A DNA stretch of 62,374 nt from an uncultured cyanobacterium (GTDB lineage Bacteria > Cyanobacteriota > Cyanobacteriia > PCC-6307 > Cyanobiaceae): assembly GCA_903856805.1 (NCBI GenBank), contig CAIOCZ010000148.1, forward strand, positions 1 through 62,374. The letters run 5' to 3'. The first letter of the stretch is position 1. The number at the start of each line of letters is the position of its first letter. The notes under the pieces were generated by a model. The model had not been told where the DNA came from and ran no database searches. It saw nothing but the letters and a program-made list of their open reading frames with translations. The translations under genes and the position numbers were made by a program. Of the stretch, positions 1 through 62,374 are shown piece by piece.

Positions 1-381
1 GCGGTGGAACTGCCGGAGGAGGAGGTGAAGGAGCTGCTGTGCCGGGCGCGGCAGCCGGTGAGCCTGGAAACCAAGGTGGGCGATGGGGACGACACCGAGC
101 TGTTGGACCTGCTGGCCGGGGATGGGGCCGGCCCGGCGGAGTTGGTGGATGGGGACTGCCTGAAGGGGGATCTACGGGCCCTGCTCGACCAGTTGCCGCA
201 GGAGCAGGCCACGGTGCTGAAGATGCGCTATGGCATCGGCACCAGCGAGGCGCCGATGAGTCTCACCGGCATCGCCCGAACCTTGGGGATGAGTCGGGAT
301 AAGACCCGCAGCCTGGAGCGCCGCGCCCTGGAGCAGATCCGCACCCTCTCCCGGGACCTGGTCGGTTACTTGGTGGTCTGA
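1..381 (+). CDS. Group 2 RpoD-type RNA polymerase sigma factor, C-terminal part (5' end outside window)
   Basis: The reading frame is open from the first base, so only the last ~126 residues are present. What remains is sigma region 3/4. The helix-turn-helix of region 4.2 is visible near residues 85-118 (SLTGIARTLGMSRDKTRSLE), preceded by the LPQEQATVLKMRYGI segment typical of region 4.1. Cyanobacterial group 2 sigma factors (SigB/C/D/E) look like this; the principal factor SigA usually ends with a longer, more basic tail. The subgroup cannot be told without the N-terminus. It converges on amt, with only 14 bases between the two stops. Confidence 0.9.
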   Translation, partial: AVELPEEEVKELLCRARQPVSLETKVGDGDDTELLDLLAGDGAGPAELVDGDCLKGDLRALLDQLPQEQATVLKMRYGIGTSEAPMSLTGIARTLGMSRDKTRSLERRALEQIRTLSRDLVGYLVV

Positions 382-395
382 GACCCCGACGCGCT

Positions 396-1682
396 TCAGC
401 CGGTGAATTCGGTGTTGTAGGCCTCTTCGCCGTGGGCACTGATGTCCAGGCCCTGGCGTTCGTCCCGATCGTTCACCCGTAAGGGCATCACCAGGCGGAT
501 CAGTTGGAGCACCACCACCGTGCCCACCCCCACCCAAACCGCCGTGATGCCGATGGCCTGGAGCTGAATCCACACCTGGGAGGTGTTGCCTGCAATCCAG
601 CCATCGGCGCCCATGGGATTGACCCGGCGCATGGCGAAGACACCGGTCAGCAGGGTTCCAAGCATGCCGGCGATGCCATGCACCGGCAGGACGTCCAGGG
701 TGTCATCAAGGCGCAGGCGGCTTTTGAGCTGGAGGGCGCCGGAGCACACGATGGCCGCGGCGAATCCGATCACCACGGCCGCCAGGGGGCTCACGAACCC
801 CGCCGCCGGGGTGATCGCCACCAGGCCCGCCACCGCCCCGGTGGCCACGCCCACGGCCGTGGGTTTGCCCCGCTGCCAGGTTTCGATCAGCATCCAGGCC
901 AGGGCGGAGGCGGCGCCGGCGGTGTTGGTGGTGAGGCAGGCCAGGGAGGCCAGGTTGCCCGCCACCAGGGCACTGCCGCCGTTGAAGCCGAACCAGCCGA
1001 ACCACAGCAGTCCGGCACCCAGCAGAATCAGCAGCACGTTATGGGGCGGGGATCCAGGGCCGGGAAAGATCCGACGGCGTCCCACCATCAACGTGGCCAC
1101 GAGGGCGCCGATCCCGGAGGCCATCTCCACCACCAATCCTCCGGCGAAGTCGAGGGCGCCCAGGCCATCGACCCCCAGAAAGCCCCCTGGCGCCCACACC
1201 ATATGGGCCAGGGGGATGTAGACCAGCAGGCTCCACAGCAACACGAACACCACCCAGGCCCTGAAGGCCATCCGTTCCACCACCGCACCTGAGATCAGGG
1301 CCGGGGTGATGATGGCGAAGGTGGCCTGGAAGAGGGCCACGGCCCCGTGACTCAGCTGGCCATTCCCGTAGGGGGCCGACCAATTGCTGAGGCCCACCCA
1401 GCGCAGATCCCCCACAAAAGGCGCCAGGGGACCGCTGCCGGGGGAAAAGGCCAGGCTATAGCCTACGAGCACCCAAATCACCCCGACAAGAGCCATCGCC
1501 ACGATGCTCATCATCATCGTGTTGAGCACATTGCGGCTGCGCACAAAGCCGGCGTAGAAAATCGCCAGGGCCGGGGTCATCATCAACACCAGGGCGGCGC
1601 TGATCAGCACAAATCCATTGTTGGCACTCCGGAGGGCTGCCTCCGCCCCAGGGTTGCTCACGGCCAGAAGCGGAAGCCACAT
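396..1682 (-). CDS. amt: Ammonium transporter (Amt/MEP/Rh family)
   Basis: An integral inner-membrane NH4+/NH3 channel of about 428 residues with some eleven hydrophobic segments. Conserved Amt features are the pore histidine in YIPLAHMVWAPGG, the motif WFGFNGGS, and the second pore histidine in LPVHGIAGMLGTLLTGVFA. The frame is open further to a TTG at 1718, but I prefer ATG 1682. The NtcA-type box at 1732-1745 would place its -10 element and transcription start between 1718 and 1682, so an earlier start would not be transcribed. NtcA control means the gene should be induced under nitrogen limitation. Cyanobacterial amt genes are classical NtcA targets. Confidence 0.96.
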   Translation of the reverse strand: MWLPLLAVSNPGAEAALRSANNGFVLISAALVLMMTPALAIFYAGFVRSRNVLNTMMMSIVAMALVGVIWVLVGYSLAFSPGSGPLAPFVGDLRWVGLSNWSAPYGNGQLSHGAVALFQATFAIITPALISGAVVERMAFRAWVVFVLLWSLLVYIPLAHMVWAPGGFLGVDGLGALDFAGGLVVEMASGIGALVATLMVGRRRIFPGPGSPPHNVLLILLGAGLLWFGWFGFNGGSALVAGNLASLACLTTNTAGAASALAWMLIETWQRGKPTAVGVATGAVAGLVAITPAAGFVSPLAAVVIGFAAAIVCSGALQLKSRLRLDDTLDVLPVHGIAGMLGTLLTGVFAMRRVNPMGADGWIAGNTSQVWIQLQAIGITAVWVGVGTVVVLQLIRLVMPLRVNDRDERQGLDISAHGEEAYNTEFTG

Positions 1683-1731
1683 GCTCAAAGGGCCCAAACG
1701 TTCACCCTGAACTTTCAAGGGACTGGTTTAT

Positions 1732-1745
1732 GTAGCAACGGATAC
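1732..1745 (-). promoter_or_regulatory. NtcA-binding box (GTA-N8-TAC)
   Basis: The sequence GTAGCAACGGATAC is an exact match to the NtcA consensus GTA-N8-TAC. It lies 49 bases upstream of the preferred amt start (1682), where a class II NtcA-activated promoter needs it. The expected -10 element about 22 bases downstream is not a clear TAN3T, which lowers confidence slightly. Confidence 0.75.
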
Positions 1746-1845
1746 GTGGCGGCCGGAGTTGATGGTATTCGTGAGGCAGGTTGCTGCGCGGTAGGTTTCC
1801 CGGCGTCGATCGGTTCCCTGGGCCAACGGCTGAGGAGGGTTCGGC

Positions 1846-2352
1846 TCAGAAGAACTGGTCGAAGTTGTCAAAGTCCACGGCCTTGAAGGTGCCAGCCTGC
1901 ACTTGGCCCATGAGTTGAACCAGCTGCACCCACAGGGCTCCGGCGGTGGCCAGGGACAAAACGAAGGCCACCAGCAGGGCTGTGCCCGCGCCGAAGCCGA
2001 ACACCTGCAGGCTGCCACCGATGAACAAGGTGACTCCCAGCACCAGCCCGCCATAGGGGAGCAGGGTGCTTGTGCTGGCCAGGGGCAAGAGGGCCAGTCG
2101 GTCCTGTTTCCAACCATCGAGGCGGTTTTCCACCAGACGGGCGAAGGTCAATCCACACAGCACGGCGATCCCCAGGCCCAGGCCGGCCAGCAGATAGGGG
2201 GGCTGCTGCAGGACGGCGAATTCCAGCAGAATTTCGCTGGAATCGAGATCGCCATACAGACCGCTCGCCGCCTCCAGCGAGGCCTCCTGCCGGTCAAGGG
2301 CGGCCGGAAGGTCCGCCAGGAACAGGGGAGGCATGGCGCTGAACAGCGGCAT
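1846..2352 (-). CDS. Conserved cyanobacterial membrane protein of unknown function
   Basis: About 168 residues from ATG 2352 (a TTG at 2418 is also in frame). The N-terminal ~50 residues are hydrophilic (LPAALDRQEASLEAASGLYG...). Three or four hydrophobic segments follow (PYLLAGLGLGIAVLCGLTFA, TLLPYGGLVLGVTLFIGGSL, TALLVAFVLSLATAGALW), and the tail ends in acidic and aromatic residues (VDFDNFDQFF). I do not recognise a named family. It lies between amt and the ABC1 kinase on the same strand, with 73 bases to the kinase stop, so it may be co-transcribed with the kinase. Confidence 0.75.
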   Translation of the reverse strand: MPLFSAMPPLFLADLPAALDRQEASLEAASGLYGDLDSSEILLEFAVLQQPPYLLAGLGLGIAVLCGLTFARLVENRLDGWKQDRLALLPLASTSTLLPYGGLVLGVTLFIGGSLQVFGFGAGTALLVAFVLSLATAGALWVQLVQLMGQVQAGTFKAVDFDNFDQFF

Positions 2353-2425
2353 CACGGCAGCAGGAACTGGACGACAGGCTGACCCTAGGCTCTGCGATCC
2401 AGCAGTCGCTGGGCTCAACCCCCTG

Positions 2426-4135
2426 TCAAGCCGCCAGGGGGTTGAGTCGGGCCAGCACCCCTTCCGCCAGTTTTCGGGGCGAAAAGGTACGGCGCAACAA
2501 CCGCAGCAGGGCCTGCAGGTCGTCGGTGTGGAGGCGGTCGTTGGCCACCAGGCTGATCAACAGGCGCTCGCGCAGGCTGCGGCCTTGACGGCTGAATAGC
2601 AGCCGCAGCCCATCCCGGGCCACGGGCAACAGCTCCAACCCCGGTCCATCGTGCTCCACCACCTCCAGCAGGTTCTCCAGTCGTTCGATCCGCAGCCGAC
2701 CGCTGGTGTCAAAGATGACCTCCAGCAACTTCTCGCGCATCTCGGCCGTATCCCCCGCCAGGAGACGCCGGGCCACGTAGGGATAGGCCACCTGGAGAAT
2801 CCGGAAGTTTGGATCCAGCCGCATGGCCATGCCTTCCTGGCTCACCACCGCTCGAATGATCAAGGCAAAGCGGGCCGGCACCCGGAAGGGATAGTCGTAC
2901 ATCAGCTCAGAAAAGCGATCGGTGATCGCCTTGAAGTTGAAGTTGCCGACATTTTCTCCGATCGCTCCACCCAGAACCAGCTCAAGGGCAGGAATGATCG
3001 GGGCTAGATCGGCCTTGGGATTAAGGAAACCTAGGGTGACAAAATCCTTCGCGAGTGCTTCGAAATCGCGATTGATCAGGTGCACGACAGCCCCCGTCAG
3101 CGTGAGCCGATCGGCATCGTTGATCGAATCCATCATGCCGAAATCTACATAGGCCATATGGCCCATTCCGTTGGTCTGACCGGGCAGGGCGAAGAGGTTG
3201 CCGGGATGGGGATCAGCGTGGAAATAACCGAATTCCAGCAGCTGTTGCAATCCGGAGATCACGCCAGTTCGTATTAACGCCGCCGGGTCGAGGTGATGGG
3301 CCTCCAGGTCACGACGGTTCTGGAGTTTCGTCCCATGAATCCAGCTGGTGGTCAGTACCCTCCGGCTGGAGAGACTTCGCTCCACCGACGGCACCGTGAC
3401 TTCGGGGTGGTGCAGGAACAGCTGGGCAAAGGTTTCGGCGTTGTCGGCCTCCTTGAGGTAGTCGATCTCGTTGAACAGGGTCTGGCCGAATTCATCGATG
3501 ATGGCCCCTAGTCCAAAACCTAGGTTGAGGGGCAGCCACGGCGCCGCCATGATCGCCAGGCTGCGGATGATCGTCAGATCACGACGCAGAATGAAGGGCA
3601 GCTCCGGCCGTTGCACCTTCACCGCCACCCAGCGGCCATCCGCCAATTGGGCCTTGTACACCTGACCCAGACTGGCCGCCGCGATTGGATAGCTGGGGAA
3701 CTCGGCGAACAGTTGCTGCGGTGGGGCCCCCAGTTCGGCTTCGATGAGTTGCTCGGCGATCCGCTGCGAAAAGGCCGGCAGGTCATCCTGGAGGCGGGTG
3801 AGCTCCTCCAACCAGTCGCGCCGCACCAGGTCGGGCCGGGTGGAGAGGGCCTGCCCCACCTTGATAAAGCAGGGGCCCAGGTCCGAGAGGGTGGTGAGGA
3901 TGCGCCGGGCCAGGCGTTGCTGGACGGCGGCGTCATCGCTGTTGCCTTGAATCGCCAGCACAATCACCAGGCTGGTGAGCCGCCAGAACACTGAGATCAG
4001 CCGGGGAATCCAAATCCAGGGTCGGATCAGGAGCCACTTCAGATCGGCCCTGGGGTTGTAGGCGGGGCTGGGAACGTCGCTCAGGGGGCTGCACGGTCGG
4101 TGCGCAGACTTTAGAAACCTTTCCCCGGCCGGCAT
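2426..4135 (-). CDS. ABC1 (AarF/UbiB/ADCK) atypical protein kinase
   Basis: About 569 residues. Family signatures are all visible: FIKVGQALSTRPD (KxGQ motif replacing a normal kinase N-lobe segment), AAASLGQVYKA (A-rich loop), VAVKVQRP (catalytic Lys), FGYFHADPHPGNLF (catalytic loop) and VDFGMMD (metal-binding DFG). Cyanobacterial and plastid members are linked to prenylquinone and lipid metabolism; the substrate here is unknown. The C-terminus carries a hydrophobic, membrane-associated region. Its ATG at 4135 shares a CATG tetranucleotide with the ATG of the divergent gene at 4134, so either true start could be further inside, and the two promoters must lie in the neighbouring coding sequences. 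Confidence 0.92.
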   Translation of the reverse strand: MPAGERFLKSAHRPCSPLSDVPSPAYNPRADLKWLLIRPWIWIPRLISVFWRLTSLVIVLAIQGNSDDAAVQQRLARRILTTLSDLGPCFIKVGQALSTRPDLVRRDWLEELTRLQDDLPAFSQRIAEQLIEAELGAPPQQLFAEFPSYPIAAASLGQVYKAQLADGRWVAVKVQRPELPFILRRDLTIIRSLAIMAAPWLPLNLGFGLGAIIDEFGQTLFNEIDYLKEADNAETFAQLFLHHPEVTVPSVERSLSSRRVLTTSWIHGTKLQNRRDLEAHHLDPAALIRTGVISGLQQLLEFGYFHADPHPGNLFALPGQTNGMGHMAYVDFGMMDSINDADRLTLTGAVVHLINRDFEALAKDFVTLGFLNPKADLAPIIPALELVLGGAIGENVGNFNFKAITDRFSELMYDYPFRVPARFALIIRAVVSQEGMAMRLDPNFRILQVAYPYVARRLLAGDTAEMREKLLEVIFDTSGRLRIERLENLLEVVEHDGPGLELLPVARDGLRLLFSRQGRSLRERLLISLVANDRLHTDDLQALLRLLRRTFSPRKLAEGVLARLNPLAA

Positions 4136-5534
4136 GACCCCCCGCAGCCAGCCCGCCAACCCTCTGCTGCAGCAGTTGTTGCTGCCCCCACCCCCCTTAC
4201 CGCTTCACCTGCCAGCCCACGGGCGCGGCCGCGGCCTGGCACCGGCGTTGTGGCGGCTGCTGCGACAGCCGCCCGGCCGTTGGGATCTCCCGGAACTGCC
4301 GGCCATCGGCGGCCCCCTGCAGTCGGAGGGGGCCGTGGCGGCGGCCCAGGCCCGGGCCGCCGATCTCCTGGGAGCCGAGCGTTGCTGGTTCGGCGTCAAT
4401 GGGGCCAGCGGTCTGCTGCAGGCCGCCCTGCTGGGGCTCGCTCCCCCCGGAAGCCGGGTGCTGTTGCCCCGGAACCTGCACCGCTCCCTGCTGCACGCCT
4501 GTGTGTTGGGGCAGCTGGAGCCCCTGATCGTTGATCTTCCCTTTGATCCGCTCACCGGCCTCTGGAGACCGCTGGATCAATCCCGGCTTGAACAGGTGTT
4601 GCGGGCGGCCGTGGCCGGTGGACCCGTCGCCGCTCTTGTGCTGGTGGATCCCACTTATCAGGGTCTGGGCGGAGATCTGGTGGCGCTAGTGGCAGCAGCC
4701 CATGCCGCGGGCGTGCCGGTGCTGGTGGATCAGGCCCATGGGGATGGCTCCGCCCTGGCGGCCGGGGCCGACCTGGTGGTGGTGTCCCTTCAGAAGGCGG
4801 CCGGAGGCCTGGCCCAGAGCGCTGCGCTCTGGGCCCAGGGCCCTCGCTGGGATCCGGTGGCCCTGGAGCGGGCCCTGCTCTGGTTGCAGACCTCCAGTCC
4901 CAGTGCCCTGCTGTTGGCCGCCGCCGCCGCCGCCATCGACCACCTGACCAGCGAGGCCGGTCGCCGCCAACGCCAACGGGCCCACCGGCGGGCCGGGCGG
5001 CTGCGGCAGCGCCTGGAGCGGGAGGGGTGGACCCTGGTGGCCAATGCCGATCCGCTCCGCTTGGTGGTGGCCACGGCCCCCGATGGGTTGGATGGCTTCC
5101 GTGCCGACGCCTGGCTGATGGCCCGTGGCGTGATCGTTGAATTGCCCGAGCCCGGCGCCCTCACGTTCACCCTGGGGCTTGAGCCCCCTCGCGCCCTTGA
5201 ACGGCGGCTGCCACCCGTTCTGGCCGGGTTGCGGCGGGCCCTGGGAGGTGCCGCCCTGCCGCCCTTTCCCCCCCCGCCCCTTCCCCTGCTCGCGGCCCTC
5301 GACCATCCCCTGGGGGAAGCCTGGCGAGCGGAAACCCAGACCGTGCCCCTGGCGGAGAGCGCCGGCCGCATCGCCGCCGAGCCGATCTGTCCCTATCCCC
5401 CCGGCATTCCCCTGCTGGTGCCCGGGGAGCGGATCGACTCAGCCCGGGCGACCTGGCTGGATCAGCAGCGGCGCCATTGGCCCGGACAGATCGCTGATAG
5501 CGTGAAGGTTGTGGCCGAACGTGGGGGGTTCTGA
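4134..5534 (+). CDS. Orn/Lys/Arg decarboxylase-family PLP-dependent protein (divergent)
   Basis: About 466 residues with the fold-type I aspartate-aminotransferase core of the ornithine/lysine/arginine decarboxylases. Landmarks are WFGVNGASGLLQAALLGLAP (cofactor loop), PRNLHRSLLHAC, VDPTYQGLGGDLVALVAAAH, VDQAHGDGSALAAGADLVVV and SLQKAAGGLAQSAAL (Schiff-base Lys). Classical members read DEAHG and S(T)HK, whereas here they are DQAHG and SLQK, so a different substrate or activity is possible. The long N-terminal wing domain of E. coli enzymes is absent, as in Bacillus YaaO-like forms. The stop overlaps the cbiT start (TGATG), and cdsA follows, forming a three-gene unit. Confidence 0.85.
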   Translation: MTPRSQPANPLLQQLLLPPPPLPLHLPAHGRGRGLAPALWRLLRQPPGRWDLPELPAIGGPLQSEGAVAAAQARAADLLGAERCWFGVNGASGLLQAALLGLAPPGSRVLLPRNLHRSLLHACVLGQLEPLIVDLPFDPLTGLWRPLDQSRLEQVLRAAVAGGPVAALVLVDPTYQGLGGDLVALVAAAHAAGVPVLVDQAHGDGSALAAGADLVVVSLQKAAGGLAQSAALWAQGPRWDPVALERALLWLQTSSPSALLLAAAAAAIDHLTSEAGRRQRQRAHRRAGRLRQRLEREGWTLVANADPLRLVVATAPDGLDGFRADAWLMARGVIVELPEPGALTFTLGLEPPRALERRLPPVLAGLRRALGGAALPPFPPPPLPLLAALDHPLGEAWRAETQTVPLAESAGRIAAEPICPYPPGIPLLVPGERIDSARATWLDQQRRHWPGQIADSVKVVAERGGF

Positions 5535-6175
5535 TGGCGCACCCCGGCACAGATCCCGAGCGGCCGGAGCCCCTGAGGGCCGATCCCTACCACTGGGATT
5601 TTGTCACCCCCGGGCTGCCGGATAGCGCCTTTGAGGATGCGCCCGGCTTCAGTCCCACGCCGATGGAGCTGCGGGTGATGCTGCTGGCCCATCTCCGCCC
5701 CCGGGGCGATTCGTTGGTATGGGATGTGGGCGGAGGCACCGGTGCCCTGGCCTTGGAAATCGCCCGGTTGCTGCCGTCTGGCGCGGTGCACACCCTGGAA
5801 CGGGATCCGGAGGCGATCGAACTGCTGGAGCAGAACCGTTGCCGCTTTGGCATCACCAATCTGCACATCCATGCCGGCCAGGCCCCCGATGATCTGGCCC
5901 GCTTGCCCCCCCATCCAGACCGGGTGCTGCTGGAGGTGGGGCGCCCCCTGGGGGACGTGCTGCTGGCCGTATGGCATGCGCTCCAGCCCGCCGGTCGCCT
6001 GGTGATCAGCACCGTCAGCCTGGAGGGATTGGTGGATGCCACCGATACCCTTGGCCAACTCGGAGCTCGGGATGTTCAGGTGGTGCAGGCCACGGTGCAT
6101 CGCATGCAGCGGCGGGGGAGTCAGGCCAAGCTGGCCGCGGCGGAGCCGCTGTTTGTGATCGCTGCCGAACGCTGA
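5534..6175 (+). CDS. cbiT: CbiT-like precorrin-6Y/cobalt-precorrin C15-methyltransferase (decarboxylating)
   Basis: About 213 residues, a class I SAM methyltransferase. The SAM site is VWDVGGGTGALALEIARLLP near residue 63, followed by VHTLERDPEAIELLEQN and an L-V-I-S strand. The N-terminal GLPDSAFEDA...SPTPMELRVMLLAHL fits CbiT/CobL-C (PGIPDxxF...piTKxEvR). In corrin synthesis this domain methylates C-15 and removes the C-12 acetate; the C-5 methylase (CbiE) is not in the window. The start overlaps the upstream stop by one base, so translation is probably coupled. Confidence 0.85.
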   Translation: MAHPGTDPERPEPLRADPYHWDFVTPGLPDSAFEDAPGFSPTPMELRVMLLAHLRPRGDSLVWDVGGGTGALALEIARLLPSGAVHTLERDPEAIELLEQNRCRFGITNLHIHAGQAPDDLARLPPHPDRVLLEVGRPLGDVLLAVWHALQPAGRLVISTVSLEGLVDATDTLGQLGARDVQVVQATVHRMQRRGSQAKLAAAEPLFVIAAER

Positions 6176-6195
6176 CCTCGCCGGTTTCCCTTCTG

Positions 6196-7086
6196 TTGTC
6201 CAAAACTCGTACCGCCACCTCCCTCGCGCGATTGGCCAGCGGCTGGGCCGCCGGTGGGTTTGGTTTCGTGGTGGTGTGGCTGGGGGGCTGGTGGTTCACG
6301 GTGGCCGTGGGGTTGATCGTTCACCTCGGCTTGCTGGAGTTTTTCCGCATGGCCCAGTTCAAGGGCATGCGGCCCGCCTGTCGCACCACCCTGGTGGCGG
6401 TGCAGTTGCTGCTGCTGTCCACCCAGGCTGCCGCCGGCAGCGGTTGGCTAGCCACGGACGTGGCAGCGGCGGTGCTGCCAGCCTCCGGCGCCGTGATCTG
6501 CGGCTGGTTGCTGTTGCAGCCGGTCACCGGCACGATTGCTGACATTGCCGCCTCGATCTTCGGGCTGTTCTATCTGGGATTTCTCCCCAGCCACTGGATC
6601 AAATTGCGCGCCATCGTGGATCCTGTCCTGGCGCCACGGTTGGCCGATCTGGGCTGGCCCTGGACCTCCGGGCTGGCCCTTACCTTGCTGGCCTGTTTTT
6701 TGATCGTGGCCACGGACATCGGCTCCTACGTGATAGGCCGTCGCCTCGGCCAGCATCCCCTCTCCCCGATTTCCCCCGGCAAGACGATCGAGGGGGCCCT
6801 GGGCGGCGTGATCTGCGCCCTGCTGGTGGGCAGCCTGGGGGGCGAGCTGCTGGGCTGGCACCTGGGCTGGCTGATCGGGGCCCTGTTGGGGGCCCTGGTG
6901 GCCATCTTCGCGCTGGTGGGGGACCTCACCGAATCCATGATGAAGCGCGATGCTGGCCTGAAGGATTCAGGGGATGTGATCCCCGGCCATGGCGGCATGC
7001 TCGATCGCATCGACAGTTATTTATTCGTGCCGGCGGTGGTGTATTCGCTGGTCACCCTGGTGCTTCCTGCCCTCCAGCGCCCCTAA
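6196..7086 (+). CDS. cdsA: Phosphatidate cytidylyltransferase (CDP-diglyceride synthase)
   Basis: Makes CDP-diacylglycerol from phosphatidate and CTP in the inner membrane. The protein is very hydrophobic with about eight membrane spans. The C-terminal CDP-DAG synthase signature is intact: SPGKTIEGALGG, then GDLTESMMKRDAGLKDSG and PGHGGMLDRIDSYLF. The start is taken as TTG 6196 (MSKTRTATSLARL...), 20 bases after cbiT. The frame stays open back to 5971, but that part is the +1 shadow of cbiT. Length (296 residues) is normal for the family. Confidence 0.93.
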   Translation: MSKTRTATSLARLASGWAAGGFGFVVVWLGGWWFTVAVGLIVHLGLLEFFRMAQFKGMRPACRTTLVAVQLLLLSTQAAAGSGWLATDVAAAVLPASGAVICGWLLLQPVTGTIADIAASIFGLFYLGFLPSHWIKLRAIVDPVLAPRLADLGWPWTSGLALTLLACFLIVATDIGSYVIGRRLGQHPLSPISPGKTIEGALGGVICALLVGSLGGELLGWHLGWLIGALLGALVAIFALVGDLTESMMKRDAGLKDSGDVIPGHGGMLDRIDSYLFVPAVVYSLVTLVLPALQRP

Positions 7087-7089
7087 TGG

Positions 7090-7740
7090 TTATGGGGACA
7101 CCCGGGCCTCCCCGCTGAGCTCGATGCCGCCCTCGGCCACAATGGCCCTGTCGATGGAGATGTTGCGGTCCATCGGGAGCCGCAGGCAGGGGCTGCCACC
7201 CAGGCAGGCCACTTCCACGGTGCCGGCCACGGCCTCCAGCCTGGCCAGGCCCTCGATTGGAGGGTTAGCGCCCGGCTGGGCCCGCAGCAGCAACAGGTCG
7301 TCGGTGACAGTGAGGGTGCTGAGGGGCCCTGTTCCCAGCAATGTTTCGGCCAGGCTGTTCCCCAGCCAACGCCAGGGGGCCCTGGCGAGCGAGCGGTTCA
7401 AGCCGTCGCCGCTGAGGCGCACTTCACCCCGCACCCGAAAGGGCTGCTCCAGTTCGAAGCTCTGATGGCGGAGCAGGGCTCCCATGCGCACTTGGATGGG
7501 CTCACTCTCCAGCTGCACCTGATCGATCAGCAGGTCCTGGTAGTCGATCCCCCGGGCGCGCAGCGACACGGCCTTCAGGCGGCCCCGCAGCAGCTGGGCG
7601 GCCGAGCCATCGAGCCGGATCTCCAACTCCCCAATCGCCGTGCACTGTTGACGCAGCCACAGCTCCAGCCCGCGGGCCAGCAACCTCAACAGCGGGCCAC
7701 TGCCGCCGGCTCCAGGATCGTGGCCGGAGGGGCTGGTCAT
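7090..7740 (-). CDS. DUF2993 (LmeA-like) protein
   Basis: About 216 residues from ATG 7740; a further in-frame start at 7776 exists. The repeated pattern of amphipathic beta strands (LEIRLDGSAAQLLRGRLKAV, GIDYQDLLIDQVQLESEPI, VRGEVRLSGDGLNRSLAR) matches the DUF2993 family, common in cyanobacteria and actinobacteria. Mycobacterial LmeA of this family is a periplasmic mannosyltransferase modifier, but no cyanobacterial function is known to me. No clear signal peptide is present. It converges on cdsA with 3 bases between stops. Confidence 0.8.
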   Translation of the reverse strand: MTSPSGHDPGAGGSGPLLRLLARGLELWLRQQCTAIGELEIRLDGSAAQLLRGRLKAVSLRARGIDYQDLLIDQVQLESEPIQVRMGALLRHQSFELEQPFRVRGEVRLSGDGLNRSLARAPWRWLGNSLAETLLGTGPLSTLTVTDDLLLLRAQPGANPPIEGLARLEAVAGTVEVACLGGSPCLRLPMDRNISIDRAIVAEGGIELSGEARVSP

Positions 7741-7792
7741 GGGTCTTGAGCTGGTCACATCATGATCCGCTCCCATGCCGTTTTAACGGCTC

Positions 7793-8098
7793 CTAGTCAT
7801 GGCGGGCCTTGCGGGCCGTGAGGAAGGCCTCGGTCGCCGTGATCAGCCCCAGGAGCAGCAGCCCGGCCAGGCCGATCGGTGAAGGTTGGCCTAGGCCCTC
7901 CGCCTCGACGGCCCCCCGCACCTGCAGGGCCCCCAGCAGAGCCCAGCCGCTGGCTAGGCCGGTGCTGATCCAGTAGGCCCGCCACCGTCGTTGGTAGATG
8001 TAGCCCGTGCCGAGGCCGGGCAGCAGATTGAGCAGTCCCCCCAGCCAGGGGGCGGAAGCGGCGAGCAGCGCCCGGGGATCGGGATCGGTGGCAGGCAT
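7793..8098 (-). CDS. Small conserved membrane protein, TM2-like
   Basis: 101 residues. An N-terminal stretch with LNLLPGLGTGYIYQRRWRAYW resembles the glycine-rich first turn of TM2-type small membrane proteins. It is followed by hydrophobic segments (ISTGLASGWALLGAL and IGLAGLLLLGLITATEAFLTA) and a basic C-terminus (RKARHD). The oxygenase gene lies 26 bases upstream on the same strand, so the two probably share a transcript. Function unknown. Confidence 0.7.
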   Translation of the reverse strand: MPATDPDPRALLAASAPWLGGLLNLLPGLGTGYIYQRRWRAYWISTGLASGWALLGALQVRGAVEAEGLGQPSPIGLAGLLLLGLITATEAFLTARKARHD

Positions 8099-8124
8099 GA
8101 CGGAGCAGGGCTGAGAGGGATGGT

Positions 8125-8790
8125 CTAATCCCCCCAGAGGCGCAGCAGATTGCTGTAGCAGCGGCAGAGCAAATCGAACTCCTCGCTTTTGCCCTCGCGC
8201 TGAAACAGGGAACGGCGGACCGTATCCAGTTCAAACAGCAGTTCCCGCTGATGGCTGTCCCGCACCCGACTCTGGATCCAGCCCACGGCCACCAGCCGTT
8301 CGCCGCTGCGCACCGGTTCGACCCGATGCAGCATGGTGCTGGGGTACACCACCACTTGCCCGGCGGCTCCGCGGATTGCCTCCTCCCCCGTCGATGATTC
8401 CAGCACCAGTTCGCCGCCGCTGTAGCTGGAGGGGTCACTGAGGAACAGGGTGAAGGAGAGGTCGGCCCGGCCTCCGGCCATGAAGGCGTTGTCCACATGG
8501 CGGCCATAGCCCTCCTCCGGTCCACAACGGCTGAACAGCACACCGTGGAGGGCCTGGGGCAGGGCCGCCGCCTGCAGCAGGGGGTGGGCCAGTACTTCGC
8601 CGCGCAGCTCTTCGACCAGGGCCTGGTGCAGGGGGCTGAGCCGATCCAGCTGGCGATTGTGCTTCACCTGGCGGGCATGCCAGCCGGCGGTCTCCGCCCC
8701 GGCCTGCCAGGGAGCAGTGGGCTCCGTGAGCCGTTGGTGGAGCTGGTCCACCTGCTCCGGCGTGAGCAGGGGATCGAGCAGGAAGCGCAT
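8125..8790 (-). CDS. PKHD-type Fe(II)/2-oxoglutarate dioxygenase (PiuC/YbiX family)
   Basis: About 221 residues, close to the usual 225. The iron-binding facial triad is visible: HxD in GYGRHVDNAFM (~residue 97), the distal His in YPSTMLHRVEPV, and the 2-oxoglutarate-binding Arg in RLVAVGWIQSRVRD. PiuC-type enzymes are often placed near iron uptake genes and have unknown substrates; none is adjacent here. A small lipoprotein is divergent across a 129-base spacer that must hold both promoters. Confidence 0.9.
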   Translation of the reverse strand: MRFLLDPLLTPEQVDQLHQRLTEPTAPWQAGAETAGWHARQVKHNRQLDRLSPLHQALVEELRGEVLAHPLLQAAALPQALHGVLFSRCGPEEGYGRHVDNAFMAGGRADLSFTLFLSDPSSYSGGELVLESSTGEEAIRGAAGQVVVYPSTMLHRVEPVRSGERLVAVGWIQSRVRDSHQRELLFELDTVRRSLFQREGKSEEFDLLCRCYSNLLRLWGD

Positions 8791-8919
8791 GGGGCGGCCA
8801 AGGGGCTGGACAGATGGGAGACCCTATGGCGGTGCTCAAAGGCACAGCAATCTGTTGCCATTGTCCGACGGTTTCTGCGTCCGTCCCCAACAATTGGGTG
8901 GAGTTGCCCTACGCACCCG

Positions 8920-9126
8920 ATGCCCCGTTCCAACGTCCGCACCAGCACCGCCCTGTTCCTGGCCACCACCGGACTGGCGATGGGCGTGGTGGGGTGTGGC
9001 AAGGCCCCCGAGGGGGGGGAAGGACATCCGGCGCTGAAGGAGTCCACGGGGGCCCCGGTGCTGCCGTCCCAGGAGAAGCCCAAGTCCCATGCGGGTGACG
9101 AAGGCGGGGAAGGCGGCGAGGGCTGA
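8920..9126 (+). CDS. Small lipoprotein
   Basis: 68 residues from ATG 8920 (the open frame extends upstream to 8497, but that part is a shadow of the oxygenase). It has a signal peptide (RTSTALFLATTGLAMGVVGC) with a lipobox VVGC, so Cys26 would be lipidated. The mature part is short, hydrophilic and ends in repeated Gly-Glu (GDEGGEGGEG). No function is recognisable. It is divergent from the oxygenase and converges on the hydrolase. Confidence 0.65.
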   Translation: MPRSNVRTSTALFLATTGLAMGVVGCGKAPEGGEGHPALKESTGAPVLPSQEKPKSHAGDEGGEGGEG

Positions 9127-9152
9127 ACCCAGGGCCGCCAGCGCCTACCCGG

Positions 9153-10067
9153 TTAGGTCTTGGGCGCTGACCGGGGGCTGAACTGTCGCCATTGGGCGGC
9201 AACCAGCTGCGGTTGGTCGATGTGGGGGAGATGGCCGCAGTGGTCCAGCTCCACGACCCGATCGCCGAGCAGGGCGAGGGCAGCACTTTTTTGGGCGGGC
9301 CTCAGAATCCGATCCTGGGTCCCCCAAAGCACATCGATGGGCTGGAGTGGCAGGGGATGGCCACAGCCGGCAAAGCCGCCGGAGCGGGCGAATTGCCCTA
9401 GGGCCATGGCCCAGCCAGGGGCCTGGAGGTGCAGGGACGCGATTTCCAGTTCGGCGGCCCCCATTCCGTTGGCGGGATCCGCAAAGGCACTACGGCACAA
9501 GCCGCGGCGAACCCAAGGCAGGGAGAGGAAGCGCACCCCCAGGCTGTCGAGCAGCGGTGGGACGGGCATGGGGCGGCCGGTGAGGCCGGCGGGGGCCAGC
9601 AGGAGCAGGCGAGAGATCCGCTCGGGGAGGCGACGGGCAAGCTCCATGGCCACGGAGCCCCCCATGGAGGCACCGATCACGCCGAGGGTTGGGCTCGCGG
9701 CCTGGGGCGGATTGTCCGCCGACCAACGAGCCAGCAGCGCCGTGATCAACGACTCCAAATGGGACAACACCCCAGCAGGGTTGTAGGCCCCATCGGCGGG
9801 ACGGGGGGTGAATCCGAAGCCATAGAGGTCCGGAAGGATGAGCTGGTGATCGCTGGCCAGCAGGGGCACCAGCCGCCGGAATTCGAGCATGGAACTGTCA
9901 AATCCATGCAACAGAAGAACCGGCGGGCCGGTCCCGATTGCGGCCACGGGCCACTGCTCGGGTAAGCCCGGCAAGGCCCACCACTCCACGGCGCCAGCCA
10001 GGGCCCGTCCCTGGGGATCCAGCAGTTCGGCCGCGGCGTTGGCCAGCAACTGCTGTGGGGTGGTCAT
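9153..10067 (-). CDS. Alpha/beta hydrolase
   Basis: About 304 residues with an alpha/beta-hydrolase fold: oxyanion segment LLLHGFDSSMLEFRRL, nucleophile elbow GASMGG, acid strand VLWGTQDRI and histidine DHCGHLPHID. Cyanobacterial homologues are annotated only as hydrolase or acyltransferase; no substrate can be named. Its start overlaps the stop of the upstream dehydrogenase by 4 bases (ATGA), so the two are probably translated together. Confidence 0.9.
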   Translation of the reverse strand: MTTPQQLLANAAAELLDPQGRALAGAVEWWALPGLPEQWPVAAIGTGPPVLLLHGFDSSMLEFRRLVPLLASDHQLILPDLYGFGFTPRPADGAYNPAGVLSHLESLITALLARWSADNPPQAASPTLGVIGASMGGSVAMELARRLPERISRLLLLAPAGLTGRPMPVPPLLDSLGVRFLSLPWVRRGLCRSAFADPANGMGAAELEIASLHLQAPGWAMALGQFARSGGFAGCGHPLPLQPIDVLWGTQDRILRPAQKSAALALLGDRVVELDHCGHLPHIDQPQLVAAQWRQFSPRSAPKT

Positions 10068-11206
10068 GGGGCGGCTGCGGTGCTGCAGGGACTGACGAGG
10101 GCCGCGAGGAGATCAGCGGGCGCCACGGTGAAGGGCAGATGGTGGAGGTCGGAATCAGGGCGGCAGGCGAACTGACAGACCGTCTGCAGCTCCTCCAGGC
10201 TGGCCTGGCCGAGGCCGAGTTGCTCAAGGCTGACGGGCAACCCAAGTTCCCGAAAGAACGGTAGAAGCTGGCGACGGGCCTGGGCTGCCAATCGGTTGCC
10301 CCCCAGCACCTCCTCTAAGCGGAGTTGGACCAGCACCCCGAAGCCCACCTTCTCTCCATGCAGGTGACCATGGCTGGCGGCCAGTTGGGTCAGCCCGTTG
10401 TGCACGGCATGGGCGGCCACGGTGCGGCAGCGGGCGCCGCCAAGGCCCCCGATCAGTCCGGCGCCCAAGCCACAGGCCTCGGCGACGCGAGTCCAAGCTT
10501 CGCTGTCGGGGTCTTCCATGGCGGCCAGGCCATCGTGGAGCAGCTGATCCCGCAGCAGGCGAGCCATCTGCACGGCCATTTGCACCAGGCCGTCGCCGCT
10601 GCTGCCACTGCTCACGGATGCTTCGTACCACTTGGCCATGGCATCGGCGATGCCACTGGCCAGGGTGCGACTCGGCGCCTGGCGGATCAGGTCGTGGTCG
10701 AACACAAGCAGATCGGGACAGCGCTCGAGGGCCACATCCCCCTGAAAGGCGCCGGCCGGAGAGTAGAGGTTGCTGAGGGCCGTCCAGCCTGCGCAGGTGG
10801 CCGCACTGGTGGGCACGGTCACGCAGGCCAGGCCGAGGCGATGGGCCAGCAACTTGCCAGCATCCAACACCTTGCCGCCCCCGATGGCCACCACGCCGTC
10901 GCAGCCTCTGGCGGCGTCGCTGGCGGCCTCAAGATCCTGCTCGCAGCAGTCGTGGCGCAGGGTCCAGGAGTGGTCGGTCACCCCATGGGACTGGAGGTCT
11001 TCGGCCAGGCGTTGCCGGAGGGGGGCGGTGCCCTGGCTGCGCCCCAATAGCAGGGGGCGGCGTGTGAGCTGGGCCAGGCGTGGCAGGGCCTCGGTCCAGG
11101 CCTGACGCCCCCGAACGACCTGGGCTGGGGCCACCACCAGGGCATCGCTGGCGCTGGGGATGGGAGCTGCCGGGCAGGTCCGGGGCAGGTCAGGGGGGCG
11201 GATCAT
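10064..11206 (-). CDS. Iron/zinc-containing alcohol dehydrogenase, glycerol dehydrogenase-like
   Basis: About 380 residues of the GldA-type group III dehydrogenases. NAD-binding segment GVVAIGGGKVLDAGKLLA and PTSAATCAGWTALSNLY are typical. The three metal ligands are in place: Asp in SGIADAMAKWYEA, His in AAHAVHNGLTQ and His in HGHLHGEKVGFG. The natural substrate in cyanobacteria is uncertain; glycerol or another small polyol or ketone is the family expectation. It forms a coupled pair with the downstream hydrolase. Confidence 0.88.
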   Translation of the reverse strand: MIRPPDLPRTCPAAPIPSASDALVVAPAQVVRGRQAWTEALPRLAQLTRRPLLLGRSQGTAPLRQRLAEDLQSHGVTDHSWTLRHDCCEQDLEAASDAARGCDGVVAIGGGKVLDAGKLLAHRLGLACVTVPTSAATCAGWTALSNLYSPAGAFQGDVALERCPDLLVFDHDLIRQAPSRTLASGIADAMAKWYEASVSSGSSGDGLVQMAVQMARLLRDQLLHDGLAAMEDPDSEAWTRVAEACGLGAGLIGGLGGARCRTVAAHAVHNGLTQLAASHGHLHGEKVGFGVLVQLRLEEVLGGNRLAAQARRQLLPFFRELGLPVSLEQLGLGQASLEELQTVCQFACRPDSDLHHLPFTVAPADLLAALVSPCSTAAAP

Positions 11207-11337
11207 CGAAAGGACAGAGAAACGATGGGGAAGGTTGGATTGAACGATTGAACTTGGCAGATTTCACTCGCGAGGAGAAGAAGGCTGCGGTCAATGAAGC
11301 GATCCCCAAGGTCAGGTCTGGACATCAGGCTTAAAGA

Positions 11338-12051
11338 TCAGGCGCTGGCGAGGGATGCCGAAGTGGCGCGACGGAGCTGATGGCGCCGCAGGCGCCGGCT
11401 CCAACCGAAGGCCGTCCCTGCAGCCAACAGGGGCAGGGGCCCTGGGACGGCGGGGGCTTGCTCCTCAGGAATGACTTCCAGCTGCATCGAGATAAGAGCG
11501 TCAAACCGATTGCGATAGGTGACCCCAGCAAGATCAAAGCCGTTTTTTATCAAGATGCTTCCTGTTTGGCAGAAGGGTTTTTCGCATCCAAAAAATGTAT
11601 CGGATGGGGTGTCTCGATAAAAAACATTGAAATCACTTTTGAATTCGGCAGTTCTGCCATCGCTTGAGATAATTCCTCCGGCAGAGTTGATGGGGCTCCT
11701 CAGGAAAGAATTGACACTCCATTGATCGATGTGGAATGGGAGGATCGTGTCTCCAAAGACGTCAATGCTCACTCCGGAAATGTTCTCTGAGGTGAAAACA
11801 CTCCCTGGAGCTGCATCGATCTGCAGGACTCCAGTGGCCTTGAGGGAGGGATCAGTCGTGTTAGTGATCGACCAATCCATGGCTGGATTGCCCGACCAGT
11901 TGAATTGGTACCAGCGGGGAGCGGCGTTGGCTGGCGCTGCAGCCATAATCCCTAGACCAAGGCTCCCCAAAGCCATCAAGCTCAAGGCGCAAGGTTTAAA
12001 GAACGCCCTGAGTGTATTTGCGTGAAATCCGAGAAGATTCAGGCGGTGCAT
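11338..12051 (-). CDS. Secreted protein with a VPGPLP-type C-terminal sorting signal (PEP-CTERM-like)
   Basis: About 237 residues from ATG 12051 (TTG 12111 also in frame). It has a long signal peptide ending ...GIMAAAPANA and a beta-rich body of about 150 residues. The C-terminal anchor is VPGPLPLLAAGTAFGWSRRL followed by Arg-rich residues: a proline/glycine motif, a short hydrophobic stretch and a basic tail, as in PEP-CTERM proteins processed by exosortase. Two Cys (FFGCEKPFCQ) could form a disulfide. The gene begins 63 bases downstream of clpC and is lower in GC than its neighbours. The same anchor recurs at 59127-60032. Confidence 0.75.
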   Translation of the reverse strand: MHRLNLLGFHANTLRAFFKPCALSLMALGSLGLGIMAAAPANAAPRWYQFNWSGNPAMDWSITNTTDPSLKATGVLQIDAAPGSVFTSENISGVSIDVFGDTILPFHIDQWSVNSFLRSPINSAGGIISSDGRTAEFKSDFNVFYRDTPSDTFFGCEKPFCQTGSILIKNGFDLAGVTYRNRFDALISMQLEVIPEEQAPAVPGPLPLLAAGTAFGWSRRLRRHQLRRATSASLASA

Positions 12052-12053
12052 TG

Positions 12054-12081
12054 GGAAAGGAATCGAAATATCATCCTTTCC
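12054..12081 (-). promoter_or_regulatory. 8-bp inverted repeat overlapping the leader of the secreted-protein gene
   Basis: The arms ggaaagga (12054-12061) and tcctttcc (12074-12081) are perfect complements around a 12-base loop. On the transcribed strand the only Shine-Dalgarno-like sequence (GGAAAGGA) forms one arm, and the hairpin ends three bases before the preferred ATG. It could dampen translation or be a clpC 3' structure; it lacks a T-run and so is not a standard terminator. Confidence 0.4.
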
Positions 12082-12114
12082 AAATTCTATCAGAGGTCTG
12101 GATTCCGTCAATTC

Positions 12115-14646
12115 TTAAGTTCCAGCACTCGCCAATTCAGGCATGGCAGGGAGAATTTGCTGTTTGCGGATCACCACCTGTTTGGAGTCATCCACATCAA
12201 CTAGGGCCGCATCGCCCTCCGTGATCCTGCCAGATAGGAACTCCTCTGCCAGAGAATCCTCCAACAGGCGCATGACGGCACGCCGCAGGGGGCGCGCTCC
12301 ATAGCTGGGGTTATAACCCTCTTCCACCAAGCGCTCCTTGAAGGCTTCCGTCACCGACAACCGGATTCCCTTTTCATTCATCCGAGAGAAGATCTCGCGT
12401 AACATGATCTCCGCGATCTCCTTGACTTCGTCGCGGCTCAATTGCCTAAAGACGATGATCTCATCGAGGCGATTAAGGAATTCGGGGCGGAAGTATTGCT
12501 TCAATTCCTCATTCACCAAGGATCGAATGCGGTTGTACTGAGTCTCTTCAACATCAGCACCGGAGAATTCGAAACCAAGGCCTCCACCACCCTTTTCAAT
12601 CACCTTGGAACCGATGTTCGAGGTCATGATGATGAGGGTGTTCTTGAAGTCCACCGTTCGACCTTTCGAATCGGTGAGTCTTCCGTCTTCCAGCAGCTGA
12701 AGGAGCAGGTTGAAGACATCGGGATGGGCTTTCTCAATCTCATCAAAGAGAACCACCGTGTAGGGACGTCTCCGGACGGCTTCGGTGAGCTGACCCCCCT
12801 CGTTGAAGCCCACATAACCTGGGGGCGAGCCGATCAGCTTGCTGACCGTGTGACGCTCCATGAACTCCGACATGTCGAGGCGAATCATCGCGTCTTCACT
12901 GCCGAAGAAATAGGTGGCGAGGGCTTTGGTGAGCTCGGTTTTACCCACCCCAGTGGGTCCGGAGAAGATGAAACTGGCTATGGGTCGGTTGGGATTTTTC
13001 AGGCCAACCCGGGCCCGTCGGATCGCCCGCGACACCGCCTTCACTGCCTCGTCCTGTCCAATCAGGCGCTGGTGAAGTGTGTCTTCCATGTGCAACAGCT
13101 TCACCGACTCGCTCTCGGTAAGTTTCTGCACTGGTACCCCGGTCCAGGACGCCACGATGTGGGCGATATCCTCTTCGGTGACCACGGGGGATCGGTTGAC
13201 TGCGAGCGATTCGCCGTTCATTTCAGAGATCGAAGAGGCGTCTGATTCAGAGGGCTCTTCGTCGCGGCGAGTTTGAAGAATAGTACGGATTTGTTCACGC
13301 AACTCGACCTCTTTGTCCCGTAGTTCACCCGCCTTGCTGAAGTCTTGGTCGCGTACTGCATCTTCTTTCTGCTTTTGAATATCCCTTAACTGCTTATCGA
13401 CCTCTTTGGCTTCAGGAGGAAGCTTGGAATTCATCAGGCGCACCCGGCTGCCAGCTTCATCAATCAGGTCGATCGCCTTGTCAGGTAAGAATCGGTCCGA
13501 GATGTAACGATCACCGAGGGTCGCAGCGGCTACCAAGGCTTCATCTGAAATTTTGAGTCGGTGATGCTGCTCGTAGCGTTCCCGCAGGCCGCGCAGGATT
13601 TCGATGGTGTCCTCCACGGAAGGTTCGCCCACCATCACAGGTTGAAAGCGTCGCTCCAAGGCGGCATCGCGTTCGATGTGTTTGCGGTATTCATCCAGGG
13701 TGGTGGCCCCGATGCACTGCAGTTCGCCTCGGGCTAGGGCCGGCTTGAGGATGTTGGCGGCATCGATGGCCCCCTCGGCGGCGCCGGCACCAATGAGGGT
13801 ATGGACTTCGTCGATCACCAAAATCACGTTTCCGGCGGACCGGATCTCTTCCATGATTTTCTTGAGCCGCTCTTCAAATTCGCCGCGGTACTTGGTGCCG
13901 GCCACCAGCAGGCCAATGTCCAAGGTAAGGACCCGTTTGCCCTCCAGGATGTCGGGCACATCCCCCTGGGTAATGCGCTGAGCCAGGCCTTCGGCGATGG
14001 CGGTTTTGCCCACGCCGGGTTCGCCGATTAGCACGGGATTGTTTTTGGTACGGCGCCCCAGAATCTGGATCACCCTGTCGATTTCGTTGTGGCGGCCGAC
14101 TACAGGGTCAAGCTTCGATTCTGCAGCGAGCTGGGTGAGATTGCTGCCGAATTCATCCAACGTGGGAGTTTTGGTCGATCCCTTGCCGCCACCACCGGAC
14201 GCGACCTCGGCCGTCTCCCCCAACATGCGAATCACCTGGGTGCGAACCTTGGCAAGATCCACGCCAAGGTTTTCCAGCACCCGGGCGGCCACCCCTTCCC
14301 CTTCACGAATCAGACCGAGGAGCAGGTGCTCGGTGCCGATGTAGTTGTGACCGAGTTGGCGAGCTTCCTCCAGGGAAAGTTCCAGGACGCGCTTGGCACG
14401 CGGGGTGAAGGGGATTTCCACCGCCACGAAACCCGAACCGCGGCCAATGATTTTCTCCACCTCGACGCGGGCGTCCTTGAGGTTGACCCCCATCGACTTG
14501 AGCACCTTGGCGGCCACGCCCGTTCCCTCGCCGATCAAACCGAGGAGGATCTGCTCGGTGCCAACGAAATTGTGCCCGAGGCGTCGGGCCTCTTCCTGGG
14601 CCAGCATGATCACCTTGATGGCCTTTTCGGTAAACCGCTCGAACAT
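12115..14646 (-). CDS. clpC: ATP-dependent Clp protease ATPase subunit ClpC
   Basis: 843 residues, full length for the HSP100 unfoldase that feeds ClpP in cyanobacteria and plastids. Order of parts: two Clp-N repeats (residues 1-143), AAA1 with Walker [16 protein letters not shown] (~208) and Walker [16 protein letters not shown], a UVR/middle domain (~425-460, [20 protein letters not shown]) that distinguishes ClpC from ClpB, and AAA2 with Walker [17 protein letters not shown] (~555) and a C-terminal D2-small domain. It lies downstream of rimI on the same strand, an arrangement common in picocyanobacteria. Confidence 0.98.
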
Positions 14647-14809
14647 GGGCCGGGGCCTGGTGCAAGTGATTCCAACCTATCAGGGGTGGCCGGGCCTGTG
14701 TGGGCTTTGTGCCACCTTGGGCGTTAACCCTGATGGTGAAAGCGATCAAGGCAGTCAAATGCTAAGAGAACGCCCACGATTGACCTATTTTCGGCTCATC
14801 ATTATCCGG

Positions 14810-15319
14810 TTATCCGAACTCCTGGTCCGTGAGCTTCTTCCATTGGATCAGTGCGTCGTCGCCATTGCGGTAGTAACCACGACGAATGCCTGCTTCTTCG
14901 AACCCTGCCGCCCTGTAAAGGGCGCAGGCCGCCGTGTTGGTGGTCGCCACCTCCAGGGTGGCGCGGCGTGCCCCTGAGGCATGGCCTTGGTGCAACAGCG
15001 CTTGGAGGATGAGGAGCCCCAGCCCCCGACGGCGCCAGGACGGCCCCACCGCAAGGGCGGTGATGTGCAATTCATCCAGCACCAGCCAGCCGCAGGCCAG
15101 CGCCAGCACTGTGGCCCCCCGCATCATCCCCACGCAGGGGCGCTCGGGGGCCTCGAGCTCTTGGCGCCACTGGGCTTCGCTCCAGAGGCCCCCCAAACTG
15201 GCTCCATCCAGGGCCAGACAGGAGTCCAGGTGCTGGGGGCCGAGAAGGATCGGCGTCCAATCGAGCGGCTGCAGGGGAGCCCGGGACACTGGTTGTCCTT
15301 CACCGGAGAGGAGATTCAT
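14810..15319 (-). CDS. rimI: Ribosomal-protein-S18-alanine N-acetyltransferase-like GNAT protein
   Basis: About 169 residues from ATG 15319; an ATG at 15325 is two codons earlier. The GNAT acetyl-CoA site is ITALAVGPSWRRRGLGLLIL, with motif B LEVATTNTAACALYRAAGFEEAGIR and the RimI-type ending RRGYYRNGDDALIQWKK. RimI acetylates the N-terminus of ribosomal protein S18; other GNAT substrates cannot be excluded. The longer upstream frame overlaps lysA and is rejected. It is divergent from lysA with just 31 bases between starts. Confidence 0.85.
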   Translation of the reverse strand: MNLLSGEGQPVSRAPLQPLDWTPILLGPQHLDSCLALDGASLGGLWSEAQWRQELEAPERPCVGMMRGATVLALACGWLVLDELHITALAVGPSWRRRGLGLLILQALLHQGHASGARRATLEVATTNTAACALYRAAGFEEAGIRRGYYRNGDDALIQWKKLTDQEFG

Positions 15320-15350
15320 TAGCATCCAGGATCTATTCGCACGTCCGGTG

Positions 15351-16778
15351 ATGGTCCAGTCCGCGATGGAGGCTGCTCTCAAAAGCGATGCCGAACCAGG
15401 GGATCGTCCGTTCGGCTCCGGCGACGGCGTTCCTTTTGAGCCGGCCTGCAATCTGGACAGTCCGAACCGGAACCTGACGCCGATCACCACGGTCGTGGAG
15501 GCCACCGGCCAGCTTGCGGTGGGGGGGTGTCGCTTGAGCGACCTGGCTCGCACCTACGGCACACCTCTTTATGTGCTGGATGAGGCGACCTTGCGCAGCG
15601 CCTGCCGTGCCTATCGCGACGCCCTCACCAACCACTATCCCGGCCCGAGCTTGCCCCTCTATGCCTCCAAGGCCAACAGCTCCCTCGCCATTACGGCCCT
15701 GGTGGCCTCCGAAGGACTGGGATTGGACGCCGTGTCTGCCGGAGAGCTGCTGACCGCCCTCCAGGGGGGCATGCCACCTGAACGGATTGTCTTGCATGGT
15801 AATAATAAATCGAGGGAGGAGTTAGGGCTGGCCATTGAATACGGTGTGACGATCGTTGTTGATAATTGGAGCGATATCGAACTTTTGGCCCAGCTTGTTT
15901 CTGGGCGGCCCGCCCAAGTGCGCCTGTTGCTACGCTTCACTCCTGGTATTGAATGCCATACTCATGAATATATCCGTACTGGGCATCTTGATAGTAAATT
16001 TGGCTTTGATCCCGATCAACTGGAAGGGGTTTTGAGGCATTTGTCGGGATGCGAATGGGCTCATCTTGATGGACTTCATGCCCATATCGGCTCCCAGATT
16101 TTCGAGCTGGAACCCCACCGCGATCTGGCCGGAGTGATGGCTGATGCCCTGGCTTTGGCCCGCTCCCTCGGCCATCCCTGCGGTGATCTCAATGTCGGGG
16201 GTGGCCTGGGGATTCGTTATGTTGAATCCGATAATCCACCGACGATTCAGCGCTGGGTTCAGGTGGTGGCCGAGGCGGTGGCGGAAGCCTGTCAGCAGCG
16301 GGGCTTGGCCCTGCCCAGACTCCTCTGCGAGCCGGGTCGTTCGTTGGTGGCCAGTGGCGGCGTAACGCTTTACACCGTGGGCAGCCGCAAGGACATCCCT
16401 GGCCTGCGCACCTACATTGCCGTCGACGGTGGCATGAGTGACAACCCCCGTCCGATCACTTATCAGTCCCGTTACACCGCGCTGTTGGTCGATCGCCCCA
16501 AGGCCGAACCGGGGGTTCCAGTCACGGTCGCAGGCAAGCATTGTGAGTCTGGGGATGTGTTGCTCAAGGACATCGCCCTTCCCGCCTGTGGGAATGGAGA
16601 GATCTTGGCGGTGTTTGCCACCGGGGCCTACAACGCGTCGATGAGCTCAAACTACAACCGCATCCCCAGGCCCGCGGCGGTGCTGGTCCATGACGGGCTC
16701 TCCGATTTGGTGCAACGGCGGGAACAGCCGCACGACCTACTGCGCTACGACGTTCTGCCGGAGCGGTTGGAGCGGTAA
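15351..16778 (+). CDS. lysA: Diaminopimelate decarboxylase
   Basis: Last step of lysine synthesis, meso-diaminopimelate to L-lysine. About 475 residues from ATG 15351 (15366 is an alternative). Fold-type III PLP decarboxylase: PLP-binding Lys in LYASKANSS (~residue 107), GLHAHIGSQIFE, GGGLGIRY (phosphate-binding glycines), CEPGRSLVA, and the substrate-contact HCESGDVLLKD and GAYNASMSSNYN. The N-terminal extension of ~30 residues before the conserved NLTPI segment is not part of the catalytic fold. cdaA starts 27 bases downstream. Confidence 0.97.
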   Translation: MVQSAMEAALKSDAEPGDRPFGSGDGVPFEPACNLDSPNRNLTPITTVVEATGQLAVGGCRLSDLARTYGTPLYVLDEATLRSACRAYRDALTNHYPGPSLPLYASKANSSLAITALVASEGLGLDAVSAGELLTALQGGMPPERIVLHGNNKSREELGLAIEYGVTIVVDNWSDIELLAQLVSGRPAQVRLLLRFTPGIECHTHEYIRTGHLDSKFGFDPDQLEGVLRHLSGCEWAHLDGLHAHIGSQIFELEPHRDLAGVMADALALARSLGHPCGDLNVGGGLGIRYVESDNPPTIQRWVQVVAEAVAEACQQRGLALPRLLCEPGRSLVASGGVTLYTVGSRKDIPGLRTYIAVDGGMSDNPRPITYQSRYTALLVDRPKAEPGVPVTVAGKHCESGDVLLKDIALPACGNGEILAVFATGAYNASMSSNYNRIPRPAAVLVHDGLSDLVQRREQPHDLLRYDVLPERLER

Positions 16779-16805
16779 CGTGCTGGCGAGGGACAGACCC
16801 TGGAC

Positions 16806-17672
16806 GTGCTCTGGCAACAGCTTGCCGAATTGCCCCATCCTGAGGTTCTCCATCCTCACGGGGCCTTGGCTTGGCTTGATGTCAGGTTGATGCTGGATCT
16901 GCTGTTCGCCACCTTGCTGGGCTTGCTCTTGCTCGGTCGGGTCAGCGAACCGCGGACCCTATGGCTGTTGCGGGGCTACCTGTTCCTGGTGGCCCTTGCC
17001 TGGGTGGTCCAGCGCTATGCCGATCTGCCCCTCACCACCAAGCTGGTGGATGCCTTGGTGTTGGCCTGCAGTCTGGCCCTGGCCATTCTTTGGCAGGGGG
17101 AGTTGCGTCGCCTCATGGAACTGCTCGGCACCGGCAGGCTGGGGGTCATCTTCGCCGACCGCAGTCAGGATCGCCTGGTCTCCGGCTCGGTGAGTGTCCT
17201 CACGGAAGCGGCGGGGCGCCTGTCCCAGGCAAGGCGCGGCGCGTTGATTGTTCTCGACCTGGGCAGTGATCTGCGCCCCGAGGACTTCCTCAATCCAGGG
17301 ATTTCCTTGGAGGCTCGGTTGTCCGTGGAGCTGTTGCTTAATCTGTTCGTGGCCGATACGCCCTTGCATGACGGAGCGGTGTTGATTCAGAAGAACAGGA
17401 TCGTTGCGGCCGGCGTGATCCTTCCCCTCTCCCGCCAGGCACCCAATCGCTACGGCACCCGTCACCTGGCGGCCCTTGGCCTCACGGAGCGGCACAACCG
17501 CTGCCTCTGCGTGGTGGTCTCTGAGGAAACCGGAACCCTTTCGCTGGCAGGCCAGGGGCGTCTTGAGCGGCCGATCACCAGCAGTCGCTTGCACGACCTG
17601 CTCACCGATGCCCTGGCCTCGGCGCCTGTTGGGCGTAGCGTGGCGAAGGACACGCCGGATGCACGCGGATGA
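16806..17672 (+). CDS. cdaA: Diadenylate cyclase, membrane-bound CdaA type
   Basis: Synthesises c-di-AMP from two ATP. GTG start at 16806, 288 residues. Three N-terminal hydrophobic segments ([49 protein letters not shown]) are followed by the DAC domain. DAC motifs: DGA in [17 protein letters not shown] (~residue 188) and the nucleotide-binding loop [14 protein letters not shown] (~217). The third position of the usual RHR motif is Leu. The stop overlaps the uppS start (ATGA). No cdaR or glmM lies beside it, unlike in Firmicutes. Confidence 0.93.
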
Positions 17673-18445
17673 GTCGCGCCCTGGCGACCACCCCTTCGAA
17701 TTCGCCCCAGCTGCTGCCCCCCCAGCTGGACGCTACCCGTCTTCCTCGCCATGTGGCGGTGATCATGGATGGCAACGGACGCTGGGCGCGCCAACGCGGT
17801 CTCCCAAGGGTGATGGGCCATCGTTCGGGTGTTGAGGCGCTCAAGCGCACCCTGCGCCTCTGCAGTGACTGGGGCATCGGTGCCCTAACGGTCTATGCCT
17901 TTTCCACGGAAAACTGGACCAGGCCAGGCGAGGAGGTCACGTTTCTGATGACGCTGTTTGAGCGGGTTCTGGAGCGGGAGCTGGAAGGTCTTAATCGAGA
18001 ACAGGTGCGGATCCGCTTCCTGGGAGACCTCGATCGCCTCCCCGATGGCCTCCGCTCCTTGATTGACGATGCCACCCAGCGCACCGCTGCTAATACGGGC
18101 ATTCACTTCAATGTCTGCACCAACTACGGGGGCCGTAGTGAGCTCGTGCGAGCCGCCCGTCGCCTTGCTGAACAGGTGGCCTGCGGGGATCTGGATCCGG
18201 CCGCAATCGATGAGGGCCGCTTTTCTGCGGAGTTGTTCACCCAGGACGAGCTGGATCCCGATTTGCTGATTCGCACCAGCGGTGAGCAGCGGATCAGCAA
18301 CTTTCTTCTCTGGCAACTGGCCTATGCCGAGTTGCACATCACCAGTACCCTCTGGCCCGATTTCGATCAGGAGGCCCTGCTCGGCGCTCTGCTCGACTAT
18401 CAGGGCCGCCAGCGCCGATTCGGAAGCGTGGAAAGCCAAGCATGA
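17669..18445 (+). CDS. uppS: Undecaprenyl diphosphate synthase (cis-prenyltransferase)
   Basis: Extends farnesyl diphosphate with isopentenyl diphosphate in cis to make the lipid carrier of peptidoglycan and O-antigen assembly. 258 residues. Motifs: [20 protein letters not shown] (catalytic Asp ~34), [41 protein letters not shown], and [19 protein letters not shown] with downstream [12 protein letters not shown]. It overlaps cdaA by 4 bases and bioB by 4 bases, so its expression is tied to both. Confidence 0.97.
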
Positions 18446-19416
18446 TCACGCGTCACGACTGGACACGCGAGCAAATCCAAGCCTTGCTGGATCTCCCCCT
18501 GTTCGACTTGCTCTGGCAGGCCCAAGAGGTCCATCGCAGCGCCAATCCCGGATACCGGGTTCAGCTGGCCTCATTGCTCAGCGTCAAGACCGGAGGCTGT
18601 GAGGAGGACTGTGCCTATTGCCCCCAGTCGATGTTTCACAGCAGTGATGTCACCGGTCAGCCCGACCTAGCGGTGGAACCTGTGCTCGATCGGGCCCGCG
18701 CTGCCCGTGACGCCGGCGCCCACCGTTTCTGCATGGGTTGGGCCTGGCGGGAGATTCGAGATGGCGCCCCCTTCGATTCCATGCTTGCGATGGTGCGGGG
18801 TGTGCGCGCGCTGGGGATGGAGGCCTGTGTGACCGCGGGCATGCTCACCGAACGTCAGGCGGAACGGTTGGCGGAGGCCGGCCTCACCGCCTACAACCAC
18901 AACCTCGACACCAGCCCGGAGCACTACGACCGGATCATCTCCACCCGCACCTATCAGGAGCGACTCGAGACCTTGGCGCGGGCCCGGGCGGCCGGGATTG
19001 GCCTTTGCTGTGGGGGCATCATCGGCATGGGGGAAACCCCCGAGGATCGGGCTGGGCTGCTGCAGGTTCTCGCCCAGTTGGACCCCCACCCCGAGAGTGT
19101 GCCGATCAATGCTCTGGTGGCGGTGCCTGGAACGCCGCTGGAAGATGAGCCGCCCGTGGATCCCCTCGAATTCGTGCGGATGGTGGCCACGGCCCGCATT
19201 GTTTTGCCCCATAGCCGGGTGCGGCTCAGTGCGGGCCGTCAACAGCTGAATCGGGAGGCCCAGCTGCTTTGCCTGTTGGCGGGCGCGGATTCGATTTTTT
19301 ATGGCGACGTGCTTCTCACCACCGGGAATCCGGATGTGGAGGCGGATCGGGCCCTGTTGGCCTGTGCCGGTGTGAATGTTGCCGAACGCACGGAAGTCGC
19401 CCTACCCCCCTGTTGA
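18442..19416 (+). CDS. bioB: Biotin synthase
   Basis: Radical-SAM enzyme that inserts sulfur into dethiobiotin. 324 residues. The [4Fe-4S] motif is [13 protein letters not shown] (Cys at ~53, 57, 60), followed by [33 protein letters not shown] (conserved YNHNxDT) and [10 protein letters not shown]. The C-terminus includes LSAGRQQL, providing the [2Fe-2S] Arg, and GADSIFYGD. No other biotin gene is adjacent. The start overlaps the uppS stop (ATGA) and its stop overlaps the next start by one base. Confidence 0.97.
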
Positions 19417-20390
19417 TGAGCACCGATCTGGCCGTGGCGGCCTTCTATCAATTTGTTGATTACGGTCTGGAGGAGATCATTTCTTTGCGGCAGCGCTTGC
19501 TTGACTTCGGTCAGGCCAGGGGCCTGAGCGGCACTGTGTTGCTGGCGAAGGAGGGGATCAATGGCACGGTTAGTGGCGAGGAGAAGGCCGTGGCGGACTT
19601 GCTCGCCCAGCTGCGGAGTGATTCCCGGTTGGAGTCAATGGAGGCGAAGATCAGTTGGGTGACCAGGCCCCCCTTCCATCGATTCAAGGTGCGGCTCAAG
19701 CGGGAAATCGTCAGCATGGGTTGTGCTGAGGTTCGCCCGGCGCAACAGGTGGGCACTTACGTGGCACCGGCCCAGTGGGATGCCCTCATCGCCGATCCGG
19801 ACACCCTGATCATCGATACGCGCAACCATTACGAAGTGGCGGTGGGTAGCTTCCCGGGTGCGCTCGATCCGGCGACCACCAGATTTCGCGACTTTCCGGC
19901 CTGGGTTGATCAGACGCTCAGGCCGATGGTGGCTCGACGGCAGCCCCAGGCCCTTGCCCTGTTCTGTACTGGGGGGATTCGCTGCGAGAAAGCCACGGCT
20001 TATCTGCTCCAGCAAGGGTTTGAAGGGGTTCATCACCTGCAGGGTGGCATCCTCGGTTACCTGGAGCATCACTCCTCCAGTCGGGGGCTTTGGGAAGGAG
20101 AGTGCTTCGTCTTCGATCAGCGGGTGGCCCTCAATCACCGTCTCGAGCCCGGCGATCACAGCCTCTGCCACGCCTGCCGCCTGCCGCTGACCCCCTTGGA
20201 TCGGAGGTTGCCGAGCTTTGAGGACGGGGTGAGCTGCCGTCACTGCATTGACCGTTGCAGTGACGCCGATCGGCAGCGCTTCCGTGAGCGCCAGCGTCAG
20301 ATCCTGGTGGCCCGCAGCCATGACGAGCTCCATCTGGGGCGATGCTTTCCCGGTCAGGACCTCGGCCGAGGCCATTCCCCAGGGACTTGA
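19416..20390 (+). CDS. trhO: tRNA uridine(34) hydroxylase, rhodanese-domain TrhO (YceA)
   Basis: Adds the oxygen for 5-hydroxyuridine at position 34 of certain tRNAs. About 324 residues. An N-terminal acylphosphatase-like domain (GLSGTVLLAKEGINGTVSG) precedes the rhodanese domain, with IIDTRNHYEVAVGSFPGALD and active-site loop FCTGGIRCEKATAYL (Cys ~184). A C-terminal Cys cluster (CHACRLPLTPLD...CRHCIDRC) is typical. Start ATG 19416 shares its A with the bioB stop. Confidence 0.94.
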   Translation: MSTDLAVAAFYQFVDYGLEEIISLRQRLLDFGQARGLSGTVLLAKEGINGTVSGEEKAVADLLAQLRSDSRLESMEAKISWVTRPPFHRFKVRLKREIVSMGCAEVRPAQQVGTYVAPAQWDALIADPDTLIIDTRNHYEVAVGSFPGALDPATTRFRDFPAWVDQTLRPMVARRQPQALALFCTGGIRCEKATAYLLQQGFEGVHHLQGGILGYLEHHSSSRGLWEGECFVFDQRVALNHRLEPGDHSLCHACRLPLTPLDRRLPSFEDGVSCRHCIDRCSDADRQRFRERQRQILVARSHDELHLGRCFPGQDLGRGHSPGT

Positions 20391-20490
20391 TCCTGCGCGA
20401 CAACTTTCCCGACAATCAGCGAAATGCTTGAGTTTTGGGTCAATATGCGGCAGGGTGAGGGGACTGAACTGCTCCTCCGCGTCCATTTAC

Positions 20491-21348
20491 ATGCCAGTCG
20501 GCTCGGAACAAGCACTCCAATCCACTGAGATTGAAGAAAGCGCGAAGGATTTGGCACACCAGCCGGCTCCGCTGGCGTCCAAGAAGCGTTCTAGTCCTGC
20601 CAAACGTTCGGTTCCTGACCCGAAGATGGTGACGGAATCAGGTTTCCGTACCGGTTTTTCGATCCCAGTGCTGCTGATGGCCGCAGCACCGGCCCTCTGG
20701 CTGCCTCTCCTGATCTTCCAGTTCAATACTCCGAGCACTACGGCCTCCGAAGACTCAGCGCCAGGCGACAAAGGTCAGGATCTGGTTGCCGAAGTTCCCC
20801 AGCAACCCTCCTCCTTGGCGAAGAGGGGTCCCCTTCAGCCAGGACGGATGCCCCCCGTTGCATCCGCTCGGGCACCATGGCCCCTGGATCCGTTGGCCTC
20901 CAAGCCCTCCCCCCAGGATCTTGGCGAGCCAACCCAACCGGTCTCCCCGATCCGGCCTCGCCGAGCAAGCAGCGTCGCGACGGTCACCCCGTCCATCGCC
21001 CCCAAGTCCCCCGCCCGCCGCAGGCCGCCGCTGGTCAAGGACTCCCTGGCTGCTCTGCCTCCTTTGCCGCGACGACTCGATCCGCAGCCACCTAAGACCT
21101 ACGTTCCTCCTCGTTACGAGGGAGTGGCGGAAGCTGATCCGGTCGTTCAGCCCAACCGGGATATCCTGGTCGATCCACCCATCACCCTCGCGGATTCCCC
21201 TAGGGAGCCCAGTGCAACTCCGGTCTCTTCCCAACCGCGCTGGGAACCGTCCCCATCAGCACCCCAGGACTCGGCCCCGCTTCCGGCCCAATCTGCTGCT
21301 CTCCCAGGCGGGCTTGACAGCCATGTAGCCCCTCCTCCGAGTTGGTGA
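20491..21348 (+). CDS. Proline-rich single-pass membrane protein with C-terminal HVAPPPSW (paralog 1)
   Basis: About 285 residues from ATG 20491; the open frame further upstream is a trhO shadow. Layout: ~55 hydrophilic residues; one hydrophobic segment with FSIPVLLMAAAPALWLPLL then IFQFNTP; a ~200-residue low-complexity region rich in Pro, Ser, Ala and Arg (for example QPRWEPSPSAPQ); and the ending LDSHVAPPPSW. The membrane segment and the tail are shared with the next gene, so the two are paralogs. No known domain is recognised. Charge distribution suggests a cytoplasmic N-terminus and a periplasmic proline-rich stalk. Confidence 0.75.
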   Translation: MPVGSEQALQSTEIEESAKDLAHQPAPLASKKRSSPAKRSVPDPKMVTESGFRTGFSIPVLLMAAAPALWLPLLIFQFNTPSTTASEDSAPGDKGQDLVAEVPQQPSSLAKRGPLQPGRMPPVASARAPWPLDPLASKPSPQDLGEPTQPVSPIRPRRASSVATVTPSIAPKSPARRRPPLVKDSLAALPPLPRRLDPQPPKTYVPPRYEGVAEADPVVQPNRDILVDPPITLADSPREPSATPVSSQPRWEPSPSAPQDSAPLPAQSAALPGGLDSHVAPPPSW

Positions 21349-21486
21349 ATGCGCTAGAAAGGGACCTCAGTTCTCATCTGCGCTTAAGATTTTCGTGAAT
21401 CGACAGAGCGTTGGGCTCCGAATCGAAGGTTCGTGAGCCTACGCCGATTGTCTGTACCCATTTTCACGTAAGTTCGCAATTCTTCC

Positions 21487-22320
21487 ATGGCCCCTCGTCC
21501 TTCCAGCAAGCGATCTCAAGACAGGGGTTGGCGAGCAGAAATGGTCGCCACCGAAAAAATCCCTGGATCAGGGATGTTCAGCTTGGTGCTCTTGGCCATG
21601 CTGTCCCAGGTGGTCTGGTTGCCTTTGTTTTTGCTCCAGCACACCCCATGGCAGGCCAGCGACGCCCTCGATGGAGATAAAACCGAATCGGAGGACACCG
21701 ATGCCCAGTTGGCTGCCAGCTTGGCTAAGGCCGAACAGGAGGCCTCAGGCACAGGCGTCGCCAAGCCCCTAGTCGCTGGCTCGGCCGCAAGCACCACCCC
21801 CGACCCCGTGACCCTTCCGACTCCCGTGGAAGGCCTCCAAAGCGATCCTTTGCTGAGTGGATTGCCGTCCCACACGCGGGAGCGGCACCAGCCCGCTGCG
21901 GCAACTCCCATCGTGGCGTCGGCTTCGATTGCCGCCGATCGGGACTATTCGGCTCTCCCGGTCCCCAGGCCGCGGTGGGATTCGGCGAGCCTGCGTCGGC
22001 CCCTGTCCTCCGATGTGATCCGACCGGATTCCAGCACCTACGGGGATCCAGTCACCCTGCCCACGGCAACCGCCACGCCACGCTCCACAACCGACCCTGT
22101 GGTGGCAGAGCAACCCGCCCTCTCCCGTCCGCGTTGGTCTGCGGTGGACCCCAGCACCGTCCTCGAATCTGCCCAGGCTTCTCTGCCTAAGCCAGCGGAG
22201 CCCCCTGCTGATGGCCCACCACCAACCCATGTCGCCGTCTCCGCCCCTTCCCAGGAGATGTCGAAGCTGGCCGTGAACAAAGCGATTGACGACCATGTGG
22301 CCCCTGTTCCTACCTGGTGA
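21487..22320 (+). CDS. Proline-rich single-pass membrane protein with C-terminal HVAPVPTW (paralog 2)
   Basis: 277 residues, same architecture as the preceding gene: basic N-terminus (MAPRPSSKRSQDRGWRAE), a hydrophobic span (MFSLVLLAMLSQVVWLPLFL then LQHTP), a Pro/Ser/Thr/Ala-rich region and the ending [10 protein letters not shown]. The span and tail line up with paralog 1 (WLPL..FQFNTP/WLPL..LQHTP and HVAP-P-S/T-W). Two internal RPRW units (VPRPRWDSAS, LSRPRWSAVD) resemble QPRWEP in paralog 1. Its stop overlaps the next start (GTGA). Function unknown. Confidence 0.75.
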   Translation: MAPRPSSKRSQDRGWRAEMVATEKIPGSGMFSLVLLAMLSQVVWLPLFLLQHTPWQASDALDGDKTESEDTDAQLAASLAKAEQEASGTGVAKPLVAGSAASTTPDPVTLPTPVEGLQSDPLLSGLPSHTRERHQPAAATPIVASASIAADRDYSALPVPRPRWDSASLRRPLSSDVIRPDSSTYGDPVTLPTATATPRSTTDPVVAEQPALSRPRWSAVDPSTVLESAQASLPKPAEPPADGPPPTHVAVSAPSQEMSKLAVNKAIDDHVAPVPTW

Positions 22321-22871
22321 CAGGCCGTGGCCCCCTCGCAGACGGGCCGCCGGTCTCCCGCTTGGGCCCCACAGTCTCCCTCGACCTCGCCACCCTTGAA
22401 CGTCAGGCCAGCGCCAGAAGTCTGCTTCTCAGACTGAAGGTCCATCGGCGCCTGGGGTTGTGGACCCTGAGGGCCCGGGTCGCTCGCCGGGATCCCCAGG
22501 GTGTCTGGCATGGGCTGGGCGAGTTGACGGGCTGGGCCTATGCGGCGCCAGCGGGATTGCATCTGGAGACCTTGCGGGTCCAGGCCGGCGCCCCTCCGGA
22601 CGTGGCTTTGATCCTGGCGGCGGCCACGGTCCTTTGGGCCCTTGAGGCCACTCCCTGTCGTCGCGCTCGGATCCTTGCCATCCACGATGGCGACCGCCAG
22701 CATCGCCGGCTGGTGCGTTACTTTCGCCGGCTTGGCTTTCGACCGATGCGGGTGGTTGGCGCTGCGTTGGCCGATCTGCCTCTGCGCGTGGTCTGGGGAG
22801 GCGCCGGTTTGCTGATGGAGGCCGATTGCACCGAGCTCCTGGGGTGTTGCCAACGCCGGCTGGCCCTCTAG
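22317..22871 (+). CDS. GNAT-like conserved hypothetical protein
   Basis: 184 residues, GTG start overlapping the stop of paralog 2 by 4 bases. The C-terminal half ([20 protein letters not shown] then [13 protein letters not shown]) looks like the last strands of an N-acetyltransferase fold, where a YFxxxGF element is typical. The acetyl-CoA P-loop is not clear, and the N-terminal part is made of beta-strand-like repeats ([28 protein letters not shown]). Presumably translated together with the proline-rich proteins. Ends 4 bases into the lipA stop region (convergent). Confidence 0.6.
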
Positions 22872-23779
22872 CTGGCCTCGGCGTGATAACTGCTCCTCAC
22901 CAGGGGGCCACTGCGGACCTGGGCGAAGCCGAGGTCACGGGCGATCTCAGCCAGGGAATCGAACTCCTCCGGTGGCCAGTAGCGCGCCACCGGGAGATGG
23001 GAGAGGGAGGGGCGCAGGTATTGGCCGAGGGTGAGCCGTTGGCAATCGACGCTCCTGAGATCGTGCAGGGCGGCAATCACTTCGTCGCGCCCTTCGCCGA
23101 GGCCGAGCATCAACCCCGACTTGGTGGGGATGGAGGGAGCCAACTCTCGGGCCGTTTGCAGCAGGGCCAGGGAACGGCTGTAGGTGGCTCCCCGACGAAC
23201 TTCCCCCTGGAGCCGCTCCACCGTCTCCAGGTTGTGGTTAAAGCACACTGGTTGGGCCGCCAGCACCGTGGCCAAGCGCTCCCGCTGGGCAGCGACGGCG
23301 GCACCTTCGTCGCGATGGCCCCCCCAGAAATCGGGGGTGAGAACCTCAATGGCGATCAGGGGATTGCGACGGCGGATTGCGGCCATCGTGGCGGTGAACA
23401 GAGCGGCACCGTGGTCCGGTTGATCGTCACGGGCGACGGCCGTGAGGACCACATAGCGAAGATTCAAGGTTTGGACGGCGTCGGCCACCCGTTCCGCTTC
23501 GTTGTCATCGAGGGGCATGGGGGCCAGGCCCTTCTCCACCTGACAGAAGGCACAGCTGCGGGTGCAGATCGGGCCTCCGAGCAGAAAGGTGGCGGTGCCT
23601 GCTGCGTAGCACTCCCCCCGATTAGGGCAGCGTCCCTCCTCGCAGATGGTGTGCAGACGCTGCTGCTTCACCACCCCCTGAACGGTGGCCAGATCGGAGG
23701 CGTTGCCCACCGAGCGGCGCAGCCAGGGCGGCAGCCGTTCGCCGGGGAGGATCGAGGCGTAACGGCTGGAGGTTGCCAT
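22868..23779 (-). CDS. lipA: Lipoyl synthase
   Basis: Radical-SAM enzyme that inserts two sulfurs into octanoyl groups of 2-oxoacid dehydrogenases and the glycine cleavage H-protein. 303 residues. First cluster [12 protein letters not shown] (auxiliary [4Fe-4S], CX4CX5C), second cluster CTRSCAFC (radical SAM CX3CX2C), then [34 protein letters not shown] and [10 protein letters not shown]. Downstream of recR on the same strand (59 bases), probably co-transcribed. Cyanobacteria often carry two LipA proteins; this one has the standard motifs. Confidence 0.97.
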
Positions 23780-23838
23780 GGCGCGATGTTACGTCGCATG
23801 GAGGCTGGCGCCGGTGGGCTGGTGTGCGCCGTTGGGGG

Positions 23839-24459
23839 TCAGTCCATGCGCCGGCGTCCTTCCAGGGCCCTGGCAAGGGTGACCTCGTCGGCATAATCCA
23901 GCTCGCTGCCGACGGGCAGCCCGTAGGCGATGCGGCTGACCGTGGTGAACGGCCGAAGCAGCCGGGCCAGATAGAGGCTGGTGGTGTCACCCTCGACGCT
24001 GGGGGTGAGCGCCAGGATCACCTCGCCGATCTCCTCCTGGTCCACCCGCGCCACCAGCGTCTGGATCTGCAACAATTCCGGCCCCACCCCATCCATGGGG
24101 GAAATCAGTCCCCCTAAAACGTGGTACTGGCCCCGGTACTCCCGGGTGCGTTCCAAGGCCAGCAGATCCCGGGAATCCGCCACCACACAGAGCTGGCCGT
24201 TGCGGCGTCCTTCCTGAAGGCAGATCTCGCAGAGCGGATCGGCGGAGAGGTGGAAGCAGCGGCGGCACTGGCCCACCTGACTGCGGGCCGCGAGCAGGGC
24301 GTCGGCAAAGGCACGGATGTGCTCCTCTGGCTGGCGCAGCAGGTGCAGGGCGAGACGCTGGGCCGTGCGGGGCCCGATGCCAGGGAGCCGTTCGAATTGG
24401 TCGATCAGCCGGGCCAGGGGGCGGGTGTAGCCGCTCAGGGCTCGATCGCAAGGGACCAC
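23839..24459 (-). CDS. recR: Recombination mediator RecR
   Basis: 206 residues, GTG start. Order of parts: helix-hairpin-helix ([20 protein letters not shown]), C4 zinc finger ([16 protein letters not shown]), Toprim domain ([20 protein letters not shown]...[10 protein letters not shown] and D metal positions visible) and the C-terminal ATP-binding-like segment ([19 protein letters not shown]). With RecF/RecO it loads RecA at gapped DNA. Its presence beside a complete RecBCD set further on shows that the organism has both presynaptic routes. Confidence 0.96.
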
Positions 24460-24545
24460 AAATCTAGGCAGCCCCCTGCTTCAGCGGGGTCATGGCCCCC
24501 TGGGCACGGTTACGGGGCGAGAATGGCGCCAGTTCCCATGTGCCG

Positions 24546-25109
24546 ATGCCTGGTTCCCGCCCTGCTCGACGTCCCTTGGTTCTGGGGCTTGCGGGCCTGC
24601 TGTTGGCTGTGGTGCTGGTGGGCTGCAGCGCCGTGGCCGCTGGCCTGAACTCCTACCAGAGCCCCGATGGCCGCTACGCCTTTCTTTACCCCACCGGCTG
24701 GACCCGGGTGCAGGTGAGCGGAGGTCCCCAGGTGGTGTTTCATGACCTCATCAACAGCGACGAGACCCTCAGCCTGGTGGTCGCTGACGTCAACCCCAAC
24801 AATGATCTCGAGAATTTGGGCAGCGCCGTGGCGGTGGGGGAGAAGCTGCGGCGGGTTGTGATTGCGCCGGAGGGCAGTGGCCGTGAGGCGGAGCTTGTGC
24901 AGGCCCGCGAGCGGGAGCAGGGGGGACACACCTTCTACGACCTGGAGTACGCGGTCCATCTGGCTGATCGCGAACGCCATGAGCTCGCCACCGTGGTGGT
25001 CGATCGGGGCCGCCTCTACACCTTCGCCGCGAGCGCCAATGCCGTGCGCTGGCCCAGGGTTAAGGACCTGTTCGAGCAGGTGATCGGTTCATTCGGTCTG
25101 CAGATCTGA
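24546..25109 (+). CDS. PsbP-like lipoprotein (CyanoP type)
   Basis: About 187 residues from ATG 24546. Lipoprotein signal peptide GLAGLLLAVVLVGC with lipobox; Cys27 would be the lipidated residue. The mature protein carries the PsbP fold signatures NSYQSPDGRYAFLYPTGWTRV, VVFHDLINSDETLSLVV and YDLEYAV. CyanoP is an assembly-stage partner of photosystem II at the lumenal side of the thylakoid. It is divergent from recR, and the spacer holds its promoter. Confidence 0.92.
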   Translation: MPGSRPARRPLVLGLAGLLLAVVLVGCSAVAAGLNSYQSPDGRYAFLYPTGWTRVQVSGGPQVVFHDLINSDETLSLVVADVNPNNDLENLGSAVAVGEKLRRVVIAPEGSGREAELVQAREREQGGHTFYDLEYAVHLADRERHELATVVVDRGRLYTFAASANAVRWPRVKDLFEQVIGSFGLQI

Positions 25110-25141
25110 CCACCCCGCCGCCCACTGTTGACGGCCCCAAG

Positions 25142-26122
25142 GTGGCGGTGGTCGGGGCGGGCCTGGCCGGATCCCTTCTGGCTCTGGCCCTGGCCCGCCG
25201 GGGGGGCTCGGTGGTGATCGTGGCCCCGGAAGGCCAGGCCGCCACGGCCCTCAGTTATGGCGCGTTGCCCGGCCGCCGCCCAGCGGGCCATTGGCGTGAA
25301 TGGCAACGCCACCATGGTGTTCTGGGGTGGCGCCCGTCTCGGTTGGTGTGCCATGGCTGGCCCCAGCCCCTGGCGGCAGGTCCTCCCTGGCTGCAGGCCT
25401 TGCCCACGGCGCTGATGCCCTTCAGCCGGGTCGATCCGGTGCTGCTGGCCCAGGCCTTGCCCAGGTGCCTGGCGGCCCTCGCGGTGCGTCGGGTCTCGGC
25501 CACGGTGACGGCGTTGGAGCCCCTGGCGGCGGGGGGCTGGCGGCTGAACACCGACCACGCTCCAGTGGTGGCGGAGCGCGTGGTGCTGGCGGCGGGGGCG
25601 AGCTGCCGGGACCTCTGGCCGGAACTGCCCCTCCAGTGGCGTTTCAGTTGGGCTGGTGTACTGGCACTGGCGGACTGGCAAGGGTCGGCGACCAGTGCCT
25701 GGCTTGACCAGGGACGCCGCGGTCGGATCGTGTTGCCCCGACGTTTGCGACGGCCCGCCTTCGAGGCCTCGTCCGCCCACCTGCGGGCGCCTGAGTGGAT
25801 CGTGGATCCAGGCCTGGCCCCCTGGGGTTCCGGCGGCCTGCTGGGGCAGATCACCCTCGCCGGCCCCGGTCTGGATCCTGCCCGGCCCCCCGATCCGATG
25901 GAGATGGAGGAGCGGTTGCGCCAGGGATTGGGCACCCTGGACCCCCAACTGGCCGAGCAGCCGGGCCAGTACCGCCAGGTGGCGGTGCCGTTCTGCCTGG
26001 ATGGCCGGCCGATCACCGCAAGTCTGGCCCCGGACCTGTGGGCCTTCTCTGGCTTTAGCGGTGCCTTTGCCACGGTTCCGCCCCTGGCGGAGCAGCTGGC
26101 AGCCGTCCTGCTGAACTCCTGA
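25142..26122 (+). CDS. FAD-dependent oxidoreductase (DadA/ThiO-like)
   Basis: 326 residues from GTG 25142. The N-terminal Rossmann motif is VAVVGAGLAGSLLALALARR with the following acidic end replaced by VVIVAPEG. A second FAD contact near the C-terminus is ALAPDLWAFSGFSGAFATVP, similar to the GAGFSG-like motif of glycine/D-amino-acid oxidases. The substrate is unknown. It begins 32 bases after cyanoP on the same strand, and the frame remains open across the gap without a better start codon. Confidence 0.8.
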   Translation: MAVVGAGLAGSLLALALARRGGSVVIVAPEGQAATALSYGALPGRRPAGHWREWQRHHGVLGWRPSRLVCHGWPQPLAAGPPWLQALPTALMPFSRVDPVLLAQALPRCLAALAVRRVSATVTALEPLAAGGWRLNTDHAPVVAERVVLAAGASCRDLWPELPLQWRFSWAGVLALADWQGSATSAWLDQGRRGRIVLPRRLRRPAFEASSAHLRAPEWIVDPGLAPWGSGGLLGQITLAGPGLDPARPPDPMEMEERLRQGLGTLDPQLAEQPGQYRQVAVPFCLDGRPITASLAPDLWAFSGFSGAFATVPPLAEQLAAVLLNS

Positions 26123-26147
26123 TCCGCGTGCCAGTAGGGTCCAGACC

Positions 26148-26633
26148 TTGGCCGGAGCGGACGTCATCGCCATTGCCCTGACCCCGGACCTCGAGGCCTT
26201 GGTGCGCATGGGTTTGGCGGTGCTTTGTGGGTTGGCGGTTGGGGTGAATCGTGCTCACCATGGCAACACGCCCCATCCCAACCGCCTCCGGGTGCATGTT
26301 CTGGTCGGGCTCAGCTCGGCGCTGATGGTGTTGGCCGCAGGCAGCGATCTGGACGCCCGCAGTCGGGCGATTCAAGGCGTGGCGGCGGGGGTGGGCTTTC
26401 TGGGGGCTGGCGAGATTCTGGTGCCACCGCCCCGTGCCAAGAACGCCCAACCGGAGGTGCGTGGCCTGAGCAGTGCCGCCTCGATCTGGTTCACCGCAGC
26501 CCTGGGGGTCACCGTGGCGGCATCCAGTCCGGTGCTGGCTATTGTGGCCTTGGTGCTGGCCCTGCTGACCCTGTCCGATCGTCGTGACGGTGGGGTTGGC
26601 CCACCCCCCGAGGATCAGAACAGGAAACGGTAA
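26148..26633 (+). CDS. MgtC/SapB family membrane protein
   Basis: 161 residues, TTG start with AGGG nine bases before it. The MgtC core is present: GLAVGVNRAHHG (normally GLxREhhG), LRVHVLVGLSSALMVLA, RAIQGVAAGVGFLGAGEILV, VRGLSSAASIWFTAALGVTV. Four or five membrane spans; the soluble ACT-like C-terminal domain of Salmonella MgtC is absent, as in most homologues. The role (Mg2+ or ATP-synthase modulation) is not predictable here. Converges with and overlaps the LCP gene by 19 bases. Confidence 0.87.
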   Translation: MAGADVIAIALTPDLEALVRMGLAVLCGLAVGVNRAHHGNTPHPNRLRVHVLVGLSSALMVLAAGSDLDARSRAIQGVAAGVGFLGAGEILVPPPRAKNAQPEVRGLSSAASIWFTAALGVTVAASSPVLAIVALVLALLTLSDRRDGGVGPPPEDQNRKR

Positions 26634-27586
26634 TTCCAGGGTCCCTGCCGAGACTCTCGGGGGGCTGGGGCCGGCTCCGGTGAGCCCCCGTCGGCTCTTG
26701 CGTTGCCTGGCCAGGTCGCTTCCCAGTAGCTGATCCCCCCCTGCTCGAAGGGTCGCCCACTGAGATGCTCGGCCTCCAGGCGGGTGTTGCCCATGGCCGT
26801 GATCAGTCCCCCCAGTTCCATCGGTCCCAGATCGGTCTTGATGTCGGGTCCGGCGGCCAGCAGAAGGGCCGGCAGGCGGACCAGATGCTGGGGTTGGATG
26901 AGTTTGTCGAACAGGGCGTGCAACGCCAACTGTTGCCGTTCCATGCGCCCAATGTCGCCGTTCTCATCGTGGCGAAAGCGCAGAAATCCCTCCAGGTCGC
27001 GTCCCTTGAGGGTTTGCCGGCCGGGCTGGAGGTCGATGTTCAACCCCTGACTGTTGTCGACATAGACCATGCGCTTGGGCACGTCCACCTCAATGCCCCC
27101 CAGGAGATCGGCCATGCGGCGGATGGCCATCAGATTGACGACCAGATGATGTTGAATCGGACGGCCCAGCCGGCGGGAAAGTTCGCGTTGCAGGGCTTCC
27201 GGGCCACCAACAGCATAGAGGGCGTTAATTTTCATTGGCCCAAATCGTTCGGCTTCGATATAAGTGTCTCTCGGGATCTGGGTGATTTGGGTGATCCCAG
27301 ATTCGATGCGAATTGTGGCGATCACATCCGTGTTACCCCCGCCCACATCGGTGCCAAGCAGCAGCAGATCCTGCCGACCAATCCCGGTCCATTTGGCGAA
27401 GGGATTGGTGATCGGTGCCGCTGCGCTGAGGGGGTGCTGCTGGAGCAAGCCCAACAAGGGTCCCGAGAGGGCCAGCCCTCCCGCCAGGCCAGCCACAATC
27501 GCCAGCACCATCGGACCACGCAGACGGCGGCGGGGGGGGCGCTTGGGGGAACGCCGGGGGAGGCGCCGGGCGGCGTCGGTGTTCAT
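26615..27586 (-). CDS. LytR-CpsA-Psr (LCP) family glycopolymer transferase
   Basis: 323 residues. A very basic cytoplasmic start (RRLPRRSPKRPPRRRLRGP) precedes one membrane anchor (MVLAIVAGLAGGLALSGPLL) and the extracytoplasmic LCP domain: LLLLGTDVGGGNTDVIATIR, ITQIPRDTYIE, KINALYAVGG, VNLMAIRRMADLLGGIEVDV and FLRFRHDENGDIGRMERQQ. The conserved Asp/Arg for pyrophosphate and metal binding are in place. LCP enzymes attach polysaccharides from undecaprenyl carriers to the cell wall, so this may link functionally with uppS and the rfb genes. Confidence 0.93.
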   Translation of the reverse strand: MNTDAARRLPRRSPKRPPRRRLRGPMVLAIVAGLAGGLALSGPLLGLLQQHPLSAAAPITNPFAKWTGIGRQDLLLLGTDVGGGNTDVIATIRIESGITQITQIPRDTYIEAERFGPMKINALYAVGGPEALQRELSRRLGRPIQHHLVVNLMAIRRMADLLGGIEVDVPKRMVYVDNSQGLNIDLQPGRQTLKGRDLEGFLRFRHDENGDIGRMERQQLALHALFDKLIQPQHLVRLPALLLAAGPDIKTDLGPMELGGLITAMGNTRLEAEHLSGRPFEQGGISYWEATWPGNARADGGSPEPAPAPRESRQGPWNYRFLF

Positions 27587-27636
27587 TGATAAAAAATTAC
27601 GACATCAACCCGCCCGGCGCGGGCCTCCCCAGCGCC

Positions 27637-29463
27637 TTACTGCGGCAGTGCCCCGTTGGTGCGCAACCCGGCTTGCACTCGCCACAGGTTGGCGTAGGCC
27701 CCCTCGAGCTGAAGAAGTTGGTCGTGCTGGCCTTGCTCGATGATCTGGCCGTGATCCATCACCACAATGCTGTCGGCATGACGCACGGTGCTGAGCCGGT
27801 GGGCAATGACCAGGGTGGTGCGCTGGGCCGTGATCTGATCGAGGGAGCGTTGGATGGCGGCTTCGGTTTCGTTGTCCACGGCGGCGGTCGCTTCATCCAG
27901 AATGAGCACCGGAGGGTCCTTGAGGATGGCGCGGGCCAGGGCAATCCTCTGGCGCTGACCCCCGGACAGCCGTTGGCCGCGCTCGCCCACCAGGGTGTCG
28001 TAGCCGTGGGGGAGGGCCTGAATGAATGGCGCGGCCTCCGCCAGCTCGGCTGCGCGTTCGATCTCCGGTCGCGTTGCCGTGAAACTGCCGTAGCTGATGT
28101 TGTCCGCCACGGTGCCATGGAACAAAAACACCTCCTGACTGACCAGGCCGATGGCCTGGCGCAGATCGGAGAGGAGCAGTTGGTCAATGGAGTGGCCATC
28201 CAGCAGGATGCGGCCTTCTTGCAGGGCATAGAGCCGCAGCAACAATTTGACGATGGTGCTTTTCCCTGAGCCCGTTGCCCCGACAATTCCAACCGTGCTG
28301 CCGGCTGGTACCTCCAGGTTGAATCCCTGCAGCAGGGGAGAACGATCGGCGTAGGCGAACCCCACCTGGTCGAAGCGAAGGTGGCCCCGAACGGAGTGAA
28401 GCGGTAAGGCCCGATTGCCGCTGGGAATGGCGATGGGGATCTCGAGCAAATCAATCACCCGCTGACAGGAGGCCATGGCCCGCTGGTAGTCGTCCAGGGT
28501 GCGGCCCAGGCTGGTGAGAGGCCAGAGCAGGCGCTGGGTGATGAACACTAAAAAGCTGTAAGTGCCTACGGCGATAGCACCTTGCCAGGCCTGCAGACCC
28601 CCGAAGATCAGAATAGCGAGAAAAGCAAAGAGAATTGCGAATCGGATCAGCGGAATGAACGCTGCTGAGAGGCGAATCGCCCGTTGGTTACTGCGTCGGT
28701 AGGATTGGCTTTGTTCGGTGAGTCTGGCGGTTTCCCAGGATTCAGCGGTATAGCTTTTGATGGTGAGCATGCCCCCGAGATTGTTGCTGAGGCGACTGGC
28801 TAGATCTCCTGCTCTTTCCCGCACGTCTTGGTAGCGCGGGGCCAACCGCCTTTGAAAGAAAATTGATCCTGCCAGGATGACGGGAATGGGGAGAAAAGCC
28901 ACCCCGGCCACCTGGGGGGAGAGCACCACCATCGCACCACCGACGGCCACCACAGTGGTAATCAGCTGGAGGATCTCGTTGGCGCCGTGATCGAGAAAAC
29001 GTTCTAACTGATTGATGTCGTCATTGAGAATAGCCAGCAGGCGTCCACTACTGCCTGTTTCGAAGAAGGCCATCTCCAGCTGCTGAAGATGGCTATACGC
29101 CTCAATCCTGAACTCGTGTTGGACAGTTTGGGCGAGATTTCGCCAAAGCAAGGCGTAGAGATACTCAAAGAGCGACTCGGCACTCCAGATCAGGAACGAG
29201 GCCAGCCCAAGCACCGCAAGTTGGCCAGGCACGGAGTTCACCCCAAGCTGGGCCAACCAGGAGGATTGCTGTTGTACCACCACATCGACCGCCAAGCCGA
29301 TCAAAACCGGTGGGGCCAAGTCAAAAAGTTTGTTGAGGACGGAGCAAAGCGCGGCAAGGCTCACCGTTCGGCGGTGCGGACCTAGGTGGCTCAGCAGGCG
29401 TCTTAAGGACGAGGGGGGGGGCGGGGAGGGCTGGCAACGGCCTGCTCCCCGAGTTGATGTCAT
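27637..29463 (-). CDS. ABC transporter, fused permease-ATPase (MsbA/lipid-exporter type)
   Basis: About 608 residues. N-terminal six-span permease (LCSVLNKLFDLAPPVLIGLA... through FAILFAFLAILIFGGLQ) and C-terminal ATPase with Walker A VGATGSGKSTIVKLL, Q-loop LVSQEVFLFHGTVADNI, signature LSGGQRQRIALARAIL, Walker B PVLILDEATAAVD and H-loop VIAHRLSTV. A homodimeric exporter; the cargo is unknown. The start ATG 29463 lies 10 bases after the RRM-protein stop on the same strand. The frame continues open further upstream only as a shadow of that gene's Gly codons. Confidence 0.93.
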   Translation of the reverse strand: MTSTRGAGRCQPSPPPPSSLRRLLSHLGPHRRTVSLAALCSVLNKLFDLAPPVLIGLAVDVVVQQQSSWLAQLGVNSVPGQLAVLGLASFLIWSAESLFEYLYALLWRNLAQTVQHEFRIEAYSHLQQLEMAFFETGSSGRLLAILNDDINQLERFLDHGANEILQLITTVVAVGGAMVVLSPQVAGVAFLPIPVILAGSIFFQRRLAPRYQDVRERAGDLASRLSNNLGGMLTIKSYTAESWETARLTEQSQSYRRSNQRAIRLSAAFIPLIRFAILFAFLAILIFGGLQAWQGAIAVGTYSFLVFITQRLLWPLTSLGRTLDDYQRAMASCQRVIDLLEIPIAIPSGNRALPLHSVRGHLRFDQVGFAYADRSPLLQGFNLEVPAGSTVGIVGATGSGKSTIVKLLLRLYALQEGRILLDGHSIDQLLLSDLRQAIGLVSQEVFLFHGTVADNISYGSFTATRPEIERAAELAEAAPFIQALPHGYDTLVGERGQRLSGGQRQRIALARAILKDPPVLILDEATAAVDNETEAAIQRSLDQITAQRTTLVIAHRLSTVRHADSIVVMDHGQIIEQGQHDQLLQLEGAYANLWRVQAGLRTNGALPQ

Positions 29464-29473
29464 GGAGATTGGA

Positions 29474-29887
29474 TTACCAGCGGTTGCCACCGCCACCGCC
29501 ATAGCCCCCATCGGCGCCGCCACCGCCACCGCCACCTCCGTAGCCGCCACCGCCACCGCCACGGTTGCCGCCGCGATCACCACGGCCACCGCCACCTCCG
29601 TAGCCGCCACCTCCACCGCCACGATTACCACCGCCACCGCCGCCTTCGCGGGGCGTGGCTTTATTAACGCGAATCATGCGGCCCATCCATTCGACGTCCT
29701 GAAGATCGTCGATGGCTTTTTGCTCGGCTTCATCATCGACCAGCTCAACAAAAGCGAACCCGCGTTTGCGTCCGGTATCCCGGTCGAGGGGCAGGCTGCA
29801 CTGCTTGACTTCGCCGTATTGGCCGAAAAGATCAAGCAAGTCCTCCCGTTCAGCCTGGAACGAGAGATTGCCGACGTAGATGGTCAT
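29474..29887 (-). CDS. Glycine-rich RNA-binding protein with one RRM domain (Rbp)
   Basis: 137 residues. RRM at residues 1-80 with RNP2 IYVGNLSF and RNP1 RKRGFAFVEL. The C-terminal ~55 residues are almost only Gly with Asn, Arg and Tyr (GGGGGYGGGGGRGDRGGNR, then a second similar unit), an imperfect internal duplication that is also visible as repeated DNA. Cyanobacterial Rbp proteins of this type bind RNA, and several are cold-regulated. The ABC exporter follows 10 bases downstream, an unusual partner. Confidence 0.93.
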   Translation of the reverse strand: MTIYVGNLSFQAEREDLLDLFGQYGEVKQCSLPLDRDTGRKRGFAFVELVDDEAEQKAIDDLQDVEWMGRMIRVNKATPREGGGGGGNRGGGGGGYGGGGGRGDRGGNRGGGGGGYGGGGGGGGADGGYGGGGGNRW

Positions 29888-29943
29888 TCAATTAAAAAAC
29901 CTGGAACTGATTCGTCCGATGTCGGGAATTCCAGGCAGGGCCA

Positions 29944-30129
29944 GTGAACGATGAAGACCTGAGATCGAAGCCTGAAACGGGGTCGAACCCTGCTGGCCCA
30001 CAGCCTGCTGTGCGTGCCTTGGAAAGCCTGTACGCCATGGAATCTGAGAAATTCTACAACCCTGTCTGGGGTCACCCCACGGCTGTGGATCCGATGGAGA
30101 AGCTTGAAGCAGTTGGGAAGGGATCTTGA
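29944..30129 (+). CDS. Small hypothetical protein
   Basis: 61 codons from GTG 29944, divergent from the RRM gene. No signal peptide or membrane span; the sequence ends MEKLEAVGKGS. It overlaps the next small reading frame at TTGA. No family is recognised, and the coding nature rests on frame openness and the coupled arrangement only. Confidence 0.3.
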   Translation: MNDEDLRSKPETGSNPAGPQPAVRALESLYAMESEKFYNPVWGHPTAVDPMEKLEAVGKGS

Positions 30130-30428
30130 AGAACTCCCCATTAACAGGCAAAGTGAGTCATTGTCAGCAAAGCCTGACCTTTGCGATCCCCGTTGTGCCT
30201 CTCTCCCACCTCGCCGCCGTTGCTCGCCTGACAGCCCCTGTGCCCTGGAGTCTTGCCTGGCGAGACGACGGGGAGTTGGCTCCCCAGGATCTGTTTGATC
30301 TGTTGCAGGTTTTGGTGGCTACTGAAACCGCTGAGGTTCAGCCGGCCTTGATCGGTGCCGTAGAACGACTCTCTGTTGAGGAGTTCACGGCCTTGGCCTC
30401 AAGGGAGGTCACCGGTCTCTGCGCCTGA
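30126..30428 (+). CDS. Small hypothetical protein
   Basis: 100 codons from TTG 30126; a GTG further in (at VVPLSHLAAV) may be the true start. The C-terminal half, DGELAPQDLFDLLQVLVATE then VQPALIGAVERLSVEEFTAL, has convincing amphipathic helices and looks like a real protein. No known domain. It converges with the secreted protein at 30454 across 25 bases. Confidence 0.5.
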   Translation: MKNSPLTGKVSHCQQSLTFAIPVVPLSHLAAVARLTAPVPWSLAWRDDGELAPQDLFDLLQVLVATETAEVQPALIGAVERLSVEEFTALASREVTGLCA

Positions 30429-30453
30429 TTGTTTGCACGGAAGCCAGCCCTAT

Positions 30454-30783
30454 TCAGATCGGGTAGCGCTGGGCAGTGGCCTCCCGGCAATACTCGCGGG
30501 CCTTGCTCAAGCCGCTCCCCGTGCTGAGTTGGTCGGCGACGCAGCCACAGGCGTAATTGGCCATGCCTGCGGGGGCTTGCTTGCCAGCTTGCGCCAATTC
30601 GGTTTCAAAGGCTGACAGGCAGAACGTTTTCACGATGTCGTTCAAGCCTCCGGCTTGGACCCCCATTCCGGGGAAGGCCAAGCCAGCCAGCCCGATCAGG
30701 CTGAGCAACCTGCCTCCTGGTCGGAAGTTGGTGGGGGCTGGTTGGCGTGGGCCAAGGTCGGAACTGGGGCGACGTCGGGTCAT
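30454..30783 (-). CDS. Small secreted cysteine-containing protein
   Basis: 109 residues. A basic, Pro-rich start is followed by a hydrophobic signal segment (LLSLIGLAGLAFPGMGVQAGG). The mature domain of ~65 residues has four Cys (TFCLSAF, NYACGCVADQ, REYC) that could make two disulfides. Predicted all-helical and periplasmic. Similar small Cys proteins occur widely in picocyanobacteria, but no function is known to me. It lies 11 bases downstream of the helicase gene and is probably in its transcript. Confidence 0.65.
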   Translation of the reverse strand: MTRRRPSSDLGPRQPAPTNFRPGGRLLSLIGLAGLAFPGMGVQAGGLNDIVKTFCLSAFETELAQAGKQAPAGMANYACGCVADQLSTGSGLSKAREYCREATAQRYPI

Positions 30784-30794
30784 GCGGATGGGGC

Positions 30795-32648
30795 TCAGGC
30801 GGTCAGGCGAGAGATCTGCAGTTCTTTGTTCATCACCCGCAGACGCCGTAGGTCGGCGAAGACGTCATCGGGCATTCCCTTGGGTAGATCGACCGTGCTG
30901 TGGGCATCAAAGATGCGGATTCTGCCGATGGCGCGGCCATTCAGGCCGGCTTCGTTGGCGATGGCGCCCACGATGTTCCCAGGTTTGACCCGATCTCGCC
31001 AGCCCACTTCAATCCGGAAGCGCTCCATGTGCTGCTCCGGCGGGTCATCCTGGCGGTCATCGCGTCGGGGCCGTTCGCGATCCCGATCCCTGTCGCGAGT
31101 GGCGGTTGGGCGGTTTTGGCTCCAGCCCTCCTCGCCCTGGAGCAGGAGGGCGCGGCCGCCGAGGCTGATGCTTAACGCTGCGACGGCCAAATGTTCGGCG
31201 CTGCAGTCCTGTTCCTGAGCCACCCGTTGCACGATCTCTGTGAGCAGGGCCCGCTCTTCCTGCCGACCGTCTGGTGTGGTCAGGCTCTCGGTCAGGTGCT
31301 GGCGGAGGCGGTCGAGGCGGTTCTGGTTAATGGCGGCGTTGCTAGGCACATCCATGGGCTCGATCGGCTGCCCGACAGCACGTTCCAGACCACCCAAGAA
31401 ACGGCGCTCCCTTGGGGTGAGGAACAAAATCGCATCACCATTGCGTCCGGCCCGTCCCGTTCGACCGATCCGGTGAACGTAGGCCTCGCCATCGAAGGGA
31501 ATGTCGTAATTGATCACCAAGCCGATGCGGTCCACATCCAGCCCACGGGCTGCGACATCTGTGGCGACCAACACATCGACCCGGCCATCCCGCAGGCGCT
31601 CGATGGTGCGTTCGCGCTGGGTCTGGGGTACATCACCATTCAGCACTGCCACGTCGTAGCCGTGCTGTTCGAGGGATTCCGCCACCGTGACCGTGATGGC
31701 CTTGGTCCGGGCGAAAATAATGACTCCTTCGCGGCGCTCGGCTTCGAGGATCCGTTCGAGCACCTCGATCTTGTGGGGCGCCGGCACCATGAGGTAGCGC
31801 TGACGAATCCGGCGCCCGTCAGCCGCCTTGGGACGAATCGTGACTTCGGCGGGGCTGTTGAGATACTTCTGAGAAATCCTGCGGATTTCGTTCGGCATCG
31901 TGGCCGAAAACAACACCACCTGGCGTTGGCTGGGTAGCTGCTCCAGCACCCATTCGACATCATCAATGAAGCCCATGCGCAGCATCTCATCGGCTTCATC
32001 CAGCACCAGGCTGCGCAGGCCCGATAAATCAAGCGTGCCCTGGCGCATGTGGTCCATCACCCGACCGGGGGTGCCCACCACGATCTGGACTCCCCGCCGC
32101 AGCTGCTGAATTTGGTCGCGGAAATCGGCGCCTCCATAGACCGCCAATACCCGAACCTGACTGAGTTTGGCTGCGAAGCTGTTGAACGCCTCGGCCACCT
32201 GCATCGCCAATTCCCGGGTGGGGGCCAGGACGAGCACCTGGGGACCGCGCTGGGTTGGATCGATCCGCTCCAGCAGGGGCAAGGCAAAGGCGGCGGTTTT
32301 ACCCGTCCCGGTTTGGGCTTGCCCAACCAGGTCGCGGCCCAGCAGCAGTTCCGGAATGGCGGCCGTCTGGATTGGCGAGGGATCCTGGAAGCCGATGGCC
32401 GCCACCGCCTCCAGAATTTCCGGACGCAGTCCAAACTTCTGGAAGCCGCTGGCCGTGGCTACGTCCGCTAAGAGCTCATCCGCAGGCGCGATCAGACCTG
32501 GGTCGTCAAGAATGGTGGAGCCCGCTAGCGGGACGGGGGTGGGGTCGATTGCGGTGTCGGATGGGTCCGTCACCGTGAGGTTGGAGTCTTCTTGGCTGCT
32601 GGCGATTGGGGTGTGCAGTTCAGCCTGAAGTTCGGCAGCACACGTCAT
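30795..32648 (-). CDS. DEAD-box RNA helicase with DbpA-type RNA-binding domain (CsdA/DeaD-like)
   Basis: About 617 residues from ATG 32648 (an earlier in-frame start at 32717 exists). Motifs: Q motif FGLRPEILEAVAAIGFQDPS, I AQTGTGKT, Ia PTRELAMQV, Ib TPGR, II DEAD (VLDEADEML), III SAT, V ATDVAARGLDV, VI HRIGRTGRAG. An acidic/basic RD-rich linker (DRDRDRERPRRDDRQDD) precedes the C-terminal DbpA/CsdA RRM-like domain (RFRIEVGWRDRVKPGNIVGA). The family unwinds structured RNA in ribosome assembly and at low temperature; cyanobacterial CrhR-type genes are cold- and redox-induced. Confidence 0.95.
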   Translation of the reverse strand: MTCAAELQAELHTPIASSQEDSNLTVTDPSDTAIDPTPVPLAGSTILDDPGLIAPADELLADVATASGFQKFGLRPEILEAVAAIGFQDPSPIQTAAIPELLLGRDLVGQAQTGTGKTAAFALPLLERIDPTQRGPQVLVLAPTRELAMQVAEAFNSFAAKLSQVRVLAVYGGADFRDQIQQLRRGVQIVVGTPGRVMDHMRQGTLDLSGLRSLVLDEADEMLRMGFIDDVEWVLEQLPSQRQVVLFSATMPNEIRRISQKYLNSPAEVTIRPKAADGRRIRQRYLMVPAPHKIEVLERILEAERREGVIIFARTKAITVTVAESLEQHGYDVAVLNGDVPQTQRERTIERLRDGRVDVLVATDVAARGLDVDRIGLVINYDIPFDGEAYVHRIGRTGRAGRNGDAILFLTPRERRFLGGLERAVGQPIEPMDVPSNAAINQNRLDRLRQHLTESLTTPDGRQEERALLTEIVQRVAQEQDCSAEHLAVAALSISLGGRALLLQGEEGWSQNRPTATRDRDRDRERPRRDDRQDDPPEQHMERFRIEVGWRDRVKPGNIVGAIANEAGLNGRAIGRIRIFDAHSTVDLPKGMPDDVFADLRRLRVMNKELQISRLTA

Positions 32649-32798
32649 GGTGCCACCGTCTTGGGATTCGGTCACTGGATGGAAATGGCCTGCGTGAGGG
32701 CCTGATGAATCCTTCAACGCAGACCGGCAGCCAACCCAATGGAGGAATTCCGCTTCGGCGACGTGCCGTTCCTGAACTCCGAGCTGCCTTGCCCTTGA

Positions 32799-34514
32799 TT
32801 AAAGGTTGAATTTTGATCTTACCACCTGAGCGTCATCGTTCGATGAACGCCTACTCGAGATGTCCACGTTGATTGAGGGCGTCTCGCGGGCGGTGATCAG
32901 CAGGGCCCGCTCTCGAGCCCGCGTGAGGGCGGTGTAGAGCAGACGGGAATCCTGGCGATCGCCAGGTGGCAGCAGCACGATCACCTCCTCGGCTTCACTG
33001 CCCTGGGCCTTGTGCACCGTCAGGGCCAGGGCCGGCTCCAGGGCTCCCGCCAATTGGGCCGGGTGGACCACCACCGGATCCTGAATGCCATCGCCGAACA
33101 GGAGGCGTCGCGGGGCGGGACCGTCCTGGGGATCGGCAGCGCCGATCAACACGCCCAAATCGCCATTGGCCAGTCCCAGCTCGACCAAGTTGCGGGTGCA
33201 GAGCACCGGTGTCCCGATGGGCCAGCCCCCAGCCCCCCCGGTGGCCCGTTCGCCCAGCAGGGCCCGATGGATGGCGTCCACGCCCCACCGGCCCATCCGC
33301 AGGGGGGACAACACCAGCAGGCCATCGCGGCAGCGCAACAAGGCGGAGATCGTGGCCGGATCACCCGGGTCGCAGGTGCTGGCCCGGTGGGCCAGGGTCT
33401 GATGGTGCTCGCTCAGCCGCTGCAGCAGGAGCGGCGGCAAGCTGCGGATCGAGGCCTCCAGCCAGGCCAGGTTGTCGCTGCTGGTGAGGCCTTGGAGTTG
33501 GGTCCGCACCATCGCCAGGGGATCCGCGGCGGCCGGGCGATGCACTCCTCCGCGGCTGGCGCCATCGCGCAGGCTGGCCGCCACGGCGGCGATGGCACCG
33601 CCATTGCGGTAGGTGGTGCGCAGGGTCACCACCGCACCTCCCAGGGCCTTCCTCAGGCCCGGTCGCTGCAATTCGAGCAAAACCGGACCGGGGTCGATGG
33701 GGGGAAGTTGGTCCGGATCGCCCACGAGCACCAACCGCGCGGCGGCGGGCAGGGCCTCCAGTAAGGCCGCCATCAATCCCAGGTCAACCATCGAGGCCTC
33801 GTCAACCACGACCACATCGAGGGCCAGTGGATGATTCCGATCACGACCGAAGCGGCCTGCGCGGCTTTCAAGCAGGCGGTGCAGGGTGGTGCAGGGCCAG
33901 CGCCCCCCCGTGGCGTTGCGCAGACGGGCCGTGGCCTTGCCCGTGGGGGCCGCCAGGTGGATGCGGCTGTTGGGCTCCTGGCGGAGCAGGGCCGTGAGCA
34001 TCAGGGCCACTGTGGTGGTTTTGCCGGTGCCCGGTCCCCCTTCCAGGACCACCAGGCCATGCTCCGTCAGGGCCTCGACGGCCCGTTGTTGTTGCCCATC
34101 CCCTATCCCCGCCGGGAGGTCACCCGCCGGGAGGGCCCCCGTCGTCCAGGGCCGCCGGGCCCGCTCCACCAGTTCCGTGAGCACGTTCTGGCGTTGGCCG
34201 TGCCAGCGCCGCCAGAGCACCTGGTCCTCGTCCAGAACCAGGGGGCCCCAGGGGGCCGCCGTGAGGGGGGAGGCCGCGAGGGCCTCCAGGTGGCCTTGGG
34301 GCCAGGCCGCCTCATCTACCCCCGCTGGTGGTGGGCCGGTGAGCGCCAGGGTCAGTTCCCCCTGCTGCAGCCCGGTGGTCAGGGCGGTGATCACTTCCCC
34401 CACCAGGGGATCGGCGGCGGCACCGTGCAGCCTGGGCAGGGCCTCGACCAGCGCGGTCGCCAGGGGCAGAAGCCAGCCAGGGCCGTCGCTGGGACCGGAG
34501 GGGCTTGGGGTCAT
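32799..34514 (-). CDS. recD: Exodeoxyribonuclease V alpha subunit, RecD helicase
   Basis: 571 residues from ATG 34514, whose ATGA overlaps the recB stop. Superfamily 1B helicase: Walker A VLEGGPGTGKTTTVALMLTA, motif Ia AAPTGKATARL, motif II VVVDEASMVDLGL, motif III LVGDPDQLPPIDPG, motif V/VI ALTVHKAQGSEAEEVIVLLP and LYTALTRARERALL. The 5'-3' motor of the RecBCD complex. The C-terminus after the helicase core is hydrophilic (PSINVDISSRRSSNDD...), with no extra domain. Confidence 0.95.
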   Translation of the reverse strand: MTPSPSGPSDGPGWLLPLATALVEALPRLHGAAADPLVGEVITALTTGLQQGELTLALTGPPPAGVDEAAWPQGHLEALAASPLTAAPWGPLVLDEDQVLWRRWHGQRQNVLTELVERARRPWTTGALPAGDLPAGIGDGQQQRAVEALTEHGLVVLEGGPGTGKTTTVALMLTALLRQEPNSRIHLAAPTGKATARLRNATGGRWPCTTLHRLLESRAGRFGRDRNHPLALDVVVVDEASMVDLGLMAALLEALPAAARLVLVGDPDQLPPIDPGPVLLELQRPGLRKALGGAVVTLRTTYRNGGAIAAVAASLRDGASRGGVHRPAAADPLAMVRTQLQGLTSSDNLAWLEASIRSLPPLLLQRLSEHHQTLAHRASTCDPGDPATISALLRCRDGLLVLSPLRMGRWGVDAIHRALLGERATGGAGGWPIGTPVLCTRNLVELGLANGDLGVLIGAADPQDGPAPRRLLFGDGIQDPVVVHPAQLAGALEPALALTVHKAQGSEAEEVIVLLPPGDRQDSRLLYTALTRARERALLITARETPSINVDISSRRSSNDDAQVVRSKFNL

Positions 34515-37500
34515 GGACCGACCTCCAGGGCCCGATCCAGGGCCAGCAGGCGTCCCAGCGGCGGCTGCTCCACCACCATGCCCGGCACGTTGCCGGGGAG
34601 GGCCCGGGCGCCGCTGGGGCCCGGGGTCCCCCTGAGGAAGACATAGACGTAGCCGCCCAGATGCTGCTCCGGGGTGTAGTCGGGCAGTCGCCAGGCGAGG
34701 TAGCGGTGCAGCGCCACCAGGTAGAGATGGGCCTGGAGGGGGTAATGGCGTTCCGCCATCAACTGCTCCATTGCCATCGGGTGGTAGTGGGAGGGGCCGC
34801 AGCGCCTGGGCCGTCCGTCCGGGTCCCGCTGCCCCAGCCAGTTGCTTTTCCAGTCGAGCACCCACCAGCGCATCTGACCTTGCGGGTCGGGGGCCTGGAA
34901 CACCAGATCGATCGATCCAGTCAGGAACCCCTCGCTGGCCACAGGCAGCTGGGCCACCCTCCGTCCATAGGCGGCGCCAAAAGCTCCCCCCGGATGGTCG
35001 ATAAAAGCGGCGGCCAGCCGCTCGGCCTTGGCCAACCCCAGGGTGAGGTCGAAGTTCATCTCATTGAGCCGCTGATTCCGGGGCAGTTGGGCGAGGGTCA
35101 GGGCTCCCAGGGGACCGCCGCAGGGGGTGGTGAGGGTGAGCTCCAGTCCCGCCACCACGGGGGCAAGGGGCTGCTCCTGCAGGCCGGCCCGGCGCAGTTC
35201 CCGCTCCACCAGTTGCTGGGTGGTGGTCTCCGGGAGCGGGGTGGTGTAGTCGAGGTGCTCCAGGATGCGATGGAGGCAGTCGCCGGCGGTGGCGCCCCGC
35301 GGAAAGTCGCCCAGGGGGCCCTGGTCAGGCCAGTCTCCCCTTGGCTCCTCCGGGCTCTCGGCTCCGGGGTCGTCAATATCGCGCCCCTCCTCCAGCGCCT
35401 CGGGGGAGGCGCCGTGGACACTCCGGGTCCAGCTGGTGTAGCTGCTGCGACCCCAACGGCTCCTCAAAGGGCGCTGGGGCACGGGACCGGTGCTCAGGGG
35501 GGGGGCCTCCGGCGGAGGTGGGGACACCGGAGTCGGTTCCATCGCCACCGGGGCGGGGTCCAAGACCCGGATCGCCAGTCCCCGATCGTCCATCGACTGC
35601 TCCAGGGCGGCACGCCAAACGGCCACCGGGTCGTCCTCGTTGGGGGCCTGGTGGGGAAACAGCCAGGGCTGCAGCGGATTGTGCTGCTGGTCCTGGGCGG
35701 GTCCCCAGGCCAGCACCAGCAGGTGCTGGGCCCGGGTGAGGGCCACGTAGGCGAGCCGTTCCTGCTCCGCGGCCTCGGCGGCGTTGGCCTGGTCGGCAGC
35801 GGCCCACCCCGGGCCCCAGTCGCTGTTGAGATGCAGGTCGAGGGTGGGGTCAGCGGCGCCGGGGGGATGCCAACGAACTCCTGGGCGCAGCCGGCCCCCT
35901 CGACGGGAGCCGGCCGCCTGCCAGAGGTAGGGGCAGATCACCACCGGGTATTCCAGGCCCTTGCTGCGATGCACCGTCACGACGGACAGGGCACCGTCGA
36001 TGCGGTCACTGTGGACCTGATGGGCCTCGGGCACCTCCCGGTCCTCCTCCAGGCGCAGGCGGCGCAGCCAGGCGGCGGCGGCGGCCGGGCCCAGGTGCTC
36101 GGCGTGCAGTCGCTCCTCCACCAGTTCCGCCACCTGCTGCAGGTCGGCAAGCAGCCGTCCCCCCAGGGCCAAACGTGACAGCGATTCGCTTCCCAGCCGG
36201 ACCGCCAGCACCCCCAGCAGCCCGATCTGGGGCAATTGGCTGGCCAACTCCGCCAGCTCACCCGCTAACCGGCTCCATTGGTTGGGGTCCGCTTCCGCCA
36301 GCTGGCGAGCCGTCCAGCCCAGCAGCGGCGACGCGGCCAGCAAGCGCAACCGATTGGGATCGGCCGGGTCGGCCAGGGCATCGAGCAGGCGCTGCAGGGC
36401 ATGGGCTGCCGGGCTGGCGAACACATCCGCCTTGCTCACCAGGCGGCTGGCCAGGCCGACCCGTTCCAGGGCGCTGCGCAATTGGTCGGCCTGGCCATGG
36501 GTGCGGACCAGCAGGCAGAGGTCCTCCGGCCGCAGCGGCCGCCGCACCCCTCCGATCTCCAACTCCAGGTTGCGCTTCAGCAGCGTGGCGGCGTAGGTCG
36601 CGATGGGGTCGGGCAGCCGCCGCTCCAGTTCGGTTTTGCTGGGGGGGGCGGGGCCCCCGGCCAGGTCGCCGATCCACAACAGTTCGATCGGCGGCTCGAG
36701 GGGGCCGTGGCGCTCGGCCCTCGCCACCACCGGGGGGACGGCCAGGCCCGAGCGGCCCAGGCCAGGGGCCATCAGGCCATTGAGGGCCTCGATCAGGGCT
36801 GGGGTTGAGCGGCGGTTTTCGCCCAGGGCATAGCGCTCAACCGCCCAGCGGCGGGCCTGCAGGTAGGTGGCCAGGTCGCCGCCGCGAAATCGATAAATCG
36901 CTTGCTTGGGATCCCCCACCATCACCAACAGGTGATGGCCCAGCCCGAAGGCCCAGCGCAGGATGCGCCACTGGATGGGATCGGTGTCCTGGAATTCGTC
37001 CACTAAAGCCACCCGGTAGCGCGCCCCCACCGCCGCCAGCAGGGCCGTGGGGGCGGTGGCCGCCGCGCCGGGATCAAGGCCCTCCAGCAAGTCTGAGAAG
37101 CTTTGATGGCTGCGTCCCTGCCGCCGTCGGCGCAGTTCTCGGCTTGTCCAGTGGGCGGCGTGGAGTAGCACCGCTTCCGTGGGACCCTCCACCGCCGCCG
37201 CGATTGCATGCATCAGCGGCGCCTGGGGCAGGGAGGGGTCCCCCCCCTCAGCGCTCTCCCAGCTCCGGGCCACGCGGCAAAAGCCTCCAGGGTGGAAGAA
37301 CTGGGTGAGCAGCGTTTGGGCGAGCACCTGGTCGTAGGGGGCCGATTCGCCCTGGCTCTGGAACCAGTTCTCCAGCTCGCCATGGCGGTTTTTGCGGGGC
37401 TTGGGGGAATAGTCCCCGGTCTTGTTGGCGCCGAGGGCACGCCATTGGGCCGCGGCGCTGCGCAGGTCGTTGTCCAGCGCTTCGCCCCGCTCCTGCCACT

Positions 37501-38230
37501 GCTGGTGCAGCGTGGCCCAGCGCCGTTGCCAGAGCGCCGGCAGGGCCTCGGGCAGGGGAACCTCCAGGCTGAGCTCCTCCGGTAGGGGATCCAGCCGCAG
37601 GGCCGGATCGCTGTCGATCCGGCTCAAAAGCTGGTGCAGGTTGGCCAGGGTCAGCCCTTGGTGACGCAGTCCCGCCAGCAGGGGGGCCGGCAGGGGCAGC
37701 AACTGCCGTTGCCAGTAGTCGTGCCCCACTTGCTCAATCAACCCGGCCGGGTTGTCGTCCAGCTGCAGCAGGGGCGTTTGGCCGGCTTCCAGGGCCTGTC
37801 GCTGCAGGGTGCGGCGGCAGAAGCCATGGATGGTGGTGATGTCGGCCCCGTCCAGTTGCTCCAGGGCTAGCAGCAGCCGGCCCCGCACCGTTCCGATGCT
37901 GGTGAGGCTGTCCAGCCACTCCCCCAGGATCGGGTCGGGAGGTTGCCAGCCCCTGATCCCCCCGTTGGCGCGGTCGTCCAGTCCCGCCAGGGCCTGTTGC
38001 AGGCGCCGGCCGATGCGATCCCGTAGCTCCGCTGCCGCCGCCTCGGTGTAGGTGACCACGACCAGCTCCCGCAGGGTGTGGCCCGCCTCGCCCACCAGAC
38101 GCAGCACCAGCTGGGCCAGGGCGAAGGTCTTGCCGGTGCCGGCGCTGGCCTCCAGCAGCCGCACGCCCGGATCGAGGGGCATGTGATTGGCCGCGAAGGG
38201 CCGCAGTTCCATGCCCGGGTCGCTGCTCAT
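34511..38230 (-). CDS. recB: Exodeoxyribonuclease V beta subunit, RecB helicase-nuclease
   Basis: 1239 residues from ATG 38230, overlapping the recC stop by ATGA. UvrD-type 3'-5' helicase: Walker A LEASAGTGKTFALAQL, VVTYTEAAAAELRDRI, VALVDEFQDTDPIQWRIL, MVGDPKQAIYRFRGGDL, VTVHRSKGLEYPVVICPYL and YVALTRAQHLLVLAW. The C-terminal nuclease domain keeps the catalytic set: LHRILEHLD (His), TGSIDLVFQ (Asp) and WVLDWKSNWLG (Asp-x-Lys, ~residue 1125). All three active sites look intact, so this should be a working nuclease and not an AddB-like remnant. Confidence 0.96.
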   Translation of the reverse strand: MSSDPGMELRPFAANHMPLDPGVRLLEASAGTGKTFALAQLVLRLVGEAGHTLRELVVVTYTEAAAAELRDRIGRRLQQALAGLDDRANGGIRGWQPPDPILGEWLDSLTSIGTVRGRLLLALEQLDGADITTIHGFCRRTLQRQALEAGQTPLLQLDDNPAGLIEQVGHDYWQRQLLPLPAPLLAGLRHQGLTLANLHQLLSRIDSDPALRLDPLPEELSLEVPLPEALPALWQRRWATLHQQWQERGEALDNDLRSAAAQWRALGANKTGDYSPKPRKNRHGELENWFQSQGESAPYDQVLAQTLLTQFFHPGGFCRVARSWESAEGGDPSLPQAPLMHAIAAAVEGPTEAVLLHAAHWTSRELRRRRQGRSHQSFSDLLEGLDPGAAATAPTALLAAVGARYRVALVDEFQDTDPIQWRILRWAFGLGHHLLVMVGDPKQAIYRFRGGDLATYLQARRWAVERYALGENRRSTPALIEALNGLMAPGLGRSGLAVPPVVARAERHGPLEPPIELLWIGDLAGGPAPPSKTELERRLPDPIATYAATLLKRNLELEIGGVRRPLRPEDLCLLVRTHGQADQLRSALERVGLASRLVSKADVFASPAAHALQRLLDALADPADPNRLRLLAASPLLGWTARQLAEADPNQWSRLAGELAELASQLPQIGLLGVLAVRLGSESLSRLALGGRLLADLQQVAELVEERLHAEHLGPAAAAAWLRRLRLEEDREVPEAHQVHSDRIDGALSVVTVHRSKGLEYPVVICPYLWQAAGSRRGGRLRPGVRWHPPGAADPTLDLHLNSDWGPGWAAADQANAAEAAEQERLAYVALTRAQHLLVLAWGPAQDQQHNPLQPWLFPHQAPNEDDPVAVWRAALEQSMDDRGLAIRVLDPAPVAMEPTPVSPPPPEAPPLSTGPVPQRPLRSRWGRSSYTSWTRSVHGASPEALEEGRDIDDPGAESPEEPRGDWPDQGPLGDFPRGATAGDCLHRILEHLDYTTPLPETTTQQLVERELRRAGLQEQPLAPVVAGLELTLTTPCGGPLGALTLAQLPRNQRLNEMNFDLTLGLAKAERLAAAFIDHPGGAFGAAYGRRVAQLPVASEGFLTGSIDLVFQAPDPQGQMRWWVLDWKSNWLGQRDPDGRPRRCGPSHYHPMAMEQLMAERHYPLQAHLYLVALHRYLAWRLPDYTPEQHLGGYVYVFLRGTPGPSGARALPGNVPGMVVEQPPLGRLLALDRALEVGP

Positions 38231-41200
38231 GGCGCGGCGGTGACCTGGGCCCGCAGCATCTCCCCGTAGAGGCTGGCGGCCTGATCGGGAAACCCGGCGG
38301 AAAGCAGGGCGGTGGCGGGAAGATCCGCACCGAAGCACACCACCATCTCCTGCCGCTGGCGCTCGCCGCTCAGGAGCGGGGATCCCTCCCAGGTTTCCCT
38401 GGCCCGCGGGGCGCCTCGGCCGGGGCCCTTGGCTTCCGCCTGCAGAAATTGCAACCCCGTCCGGGGGGGCACCGGCCAGCAGGCGGCGCGCCAGTGGTCC
38501 CGCAGGGCGGCCAGCCGCTCCAGGGCAGCGCGGGCCTCGTCGATCGGCGGCGCCTGCAGGCGCACCATCGGGGCGAACTGGTCGGGTTGCTTGTCGTGGC
38601 GGGCGATCAGGACCCCCTGGTGTGGGGAAGGGGAAGGGTCAGCCGCTACCGCCAGCAGCAACTGCAGCCACAGGTCCATCCGTTGGGCTGCGCCGGCCCG
38701 GGCCGTGTGGATCACCACCACCTGACCCCCATGCAGCAGCGGGGTGACCTGCCAATCCTTCCAGCGCATGGGCCTGGCCGGTTCAGCCGGACCCAGCTGG
38801 TCCAGGCTGGCGCGCAGGCTGGACCAGCGCCGTTGGAGGCCGATCGCCTCCAGTTCACCGCCGGCCAGGGCGGGTAGCAGGCCCCGGCCGCGGCTCCAGG
38901 TCAGCCAGTCTTCGACCGCCCCAGGGGCGGGGCCTGCCGGGTCGGCGTCGGTCTGCATCGCCCGCAGCAGGGCCGCCCGCTGCCGCTCATCGAGCTCCAC
39001 GGCCTCCAGGTCGTCCACCCCGGCGCTCCGCTCCCCTGGACGCATCCCCAGCTGGTTCAACCAGTGCCGTTGGGGCTCCATCACCCAGGAGCGCAGATCC
39101 TTGAACCGGACCTCTGCTTCGCCTTCCCCATCGCCATCGCCCGTGGGAGGAGCTGGGGCGGGCATGGGGCCGAAGGCCAAGGCCCGGGGCGGGGGGGTGC
39201 TTCCCTGATCCAGAAGGCGCCGGCTGGCCAGCAGCCGCCGATCACAGCTGGCCGGTGGTCGGCTCTCCTGGGGCGCGAAGTTGCGTCGATCCAGCGGATT
39301 GGCGGCATGGCGGCAGATCAGCCCGTCGGCCTTGTCTCCCATTTCGCTCTGGAGCCAATCCAGCCACTGGCGCACCGGCGTGGCCGGGGGCAGGTCTTCG
39401 CCTTTGCGTTCGTCCCGGCAGCTCCAGCAGATCAGCAGATGGTCCCGGGCCGAGAGCAGGGCCTCCATCAGCACGTAGCGGTCCTGGTCGGCGGGGTGGG
39501 GATCCCCCAGGAGCCGGGTGTGTTCCAGCAGGTGGAAGCCTGGTCGGCTCTGCTGGCGGGGGAAGACGTCCGCATCTAGGCCCATCAACACGATCACCCG
39601 ATAGGGGATCGCCCGCATCGGCTCAAGGGCGCTGATGGTGAGGGCGCCGCTGCGGTGGCCGAAGCGGCCGCTTTCCACCGTGAGCCGTTCGGCCAGCACC
39701 GCGGCCACCACGGACGACTCCAAGTCCAGGGGGCTGCCCGAGGCCAGCGCTCGCCAATCCTCAATCGCGGCCAGCAAGGGCGACAGTTCCCAGGCCGCAT
39801 CCCCGCCGTCGCCGAACAGGTCGAGGAGCAGGGTCTGCAGCCGGGAGGCCCAGGCGTCTATGGCACAGGGGTGACGGAGGTCCCCCAACCAGTGCTGCAG
39901 GCGGTGGAGCAGGTGCAACCAGCGCCCGCTCAACTCCAGGCCAGCGCCGCTGTCGAGTGGGGCCGTGTCGGCGGGGGCCAGCCCTGGTTCCTCCGGCAAG
40001 ACCAGTCCGAGCAGCAGGCGATCGATGGCCCAGGCCAGGCTGTGACAGGCGTTGCCGCCCCGGTCCTGGCCATCCAGACCCCAGCGGAAGCCGGCCGTTT
40101 GCAGCACCTGGGTCAACTGGCTCGCCTCCTCGGGGCTGAGGTCGAAGCGCTGCTGGAGGGGGCGACATTCGAGGACGGCTTCGAGGCCTGAGGCCGTGAG
40201 CCGTTCTCCCGCCAGCTCCAACAGGAGCAACAGGGTTGGGCCGAGGCCGGCCTGGCTTTGCTGGCTCCGATCGGTGAGCCGCCAGGGCAGCTCCACGCCG
40301 GTGGCGGCGCTGTCCCCGAACACGGAGACCAGCAACGGGGCGAGCCGATCCACCTGGGGCGTCATCACCAGGATGTCGCGCGGCTGCAGGCTGGAGTCCC
40401 GGGCGAGGAGCTGCAGCAGGCGATCGCGCACGATCTGCACCTGGCGCAGCGGCCCTGGGCAGGGGTGGAATTCCAGGGAGTGATCGCCGGGGCCCAGGGT
40501 CAGCTGGGGCCAACTGGAGGTGTCGGCCAGCTGCTGCTGCAGTTGGCTGAGCAGCGGCGGCGGCCCTTCGGGCTGCGGGGCCAGGCTCCCGTTGGCCAGG
40601 CTCCCGGTGGCCAAGGACGCCGTGGCCGGGGCGAAGAACAGATCCCGTTCCAGCCCTTGACCCAGTTGGGCGACCCCCGTGCCCTCCAGCAATTGCTGGA
40701 ATTCGCTCCCCATCCGACCGAAGCGGGCCTCCAGCCCCGGGGCCTGGAGCAGCCAGTCGCTGTCGAAGGGATCCCGCAGGGCCAGGGCATCGCTGAGCTG
40801 GCGGCGTCGGTCATAACAGCGCTGCCAGAGGTCCTGGCAGGGGGTGAGCAGATAGAGGTCCACCGGCACCTGCCGGCTGAGGGCCTGCAACAGCTCCAGT
40901 TGGATGGGGGCCATGCTGCTCAGACCGAACAGGCGCAGGGGCTCCGGTAGCTGGTCCGCCGGCAGGGGGGCGGCGCCGAGTTGGGCGATGGCGCGCCGCA
41001 CCCGGAGGGCGAACGGTTCGCGCCCCAGGTGTTGGCGCAGTGCCCGGTACAGCATGGGTTGCCAGGTCTGGCCCGGGGGGAGGGCCCGCCCAAAGCCGTC
41101 GTGGTCCTGGTGGCGATCCCAGGCGGTCAGCAGCTCGGGTCGGTAGAGGGCGTAGTCATCGAAGGCATCGGCGATGGCGCGGCCCATCTGCCAGGTGCCC

Positions 41201-41580
41201 AGCTCCAGGCGTTGATCCCGTGGCCGCTGGCCCAGCCAGCGCCGCAGGGGTTCCCCCTCAGGCTGGGTGGCGGCCCTGGGCAGCAGCTCCAGCACCGGCC
41301 AGACCAACTGCTCCGCCCGCCAGGGGTCACCGGCGGACGGGGGATCAGCGAGCACCTGGTCGACGAGCTGGCGGAGGCGGCTGCCGGGGAAGGGAAAGCG
41401 CACGTTGGCGACGATGCCGCCCAGATGGATCGCCAGTTGTTCCCCCAGCCAGCGGCTGGTGGGCCAGGTGTTCACCACCACCTGCACCGTCTCGAAGGGG
41501 TCTGGGGGCACCTGCCGCAGCTGGGCGGCGAGTACCTGGGCCAGCAGTTCGGCCCGGTTGCTGCGGTAGACCGTCAGCAT
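38227..41580 (-). CDS. recC: Exodeoxyribonuclease V gamma subunit, RecC
   Basis: 1117 residues, the same length as E. coli RecC (1122). Starts LTVYRSNRAELLAQVLA and has the conserved VVVNTWPTSRWLGEQLA, FPFPGSRLRQLVDQVL and LFGLSSMAPIQLELLQAL. In RecC the helicase core is inactive and scans for Chi; helicase-like blocks such as ILVMTPQVDRLAPLL and VIVLMGLDADVFPRQ are present in degenerate form. It heads the recC-recB-recD transcript, with both junctions overlapping by 4 bases, which should give near-equal subunit amounts. Confidence 0.94.
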   Translation of the reverse strand: MLTVYRSNRAELLAQVLAAQLRQVPPDPFETVQVVVNTWPTSRWLGEQLAIHLGGIVANVRFPFPGSRLRQLVDQVLADPPSAGDPWRAEQLVWPVLELLPRAATQPEGEPLRRWLGQRPRDQRLELGTWQMGRAIADAFDDYALYRPELLTAWDRHQDHDGFGRALPPGQTWQPMLYRALRQHLGREPFALRVRRAIAQLGAAPLPADQLPEPLRLFGLSSMAPIQLELLQALSRQVPVDLYLLTPCQDLWQRCYDRRRQLSDALALRDPFDSDWLLQAPGLEARFGRMGSEFQQLLEGTGVAQLGQGLERDLFFAPATASLATGSLANGSLAPQPEGPPPLLSQLQQQLADTSSWPQLTLGPGDHSLEFHPCPGPLRQVQIVRDRLLQLLARDSSLQPRDILVMTPQVDRLAPLLVSVFGDSAATGVELPWRLTDRSQQSQAGLGPTLLLLLELAGERLTASGLEAVLECRPLQQRFDLSPEEASQLTQVLQTAGFRWGLDGQDRGGNACHSLAWAIDRLLLGLVLPEEPGLAPADTAPLDSGAGLELSGRWLHLLHRLQHWLGDLRHPCAIDAWASRLQTLLLDLFGDGGDAAWELSPLLAAIEDWRALASGSPLDLESSVVAAVLAERLTVESGRFGHRSGALTISALEPMRAIPYRVIVLMGLDADVFPRQQSRPGFHLLEHTRLLGDPHPADQDRYVLMEALLSARDHLLICWSCRDERKGEDLPPATPVRQWLDWLQSEMGDKADGLICRHAANPLDRRNFAPQESRPPASCDRRLLASRRLLDQGSTPPPRALAFGPMPAPAPPTGDGDGEGEAEVRFKDLRSWVMEPQRHWLNQLGMRPGERSAGVDDLEAVELDERQRAALLRAMQTDADPAGPAPGAVEDWLTWSRGRGLLPALAGGELEAIGLQRRWSSLRASLDQLGPAEPARPMRWKDWQVTPLLHGGQVVVIHTARAGAAQRMDLWLQLLLAVAADPSPSPHQGVLIARHDKQPDQFAPMVRLQAPPIDEARAALERLAALRDHWRAACWPVPPRTGLQFLQAEAKGPGRGAPRARETWEGSPLLSGERQRQEMVVCFGADLPATALLSAGFPDQAASLYGEMLRAQVTAAP

Positions 41581-41596
41581 GGCCAGCTCGGGGTGG

Positions 41597-42283
41597 TCAG
41601 CGGGCTAGGTCGCGGAAGTGCAGCTGCGGCAGGCGGGGGGCGCCTGGCAGGAGGGTGGAGCCGGAGACGTTGACGGATCGGGACTGTCCCGTTTCCGGGC
41701 AATAGGCGGTGAGGGGGCCGCCGTAACAGGCTCCGGTGTCGATCAGGACGATCTGCCCCAAGCGACGCAGGGTGGGTCCAGGAGTGTGGCCTACCACCAC
41801 CTCGCCGAAGCGGCCGTCGTAGCTACGCCAGAAGCCCAGGCGAATGGTCAGGTGGGGTTGCCAGCAGATCGGATCGAAGCCCGCATGGGTGGCGACCCAG
41901 CCGTGGCCCCAGTAGGCCAGGGGCAGCTGGTCCAGCCGTTCCTGCCAGAGCCGACATCGACGACTGCCCAACTGGCGGTAGGTGTCGCAGCCGATCAGGG
42001 AGGAGGGGATCGCCCCCCCGTCAAGGCGCAACCCGTCTTGGCGCAGGCTGTCCGCGAGGCTGCGCTCGTGGTTGCCCATCAGCCAGATCGCCCGGCCTTG
42101 TTCCACCAGGCTCCAGGCCAGTTCCATGGCGGCCTCAATCTGGGGGCCCCGGTTGATCACATCGCCGCAAAAGATCAGGCGATCGTGGGGGGGCAACTGG
42201 CCGATCAGTTCGCCCAGGGCATCAGCACAACCATGTACGTCCCCGATCACCCAGTGATGGACAGGACGGGAAGGGGGCGTCAT
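41597..42283 (-). CDS. Calcineurin-like Ser/Thr or bis-nucleotide phosphatase
   Basis: About 228 residues from ATG 42283. Metallophosphoesterase motifs are complete: GDVHG (WVIGDVHGCADALGEL), GDVINRG (LIFCGDVINRG, normally GDxVDRG), GNHE (LMGNHERSLAD), plus THAGFDP and VVGHTPGPTLRR. The pattern matches PP1/PP2A-like bacterial phosphatases (PrpA/ApaH relatives). Asn replaces the usual Asp in the second motif. The substrate (phosphoprotein or Ap4A) cannot be decided. It starts divergently from the Nif11-like gene and ends 16 bases from recC. Confidence 0.85.
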   Translation of the reverse strand: MTPPSRPVHHWVIGDVHGCADALGELIGQLPPHDRLIFCGDVINRGPQIEAAMELAWSLVEQGRAIWLMGNHERSLADSLRQDGLRLDGGAIPSSLIGCDTYRQLGSRRCRLWQERLDQLPLAYWGHGWVATHAGFDPICWQPHLTIRLGFWRSYDGRFGEVVVGHTPGPTLRRLGQIVLIDTGACYGGPLTAYCPETGQSRSVNVSGSTLLPGAPRLPQLHFRDLAR

Positions 42284-42435
42284 CAGAAAGATGCTTCGCT
42301 TCCAGTCTGGCGTCCCGGGGCGCCTTCTGTCAGCCCCCAGCGGGCGAGAGTGCCATGCACGGACCTGTCGGCCTTCGGGCACACCAGGATCAGGTGAGCG
42401 CTGATACCGTTCGCCATCATTCGCCGTGGCTTCGG

Positions 42436-42753
42436 ATGGATCTCCACTCCCTGACGGTTGGGCAGCGGGTTCAAGCGCTGGTGAAGGCGCTGAATGGAGC
42501 GAAGCGCACCAATGAGGCCCTGGCGCGCTGCAGCGATGGCGACGCGATGGTGGCGGTGCTGCTGGATGCCTCCGCCAGGCTTGGGTTGGGGCTCACCCGG
42601 GCCGATCTGCTCTCGACCCCGCCGATTCGGGATTGGATCTGGTGGAAGAACAAGGAAGCTTTGCTCACCATCGGTGATGCCAAGCCCCGTTACCAGCAGG
42701 ACGCCGTTCCGGCTGATGAGCAGCCACGCAAACGGTTCCTGGGCTTGTTCTGA
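42436..42753 (+). CDS. Small Nif11-like domain protein
   Basis: 105 residues from ATG 42436. Residues ~6-55 (VQALVKALNGAKRTNEALAR then ALLDASARLGLGLTRADLLS-like spacing) follow the Nif11 pattern of two helices with a short D-rich turn and the closing hydrophobic-L-T-x-x-D-L segment. Instead of a leader/core peptide junction it continues with IRDWIWWKNKEALLTIGDAK and a basic end. There is no Gly-Gly cleavage site or Cys-rich core, so it is probably not a ribosomal peptide precursor. The assignment is tentative. Confidence 0.55.
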   Translation: MDLHSLTVGQRVQALVKALNGAKRTNEALARCSDGDAMVAVLLDASARLGLGLTRADLLSTPPIRDWIWWKNKEALLTIGDAKPRYQQDAVPADEQPRKRFLGLF

Positions 42754-42761
42754 GCCCCTTC

Positions 42762-43082
42762 TCAGGCCAGGCTGGCCAGGGGGTCAGCGATCGAGGAGCT
42801 CGGGGCGTCGAACTGGCCTTGGGCGACAAATTCCAGGCGCAGTTTCATGAAGGTGATGAAGGTGGGGTCGGTGGAGACCACCGCCGCCGCCGGTCGGGGC
42901 ACGGAACGGGCCATGGCGGCGAGCTCGGAGGTTTCGAGGAAGGCCGGTTGGCGCACCAACCAGAAGTCGATCGGCTTGTTGGTTTCGCCGTAGTGCCGCA
43001 CCCGTTCCCGCAAAACTTCCTCGAGGGGCTCCTCTTCGGTGAGGAAGGCTTCGCTGGCGGCAATGAAGTGGTAGGTGCTCAT
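42762..43082 (-). CDS. ycf54: Ycf54, Mg-protoporphyrin IX monomethyl ester cyclase-associated protein
   Basis: 106 residues, exactly the family length (DUF2488). Diagnostic stretches are [38 protein letters not shown] and [20 protein letters not shown]. Ycf54 is needed for assembly or stability of the oxidative cyclase (AcsF/ChlE) that forms ring E of chlorophyll. Its ATGA overlaps the pdxJ stop, so it is translated as part of a pdxJ-ycf54 unit. Confidence 0.93.
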
Positions 43083-43828
43083 AAGGGGCCGCTGCCGAAC
43101 AGGGGATCGCGGCGTGGATTCTGAACCAGCACCTTCATCTGGCGCACCGCCTGCTCCAGGCCCACCGCCAGGGCCCTGGCCACGATCGTGTGGCCGATGT
43201 TGAGTTCCTCGATGGCGGGGATTGCTGCCACCGGTTCCACGTTCTGGTAGGTGAGCCCATGGCCGGCATTGACCCGCAGCCCCAGACTGCGGGCCAGGGC
43301 GGTGCCCTCCGTCAGGCGCGTCAGTTCGGCCTCCTGATCGGGCCAGGGGGCATCGGCGTACCGGCCGGTATGAAGTTCCACCCAGCGGGCACCGCTGGCC
43401 TGGCACGCCTCCAGCTGGGTCGGATCGGCATCCACAAACAGGCTCACGCCGATGCCGGCCTCCTGCAGTCGTCCCACGAGCCCGCGCAGAGTCGCCTGCT
43501 GCCCCGTCACGTCAAGCCCCCCTTCGGTGGTCACCTCCTCCCGCCGTTCCGGAACCAGGGTCACCATGTCGGGTCGGAGGCGCAGGGCGATCGCCTCCAT
43601 CTCGGCCGTGGCGGCCATTTCCAGGTTGAGGCGGCTGCGCACGGTGGCCCGCAACAGCTCCACATCCCGATCCTGAATGTGCCGACGGTCCTCCCGCAGG
43701 TGCACGGTGATCCCGTCAGCGCCGCCCAACTCCGCCAGCAGGGCATAGGTCACCGGGTCGGGTTCCACGCTGCGGCGTGCCTGGCGCACGTTGGCGATGT
43801 GGTCGATGTTGACGCCGAGGCTGGCCAT
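43079..43828 (-). CDS. pdxJ: Pyridoxine 5'-phosphate synthase
   Basis: Condenses 1-deoxyxylulose 5-phosphate with 3-amino-2-oxopropyl phosphate in the DXP-dependent B6 route. 249 residues from ATG 43828 (the frame is open upstream to 43879). Family signature: [17 protein letters not shown] at the start, [14 protein letters not shown] (catalytic His), [27 protein letters not shown] (Glu), [12 protein letters not shown] and the phosphate loop [12 protein letters not shown]...[13 protein letters not shown]. Upstream of and overlapping ycf54. Confidence 0.97.
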
Positions 43829-43950
43829 CGTGGGGGAAACCGGTCGGGGGCGGGCAAACCGTATCGGCCGAAGGTGCAACTGCCCGCCGCCGGCACCTGG
43901 GCACCGGGCACCCCATTTAAGTTCGGGGAACAGATGCGGAGGGTGAGGGG

Positions 43951-44742
43951 GTGGTGGCGACTCGGGCCACGGAAGCGCAGTCGGTGACTCGGCTGGAGGG
44001 AGGTTCCCCTTCCGGGGAGCTGGTTAGGCCAGCCAGGTCACAGGCCCGTGAACGGGGTCTTTGTAATGGCATCAGCCCCTGGTTATCCCCGTTGGCGATG
44101 GTGGCCACCCAGGATCTGGTTCTGCCAGCGTTCTTCGGCCGGATCTTGGTTCTAGGCCGGGAGCACCTGCCGGAGGCTGGCCCGGTGTTGCTGGCTCCCA
44201 CCCATCGCGCCCGCTGGGATGCGCTCCTGCTTCCCTTGGCCGCTGGCGTGCGGGTCACGGGCCGCCATTGCCGCTTCATGGTCACCCTCGATGAGATGCA
44301 GGGCCTGCAGGGCTGGTTTTTGCATCGGCTGGGCTGTTTCCCTGTCAATCAGGGCAGGCCCTCTCTGGCAAGCCTGCGTTACACGGTGGATCTGCTGGCG
44401 GATGGTCAGCAGTTGGTGGTGTTCCCCGAGGGGCGGATTCAGCGCGAGGACAGTCCGTTAACGCTGCAGCCGGGGCTGGCACGGTTGGCCCTGCTGGCGG
44501 CCAGCCAGGGGGTGAGGGTGCCGGTGATTCCGGTGGGAATTGCCTATGGGCAGCCCCGTCCCCAACCCGGTGCATCAGCGGCAGTCTGCTTTTTCCCACC
44601 TTTGCATCCGGAGCCCTCCGTTGGCGTCCGTGAGGCGGCGACGGTCTTCACCGCTGCCCTGGCCGTGGCGATGGCGGAGGCGGAGGCGGAGGCCCGGAGG
44701 GTTCTGGGCCGGCCCATGGCGGGACCAACTTGTGATCCCTAG
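43951..44742 (+). CDS. plsC: 1-acyl-sn-glycerol-3-phosphate acyltransferase (PlsC family)
   Basis: 263 residues, GTG start with a strong GGAGGG about 10 bases upstream. Acyltransferase blocks: [15 protein letters not shown] (HX4D, with His and Asp present), [27 protein letters not shown] (EGR), [13 protein letters not shown]. Makes phosphatidate, the substrate of CdsA at 6196-7086. The C-terminus is Ala/Glu-rich. It converges with rfbD, only 2 bases between the stops. Confidence 0.88.
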
Positions 44743-44744
44743 GG

Positions 44745-45647
44745 CTAGTTGTTCTGGGCTTTTTTGATGGTTTCCAGGGTTTGGATCAGGGATTTCTGCC
44801 AATGAATTGGCTGGAGTCCAAGTTCCGCGGATGACGAGCGTGTTTCCAGGAGGGAGTACGAAGGTCGTTGGGCTGGGGTTGGATAGTCCTTGGTGCCAAT
44901 GGGTTGAACGTCTGCGGATTGTTGGAGCAAGCCATGCTCCACCCCCAGCTCTCCGATCGCCACGGCAAAGTCGTACCAGCTGGCGGCGCCGGCATCGCTC
45001 CAGTGCAGCGTTCCCCCGACGCCATGGTGGATAGTGGACCAGCAGGCCGCGGCCAAGGAGTGGGTGGCGGTCGGACAACCGATCTGATCCGCGACCACCT
45101 GGAGGGGTTCCTGGGCGGCAGCCTTGCGTTGATGAAGCCGCAGCATCGTCAGGCAGAAATTACGCCCGACGGGTCCATACACCCAGCTGGTGCGGAGGAC
45201 GCAGCAGCGGTCGCTGGGCAGGGCCTGGCGAGCCCGCCGTTCCCCCTCGGCCTTGGTGGCGCCATAGACCCCAAGGGGGGCGACCGGCTGCTCAGGCCGG
45301 TAGGGGCTGCCTTGGGTCCCGTTGAACACGAAATCGGTGCTCACCTGCAATAACCGTCCTCCGGTCTCGCTGAGGGCTTGGGCGAAGGCCGCCGGCGCCC
45401 CCGCATTCACGGCCATGGCCAAGTCCGGTTCGCTTTCAGCGTTGTCTACCGCCGTGTAGGCACCTCCATTCAGCACCCAATCCGGACGCAACTGCAACAC
45501 CGCCTCACGGCAGGCGTCCGCATCAGCAAGATCTAATTGTTGCCGCCCGCAAAGGATGGCTTCAATGCCCTCGGGAACGGAAGCCGCCAGGGCTTGTCCC
45601 AGTTGTCCTTGGGCTCCGGTGATCAGAACACGTTGGGATGCGCTCAT
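44745..45647 (-). CDS. rfbD: dTDP-4-dehydrorhamnose reductase
   Basis: 300 residues; last step of dTDP-L-rhamnose synthesis (NADPH reduction of the 4-keto group). Rossmann motif VLITGAQGQLGQALAAS, STDFVFNGTQGSPYRPEQPV, GVYGATKAEGERRAR (YxxxK), RTSWVYGPVGRNFCLTMLRL. Its start overlaps the rfbC stop by 4 bases (ATGA). Its rhamnose product would feed O-antigen or wall polysaccharide assembly. Confidence 0.95.
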   Translation of the reverse strand: MSASQRVLITGAQGQLGQALAASVPEGIEAILCGRQQLDLADADACREAVLQLRPDWVLNGGAYTAVDNAESEPDLAMAVNAGAPAAFAQALSETGGRLLQVSTDFVFNGTQGSPYRPEQPVAPLGVYGATKAEGERRARQALPSDRCCVLRTSWVYGPVGRNFCLTMLRLHQRKAAAQEPLQVVADQIGCPTATHSLAAACWSTIHHGVGGTLHWSDAGAASWYDFAVAIGELGVEHGLLQQSADVQPIGTKDYPTPAQRPSYSLLETRSSSAELGLQPIHWQKSLIQTLETIKKAQNN

Positions 45648-46228
45648 GCGAAGAGATCTCCTTGTTTCCTTGCTTCGTTCAGGCCGGGGGCTGCGGCATC
45701 CTTATCGGCCAGTAACGCAGCGGCGCCCTCCAGTTGATCGAGGGGCCATTCGATGGCCAGTTCGGGATCATCCCAGCGCAGGGAGCGTTCGCAGGATTTA
45801 CTCCAGAAACCACTGGCTTTGTACAGCACATCAGCCGATTCGCTCAGGGTGAGAAAACCATGGGCGAAGCCCACGGGGATCCAGAGCTGGCGGTGGTTAT
45901 CACCGTTGAGAATGGCGCCAACCCATTGACCAAAAGTGGCGGATCCTTGCCGCAGATCAACGGCCACATCGAAGATCTCTCCGACTGGGCAGCGGACTAG
46001 TTTTCCCTGGGGTTCTGGTTCTAGTTGATAGTGCAGTCCGCGCAGCACGCCCCGACTTGATCGGGAGTGATTATCCTGGAAAAATACTGGAGCTTGTTTA
46101 ATGGGCAGGCCCAAGGCTTCAGCGAAGCTGCGTTGGTTCCAGCTTTCAAAGAAGTGACCCCGGGGATCGGCAAACACCCTGGGGGTTAGCAGTAAAGGAC
46201 CCTCAATGGGGAAACGGTCAACTTGCAC
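45644..46228 (-). CDS. rfbC: dTDP-4-dehydrorhamnose 3,5-epimerase
   Basis: 194 residues, GTG start. Cupin-fold epimerase: PRVFADPRGHFFESWNQRSF, QDNHSRSSRGVLRGLHYQLE (catalytic His in GLHYQ), VGEIFDVAVDLRQGSATFGQ, LWIPVGFAHGFLTLSESADV and the YKASGFWSKSCERSLRWDDP tail. It is located between rfbA and rfbD; rfbA ends 10 bases upstream. No rfbB (4,6-dehydratase) is in the window. Confidence 0.95.
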   Translation of the reverse strand: MQVDRFPIEGPLLLTPRVFADPRGHFFESWNQRSFAEALGLPIKQAPVFFQDNHSRSSRGVLRGLHYQLEPEPQGKLVRCPVGEIFDVAVDLRQGSATFGQWVGAILNGDNHRQLWIPVGFAHGFLTLSESADVLYKASGFWSKSCERSLRWDDPELAIEWPLDQLEGAAALLADKDAAAPGLNEARKQGDLFA

Positions 46229-46238
46229 GGCTCAGTTG

Positions 46239-47201
46239 TTAAGGGTGGAGATGGCCTGGGCGGGGGGAGCTGGCGACAGCCTGGGCCCCTTCATGAAGCA
46301 GCTGAAGAAGATAGGCGCCATAGCCGCTCTTCTTGAGCGGTTGGGCCAGCTTCTCCAGTCGGGCATCGTCGATCCAACCCTGTCTCCAGGCCACCTCTTC
46401 GGGGCAGGCCACTTTCAGACCCTGACGATGCTCAAGAGTGCGAATGTAGCTGGCGGCCTCATGGAGGGAATCGGGGGTGCCGGTATCGAGCCAGGCCATG
46501 CCCCGGCCCATCAGCTCCACCCGCAGTAGGCCTTCATCCAGATAGAGCTGATTGAGATCCGTGATCTCGAGTTCACCCCGTTCGGAGGGGCTTACTTGTT
46601 TAGCCCGCTCCACCACGGTGGAGTCGTAGAAGTAAAGCCCCGTGATGGCATAGCGGGATTTGGGGAGGGGTGGTTTTTCCTCGATGCTCAACACCTGGCC
46701 CTGGGCGTCGAATTCCACCACGCCATAACGCTCCGGATCACTCACCGGATAGGCAAACACCGTGGCGCCCTGCTCCCGTGCATGGCTGGCGAGCAGTTGG
46801 GGCACGAGGTCATGGCCATGGAACAGGTTGTCCCCAAGCACGAGGGCGGCGGGGTTGTCGGCCAGGAAATCAGCACCGATCAGAAAGGCTTGGGCCAGGC
46901 CATCGGGGCTGGGTTGGATCGCGTATTCAATGGACATGCCCCAGGCGCTGCCATCGCCGAGCAACCGTTGAAAGGCGGATTGATCATTGGGGGTGGTGAT
47001 GATCAGGACCTCGCGAATCCCTGAAAGCATCAAGGTGCAAAGGGGGTAGTAGATCATCGGTTTGTCATAAACCGGCATCAGCTGCTTGCTGACGGCTGCC
47101 GTCAACGGGGCCAAGCGGGTGCCGCTCCCACCGGCGAGGATTAACCCCTTCCGTCCATGACCGCCAGGATCGATCTCGGAAGAATTCAAGGTTAGATTCA
47201 C
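46239..47201 (-). CDS. rfbA: Glucose-1-phosphate thymidylyltransferase
   Basis: 320 residues, GTG start at 47201. First step of dTDP-sugar synthesis. Nucleotidyltransferase signature [88 protein letters not shown] and [20 protein letters not shown]. It lies 75 bases downstream of polA in the same direction, so the rfb transcript may start in that gap or read through from polA. Confidence 0.96.
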
Positions 47202-47276
47202 AGGTGGTGATGTGTGTGTAAGGAGTTTCCCACAACTTGCATCGCTCTGCGCTGGTGCCGTGGTCGCCTTGCTGGT

Positions 47277-50216
47277 TCATTTCGCCTCCATCCAGTTGGC
47301 CCCGCTGCCTGTTTCGACTCGCAGGGGCACCGACAGCGGCAGGGCCTGTTCCATGGTGGAGCGGGTCAGGGCGCAGACCGTCTCCAGGGCCTCCGGCGCC
47401 GCCTCCAACACCAGCTCATCGTGGACCTGGAGCAACAACCGGGCCGGTAGGTGCTCCTTGATCAGGACCCGGTGCAGTTCCACCATGGCCAGCTTGATGA
47501 TGTCCGCACTAGAGCCCTGGATGGGGGCGTTGGCCGCCGCCCTCAATTGCTGGGCCTCCTGGCCGGCTCGCCGCGCCACCTCCAGGTCGATTGCTAGGGG
47601 ATCCTTGCCCAACAGCCTTCCCAGGCCAGCCGGATCAAAGGGGAAGGGTCGCCGTCGCCCGAGGATCGTCTCCACGTAGCCGCGGCTGAGGGCCAGGCGT
47701 TCCTGGAGTTCCAGGAAGGCGAACACCTTCGGATAGCGCTGCTTGTATCGGCTCAGAAAGTCCTTCGCTTGAGCTTGGCTGACGCCGGTTTCACGGGCGA
47801 AGCGCTGGGCGCCCATCCCGTAGATCACCCCGAAGTTGATCGTTTTGCCCAGGCGGCGCTCCTCGGAGGTCACCTCCTCCTTGTCCAGGAGCAGTCGGGC
47901 CGTCAGGGCGTGGACGTCGTCGTTGTGGCGGTAGGCCTCCACCAGCACCTCCTCCCCGGAGAGATGGGCCAGGATGCGCAACTCGATCTGGGAGTAGTCG
48001 GCGCTGATCAGCTGCCAGCCCTCCTGGGGCAGAAAGGCCTTGCGGATCCGTCGCGAGAACGTCGTGCGCACGGGGATGTTCTGCAGGTTGGGGTTGCTGC
48101 TGCTCAGCCGCCCCGTGGCGGTCACAGCCTGGTTGAAATCGGTGTGGACCCGACCGGTCTCCGGCTCCACCAGGGCCGGAAGCGCCTCCACGTAGGTGCT
48201 GCGCAACTTGCTCAGGGTGCGGTGCTCCAACACCAGCGCCACCACCGGGTGATCGCCCTCCAGCTTCTCCAGCACCGCCGCGTCTGTACTCCAACCGGTT
48301 TTGGTTTTGCGGGATTTTTTCCGGTCCAGCCCCAGGGTTTCGAACAGCAGATCCCCCAGTTGCTTGGGCGACGCCAGGTTGAAGTCGACGCCAGCGCTGA
48401 GGCGGGCCTTGCCCTCCAGCTGCTGGAGGGTTTCCGCCAGTTCGGCGGAGAGTTCCGCCAGGTAGGCCGTGTCGATGCGGATGCCGGTGGCCTCCATGGC
48501 CGCCAGCACGGGTTCGAGCGGCAGTTCCACCTGGCTGAGCAGCTGGGGCAGGGCCGGTCCCAGCCGTGCCAGCTCGGTCTGCAGCAGCCCCGTTAGCCGC
48601 CAGGTGAGATGGACATCCATGCCGCAATAAAGTGCCGCCGTTTCGATCGGCACGGCGGCGAAGGTGGCGCCCTTCGGCACCAGGGCGCTGAAGCTGGTGG
48701 GGGTGAATCCGAACTGCCGTTCGGCCATCGCCTCCAGGCCATGTTTGGCGTTGGCATCCCGCAGGTAATCCGCCAGCAGGGTGTCCATCACCACGCCATG
48801 GAGCTCCAGTCCGTGGCGCAGCAGAATCAGGCGGTCGTACTTGGCGTTCTGCAGGGTCTTGGGATGGTCGGCGCTGGCCAGCCAGGGGGCCAGCGCCTCC
48901 AGGACCTCAGCGAGGGGGAGTTGGGGAGGGGCCGGCGGCGGTTCACTGAGCAGATCGGCCGCCATCGCGGGGTGATGGCCGATCGGGATGTAGGCCAGCT
49001 CCGCGAGCCCGGCGCCCCAGCAGAGGCCCACCCCCACCAGTTCGGCGCGAAACGGGTTGAGGTCGGTGGTTTCGGTGTCGAGAGCCACGGGGGCGGCCCC
49101 ATCGCGGCAGGCGCGCAGCCGTTCCATCAGGACGTCCAGCTGGGCCCGCTCCGTGATCAGCTCGGGCATCAGGGCCGGGAGGGGGGGAGCGGTGGGCGGA
49201 TCCACTTCCAGCGCCAAGGGGGGGGGCGCCAAGGACGTTGACGCCGCCTGGCTGGCCGCTACCGCGTTGCTCCCCGGCCGGGGGGGCGGCGGTTCTGTGG
49301 AAAACAGGCGCGCGAAGCCATCCACCTGGCGCACCAGGCTGAACAGTTCCAGGCTGGTCAGTTCGTGGGCGAGCTGCTCGACACGAACGGCCCCCAGGGC
49401 CAGGCGGGGCTCCTCGGGGAGGGGCACATCCACAAGAATTCGTGCCAGCTTCCGGGAGAGATAGGCGTTGTCGCGGCCGGTTTCGAGCTTGGTCCGCAGG
49501 GCAGCCTTGAGCTGATCCAGGCCCGCGTAGACGCCGTCCAGGTCGCCATGGGCCTGCAGCAGGGTGATCGCTGTTTTCGGCCCGACGCCTTTGACGCCAG
49601 GAATGTTGTCCGAGCTGTCGCCGGTGAGCGCCTTGAGATCCACCACGTCCTCGGGCGGCACCCCCAATTTGGCGATCACGCCCTCGCGGCGGATTTCGCT
49701 GGGCCCACTGTTGCGGGCGTAGGGCCCGCCGCCCATGTAGAGCACCGCGATGTCGCGCTCGTCGTCCACCAACTGAAACAGATCCCGATCGCCGGAGAGG
49801 ATGCGCACTCGCCAACCGGTCGATGCGGCCTGGTCGGCCAGGGTTCCCAGCACATCGTCGGCTTCGTAACCCGGGGCCATGCAGAGGGACAGATCCAGGC
49901 CCTCGCGCAGGATCCGCTGGAGGTTGGCCAGGTCGGCAAAGAAGTGTTCAGGGGCCTCGTCGCGATGGGCCTTGTAATTGCTGTCCTCGAGGTGGCGAAA
50001 GGTGGGCTCGGCGGTGTCAAAGGCAATCACCACCCCCTGGGGGTTGAGCCCCTTGCCGTGGTCCAGCAACGCCTTGAGGAACCCGTAGGTCACGCTGGTG
50101 GGAACGCCCTCCTTGGTGCTCAGGCCCCCTTCCCCGCCTTTGGAGAAGGCATAAAAGCTACGGAAGGCCAGGGAGTGGCCGTCCACCAGAAGCAGCAGGG
50201 GTTTGTCGTGTGCCAT
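47277..50216 (-). CDS. polA: DNA polymerase I
   Basis: About 979 residues from ATG 50216 (GTG 50222 is two codons earlier). 5'-3' exonuclease domain first (PLLLLVDGHSLAFRSFYAFS, LTGDSSDNIPGVKGVGPKTA). The central 3'-5' exonuclease-like domain keeps ALDTETTDLNPF and DVHLTWRL, so proofreading residues look at least partly present. The polymerase domain has RLSSSNPNLQNIPVRT, motif A LISADYSQIELRILAHLSGE, motif B RRLGKTINFGVIYGMGAQRF and motif C LLQVHDELVLEA. An Ala/Pro-rich linker separates the first two domains. Confidence 0.97.
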   Translation of the reverse strand: MAHDKPLLLLVDGHSLAFRSFYAFSKGGEGGLSTKEGVPTSVTYGFLKALLDHGKGLNPQGVVIAFDTAEPTFRHLEDSNYKAHRDEAPEHFFADLANLQRILREGLDLSLCMAPGYEADDVLGTLADQAASTGWRVRILSGDRDLFQLVDDERDIAVLYMGGGPYARNSGPSEIRREGVIAKLGVPPEDVVDLKALTGDSSDNIPGVKGVGPKTAITLLQAHGDLDGVYAGLDQLKAALRTKLETGRDNAYLSRKLARILVDVPLPEEPRLALGAVRVEQLAHELTSLELFSLVRQVDGFARLFSTEPPPPRPGSNAVAASQAASTSLAPPPLALEVDPPTAPPLPALMPELITERAQLDVLMERLRACRDGAAPVALDTETTDLNPFRAELVGVGLCWGAGLAELAYIPIGHHPAMAADLLSEPPPAPPQLPLAEVLEALAPWLASADHPKTLQNAKYDRLILLRHGLELHGVVMDTLLADYLRDANAKHGLEAMAERQFGFTPTSFSALVPKGATFAAVPIETAALYCGMDVHLTWRLTGLLQTELARLGPALPQLLSQVELPLEPVLAAMEATGIRIDTAYLAELSAELAETLQQLEGKARLSAGVDFNLASPKQLGDLLFETLGLDRKKSRKTKTGWSTDAAVLEKLEGDHPVVALVLEHRTLSKLRSTYVEALPALVEPETGRVHTDFNQAVTATGRLSSSNPNLQNIPVRTTFSRRIRKAFLPQEGWQLISADYSQIELRILAHLSGEEVLVEAYRHNDDVHALTARLLLDKEEVTSEERRLGKTINFGVIYGMGAQRFARETGVSQAQAKDFLSRYKQRYPKVFAFLELQERLALSRGYVETILGRRRPFPFDPAGLGRLLGKDPLAIDLEVARRAGQEAQQLRAAANAPIQGSSADIIKLAMVELHRVLIKEHLPARLLLQVHDELVLEAAPEALETVCALTRSTMEQALPLSVPLRVETGSGANWMEAK

Positions 50217-50364
50217 GGCCACCAGCCGCTCTCACCCATCCGATCGCCACAGCCTGCCAGAGCCAGATCGTCGGGCGGATTTGGATCCGGTCCCGAACCC
50301 GGGTCGGTGTTGGCAGCCGTTCCATGCGCCATCGTGGGCCGAGCGATCCGTCCCCTAGCTCCCC

Positions 50365-50619
50365 ATGCCCCGCGTTCCCCGTCGCTATGCCATTCATCTG
50401 ATGTTGAGCGGCGGTCAGCTGCAGATGGTGCACTTCGCCAATCTCAACGACTTTCAGACCTGGTACGGCAGTGTGCTCACGACTGCGGCCCCTGAAGCTT
50501 TCGTGAATGTACCGATCAACGACATGGATTCGGAATATCTGGTGGTCCGGGCCGGTAGCGTGATTGGCCTGCGGATTGAACCTGAATATGCCAGCGGTGA
50601 GATGGATTTTGATGACTGA
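50365..50619 (+). CDS. Small conserved cyanobacterial protein
   Basis: 84 residues, predicted alpha/beta, acidic at the C-terminus (PEYASGEMDFDD). Key stretches: RRYAIHLMLSGGQLQMVHFA, DFQTWYGSVL and VNVPINDMDSEYLVVRAG. No transmembrane segment. I do not recognise a named domain; similar short proteins occur in other picocyanobacteria. It starts divergently from polA across 148 bases, which must contain both promoters. Confidence 0.7.
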   Translation: MPRVPRRYAIHLMLSGGQLQMVHFANLNDFQTWYGSVLTTAAPEAFVNVPINDMDSEYLVVRAGSVIGLRIEPEYASGEMDFDD

Positions 50620-50680
50620 CGTGAGGCTGGGCTGGCCGCTGGGTCGGATGCCGGACTGGGCTGGCTTGGGCAGGGATCGA

Positions 50681-52126
50681 TCAGAGGCTGGCGCTGATCC
50701 GTGCTTGGTCGGCGCCGATGGCATGGAGTAATTGCCAGGTGGTGATCAGGTCCGGGCCCTGCAGGCTTCCCAGCAGGGCGGCCCGCAGGCTTTTCATCAC
50801 CACCCCCTTCTTGACACCCGCCGTCTCGGCGGCCTGATCCAGCAGGGTGGCTGCCGCTTCGGGGCTGAGATCCCCTTCCGGCAGGTTGGGCAGCAGGGCC
50901 CGGAGGGCGGCTTGCGCCCCTTCATTCCCCAGCTGGGCGCTGGCCTGGGGATCGGTGGTTGGGAGGGTGAAGAAGGGCATGGCCTGCTCGATCCCATCCG
51001 CCAGCAGGGTGAGCGACGGGCCCAGCAGGGCACACAGTTGTTCCTGCCAGGAAGGATCGGCCGTGGGGCCGGCCGTGGCCCAGCCGCGGGCCTGCCAGAG
51101 CGGCAGCAACTGTTCCCGCAGGTTTGAGGGTGCCAGGGCGTGGAGCACTTGGCCGTTGATCCAATTCAACTTGTCCCAGTCGAAGCGGGCCCCAGCGCGG
51201 TTGACGCGATCGAAATCAAAGACGGAGGCGGCTTCCTCCAGGCTGAACCGTTCCCCCATGCCCTCCGGAGGAGACCAGCCCAGCAGGGTCATGTAGTTGG
51301 CGAGGGCGTCGGGGGTGTAGCCCATGGCTTGGAACTCACTCACGGAGGTCACACCATCGCGCTTAGAGAGCTTGCGACCCTCCTGGTTCAGGATCAGCGG
51401 GGTGTGGGCGAACACCGGCAGGGGCAGCTCCAGGGCGTCGGCCAGGAGTAATTGCTTGGCGGTGTTGGCGATGTGGTCTTCGCCGCGAATGACATGGCTG
51501 ATGCCCATGGCGGCGTCATCCACCACCACCACCAGGTTGTAGAGGGGGTCGCCGATCTGATCGGCGGGAGCCCGGCGGGCGATCACCATGTCGCCACCGA
51601 GGTCGGCACCGGCCCAGCTCATGCTGCCGCGGACCAGGTCGTGCCACTGGATCGTGGCCTCGTCATCGATCCGGAAGCGGATCACCGCCTGGCGCCCTTC
51701 ATCGATCAAGGCCCGCTCCTGATCGGGGCTGAGATTGCGGTGGCGGTTGTCGTAGCGGGGGGCTTTGCTGGCGGCCTGTTGCTGGTCGCGCATGGCGGTC
51801 AGCTCCGCTTCACTCGCGTAGCAGCGATAGGCGTGGCCGCTGGCGAGCAGGCGGGCGATCGCTGCACGATGGGCCTCGATCCGCTCGCTCTGGATCATCG
51901 GTTCCCCATCCCAGTGGAGGCCGAGCCACTGCAGGCCTTCGAGAATATTGGTGGTGAATTCGGGTTTGGAGCGTTCCTTGTCCGTGTCTTCGATACGCAG
52001 CAGGAACTTTCCGCCATGGCGGCGGGCAAAGAGCCAGTTGAACACCGCTGTTCTGGCGGTGCCGATATGGAGCGTGCCGGTGGGGCTGGGTGCCAGACGC
52101 ACCCGAACCGGTACGGTGATGGTCAC
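50681..52126 (-). CDS. gltX: Glutamyl-tRNA synthetase
   Basis: 481 residues, class I. GTG 52126 is chosen because AGGAG lies nine bases before it; the TTG at 52135 has no room for a ribosome site. HIGH-type motif [25 protein letters not shown]-type [13 protein letters not shown] (~residue 252). [10 protein letters not shown] and [16 protein letters not shown] are also typical. In cyanobacteria the enzyme is usually non-discriminating (charges tRNA-Glu and tRNA-Gln), and Glu-tRNA also starts tetrapyrrole synthesis. tRNA-Asp lies 26 bases upstream. Confidence 0.97.
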
Positions 52127-52151
52127 GCTTCCCAACTCCTGAAGTGATGAA

Positions 52152-52225
52152 CGGGACTGACGGGGCTCGAACCCGCAACTTCCGCCGTGACAGGGCGGTG
52201 CTCTAACCGATTGAACTACAGTCCC
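52152..52225 (-). tRNA. tRNA-Asp (GTC)
   Basis: 74 bases forming a full cloverleaf: acceptor GGGACTG/CAGTCCC, D-loop AGTTCAATCGGTTAGAGC, anticodon loop CTGTCAC with anticodon GTC, and T-loop GGTTCGAGCC. The 3' CCA is not encoded. The neighbouring gltX and rplS arrangement is typical of picocyanobacteria. Confidence 0.95.
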
Positions 52226-52416
52226 AGGCTGATATCAAAAGCATCGAGAACCCGAGGGTCCATGCCTTCGACGGCCGTGTCACCGTTACGGCGACTAAGC
52301 AAGTATCTATCGTCACCCGTCCCTCCGTCAATGTCCCAGCCCTGGAGGGCCGAGCGGATCGTTGCTCAAGGCTGGGCTGGCTCCTTTCCCCATGGAGTGC
52401 GGAAGGGGGGATGGGC

Positions 52417-52458
52417 AAAAAAAAAGCCCCGAAGGGCAGGCTGGAGCCTGAAGGCTCC
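52417..52458 (-). terminator. Rho-independent terminator (two hairpins and a T-run)
   Basis: Read on the minus strand: a first stem GGAGCC-TTCA-GGCTCC (52453-52458 with 52443-52448), then GCCC-TTCG-GGGC (52426-52437), followed by nine T (52417-52425). It ends the transcript of the small protein at 52476-52664 and perhaps of rplS and tRNA-Trp. Confidence 0.85.
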
Positions 52459-52475
52459 GAAGAATTTGGAACGAG

Positions 52476-52664
52476 TCAGGGCCGAAAGCCGGCAGGTTCA
52501 ATCAAGCGAACCTGATTGCCACGGGCGGTAAATTCCCGTCCTTGATCACTTTGAACGACGACTCTGCCGCCGGATTTGACCCGGATCACCCGTGCCCGAA
52601 CCCAGCCAAGGGCGGCGGATTCGAGCACTTTCACCACGTCACCGGGCTGTAGATCCAACTCCAT
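52476..52664 (-). CDS. Small KOW-like beta-barrel protein of unknown function
   Basis: 62 residues from ATG 52664; the open frame continues upstream through tRNA-Trp and is not meaningful there. The sequence MELDLQPGDVVKVLESAALG, VRARVIRVKSGGRVVVQSD and GREFTARGNQVRLIEP has the alternating beta pattern of a small SH3/KOW-type barrel. It sits between two tRNA genes and just before a strong terminator, suggesting co-transcription with tRNA-Trp. Not recognised by name; possibly nucleic-acid binding. Confidence 0.65.
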   Translation of the reverse strand: MELDLQPGDVVKVLESAALGWVRARVIRVKSGGRVVVQSDQGREFTARGNQVRLIEPAGFRP

Positions 52665-52700
52665 GTTCAGGACCACGAAACTGCAAATGGGGACATCGAA

Positions 52701-52773
52701 CGCGCCGTGGAGGACTTGAACCCCCGACATCAGGTTTTGGAGACCTGCGTTCTACCAACTGAACTAACGGCGC
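52701..52773 (-). tRNA. tRNA-Trp (CCA)
   Basis: 73 bases: acceptor GCGCCGT/ACGGCGC, D-arm AGTTCAGTTGGTAGAAC, anticodon loop CTCCAAA with anticodon CCA, and T-loop GGTTCAAGTC, discriminator G. The 3' CCA is not encoded. It lies 71 bases after the rplS stop on the same strand. Confidence 0.95.
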
Positions 52774-52807
52774 AAGGCGATGACCCCAGGGAACCATCAG
52801 CAATTGC

Positions 52808-52834
52808 GGCCAAAGTTTTCAGGAAACTTTGGCC
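52808..52834 (-). other. 11-bp perfect hairpin between rplS and tRNA-Trp
   Basis: Arms ggccaaagttt (52808-52818) and aaactttggcc (52824-52834) with a 5-base loop. There is no T-run after it on the minus strand, so it is more likely an RNA processing or stability element than a simple terminator. Confidence 0.6.
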
Positions 52835-52844
52835 TGCTCGGCCT

Positions 52845-53354
52845 TCAGCGATCGAAGCGCTGCTTCACCCGTGTGGCTTTACCCACACGGTCGCGTAGAT
52901 AGAAGAGCTTCGCCCGACGCACCTTACCGCGTCGTTCGACCTTGACGGAAGCAACCTGGGGGCTGTGCAGCATGAACACACGCTCCACGCCCACACCCTG
53001 GAAAATGCGCCGCACGGTGATGGTTTCGTTCAAACCTCCATGACGTTTGGCAATGACGACTCCCTCATAGGGCTGGACCCGCTCCTTGTTGCCTTCGCGG
53101 ATCCGCACCCCCACGCGCACGGTGTCGCCGACATAAATTTCAGGTAGATCGCTTTTGAGCTGCTCGGCCTCAAAGGCATCGATCAGGGCCCGGGCGCTGA
53201 GTTTGCCGGTGGTGGCTTTCACGCTGGTCGTCGCTGGGCTGTCGTCCACCGCCGTAGCGGTCGTGGTGTCCGCGTTGATCACGCTGGTGTCATTCGTGGT
53301 TTCCGTGGTCTCTGTCGGGGTTTCAGAGGTCCCCGTGGTGTTGTCCGCTGCCAT
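52845..53354 (-). CDS. rplS: 50S ribosomal protein L19 with N-terminal extension
   Basis: 169 residues from ATG 53354. Residues ~51-169 are a standard L19: [59 protein letters not shown] and [20 protein letters not shown]. The first ~50 residues are an extra tail made mostly of Thr, Ser, Asp, Glu and Ala ([20 protein letters not shown] and onward), without any basic cluster. Bacterial L19 is normally ~115-120 residues. Internal starts before the core would give the normal length, so the extension needs confirmation. Confidence 0.95.
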
Positions 53355-53395
53355 CCCAGCTCCGCGTCGCCTGGCCAAACAGCCAGTGTACCGGC

Positions 53396-53752
53396 TCAGG
53401 TGCCCTCCTCTCCAGCGAGTCGGCGCCACTGGCGTTGGAGTCGGGGCCACAGCATTCCGGCTCCACTCAGGAGCATCACCAGCAGCCCCAGGCCATTCAG
53501 GGCCACGGCGCAGGTCTCCCCCGCCGGACCCAGCCAGGCCCGCAGCCATTCGCCTTCGTGCAGGGCCATCAACCAGTGGGCCTGGTCCCGGGTCACGCCA
53601 CCCCAGTCCCGCACTAGGCGATAGGCCATGCCGCTGATCACTGTCACCAGCAGGGGCGCCAGGGCCAGGGGGGCCAGGGTGCCATGCAGTCGCCGGGCCC
53701 TGACGCTTAAGGCTTGGGGCGCCGAGCGGGGAGGAATGGAGGGGTCGGTCAT
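53396..53752 (-). CDS. Membrane protein resembling a PepSY-associated TM unit
   Basis: About 118 residues from ATG 53752. Pattern [20 protein letters not shown] - [11 protein letters not shown] - [11 protein letters not shown] - [18 protein letters not shown]: a His-containing helix, a periplasmic loop and a second membrane span, as in PepSY_TM proteins (ferric-reductase-like), but short. No haem-binding pair can be proven. It lies 41 bases upstream of rplS on the same strand and starts divergently from map. Confidence 0.6.
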
Positions 53753-53859
53753 GGCGGGGACGGGGCGGGCCGGCGGCCATCGCGCCATCATGGAGTCCTT
53801 GCCCTCGGTCCGCCTTCCTTCCGGGCTCGTTCGCTGGATTCTCCCTCTTTCTGGTTCCC

Positions 53860-54720
53860 ATGAATCTCTTCGCCGATCTGCTGGCCAGCACCTCCGCCGG
53901 CCGAGGCGATTCCGGCCTGATCACCCAGAGCGGCCCCCGAATTCAGAAGGGTCGCCGCGGGGTGGAAGTCAAATCGGCCCGGGAGATCGCGGTGATGCGC
54001 CAGTCGAGTCGAATCGTGGCCACCGTGCTGCGGGAGCTGATCGCCATGGCGGCCCCTGGACTCACCACCGGCGATCTGGATGCCCATGCGGAACAGCGGA
54101 TCCGGGACCTCGGGGCCACCCCTTCGTTCAAGGGCTACCACGGGTTTCCCGCCAGCATCTGCGCCAGCATCAACAACGAGGTGGTGCATGGCATTCCCAG
54201 CAGCAAGCGCGTGATTCGTGCCGGTGATTTGCTGAAGCTGGACACCGGCGCCTATTTCGAGGGCTATCACGGCGACAGTTGTGTCACCGTCTGTGTTGGC
54301 GAGGGGGTTCCTGAAGAGGCCCGCCGCCTCAGCCAGGTGGCCCAGGAGGCGTTGATGCGGGGTCTGGCCACGGTGAAGGCCGGCAGCACCCTGCTCGACC
54401 TGGCCGGTGCCGTTCAGGACCATGTGGAAGCCCATGGGTATGCCGTGGTGGAGGACTACACGGGCCATGGGGTGGGTCGCAATTTGCATGAGGAACCCTC
54501 GGTGTTCAATTACCGCACCCGGGATCTGCCCAACCTGACCCTTCGCTCCGGCATGACCCTGGCGGTCGAACCCATCCTCAACGCCGGCGGTAAGGGCTGC
54601 CGCACCCTCAAGGATCGCTGGACCGTCGTCACGGTGGATGGCAGCCTCTCGGCCCAGTGGGAGCACACCATCGTGGTGGGCTCTGAAGGTTGCGAAATCC
54701 TCACCGATCGCGATTTCTAA
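53860..54720 (+). CDS. map: Methionine aminopeptidase type I
   Basis: 286 residues. The five metal ligands of the pita-bread fold are visible: Asp-Asp in [20 protein letters not shown], His in [14 protein letters not shown], Glu in [13 protein letters not shown], and Glu in QWEHTIVV. The His in [20 protein letters not shown] is also typical. About 40 N-terminal residues precede the conserved [13 protein letters not shown]; this is longer than E. coli Map and lacks the zinc-finger extension. It removes the initiator Met. Its tail overlaps the tail of the next gene by 20 bases. Confidence 0.97.
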
Positions 54721-55504
54721 GGGGCACCGTCCCCTCCTCGTCTCCCGGGGGCGCCCCTCGACTGGCCACCTGGAAATAGGCCCACCGCCCCAGTAGGGCC
54801 AGGGGCATCAGCACATAGGTGAGGGGGTTCGGGGTCACGATGATCAGCCGACAGCCCCAGCCCGCCTGGCGCATCACTTCACCAGCCACCCAATCGGCGT
54901 CCATGACGCCGATTGGATTCAGGCTGGAGCGGAATGGCCCCAGCACGAGCCGGCGAATGGTCAGGCTCCTGGCCAGATCCAGGCTTCGCAGGCTGAGCAG
55001 GTGTCCAAGCAGCCGCTTGCTGAGCTCGTAGAGCGGACTGAACGCCGGTTGGATTTCCGCTTCTGAGGTGTTCACCCACACCTCCGCCCTGGGGCGATCC
55101 GAGTCCTGATTCCGGGCGTCGACCACCCCGGCGAACCGCTCCAGCAGTCGCCAACCGCTGAGGGCATTCACCTCCAGGGACAGCGCCGTGTCGGTCGCGC
55201 TGCGACCCCCATGGACGTTGACTCCGTGGTTGAGGACCAGCAGGTCTACCTCGCCCAGCAGGCCCGTCAGGGCGGCTTCCTCCCCCACCCTCCAGCGCAC
55301 CTGACGCACGGGGATCGGCTGGCCATTGGCCTCCTTCAGGGTCAGGGGATGGCTGCTGCTGGTGAGGGCAATGAGGGTGGCCCCGCAGCCATGCCAGCGG
55401 CGCAGCAGGGCCTGGCCGAGGCTGCCTTGGGCGCCGGTGATCGCCACGGTGATGGGGCGGTTGCTGGCGGGCGTTGGGGGAAGCGGCAGGGGAGAGTCCG
55501 GCAT
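54701..55504 (-). CDS. Short-chain dehydrogenase/reductase with C-terminal membrane segment
   Basis: About 267 residues from ATG 55504. NAD(P) motif [17 protein letters not shown], catalytic SxxYxxxK as [11 protein letters not shown] (with NTSEAE strand before it). A conserved stretch [20 protein letters not shown] and the tail [20 protein letters not shown] match the dehydrogenase half of the cyanobacterial 'bifunctional sterol desaturase/short-chain dehydrogenase' proteins; the desaturase half is absent here. The substrate is unknown, perhaps a lipid or carotenoid-like alcohol. Converges on map. Confidence 0.8.
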
Positions 55505-55604
55505 GGGCGGCGTTGGTGCGGGCCAAGGGGGCCAGCATCGGAGCGCAGGGAAACCACGCTGCCTAGATTGACCTGGAAGTTTGAGGCTCAGGCGAGGCCA
55601 CCCC

Positions 55605-56720
55605 ATGTCCACCCCCCTGCTGATCGGCTCCTGCGAACCTTTCAGCGGAAAGTCGGCGGTGGTGCTGGGGCTCGCCCGCCAATTGACCCGCCTTGGGATC
55701 GAGGTGATGTACGGCAAGCCCTTGGCCACGCTGGCGGCGGGCCCCGAGGCTGCGGTCTCGGACTTGCCCCGGGATCCGATCTTGCCGCAGGATCCCGATG
55801 TGCCGTTCATCGGTTCCATGCTTGGGCTGGAGGTGGGTCAGATCCTCCCTTCGGTCCATGTGATGGAAAGCGAGACGGCCGAGCAGCGGCTGCGGACGGG
55901 TGACCTCAGCCCAGGTCCCGGCCTGGCGGAGTTGCGGCAACGGGTCGCGGAGGCCGGTGACCGGGCCGTGCTCTTGGAGGCGGCCGGCAGCCTCAATGAG
56001 GGACTCTTGTACGGCCTTGGCCTGGCCCAGCTTGCCGAGACCTTAGGGGCCATTGTAATTCTCGTTCACCACTGGACCGACAGCCGCAGCGTGGACGCGT
56101 TGTTAGCCGCCCGCCATCAGTTGGGGGAGCGGCTGGTCGGGGTGGTGCTGAATGGAGTGCCCCCGGAAGGGGTGGGGGAGCTGCGTCGAGATCTGGAGCC
56201 TGCCCTGGCTCGGCTGGGGATTCCGGTGCTTGGGGTGATGCCTCGCAGCCCGCTGTTGCGCAGCGTCACCGTGGAGGAGTTGGGCCGGCGGCTTCAGGCC
56301 CGGGTGCTCTGTTGCCGTGAGCGGTTGGATCTGTTGGTGGAAACTCTCTCCATTGGGGCCATGAATGTGAATTCGGCGATGGAGTTTTTTCGCCGACGTC
56401 GCAATATGGCTGTAGTAACCGGCGCCGATCGCACGGACATCCAACTGGCGGCCCTGGAGGCTTCCACCCAATGTCTGATTCTCACCGGTGCGGGCATGCC
56501 TTTATCCCAGCTGCTTAACCGAGCGGAAGAACTGGAGGTCCCCGTGCTGAAGGTTGAGCATGACACCCTCACCACGGTGGAAGTGATCGAGGCGGCCATC
56601 GGCCACGGCCGCCTGCATGAGTCGGTGAAGGCGACCTACGCCATCCGATTGGTGGAGGAGCATTGCCGCCTGGGGCCGCTGTTCGACCAAATGGGACTTT
56701 CGATCAGGCAGGGCGCCTGA
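55605..56720 (+). CDS. P-loop protein with DRTGG domain (phosphotransacetylase N-terminal-like)
   Basis: 371 residues from ATG 55605. N-terminal BioD/CobQ-like P-loop GSCEPFSGKSAVVLGLARQL with Gly-Lys-Ser; the middle has VLLEAAGSLNEGLLYGLGL and ILVHHWTD. Residues ~215-320 form a DRTGG domain (LDLLVETLSIGAMNVNSAME, NMAVVTGADRTDIQLAALEA). The layout equals the regulatory N-terminal two-thirds of long Pta enzymes, without the acetyltransferase catalytic domain. Function unknown; a nucleotide-sensing role is plausible. Well conserved in cyanobacteria. Confidence 0.88.
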   Translation: MSTPLLIGSCEPFSGKSAVVLGLARQLTRLGIEVMYGKPLATLAAGPEAAVSDLPRDPILPQDPDVPFIGSMLGLEVGQILPSVHVMESETAEQRLRTGDLSPGPGLAELRQRVAEAGDRAVLLEAAGSLNEGLLYGLGLAQLAETLGAIVILVHHWTDSRSVDALLAARHQLGERLVGVVLNGVPPEGVGELRRDLEPALARLGIPVLGVMPRSPLLRSVTVEELGRRLQARVLCCRERLDLLVETLSIGAMNVNSAMEFFRRRRNMAVVTGADRTDIQLAALEASTQCLILTGAGMPLSQLLNRAEELEVPVLKVEHDTLTTVEVIEAAIGHGRLHESVKATYAIRLVEEHCRLGPLFDQMGLSIRQGA

Positions 56721-56772
56721 CGTGTTTTTCCCTTGAGCGCTGCTAGATTATTTTCATGGCTGCGGGCAACGG

Positions 56773-57285
56773 GTGACCCGGTCCCTTGATTTACCAGCGT
56801 TCGACCGAGTCGATACGCTTGCCCAGGAACTGGCGATGCTCCAGGATCGTGGTAAGCGAAGAATTGCGATTCTCGGTAGCCGCCATGTTCCTGTGGTGTC
56901 GATCCATCTTGTTGAATTGGTGGCGCGCTCCCTTGCGCAAGAAGGCCATTCCCTGATTACGTCGGGAGCTCAAGGGGTGAATTCGGCGGTCATTCGTAGC
57001 GTTTTAGATGTGGATCCTTCCAGGCTCACAGTGTTGTTGCCCCAAAGCTTGGAGCGTCAACCCGTGGAATCCCAGGATCAGTTGGAGCGTGTGCTCCATC
57101 TCATCGAGAAGCCAGAGCACGACGAGTTGCCCCTGCCGATGGCGAGCAGCCTTTGCAACCACGAGATCATCACGCGCTGTGATCAGCTCATTTGCTACGC
57201 CTTCCATGACAGCGAAACCCTCTTGTCGAGTTGTCGCACGGCCGAGGACCTTGGCAAGGTCGTCAGCGTCATGTTTTTTGATTGA
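56773..57285 (+). CDS. DprA-like Rossmann-fold protein
   Basis: 170 residues, GTG start. The core RRIAILGSRHVPVVSIHLVE, then GHSLITSGAQGVNSAVIRSV and TVLLPQSLERQP, resembles the DprA/LOG fold (LSRFGARG-like glycine turn). The GXGxxDxxAH motif of full DprA is changed to GAQGVNSAVI. It is smaller than DprA and lacks the SAM and winged-helix parts. Cyanobacterial annotation often calls this 'DNA recombination-mediator protein A', but true competence function is unproven. Confidence 0.7.
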   Translation: MTRSLDLPAFDRVDTLAQELAMLQDRGKRRIAILGSRHVPVVSIHLVELVARSLAQEGHSLITSGAQGVNSAVIRSVLDVDPSRLTVLLPQSLERQPVESQDQLERVLHLIEKPEHDELPLPMASSLCNHEIITRCDQLICYAFHDSETLLSSCRTAEDLGKVVSVMFFD

Positions 57286-57557
57286 TTTTCCCGAGCAGTA
57301 GTCCTGGATTTTGGGCGGGCTGAACTAGGGCAATCCAGCGCCGGTAAGGGCCGGAGTTTAATCTGGCCTTAATCCTCTTCCAGTCTTGCCTTCACTTTTC
57401 TTTGGGGTTGGCATGGTTGTTGACCTTGCCGCTAAAGCAGGAAGGTTCTTTCCAGTGGATTCACCCCATTGGGCGGGCTCGAAGACTGGGGTGGCGATTG
57501 ACGTTGTTTATAGTTGAAGATGAAGTTCCAAGCCGACCTCTCTGCGATCTGGGAACC

Positions 57558-58307
57558 ATGGGCCTGTGGGGCAATGCTAAACGTTCGCGCCGAACTGTAG
57601 AAATCCTGCTTCGACTCCGTCAACATCGGAAGTCGGGCAATCATAAATTTGTGGCTGATCTGATTGATCATCTGATGGAGGGCCAACAGATGGCAGCTTG
57701 CGTGCGCCGTTTTCGGCAGATGCCTGGTGCGCAGTCGCTGATGGATCGTCGCGTTGCCCCCTTGCTCGTCGACCCTCAACAGTTCCAGCATCTCCCCGCC
57801 GGCAGTCTTGGCCGCGCCTACGCCGACTTGATTCAGCGCTTAGGGCTGAATCCATCCTTTTATCGGATACGTCCGGTCGAGAGCGAAGCTGAATGGTTGA
57901 CCCAACGGATCGCCTCCACCCACGACCTCCACCATCTAGTGACTGGGTTTGGTACCCGGCGCGATGGTGAACATGGAGTGCTGGCGATCACCTCCGCCCA
58001 GATTGGGTTTCCCGCTTTCAAGGTGATTACCCGTTTCGGCCTGATGGCCAATCTGTGGATGAATCCTCTGGTTTTCGCCCGGCTCCATCGGGCCCATGCC
58101 CATGGTCTTCGAATCGCTCAAGGGGCCCATTGCCTTACGGCGGTGGAGTGGGAATCGGGCTGGGAGCGTCCCCTTAGTGACTGGCGCCAGTCCCTTGGGA
58201 TCACCGAGCCCGCGGATGGCTGCTCCTATGGACTGAACCCTGGCTCCGTCAGGCCCCAAGAGGGAACGGTTGCAGGGGCCACGGGCGTGGATCGGGTGTT
58301 TTTCTAG
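57558..58307 (+). CDS. COQ4-family protein
   Basis: About 249 residues from ATG 57558; the frame stays open upstream to 57402. Residues ~115-135 contain STHDLHHLVTGFGTRRDGE, an exact HDxxHx11E zinc motif of COQ4. The rest (GSLGRAYADLIQRLGLNP, GVLAITSAQIGFPAFKVITR) agrees with the family fold. COQ4 proteins organise or catalyse C1 decarboxylation/hydroxylation in ubiquinone synthesis. Cyanobacteria make plastoquinone, so the role here is open. It lies 27 bases upstream of yajQ and is probably co-transcribed. Confidence 0.8.
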   Translation: MGLWGNAKRSRRTVEILLRLRQHRKSGNHKFVADLIDHLMEGQQMAACVRRFRQMPGAQSLMDRRVAPLLVDPQQFQHLPAGSLGRAYADLIQRLGLNPSFYRIRPVESEAEWLTQRIASTHDLHHLVTGFGTRRDGEHGVLAITSAQIGFPAFKVITRFGLMANLWMNPLVFARLHRAHAHGLRIAQGAHCLTAVEWESGWERPLSDWRQSLGITEPADGCSYGLNPGSVRPQEGTVAGATGVDRVFF

Positions 58308-58334
58308 GCTGGAGCCTGATGCACGCTTCCGCCC

Positions 58335-58826
58335 ATGGCTGACACCTTTTCCTTTGACGTCGTTTCCGATTTTGACCAGCAGGAGCTGGTGAATGCGGTT
58401 GATCAGGTGCGTCGGGAGGTGGGCCAGCGTTATGACCTCAAGGATTCCGGCACGGAGATTTCCCTGGAGGACACCAGCCTCACCATCATCACCGCGAGCG
58501 ATATGACCCTTGATGCCGTGGCCGATGTGTTGCGCCAAAAAGCGACGAAACGCAATCTCTCTCTGAAAATCTTTGATTTTCAGACTCCCGAGCCAGTGGG
58601 GGGAAACAAGGTGAGACAGGTGGTCACGCTGCGCAAGGGGTTAAGTCAGGAGCTGGCGAAGAAACTCAGTAAGCTTGTGCGTGACAACCTCAAGAAAGTC
58701 ACGGTGGCGATCCAGGGCGAGAGTTTGCGGATCACAGGCAAGAACAAGGATGATCTCCAGCAGGCCATTCAATTATTGCGAGCCGAGGATCTGGAGCTAC
58801 CACTGCAGTTTGAAAACTATCGCTGA
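58335..58826 (+). CDS. yajQ: YajQ family cyclic-di-GMP/nucleotide-binding protein
   Basis: 163 residues. Two ferredoxin-like halves. FSFDVVSDFDQQELVNAVDQ, RYDLKDSGTEISLED, KRNLSLKIFDFQTPEPVGGN, RQVVTLRKGLSQELAKKLSK and AIQGESLRITGKNKDDLQQA are near-consensus. In Xanthomonas a YajQ protein binds cyclic-di-GMP; the cyanobacterial function is untested. Last gene before the low-GC region. Confidence 0.95.
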   Translation: MADTFSFDVVSDFDQQELVNAVDQVRREVGQRYDLKDSGTEISLEDTSLTIITASDMTLDAVADVLRQKATKRNLSLKIFDFQTPEPVGGNKVRQVVTLRKGLSQELAKKLSKLVRDNLKKVTVAIQGESLRITGKNKDDLQQAIQLLRAEDLELPLQFENYR

Positions 58827-59087
58827 GGCGGCTGATCGTCAAGTGTTTGCAAGGGTTTTGGGCTGCTTTCCCTGCGCCGGTCCATGCAGGGCTATGCACT
58901 GGCCCGATCGCCTTGAGGGCCATCGGATGGCAGCGTGTTTGCAAACTGTCTGGTGCAGCACCAAAGTCCTAGAGGGGGCGTGCATTGGGACACTTCATCA
59001 GTCAAACAGGCCCCAAACTCAGGGCGGGCCAAGATATTGATGCATGGGTTGATGAACTTGTGACGGCCGTTAACGGGTAGCCCAATC
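58827..59087. other. Intergenic region without recognised gene
   Basis: Between yajQ and the terminator of the minus-strand secreted protein. I see no plausible coding frame, tRNA or clear promoter. A 10-base direct repeat (gtgtttgcaa) occurs at 58843 and 58935, too short to interpret. Confidence 0.6.
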
Positions 59088-59111
59088 AAAAAACCTCCCC
59101 GAAAGGGGAGG
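59088..59111 (-). terminator. Rho-independent terminator of the secreted-protein gene
   Basis: On the minus strand a 7-bp stem CCTCCCC-TTTC-GGGGAGG (59094-59111) is followed by six T (59088-59093). It lies 16 bases after the stop at 59127. Confidence 0.9.
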
Positions 59112-59126
59112 CTGAAGAAGGATGAC

Positions 59127-60032
59127 TCAAACAGAGGCGTTCTTGATCCGGGCACGCAGGCGGCGGGAGAAACCGAAGGCCATGCCTACGCCAAAAATGG
59201 GCAAAGGGCCGGGTACGCTATAAGGCGTTGTAACAGGAAGAGCGGAAAGTGTAGGGTCTACCATCATGTAGCTGTTACCCAACTTATCCTGCAACAGGAT
59301 GGCATTACCTTCCGAGATATTGTCAAATTGCTGTGCCAACTGCGCAACGCTATAACTCCAACCTGTTGGCAAGCCCATTACGCTGGTCATATAATCCACG
59401 TCTTGGAGATTCTCATATGTCAGGCCTGGGTCTATGAACCTCGCGTAGGACTGCATCACGTAGAGATTATCTGATGGATCTAGCAATTGAAAGATCAGGT
59501 TGTTTGCGAAATAAGTCCACGTCGCATTCCTTACCGCGCTCGACGGAATATAGGCAAGACCAGTAACATCTGTATTGAAAGCCGCGAAACCAAAGGTAGT
59601 AGTAGATTCACCTGTTACATTGGGATAGGGTACATCGAGGACAAGAGACGTAGTAGCTCCAGTAGGTGCCGAGACTCCTTGATCGTAAATCCAATTACGC
59701 GGCCAGTCCAAGATGATGTCATAGGCACCCGAAGGCATCCCATACGAATTCCCTGCGGGATATGTAGCGTTGTAGCTATCTATAATGGTCTGACCTTGCA
59801 AAGCCAAATAATTAGGGCAGGTATTATACCCTGTAGTATTGAAAATCGGCAGAGATGTAGAGGTTGAGACTTTCATGGCAACCTCACAATATTGGTAATT
59901 GAACATATCTGGCGGGTAACTTGGGCCTGACGAGGAAACTGGGTATGCGGCCATCGCAGCAGAAGCTGAGAAAAAAGTCGTCGCAAACAACGCAACTTGT
60001 GTTGCTTTGGCAACAAAAAAGCGACTTACCAT
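59127..60032 (-). CDS. Secreted protein with VPGPLP-type C-terminal sorting signal (PEP-CTERM-like)
   Basis: 301 residues. Signal peptide with AFSASA-like end (LFATTFFSASAAMA). The mature body (~220 residues) is rich in Tyr, Asn, Ser and Thr. Two Cys (QYCEVAM, YNTCPN) may pair. C-terminal anchor, residues ~272-301: SVPGPLPIFGVGMAFGFSRR, then LRARIKNASV; a Pro-Gly motif, hydrophobic stretch and basic tail, nearly identical in pattern to 11338-12051. It is expected to be exported and processed by an exosortase-like enzyme. GC is lower than in the flanking backbone. It has its own terminator and an A/T-rich upstream region. Confidence 0.8.
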   Translation of the reverse strand: MVSRFFVAKATQVALFATTFFSASAAMAAYPVSSSGPSYPPDMFNYQYCEVAMKVSTSTSLPIFNTTGYNTCPNYLALQGQTIIDSYNATYPAGNSYGMPSGAYDIILDWPRNWIYDQGVSAPTGATTSLVLDVPYPNVTGESTTTFGFAAFNTDVTGLAYIPSSAVRNATWTYFANNLIFQLLDPSDNLYVMQSYARFIDPGLTYENLQDVDYMTSVMGLPTGWSYSVAQLAQQFDNISEGNAILLQDKLGNSYMMVDPTLSALPVTTPYSVPGPLPIFGVGMAFGFSRRLRARIKNASV

Positions 60033-60064
60033 TTGGAGTTTAGGAAACCTTCCCTCTCCTAGCA

Positions 60065-60130
60065 GAGAACATGAATATGCACCATTCTTTTGAGGATCAA
60101 GTTCTCTAATACCCCCTTAAGGGGGGTATT
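60065..60130. promoter_or_regulatory. Palindromic control region between the divergent genes
   Basis: Two inverted repeats. A near-perfect palindrome AATACCCCC-TTAA-GGGGGGTATT spans 60108-60130 (one extra G). A wider pair GAGAAC (60065-60070) and GTTCTC (60101-60106) has a 30-base spacer. The palindrome lies 5' of both genes and has no T-run, so an operator is more likely than a terminator. No -10 box can be assigned with confidence. Confidence 0.5.
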
Positions 60131-60202
60131 CAGGTCATCAAGCTGTGCTGGTCAGCCAAATCGATTACAAAGATTTTGCAGGAACGTGTTCCGATCAAGG
60201 TC

Positions 60203-61348
60203 ATGACCAAAGTTCAACCAAAGATTGAGTCCGTACCTAAGCCCTTGCAGACCACCACAACGTATTATTCCCCATGGGTCTATGCGCCCAACGGCGTCAC
60301 GAGCCCGATCAATTTTGTTCAGGGGATTGGGGCTGGTACCACAAAGAACACTTACACCATCGTTGGCACCTACGGCCAGCTCAATAATGGAGCCTTGGGG
60401 GTTGTCTATCAAGGTGCGATCAACGGCACCAATACCACGCAAGGTTCAGGACCGGGCACCTGGACCCCGATGGTTGTGCCCAAAAGTTTTGGATCCCTGG
60501 GCACCAGCATCTATGGAGTGCATAAAAAAGATGATGGTGAGTTCAATCTGGTTGGCACCTTCGTGTCTGCCAGCCAAACCACCAATGTGGCAGGGACCAC
60601 GATTAATAATACCCTTGGCTTCTACTACACGGGAAAGATTACAAGTATCCCCAAGGACAAGGCCTTTAAGAGCTTTCAGGCTCGGGACCCGATTACCGGT
60701 CGCCTCGCTAACGAGACCTATCTCCATAGTGTAAGTGGCGGCTTGGCTGCGGGCAACTATGACTTCTTTGGTGAAGGCAAAGGCACCGGTACGGCCTTTG
60801 TCGTTGACACCAAGACTGGCAAACAGACCAATCTCAGGTATAACGATTTTGCCCTTTCCCATAGTGTCTATGGGATCTGGTCGAATACGAATCGACACTA
60901 CACCGTGGCCGGGGGCGAATCGAATGTGCTCGGTACGCTGAAGCCTGGGATCAATAACGGTCCGTCGCTTGGCGATGCCACCTTGGCTGATTACGACTCC
61001 ATCACAGGCAATGTGACAAATACTCATACCTACCGCTACCCCGGCCAGGGTGGCGCCACCTACGAAACCCATTTCGAAGGAATTTGGTCTGACGGGAAGG
61101 GGCTTTACAAGCTTCCCTTTTGGGCCTTTGGACCCAACGATCTAAGCGTTTCAGGGTTGGCGATTGTGAAACGGCAAAAGAATGGAGACTTCAGTTCTCA
61201 AGCTTCCTGGATTACGTTTGACAACCCGCCTGGTTACAACCGCTTCGCCTCCTCCGTTTGGGATGAGGCCAGTCTAGGCTCCCTACCCAACAGCTCTGAC
61301 CCCTCGCAACCCCCCTCCAGTTATGCAGCTTTGACACATATTATTTAG
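60203..61348 (+). CDS. HAF-like repeat protein without signal peptide
   Basis: About 381 residues from ATG 60203; a TTG at 60176 and an open frame to 60110 allow an earlier start, but none gives a signal peptide. The body holds about five imperfect units of ~45-55 residues ending in turns such as TIVGTYGQLNNGALGVVYQG, LVGTFVSASQTTNVAGTT, FFGEGKGTGTAFVVDTKTG and SVYGIWSNTNRHYTVAGGES. The pattern (G-I/V ... V-G-T/G ... G-F/V-Y-x-G) resembles HAF or beta-propeller-type extracellular repeats. Very rich in Gly, Asn and Thr. Divergent from the secreted protein, with a shared palindrome between. Confidence 0.6.
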   Translation: MTKVQPKIESVPKPLQTTTTYYSPWVYAPNGVTSPINFVQGIGAGTTKNTYTIVGTYGQLNNGALGVVYQGAINGTNTTQGSGPGTWTPMVVPKSFGSLGTSIYGVHKKDDGEFNLVGTFVSASQTTNVAGTTINNTLGFYYTGKITSIPKDKAFKSFQARDPITGRLANETYLHSVSGGLAAGNYDFFGEGKGTGTAFVVDTKTGKQTNLRYNDFALSHSVYGIWSNTNRHYTVAGGESNVLGTLKPGINNGPSLGDATLADYDSITGNVTNTHTYRYPGQGGATYETHFEGIWSDGKGLYKLPFWAFGPNDLSVSGLAIVKRQKNGDFSSQASWITFDNPPGYNRFASSVWDEASLGSLPNSSDPSQPPSSYAALTHII

Positions 61349-61510
61349 TTCTTGCTTGGGGGAGTGGGCCGGGTTAATGGTGTCGTGGCCGATGGCGACG
61401 GCGTAATTGAGCCTTTGGCCGATCACGCCCAGGCAGCGCTTGGCGGTTTCGTTGGAGTCATGTTGCTTGATGGAGTGCAGTACGGCTAAGCAGTCCAGGG
61501 TGGCTATCCC
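61348..61510 (-). pseudogene. Fragment of a P4-type tyrosine integrase (core-binding domain)
   Basis: The minus-strand frame reads IATLDCLAVLHSIKQHDSNE then TAKRCLGVIGQRLNYAVAIG and HDTINPA. This follows the P4-integrase core-binding pattern (LLxxLxxIExxGxxETAxRxxxxxxxxFxYAVxxGxxxxNPA). Neither the N-terminal arm-binding domain nor the catalytic RHRY domain is found nearby, and the frame soon enters the end of the repeat gene. A clear decayed remnant of an island or phage integrase. Confidence 0.75.
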
Positions 61511-61631
61511 TCCGAACCAGGCTGCTTTTTTCGAATCACTCCCCTCAATTGAGGTAGGCGGCGGCATGGATGGGGCATGAACTGCGGCCGAGGGCGATTG
61601 ATCCCTAATCAGCTCTAATGCACCCTTGTTC
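61511..61631. other. Region without gene between two remnants
   Basis: No coding frame with recognisable content. It is bounded by the integrase fragment and by the zinc-ribbon fragment and is probably also decayed sequence. Confidence 0.4.
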
Positions 61632-61703
61632 GCTCAGGCCCCACCCATCAACCTCCTTCGCCACCTCTGGGTAGAGGGTTGCAAGGTCGTTGATGCCGAG
61701 AAC
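61632..61703 (-). pseudogene. Fragment of a zinc-ribbon (DUF4379-like) repeat protein
   Basis: The minus strand reads VLGINDLATLYPEVAKEVDG then WGLS. This matches the linker that recurs in DUF4379/treble-clef zinc-ribbon repeat proteins (GxNDLATxxPExAKExDGWDP). The frame stops shortly after and the Cys-containing parts are missing. These proteins are often found beside endonucleases or in islands; only a short piece remains. Confidence 0.6.
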
Positions 61704-61933
61704 GAGTTTGACCAAGGCCGGATACCTCCTTGCTACCCAGGGCAGCTGCACTGCCCTGCACTGCTCTATTCACAACGATCGTAGCTAAGTGGGAAGTCTT
61801 TATTGTGTATGTGCCTCGCCTCGGTATGAAAACTACCGCTGAGTTTGAGGACAGCCTTTTATTCGAAGGGGTTTCAGGGGAGGCCTTTCGCCAGGCCTCT
61901 TGGCGTTTCGGTTTCGCAGGATTCAATTCAAGG
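61704..61933. other. Region without recognised gene
   Basis: Short open frames on both strands exist but none has recognisable content or a good start site. Lower GC than the backbone. Confidence 0.4.
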
Positions 61934-62362
61934 CTAACGGTTCGAACATTGATTCAGCTGGACACCTAACAAATCTTCGGCAGCTGCCTTGGAGAGTGTG
62001 GTGATGGATAGAACTCTTGACTCGCTCAGGCAGTTGCAGAGCCTGTCCTTTTCCCTGTTGTTGACGCCGCGAACCCCATCCAGATAGCCAGCTCGGAAAT
62101 CTGATGGCTGGCCCTCAGTGGCAAAGGTTGCGCGCGCCAATCTCCAACTTGCCAGCGCATCGACACTCTTGCTGCATTGATACTTCCATGAATCAGCTTC
62201 TCCTACTGAGTCAAACGGCCTGGGAAGGCGGGGCATTGAATTCAGTTGAGAATACTGGTGATTCCTATATTGTATGTCTGAGGATTGATCCGCAAGCGCC
62301 TGGCTAGACACTTGGAGCATGAATGGAGCTGCAAGCAATGCGACAACCCTGCTACTTCCCAC
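61934..62362 (-). CDS. Small secreted hypothetical protein
   Basis: 142 residues from GTG 62362; an in-frame TGA lies four codons upstream (62372-62374), so the gene is complete within the window. A signal peptide (VVALLAAPFMLQVSSQALAD) is followed by ~115 residues with four Cys (KYQCSKS, RLCNCLSES, LNQCSNR). The mature part is helical and includes ARATFATEGQPSDFRAGYLD. No family is recognised. It is located at the far side of the remnants and belongs to the same atypical region. Confidence 0.55.
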   Translation of the reverse strand: MGSSRVVALLAAPFMLQVSSQALADQSSDIQYRNHQYSQLNSMPRLPRPFDSVGEADSWKYQCSKSVDALASWRLARATFATEGQPSDFRAGYLDGVRGVNNREKDRLCNCLSESRVLSITTLSKAAAEDLLGVQLNQCSNR

Positions 62363-62374
62363 CCGTTGGTTTCA

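Follow-up and report, generated by a model that had tools for sequence, protein, structure and literature searches.

Two proteins with a common C-terminal tail

The window, by which we mean the whole stretch of 62,374 nucleotides analysed here, carries on its minus strand two open reading frames (11338-12051 and 59127-60032) that have unrelated bodies and share a tail with the consensus V-P-G-P-L-P-(hydrophobic)-F-G-x-S-R-R-L-R. The original prediction for this DNA had described two near-identical tails on unrelated bodies, and this was borne out by whole-protein BLASTP of the two products (cargo 1 and cargo 2), which aligned the tail region alone (37 columns, E 1e-8). The two tails, VPGPLPLLAAGTAFGWSRRLRRH and VPGPLPIFGVGMAFGFSRRLRAR, are 65% identical over 23 residues, and no other VPGPLP close to a C-terminus was found in the remaining frames of the window.

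Cargo 1 (11338..12051, minus strand) is a predicted secreted protein of 237 aa with an ATG start and an orphan body. Its putative sorting tail lies at 11380..11448 (minus strand) and matches the tail profile with 53.6 bits (E 1.1e-13). A signal peptide is predicted at 11923..12051 (minus strand) by a hydrophobicity score and by eye, with cleavage probably occurring after ...APANA at residue 43. A TTG upstream, at 12111, is an alternative start that would give a protein of 257 aa. The gene follows clpC (12115-14646, minus strand) on the same strand, with 63 bp between the clpC stop codon and the cargo 1 ATG. Scanning this gap revealed no terminator-like site but did reveal a candidate promoter-like site (TTGACG-16-TAGAAT, 12084..12111, minus strand; 10/12 in a consensus scan), so cargo 1 may be driven by its own promoter. 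The protein has no match in Pfam, and relatives of its body are absent from the 249 other genomes of the order and from phages. The gene had been called isolated, a description that holds, as neither an exosortase nor a further tail gene lies nearby.

Cargo 2 (59127..60032, minus strand), recognised as an open reading frame and by BLASTP, is 301 aa long, is predicted to be secreted, and carries the tail on a body unrelated to that of cargo 1. The tail is found at 59148..59216 (minus strand; profile match 50.6 bits, E 9.9e-13), and a signal peptide is predicted by the same means at 59949..60032 (minus strand), with cleavage likely after ...SASAAMA at residue 28. Its predicted structure has a mean pLDDT of 65.6 and resembles no solved fold at E <= 0.001, and searching the cargo 2 family against Pfam gave chance-level matches only. 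A divergent ORF of 390 aa without a Pfam match (60176-61348, plus strand) adjoins cargo 2.

A tail family and one exosortase in the genome

The genome from which the window comes (3.0 Mb in 185 contigs) was searched with a profile built from 13 such tails, giving 17 matches at E <= 1.8e-6 and 1 weak match at E 0.024. At the level of DNA, a degenerate pattern of the tail occurs at 4 places in the genome and at 0 with the reversed control; a looser pattern gives 14 places against 3. The tail is thus repeated in this genome more often than chance would allow. A family of cargo proteins had been predicted, and such a family of 17-18 tailed proteins is indeed present, its bodies mostly unrelated: just two related pairs exist among the 18, and Pfam can name few of them (one CHRD and one YHYH). 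As in PEP-CTERM proteins, a hydrophobic stretch and a C-terminal basic cluster end many unrelated proteins, and an N-terminal signal peptide is found on the cargo, convincing in 12/18 by a simple hydrophobicity score and reading; in the remainder the start is truncated or doubtful. The near-invariant Pro-Glu-Pro of PEP-CTERM tails is missing from the 18, in which residue 3 is Gly in 16, Ala in 1 and Ser in 1, with Glu in 0/18.

The original prediction also called for an exosortase, and the genome encodes one, a protein of 303 aa on contig C142 that matches PF09721 with about 105-106 bits (cut-off 25.7). It belongs to the superfamily by TIGR04178 as well (45.6 bits, cut-off 23), and its triad is intact, with Cys194, Arg240 (in Asn-x-x-Arg) and His263; across the 52 loci of the order, the Cys, Arg and His are conserved in 52, 52 and 51, respectively. 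Both an exosortase homologue and further tailed proteins are therefore present, and neither of the two absences that were to speak against the prediction was encountered. The expectation of an EpsH/XrtC-type enzyme stood only in part: an exosortase is there, but the typed model nearest to it is not XrtC but cyanoexosortase A, CrtA (TIGR03763), at 134.3 bits, below the curated cut-off of 150. Ten other exosortases of the order score 63-112 bits with this model. The structure of the enzyme is predicted with confidence (mean pLDDT 90.2); no relative was found in the PDB by sequence, nor by fold at E <= 0.001, and a comparison with plasmids gave no match.

The exosortase gene lies inside a polysaccharide locus with an EpsE-like export protein, a tyrosine autokinase, a small phosphatase and a sugar enzyme of polysaccharide biosynthesis, together with further genes that we take to encode a WecA-like enzyme and a glycosyltransferase. 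Directly downstream is a partner gene of 232 aa. Members of the partner family adjoin the exosortase in 30/52 loci by BLAST and are present in 36/52 exosortase loci by profile, these being 36/41 loci of the PGP clade (defined below) against 0/11 of a third group. TIGR04153, the CrtA-associated protein, matches only 2/17 partner members (best E 1.8e-4), and the partner profile in turn matches the true TIGR04153 protein of locus L285 at E 1.6e-4; judged by sequence, the partner family appears distantly related to TIGR04153. The L285 protein itself (3996-4727, minus strand) scores 129.9 bits with TIGR04153. Gln135, Cys137 and Cys184 are invariant in the partner family (alignment A2). In two loci, L128 (genome G040) and L224 (Synechococcus sp. 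CCY 0621), a stop codon interrupts the exosortase frame ahead of the His motif. The enzyme there may be broken or recoded, or the break may be a sequencing error; G040, where the in-frame TAG is accompanied by 16 tails in the genome, is counted against our main reading.

Tail dialects, enzyme clades and their distribution

The distribution of the tail can be compared with that of the enzyme. In one sample of 250 genomes from the order, with a tail threshold of E <= 1e-4, PF09721 was found in 48 genomes and the tail in 36, and 36/36 tail genomes fell within the 48; the tail is thus confined to exosortase genomes in this sample, as is characteristic of PEP-CTERM. Within the genus of the window, tail and exosortase are both found in the 25 listed genomes, which hold 5-34 tails each (median 16). 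Outside the genus, 11/11 tail genomes lie within the 23/225 that have an exosortase, with a hypergeometric probability of 9e-13 that ignores kinship. In a sample of 388 genomes from the class the tail was found in 8, of which 7 belong to the same family as the window and 1 is a weak partial match. Two genomes are counted against the pairing. G136 has one strong PGPLP tail (C3:166796-166864; L183), and the only exosortase found there is of the other clade, while G182 has a PGP-clade enzyme and lacks a strong tail. The idea that every exosortase of the order is paired with the PGPLP tail was tried and rejected, as 11 rows form a clade with other tails and no partner gene.

Relatives of cargo 2 provide a natural test. 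The body is found in 10/250 genomes, its own included, in 11 copies. The four close copies (G000, G235 and two in G167) are tailed, and an exosortase is present. Copies in G190 and G203, 32% and 30% identical, stop at the point where the tail would begin, and no exosortase was found in either genome in the scan of 250 order genomes. Five more distant copies are also without the tail: G163 and G173 have no exosortase, G063 and G169 have the other exosortase clade, and G164 possesses the enzyme as well as tails. This final case, counted against our reading, indicates that an absent tail does not always mean an absent enzyme.

Physical proximity was assessed in the same way. The profile finds tail genes next to the exosortase in 6/52 loci: three each in L154 and L151, two each in L140 and L119, and one each in L150 and L117. 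Over the 40 loci from tail-bearing genomes, the expected number is about 1.9 tails, a figure that is only a guide because cargo genes may cluster. At L151 and L154 the exosortase is a second copy, and the single-copy exosortase loci of the window's own genus, where the stretch read contains no tail gene, count against the association. A compact example is found in an uncultured Thiodictyon MAG of the Chromatiaceae (CAILVI010000028.1; L235:4720-8542), where cargo, HpsJ-like protein, exosortase, partner and cargo follow one another in one direction, an order shared by L117. Both cargo tails there are in the cyanobacterial dialect, with VPAPLP or TPAPLP and ILGVVAAFGWSR[QK]LRRR. Neighbouring genes match RimK, lipoprotein signal peptidase and isoleucyl-tRNA synthetase; to us these look proteobacterial, and the genes upstream look like ExeA/GspB. 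Going by sequence, a purple sulfur bacterium has apparently acquired the module, a transfer between phyla, unless the contig was mis-binned.

The closest known tail is the cyanobacterial PEP-CTERM tail TIGR04155, whose layout VPEPLTILGS..ALGFGALFKRK is matched by the PGPLP tails position by position. When aligned, VPEPLTILGSGTALGFGALFKRK-type and VPGPLPILGAGAAFGWSRRLRRR-type tails run parallel, residue for residue, up to the ending. The differences are P-G-P for P-E-P (Glu to Gly), Pro for Thr6 and a length three residues shorter. From P-x-P to the basic cluster there are 13 residues in 83/84 tails, against 16-17 in 26/27 VPEP tails; because the 84 tails were selected by a pattern that fixes several positions, the tally can inform on nothing beyond the spacing and the columns left free. 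So short a hydrophobic stretch, spanning 13 residues between P-x-P and the first Arg, is itself counted against our main reading. TIGR04155 scores over its cut-off in 80/319 class genomes, 0 of the 80 in the window's family, and in 1/250 order genomes. In the window's genome it has no match at E <= 0.01, and against the cargo proteins themselves it gives weak matches to 3/18 (best E 6.9e-4); the corresponding figure for TIGR02595 is 1/18, at E 0.098.

Enzymes divide along similar lines. Twelve exosortases were found near VPEP tails, of which the nine scanned score 217-319 bits as CrtA (TIGR03763). Position 154 is an acid in 12/12 VPEP-linked enzymes against 0/53 order enzymes, L235 included; position 261 is Tyr in the same 12/12 and Phe in 51/52 order enzymes (again including L235) that have a letter there. 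Another comparison of enzymes drew on 21/42 of the PGP clade and the 12 VPEP-linked ones found, with the duplicate L285 excluded. An Asn after the catalytic Cys was also considered as a mark of the dialect and was rejected, as it is found in 31/42 PGP-clade rows, the others having S, T, A or G.

In a tree of 50 exosortase rows, which omits 15 near copies from the 52 order loci, VPEP-linked, PGP and third-group enzymes are separate; the PGP and RRRY labels were assigned from earlier clades, so the fact that each forms a single clade is not independent evidence. Every exosortase with an adjacent tail that was read (28/28) falls in the clade of that tail type. Only these rows, labelled from the tail itself, supply independent evidence (10 PGP-type, 6 RRRY-type and 12 VPEP), and 4/28 of the adjacent tails came from eye-guided patterns instead of a low-E profile match. 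As far as the sequences tell, the clade of the enzyme and the dialect of the tail change together. Third-group tails resemble VPSPFS...LRRRY, and a tail of this third type, e.g. VPSPFSAVAVAPFLACLAKLRRRY, adjoins 6/11 exosortases of the second clade (L143, L152, L159, L161, L163 and L165), none of whose 11 loci has a partner gene. In L160, L162 and L166, from three very small genomes (1.5-1.7 Mb) of genus g2, the exosortase is fast-evolving and one diverged tail protein lies nearby, e.g. TPGPLPILGFIPFITYSRKIKRK.

A probable sorting signal without Glu

We think it very probable that the PGPLP tail is a Glu-less sorting signal of the PEP-CTERM kind in the Cyanobium/Synechococcus group, read by a divergent CrtA-like exosortase. 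The suggestion that the tail is a sorting signal had come with the original prediction and is supported by the family of tails in the genome, the exosortase and their co-occurrence. At the level of sequence, the support comes from unrelated bodies with one tail in common, from the signal peptides that many cargoes carry, from an enzyme whose triad is intact and which lies among polysaccharide genes, and from co-occurrence; further support comes from adjacency in some genomes and the Thiodictyon module, the joint change of clade and tail, and tail-less relatives in two enzyme-less genomes. The steps of such a system can be proposed from what is described in reports on EpsH/PEP-CTERM (PMC1569441) and on CrtB of Nostoc (PMC12188702). 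Cargo would cross the inner membrane by means of its signal peptide, and the hydrophobic part of the tail would then keep it membrane-bound, leaving the SRRLRR cluster on the inner side. Through Cys194, Arg240 and His263, the exosortase may recognise P-G-P-L-P and cut at or near it; an acceptor would then receive the body, which would be exported to the polysaccharide-coated surface or attached there.

In the case of EpsH/PEP-CTERM, the source describes many tailed proteins for each membrane enzyme with Cys, Asn-x-x-Arg and His, polysaccharide genes nearby, and a tail gained and lost as a module (PMC1569441). The pairing, the enzyme residues, the polysaccharide context and the modular gain and loss of the tail are alike here, and the near-invariant Pro-Glu-Pro motif of that system is absent. 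CrtB of Nostoc punctiforme is encoded in a locus for polysaccharide export, with the gene of a protein of unknown function downstream, an arrangement found likewise here; genetic evidence links this cyanobacterial exosortase to the sorting of exoproteins with tails, its cargoes are described as P-E-P proteins, and tail removal was not directly seen in that work (PMC12188702). With the CrtB model, the enzyme described here scores 37.7 bits against a cut-off of 300. The CrtA system is closer, with a partner gene directly downstream of the enzyme and an HpsJ-like protein in some loci, but the enzyme falls short of TIGR03763 and lies in a separate clade, the partner reaches at best 21.6 with TIGR04153 (cut-off 100), and the HpsJ-like protein at best 97.9 with HpsJ-like A (NF050013; cut-off 140). 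The system works like the PEP-CTERM/exosortase systems and appears related to them by descent; because it lacks the P-E-P motif and falls short of the model cut-offs, we treat it as a variant of its own and not as a PEP-CTERM member. The variant is unnamed in the libraries searched, and we found no description of the VPGPLP tail in a literature search judged by titles and the starts of abstracts that covered few subscription journals.

Other explanations must be weighed against this one. The tail has the make-up of a plain membrane anchor, a hydrophobic stretch with a basic stop-transfer cluster, and its processing is so far only predicted. Such an anchor would have no need of a fixed P-G-P-L-P, of F-G-x-S-R or of a constant 13-residue spacing, nor of an exosortase in 36/36 tail genomes or next to the tail gene, and we regard it as very improbable that the tail is an anchor and nothing else. 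If the tail is processed, the enzyme might instead be another intramembrane protease of the rhomboid or CPBP type, with the exosortase correlation a by-product of lineage or lifestyle. GlyGly-CTERM/rhomboid and MYXO-CTERM/CPBP pairs are reported to exist (PMC3237569, PMC11980579), and relatedness does remain in the co-occurrence figure. Tail genes adjoin the exosortase, however, and both have apparently moved jointly into the Thiodictyon MAG; the tail is homologous to the VPEP tail that adjoins CrtA in other cyanobacteria, and the MYXO-CTERM model of NCBIfam, in a scan of tail models alone, gave 1/18 cargoes at a best E of 0.89. We regard a protease of this sort as very improbable too.

It could also be argued that this is an ordinary PEP-CTERM/CrtA system whose sequence has merely drifted, with no distinct dialect. 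The position-by-position match to the VPEP layout and the weak TIGR04155 matches to three of the cargoes speak for drift. Drift accounts poorly for the complete lack of Glu in the 18 tails, for the near-absence of TIGR04155 from the order when a quarter or so of the class genomes pass, none of them in this family, for a spacing fixed at a shorter value than in VPEP tails, or for a separate exosortase clade without acid 154 and Tyr 261. Mere drift is, in our judgement, rather unlikely.

With the Glu-less sorting signal as the preferred reading, a broader proposal, which we hold to be somewhat better than even, is that the exosortase code is not fixed. A divergent CrtA system, made up of enzyme, partner, an HpsJ-like protein in places and tens of cargoes, would have switched from P-E-P to P-G-P-L-P, its enzyme losing acid 154 and the Tyr at the second position ahead of the catalytic His; a second clade would have made a third dialect (P-S/G/A-P ... 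RRRY); and the whole module, cargo included, would be movable between phyla, as the Thiodictyon MAG suggests. If the recognition code was switched in this way, the Glu of PEP-CTERM would set specificity and not be required for catalysis. A sorting system with 5-34 substrates per genome in the 25 genomes of the genus has been missed by curated tail models, and curated enzyme models leave these exosortases of small cyanobacteria untyped. Natural pairs of tail and enzyme (VPEP, VPGPLP and the RRRY type) make it possible to test directly, by swapping tails and enzymes, how the tag is recognised by an exosortase.
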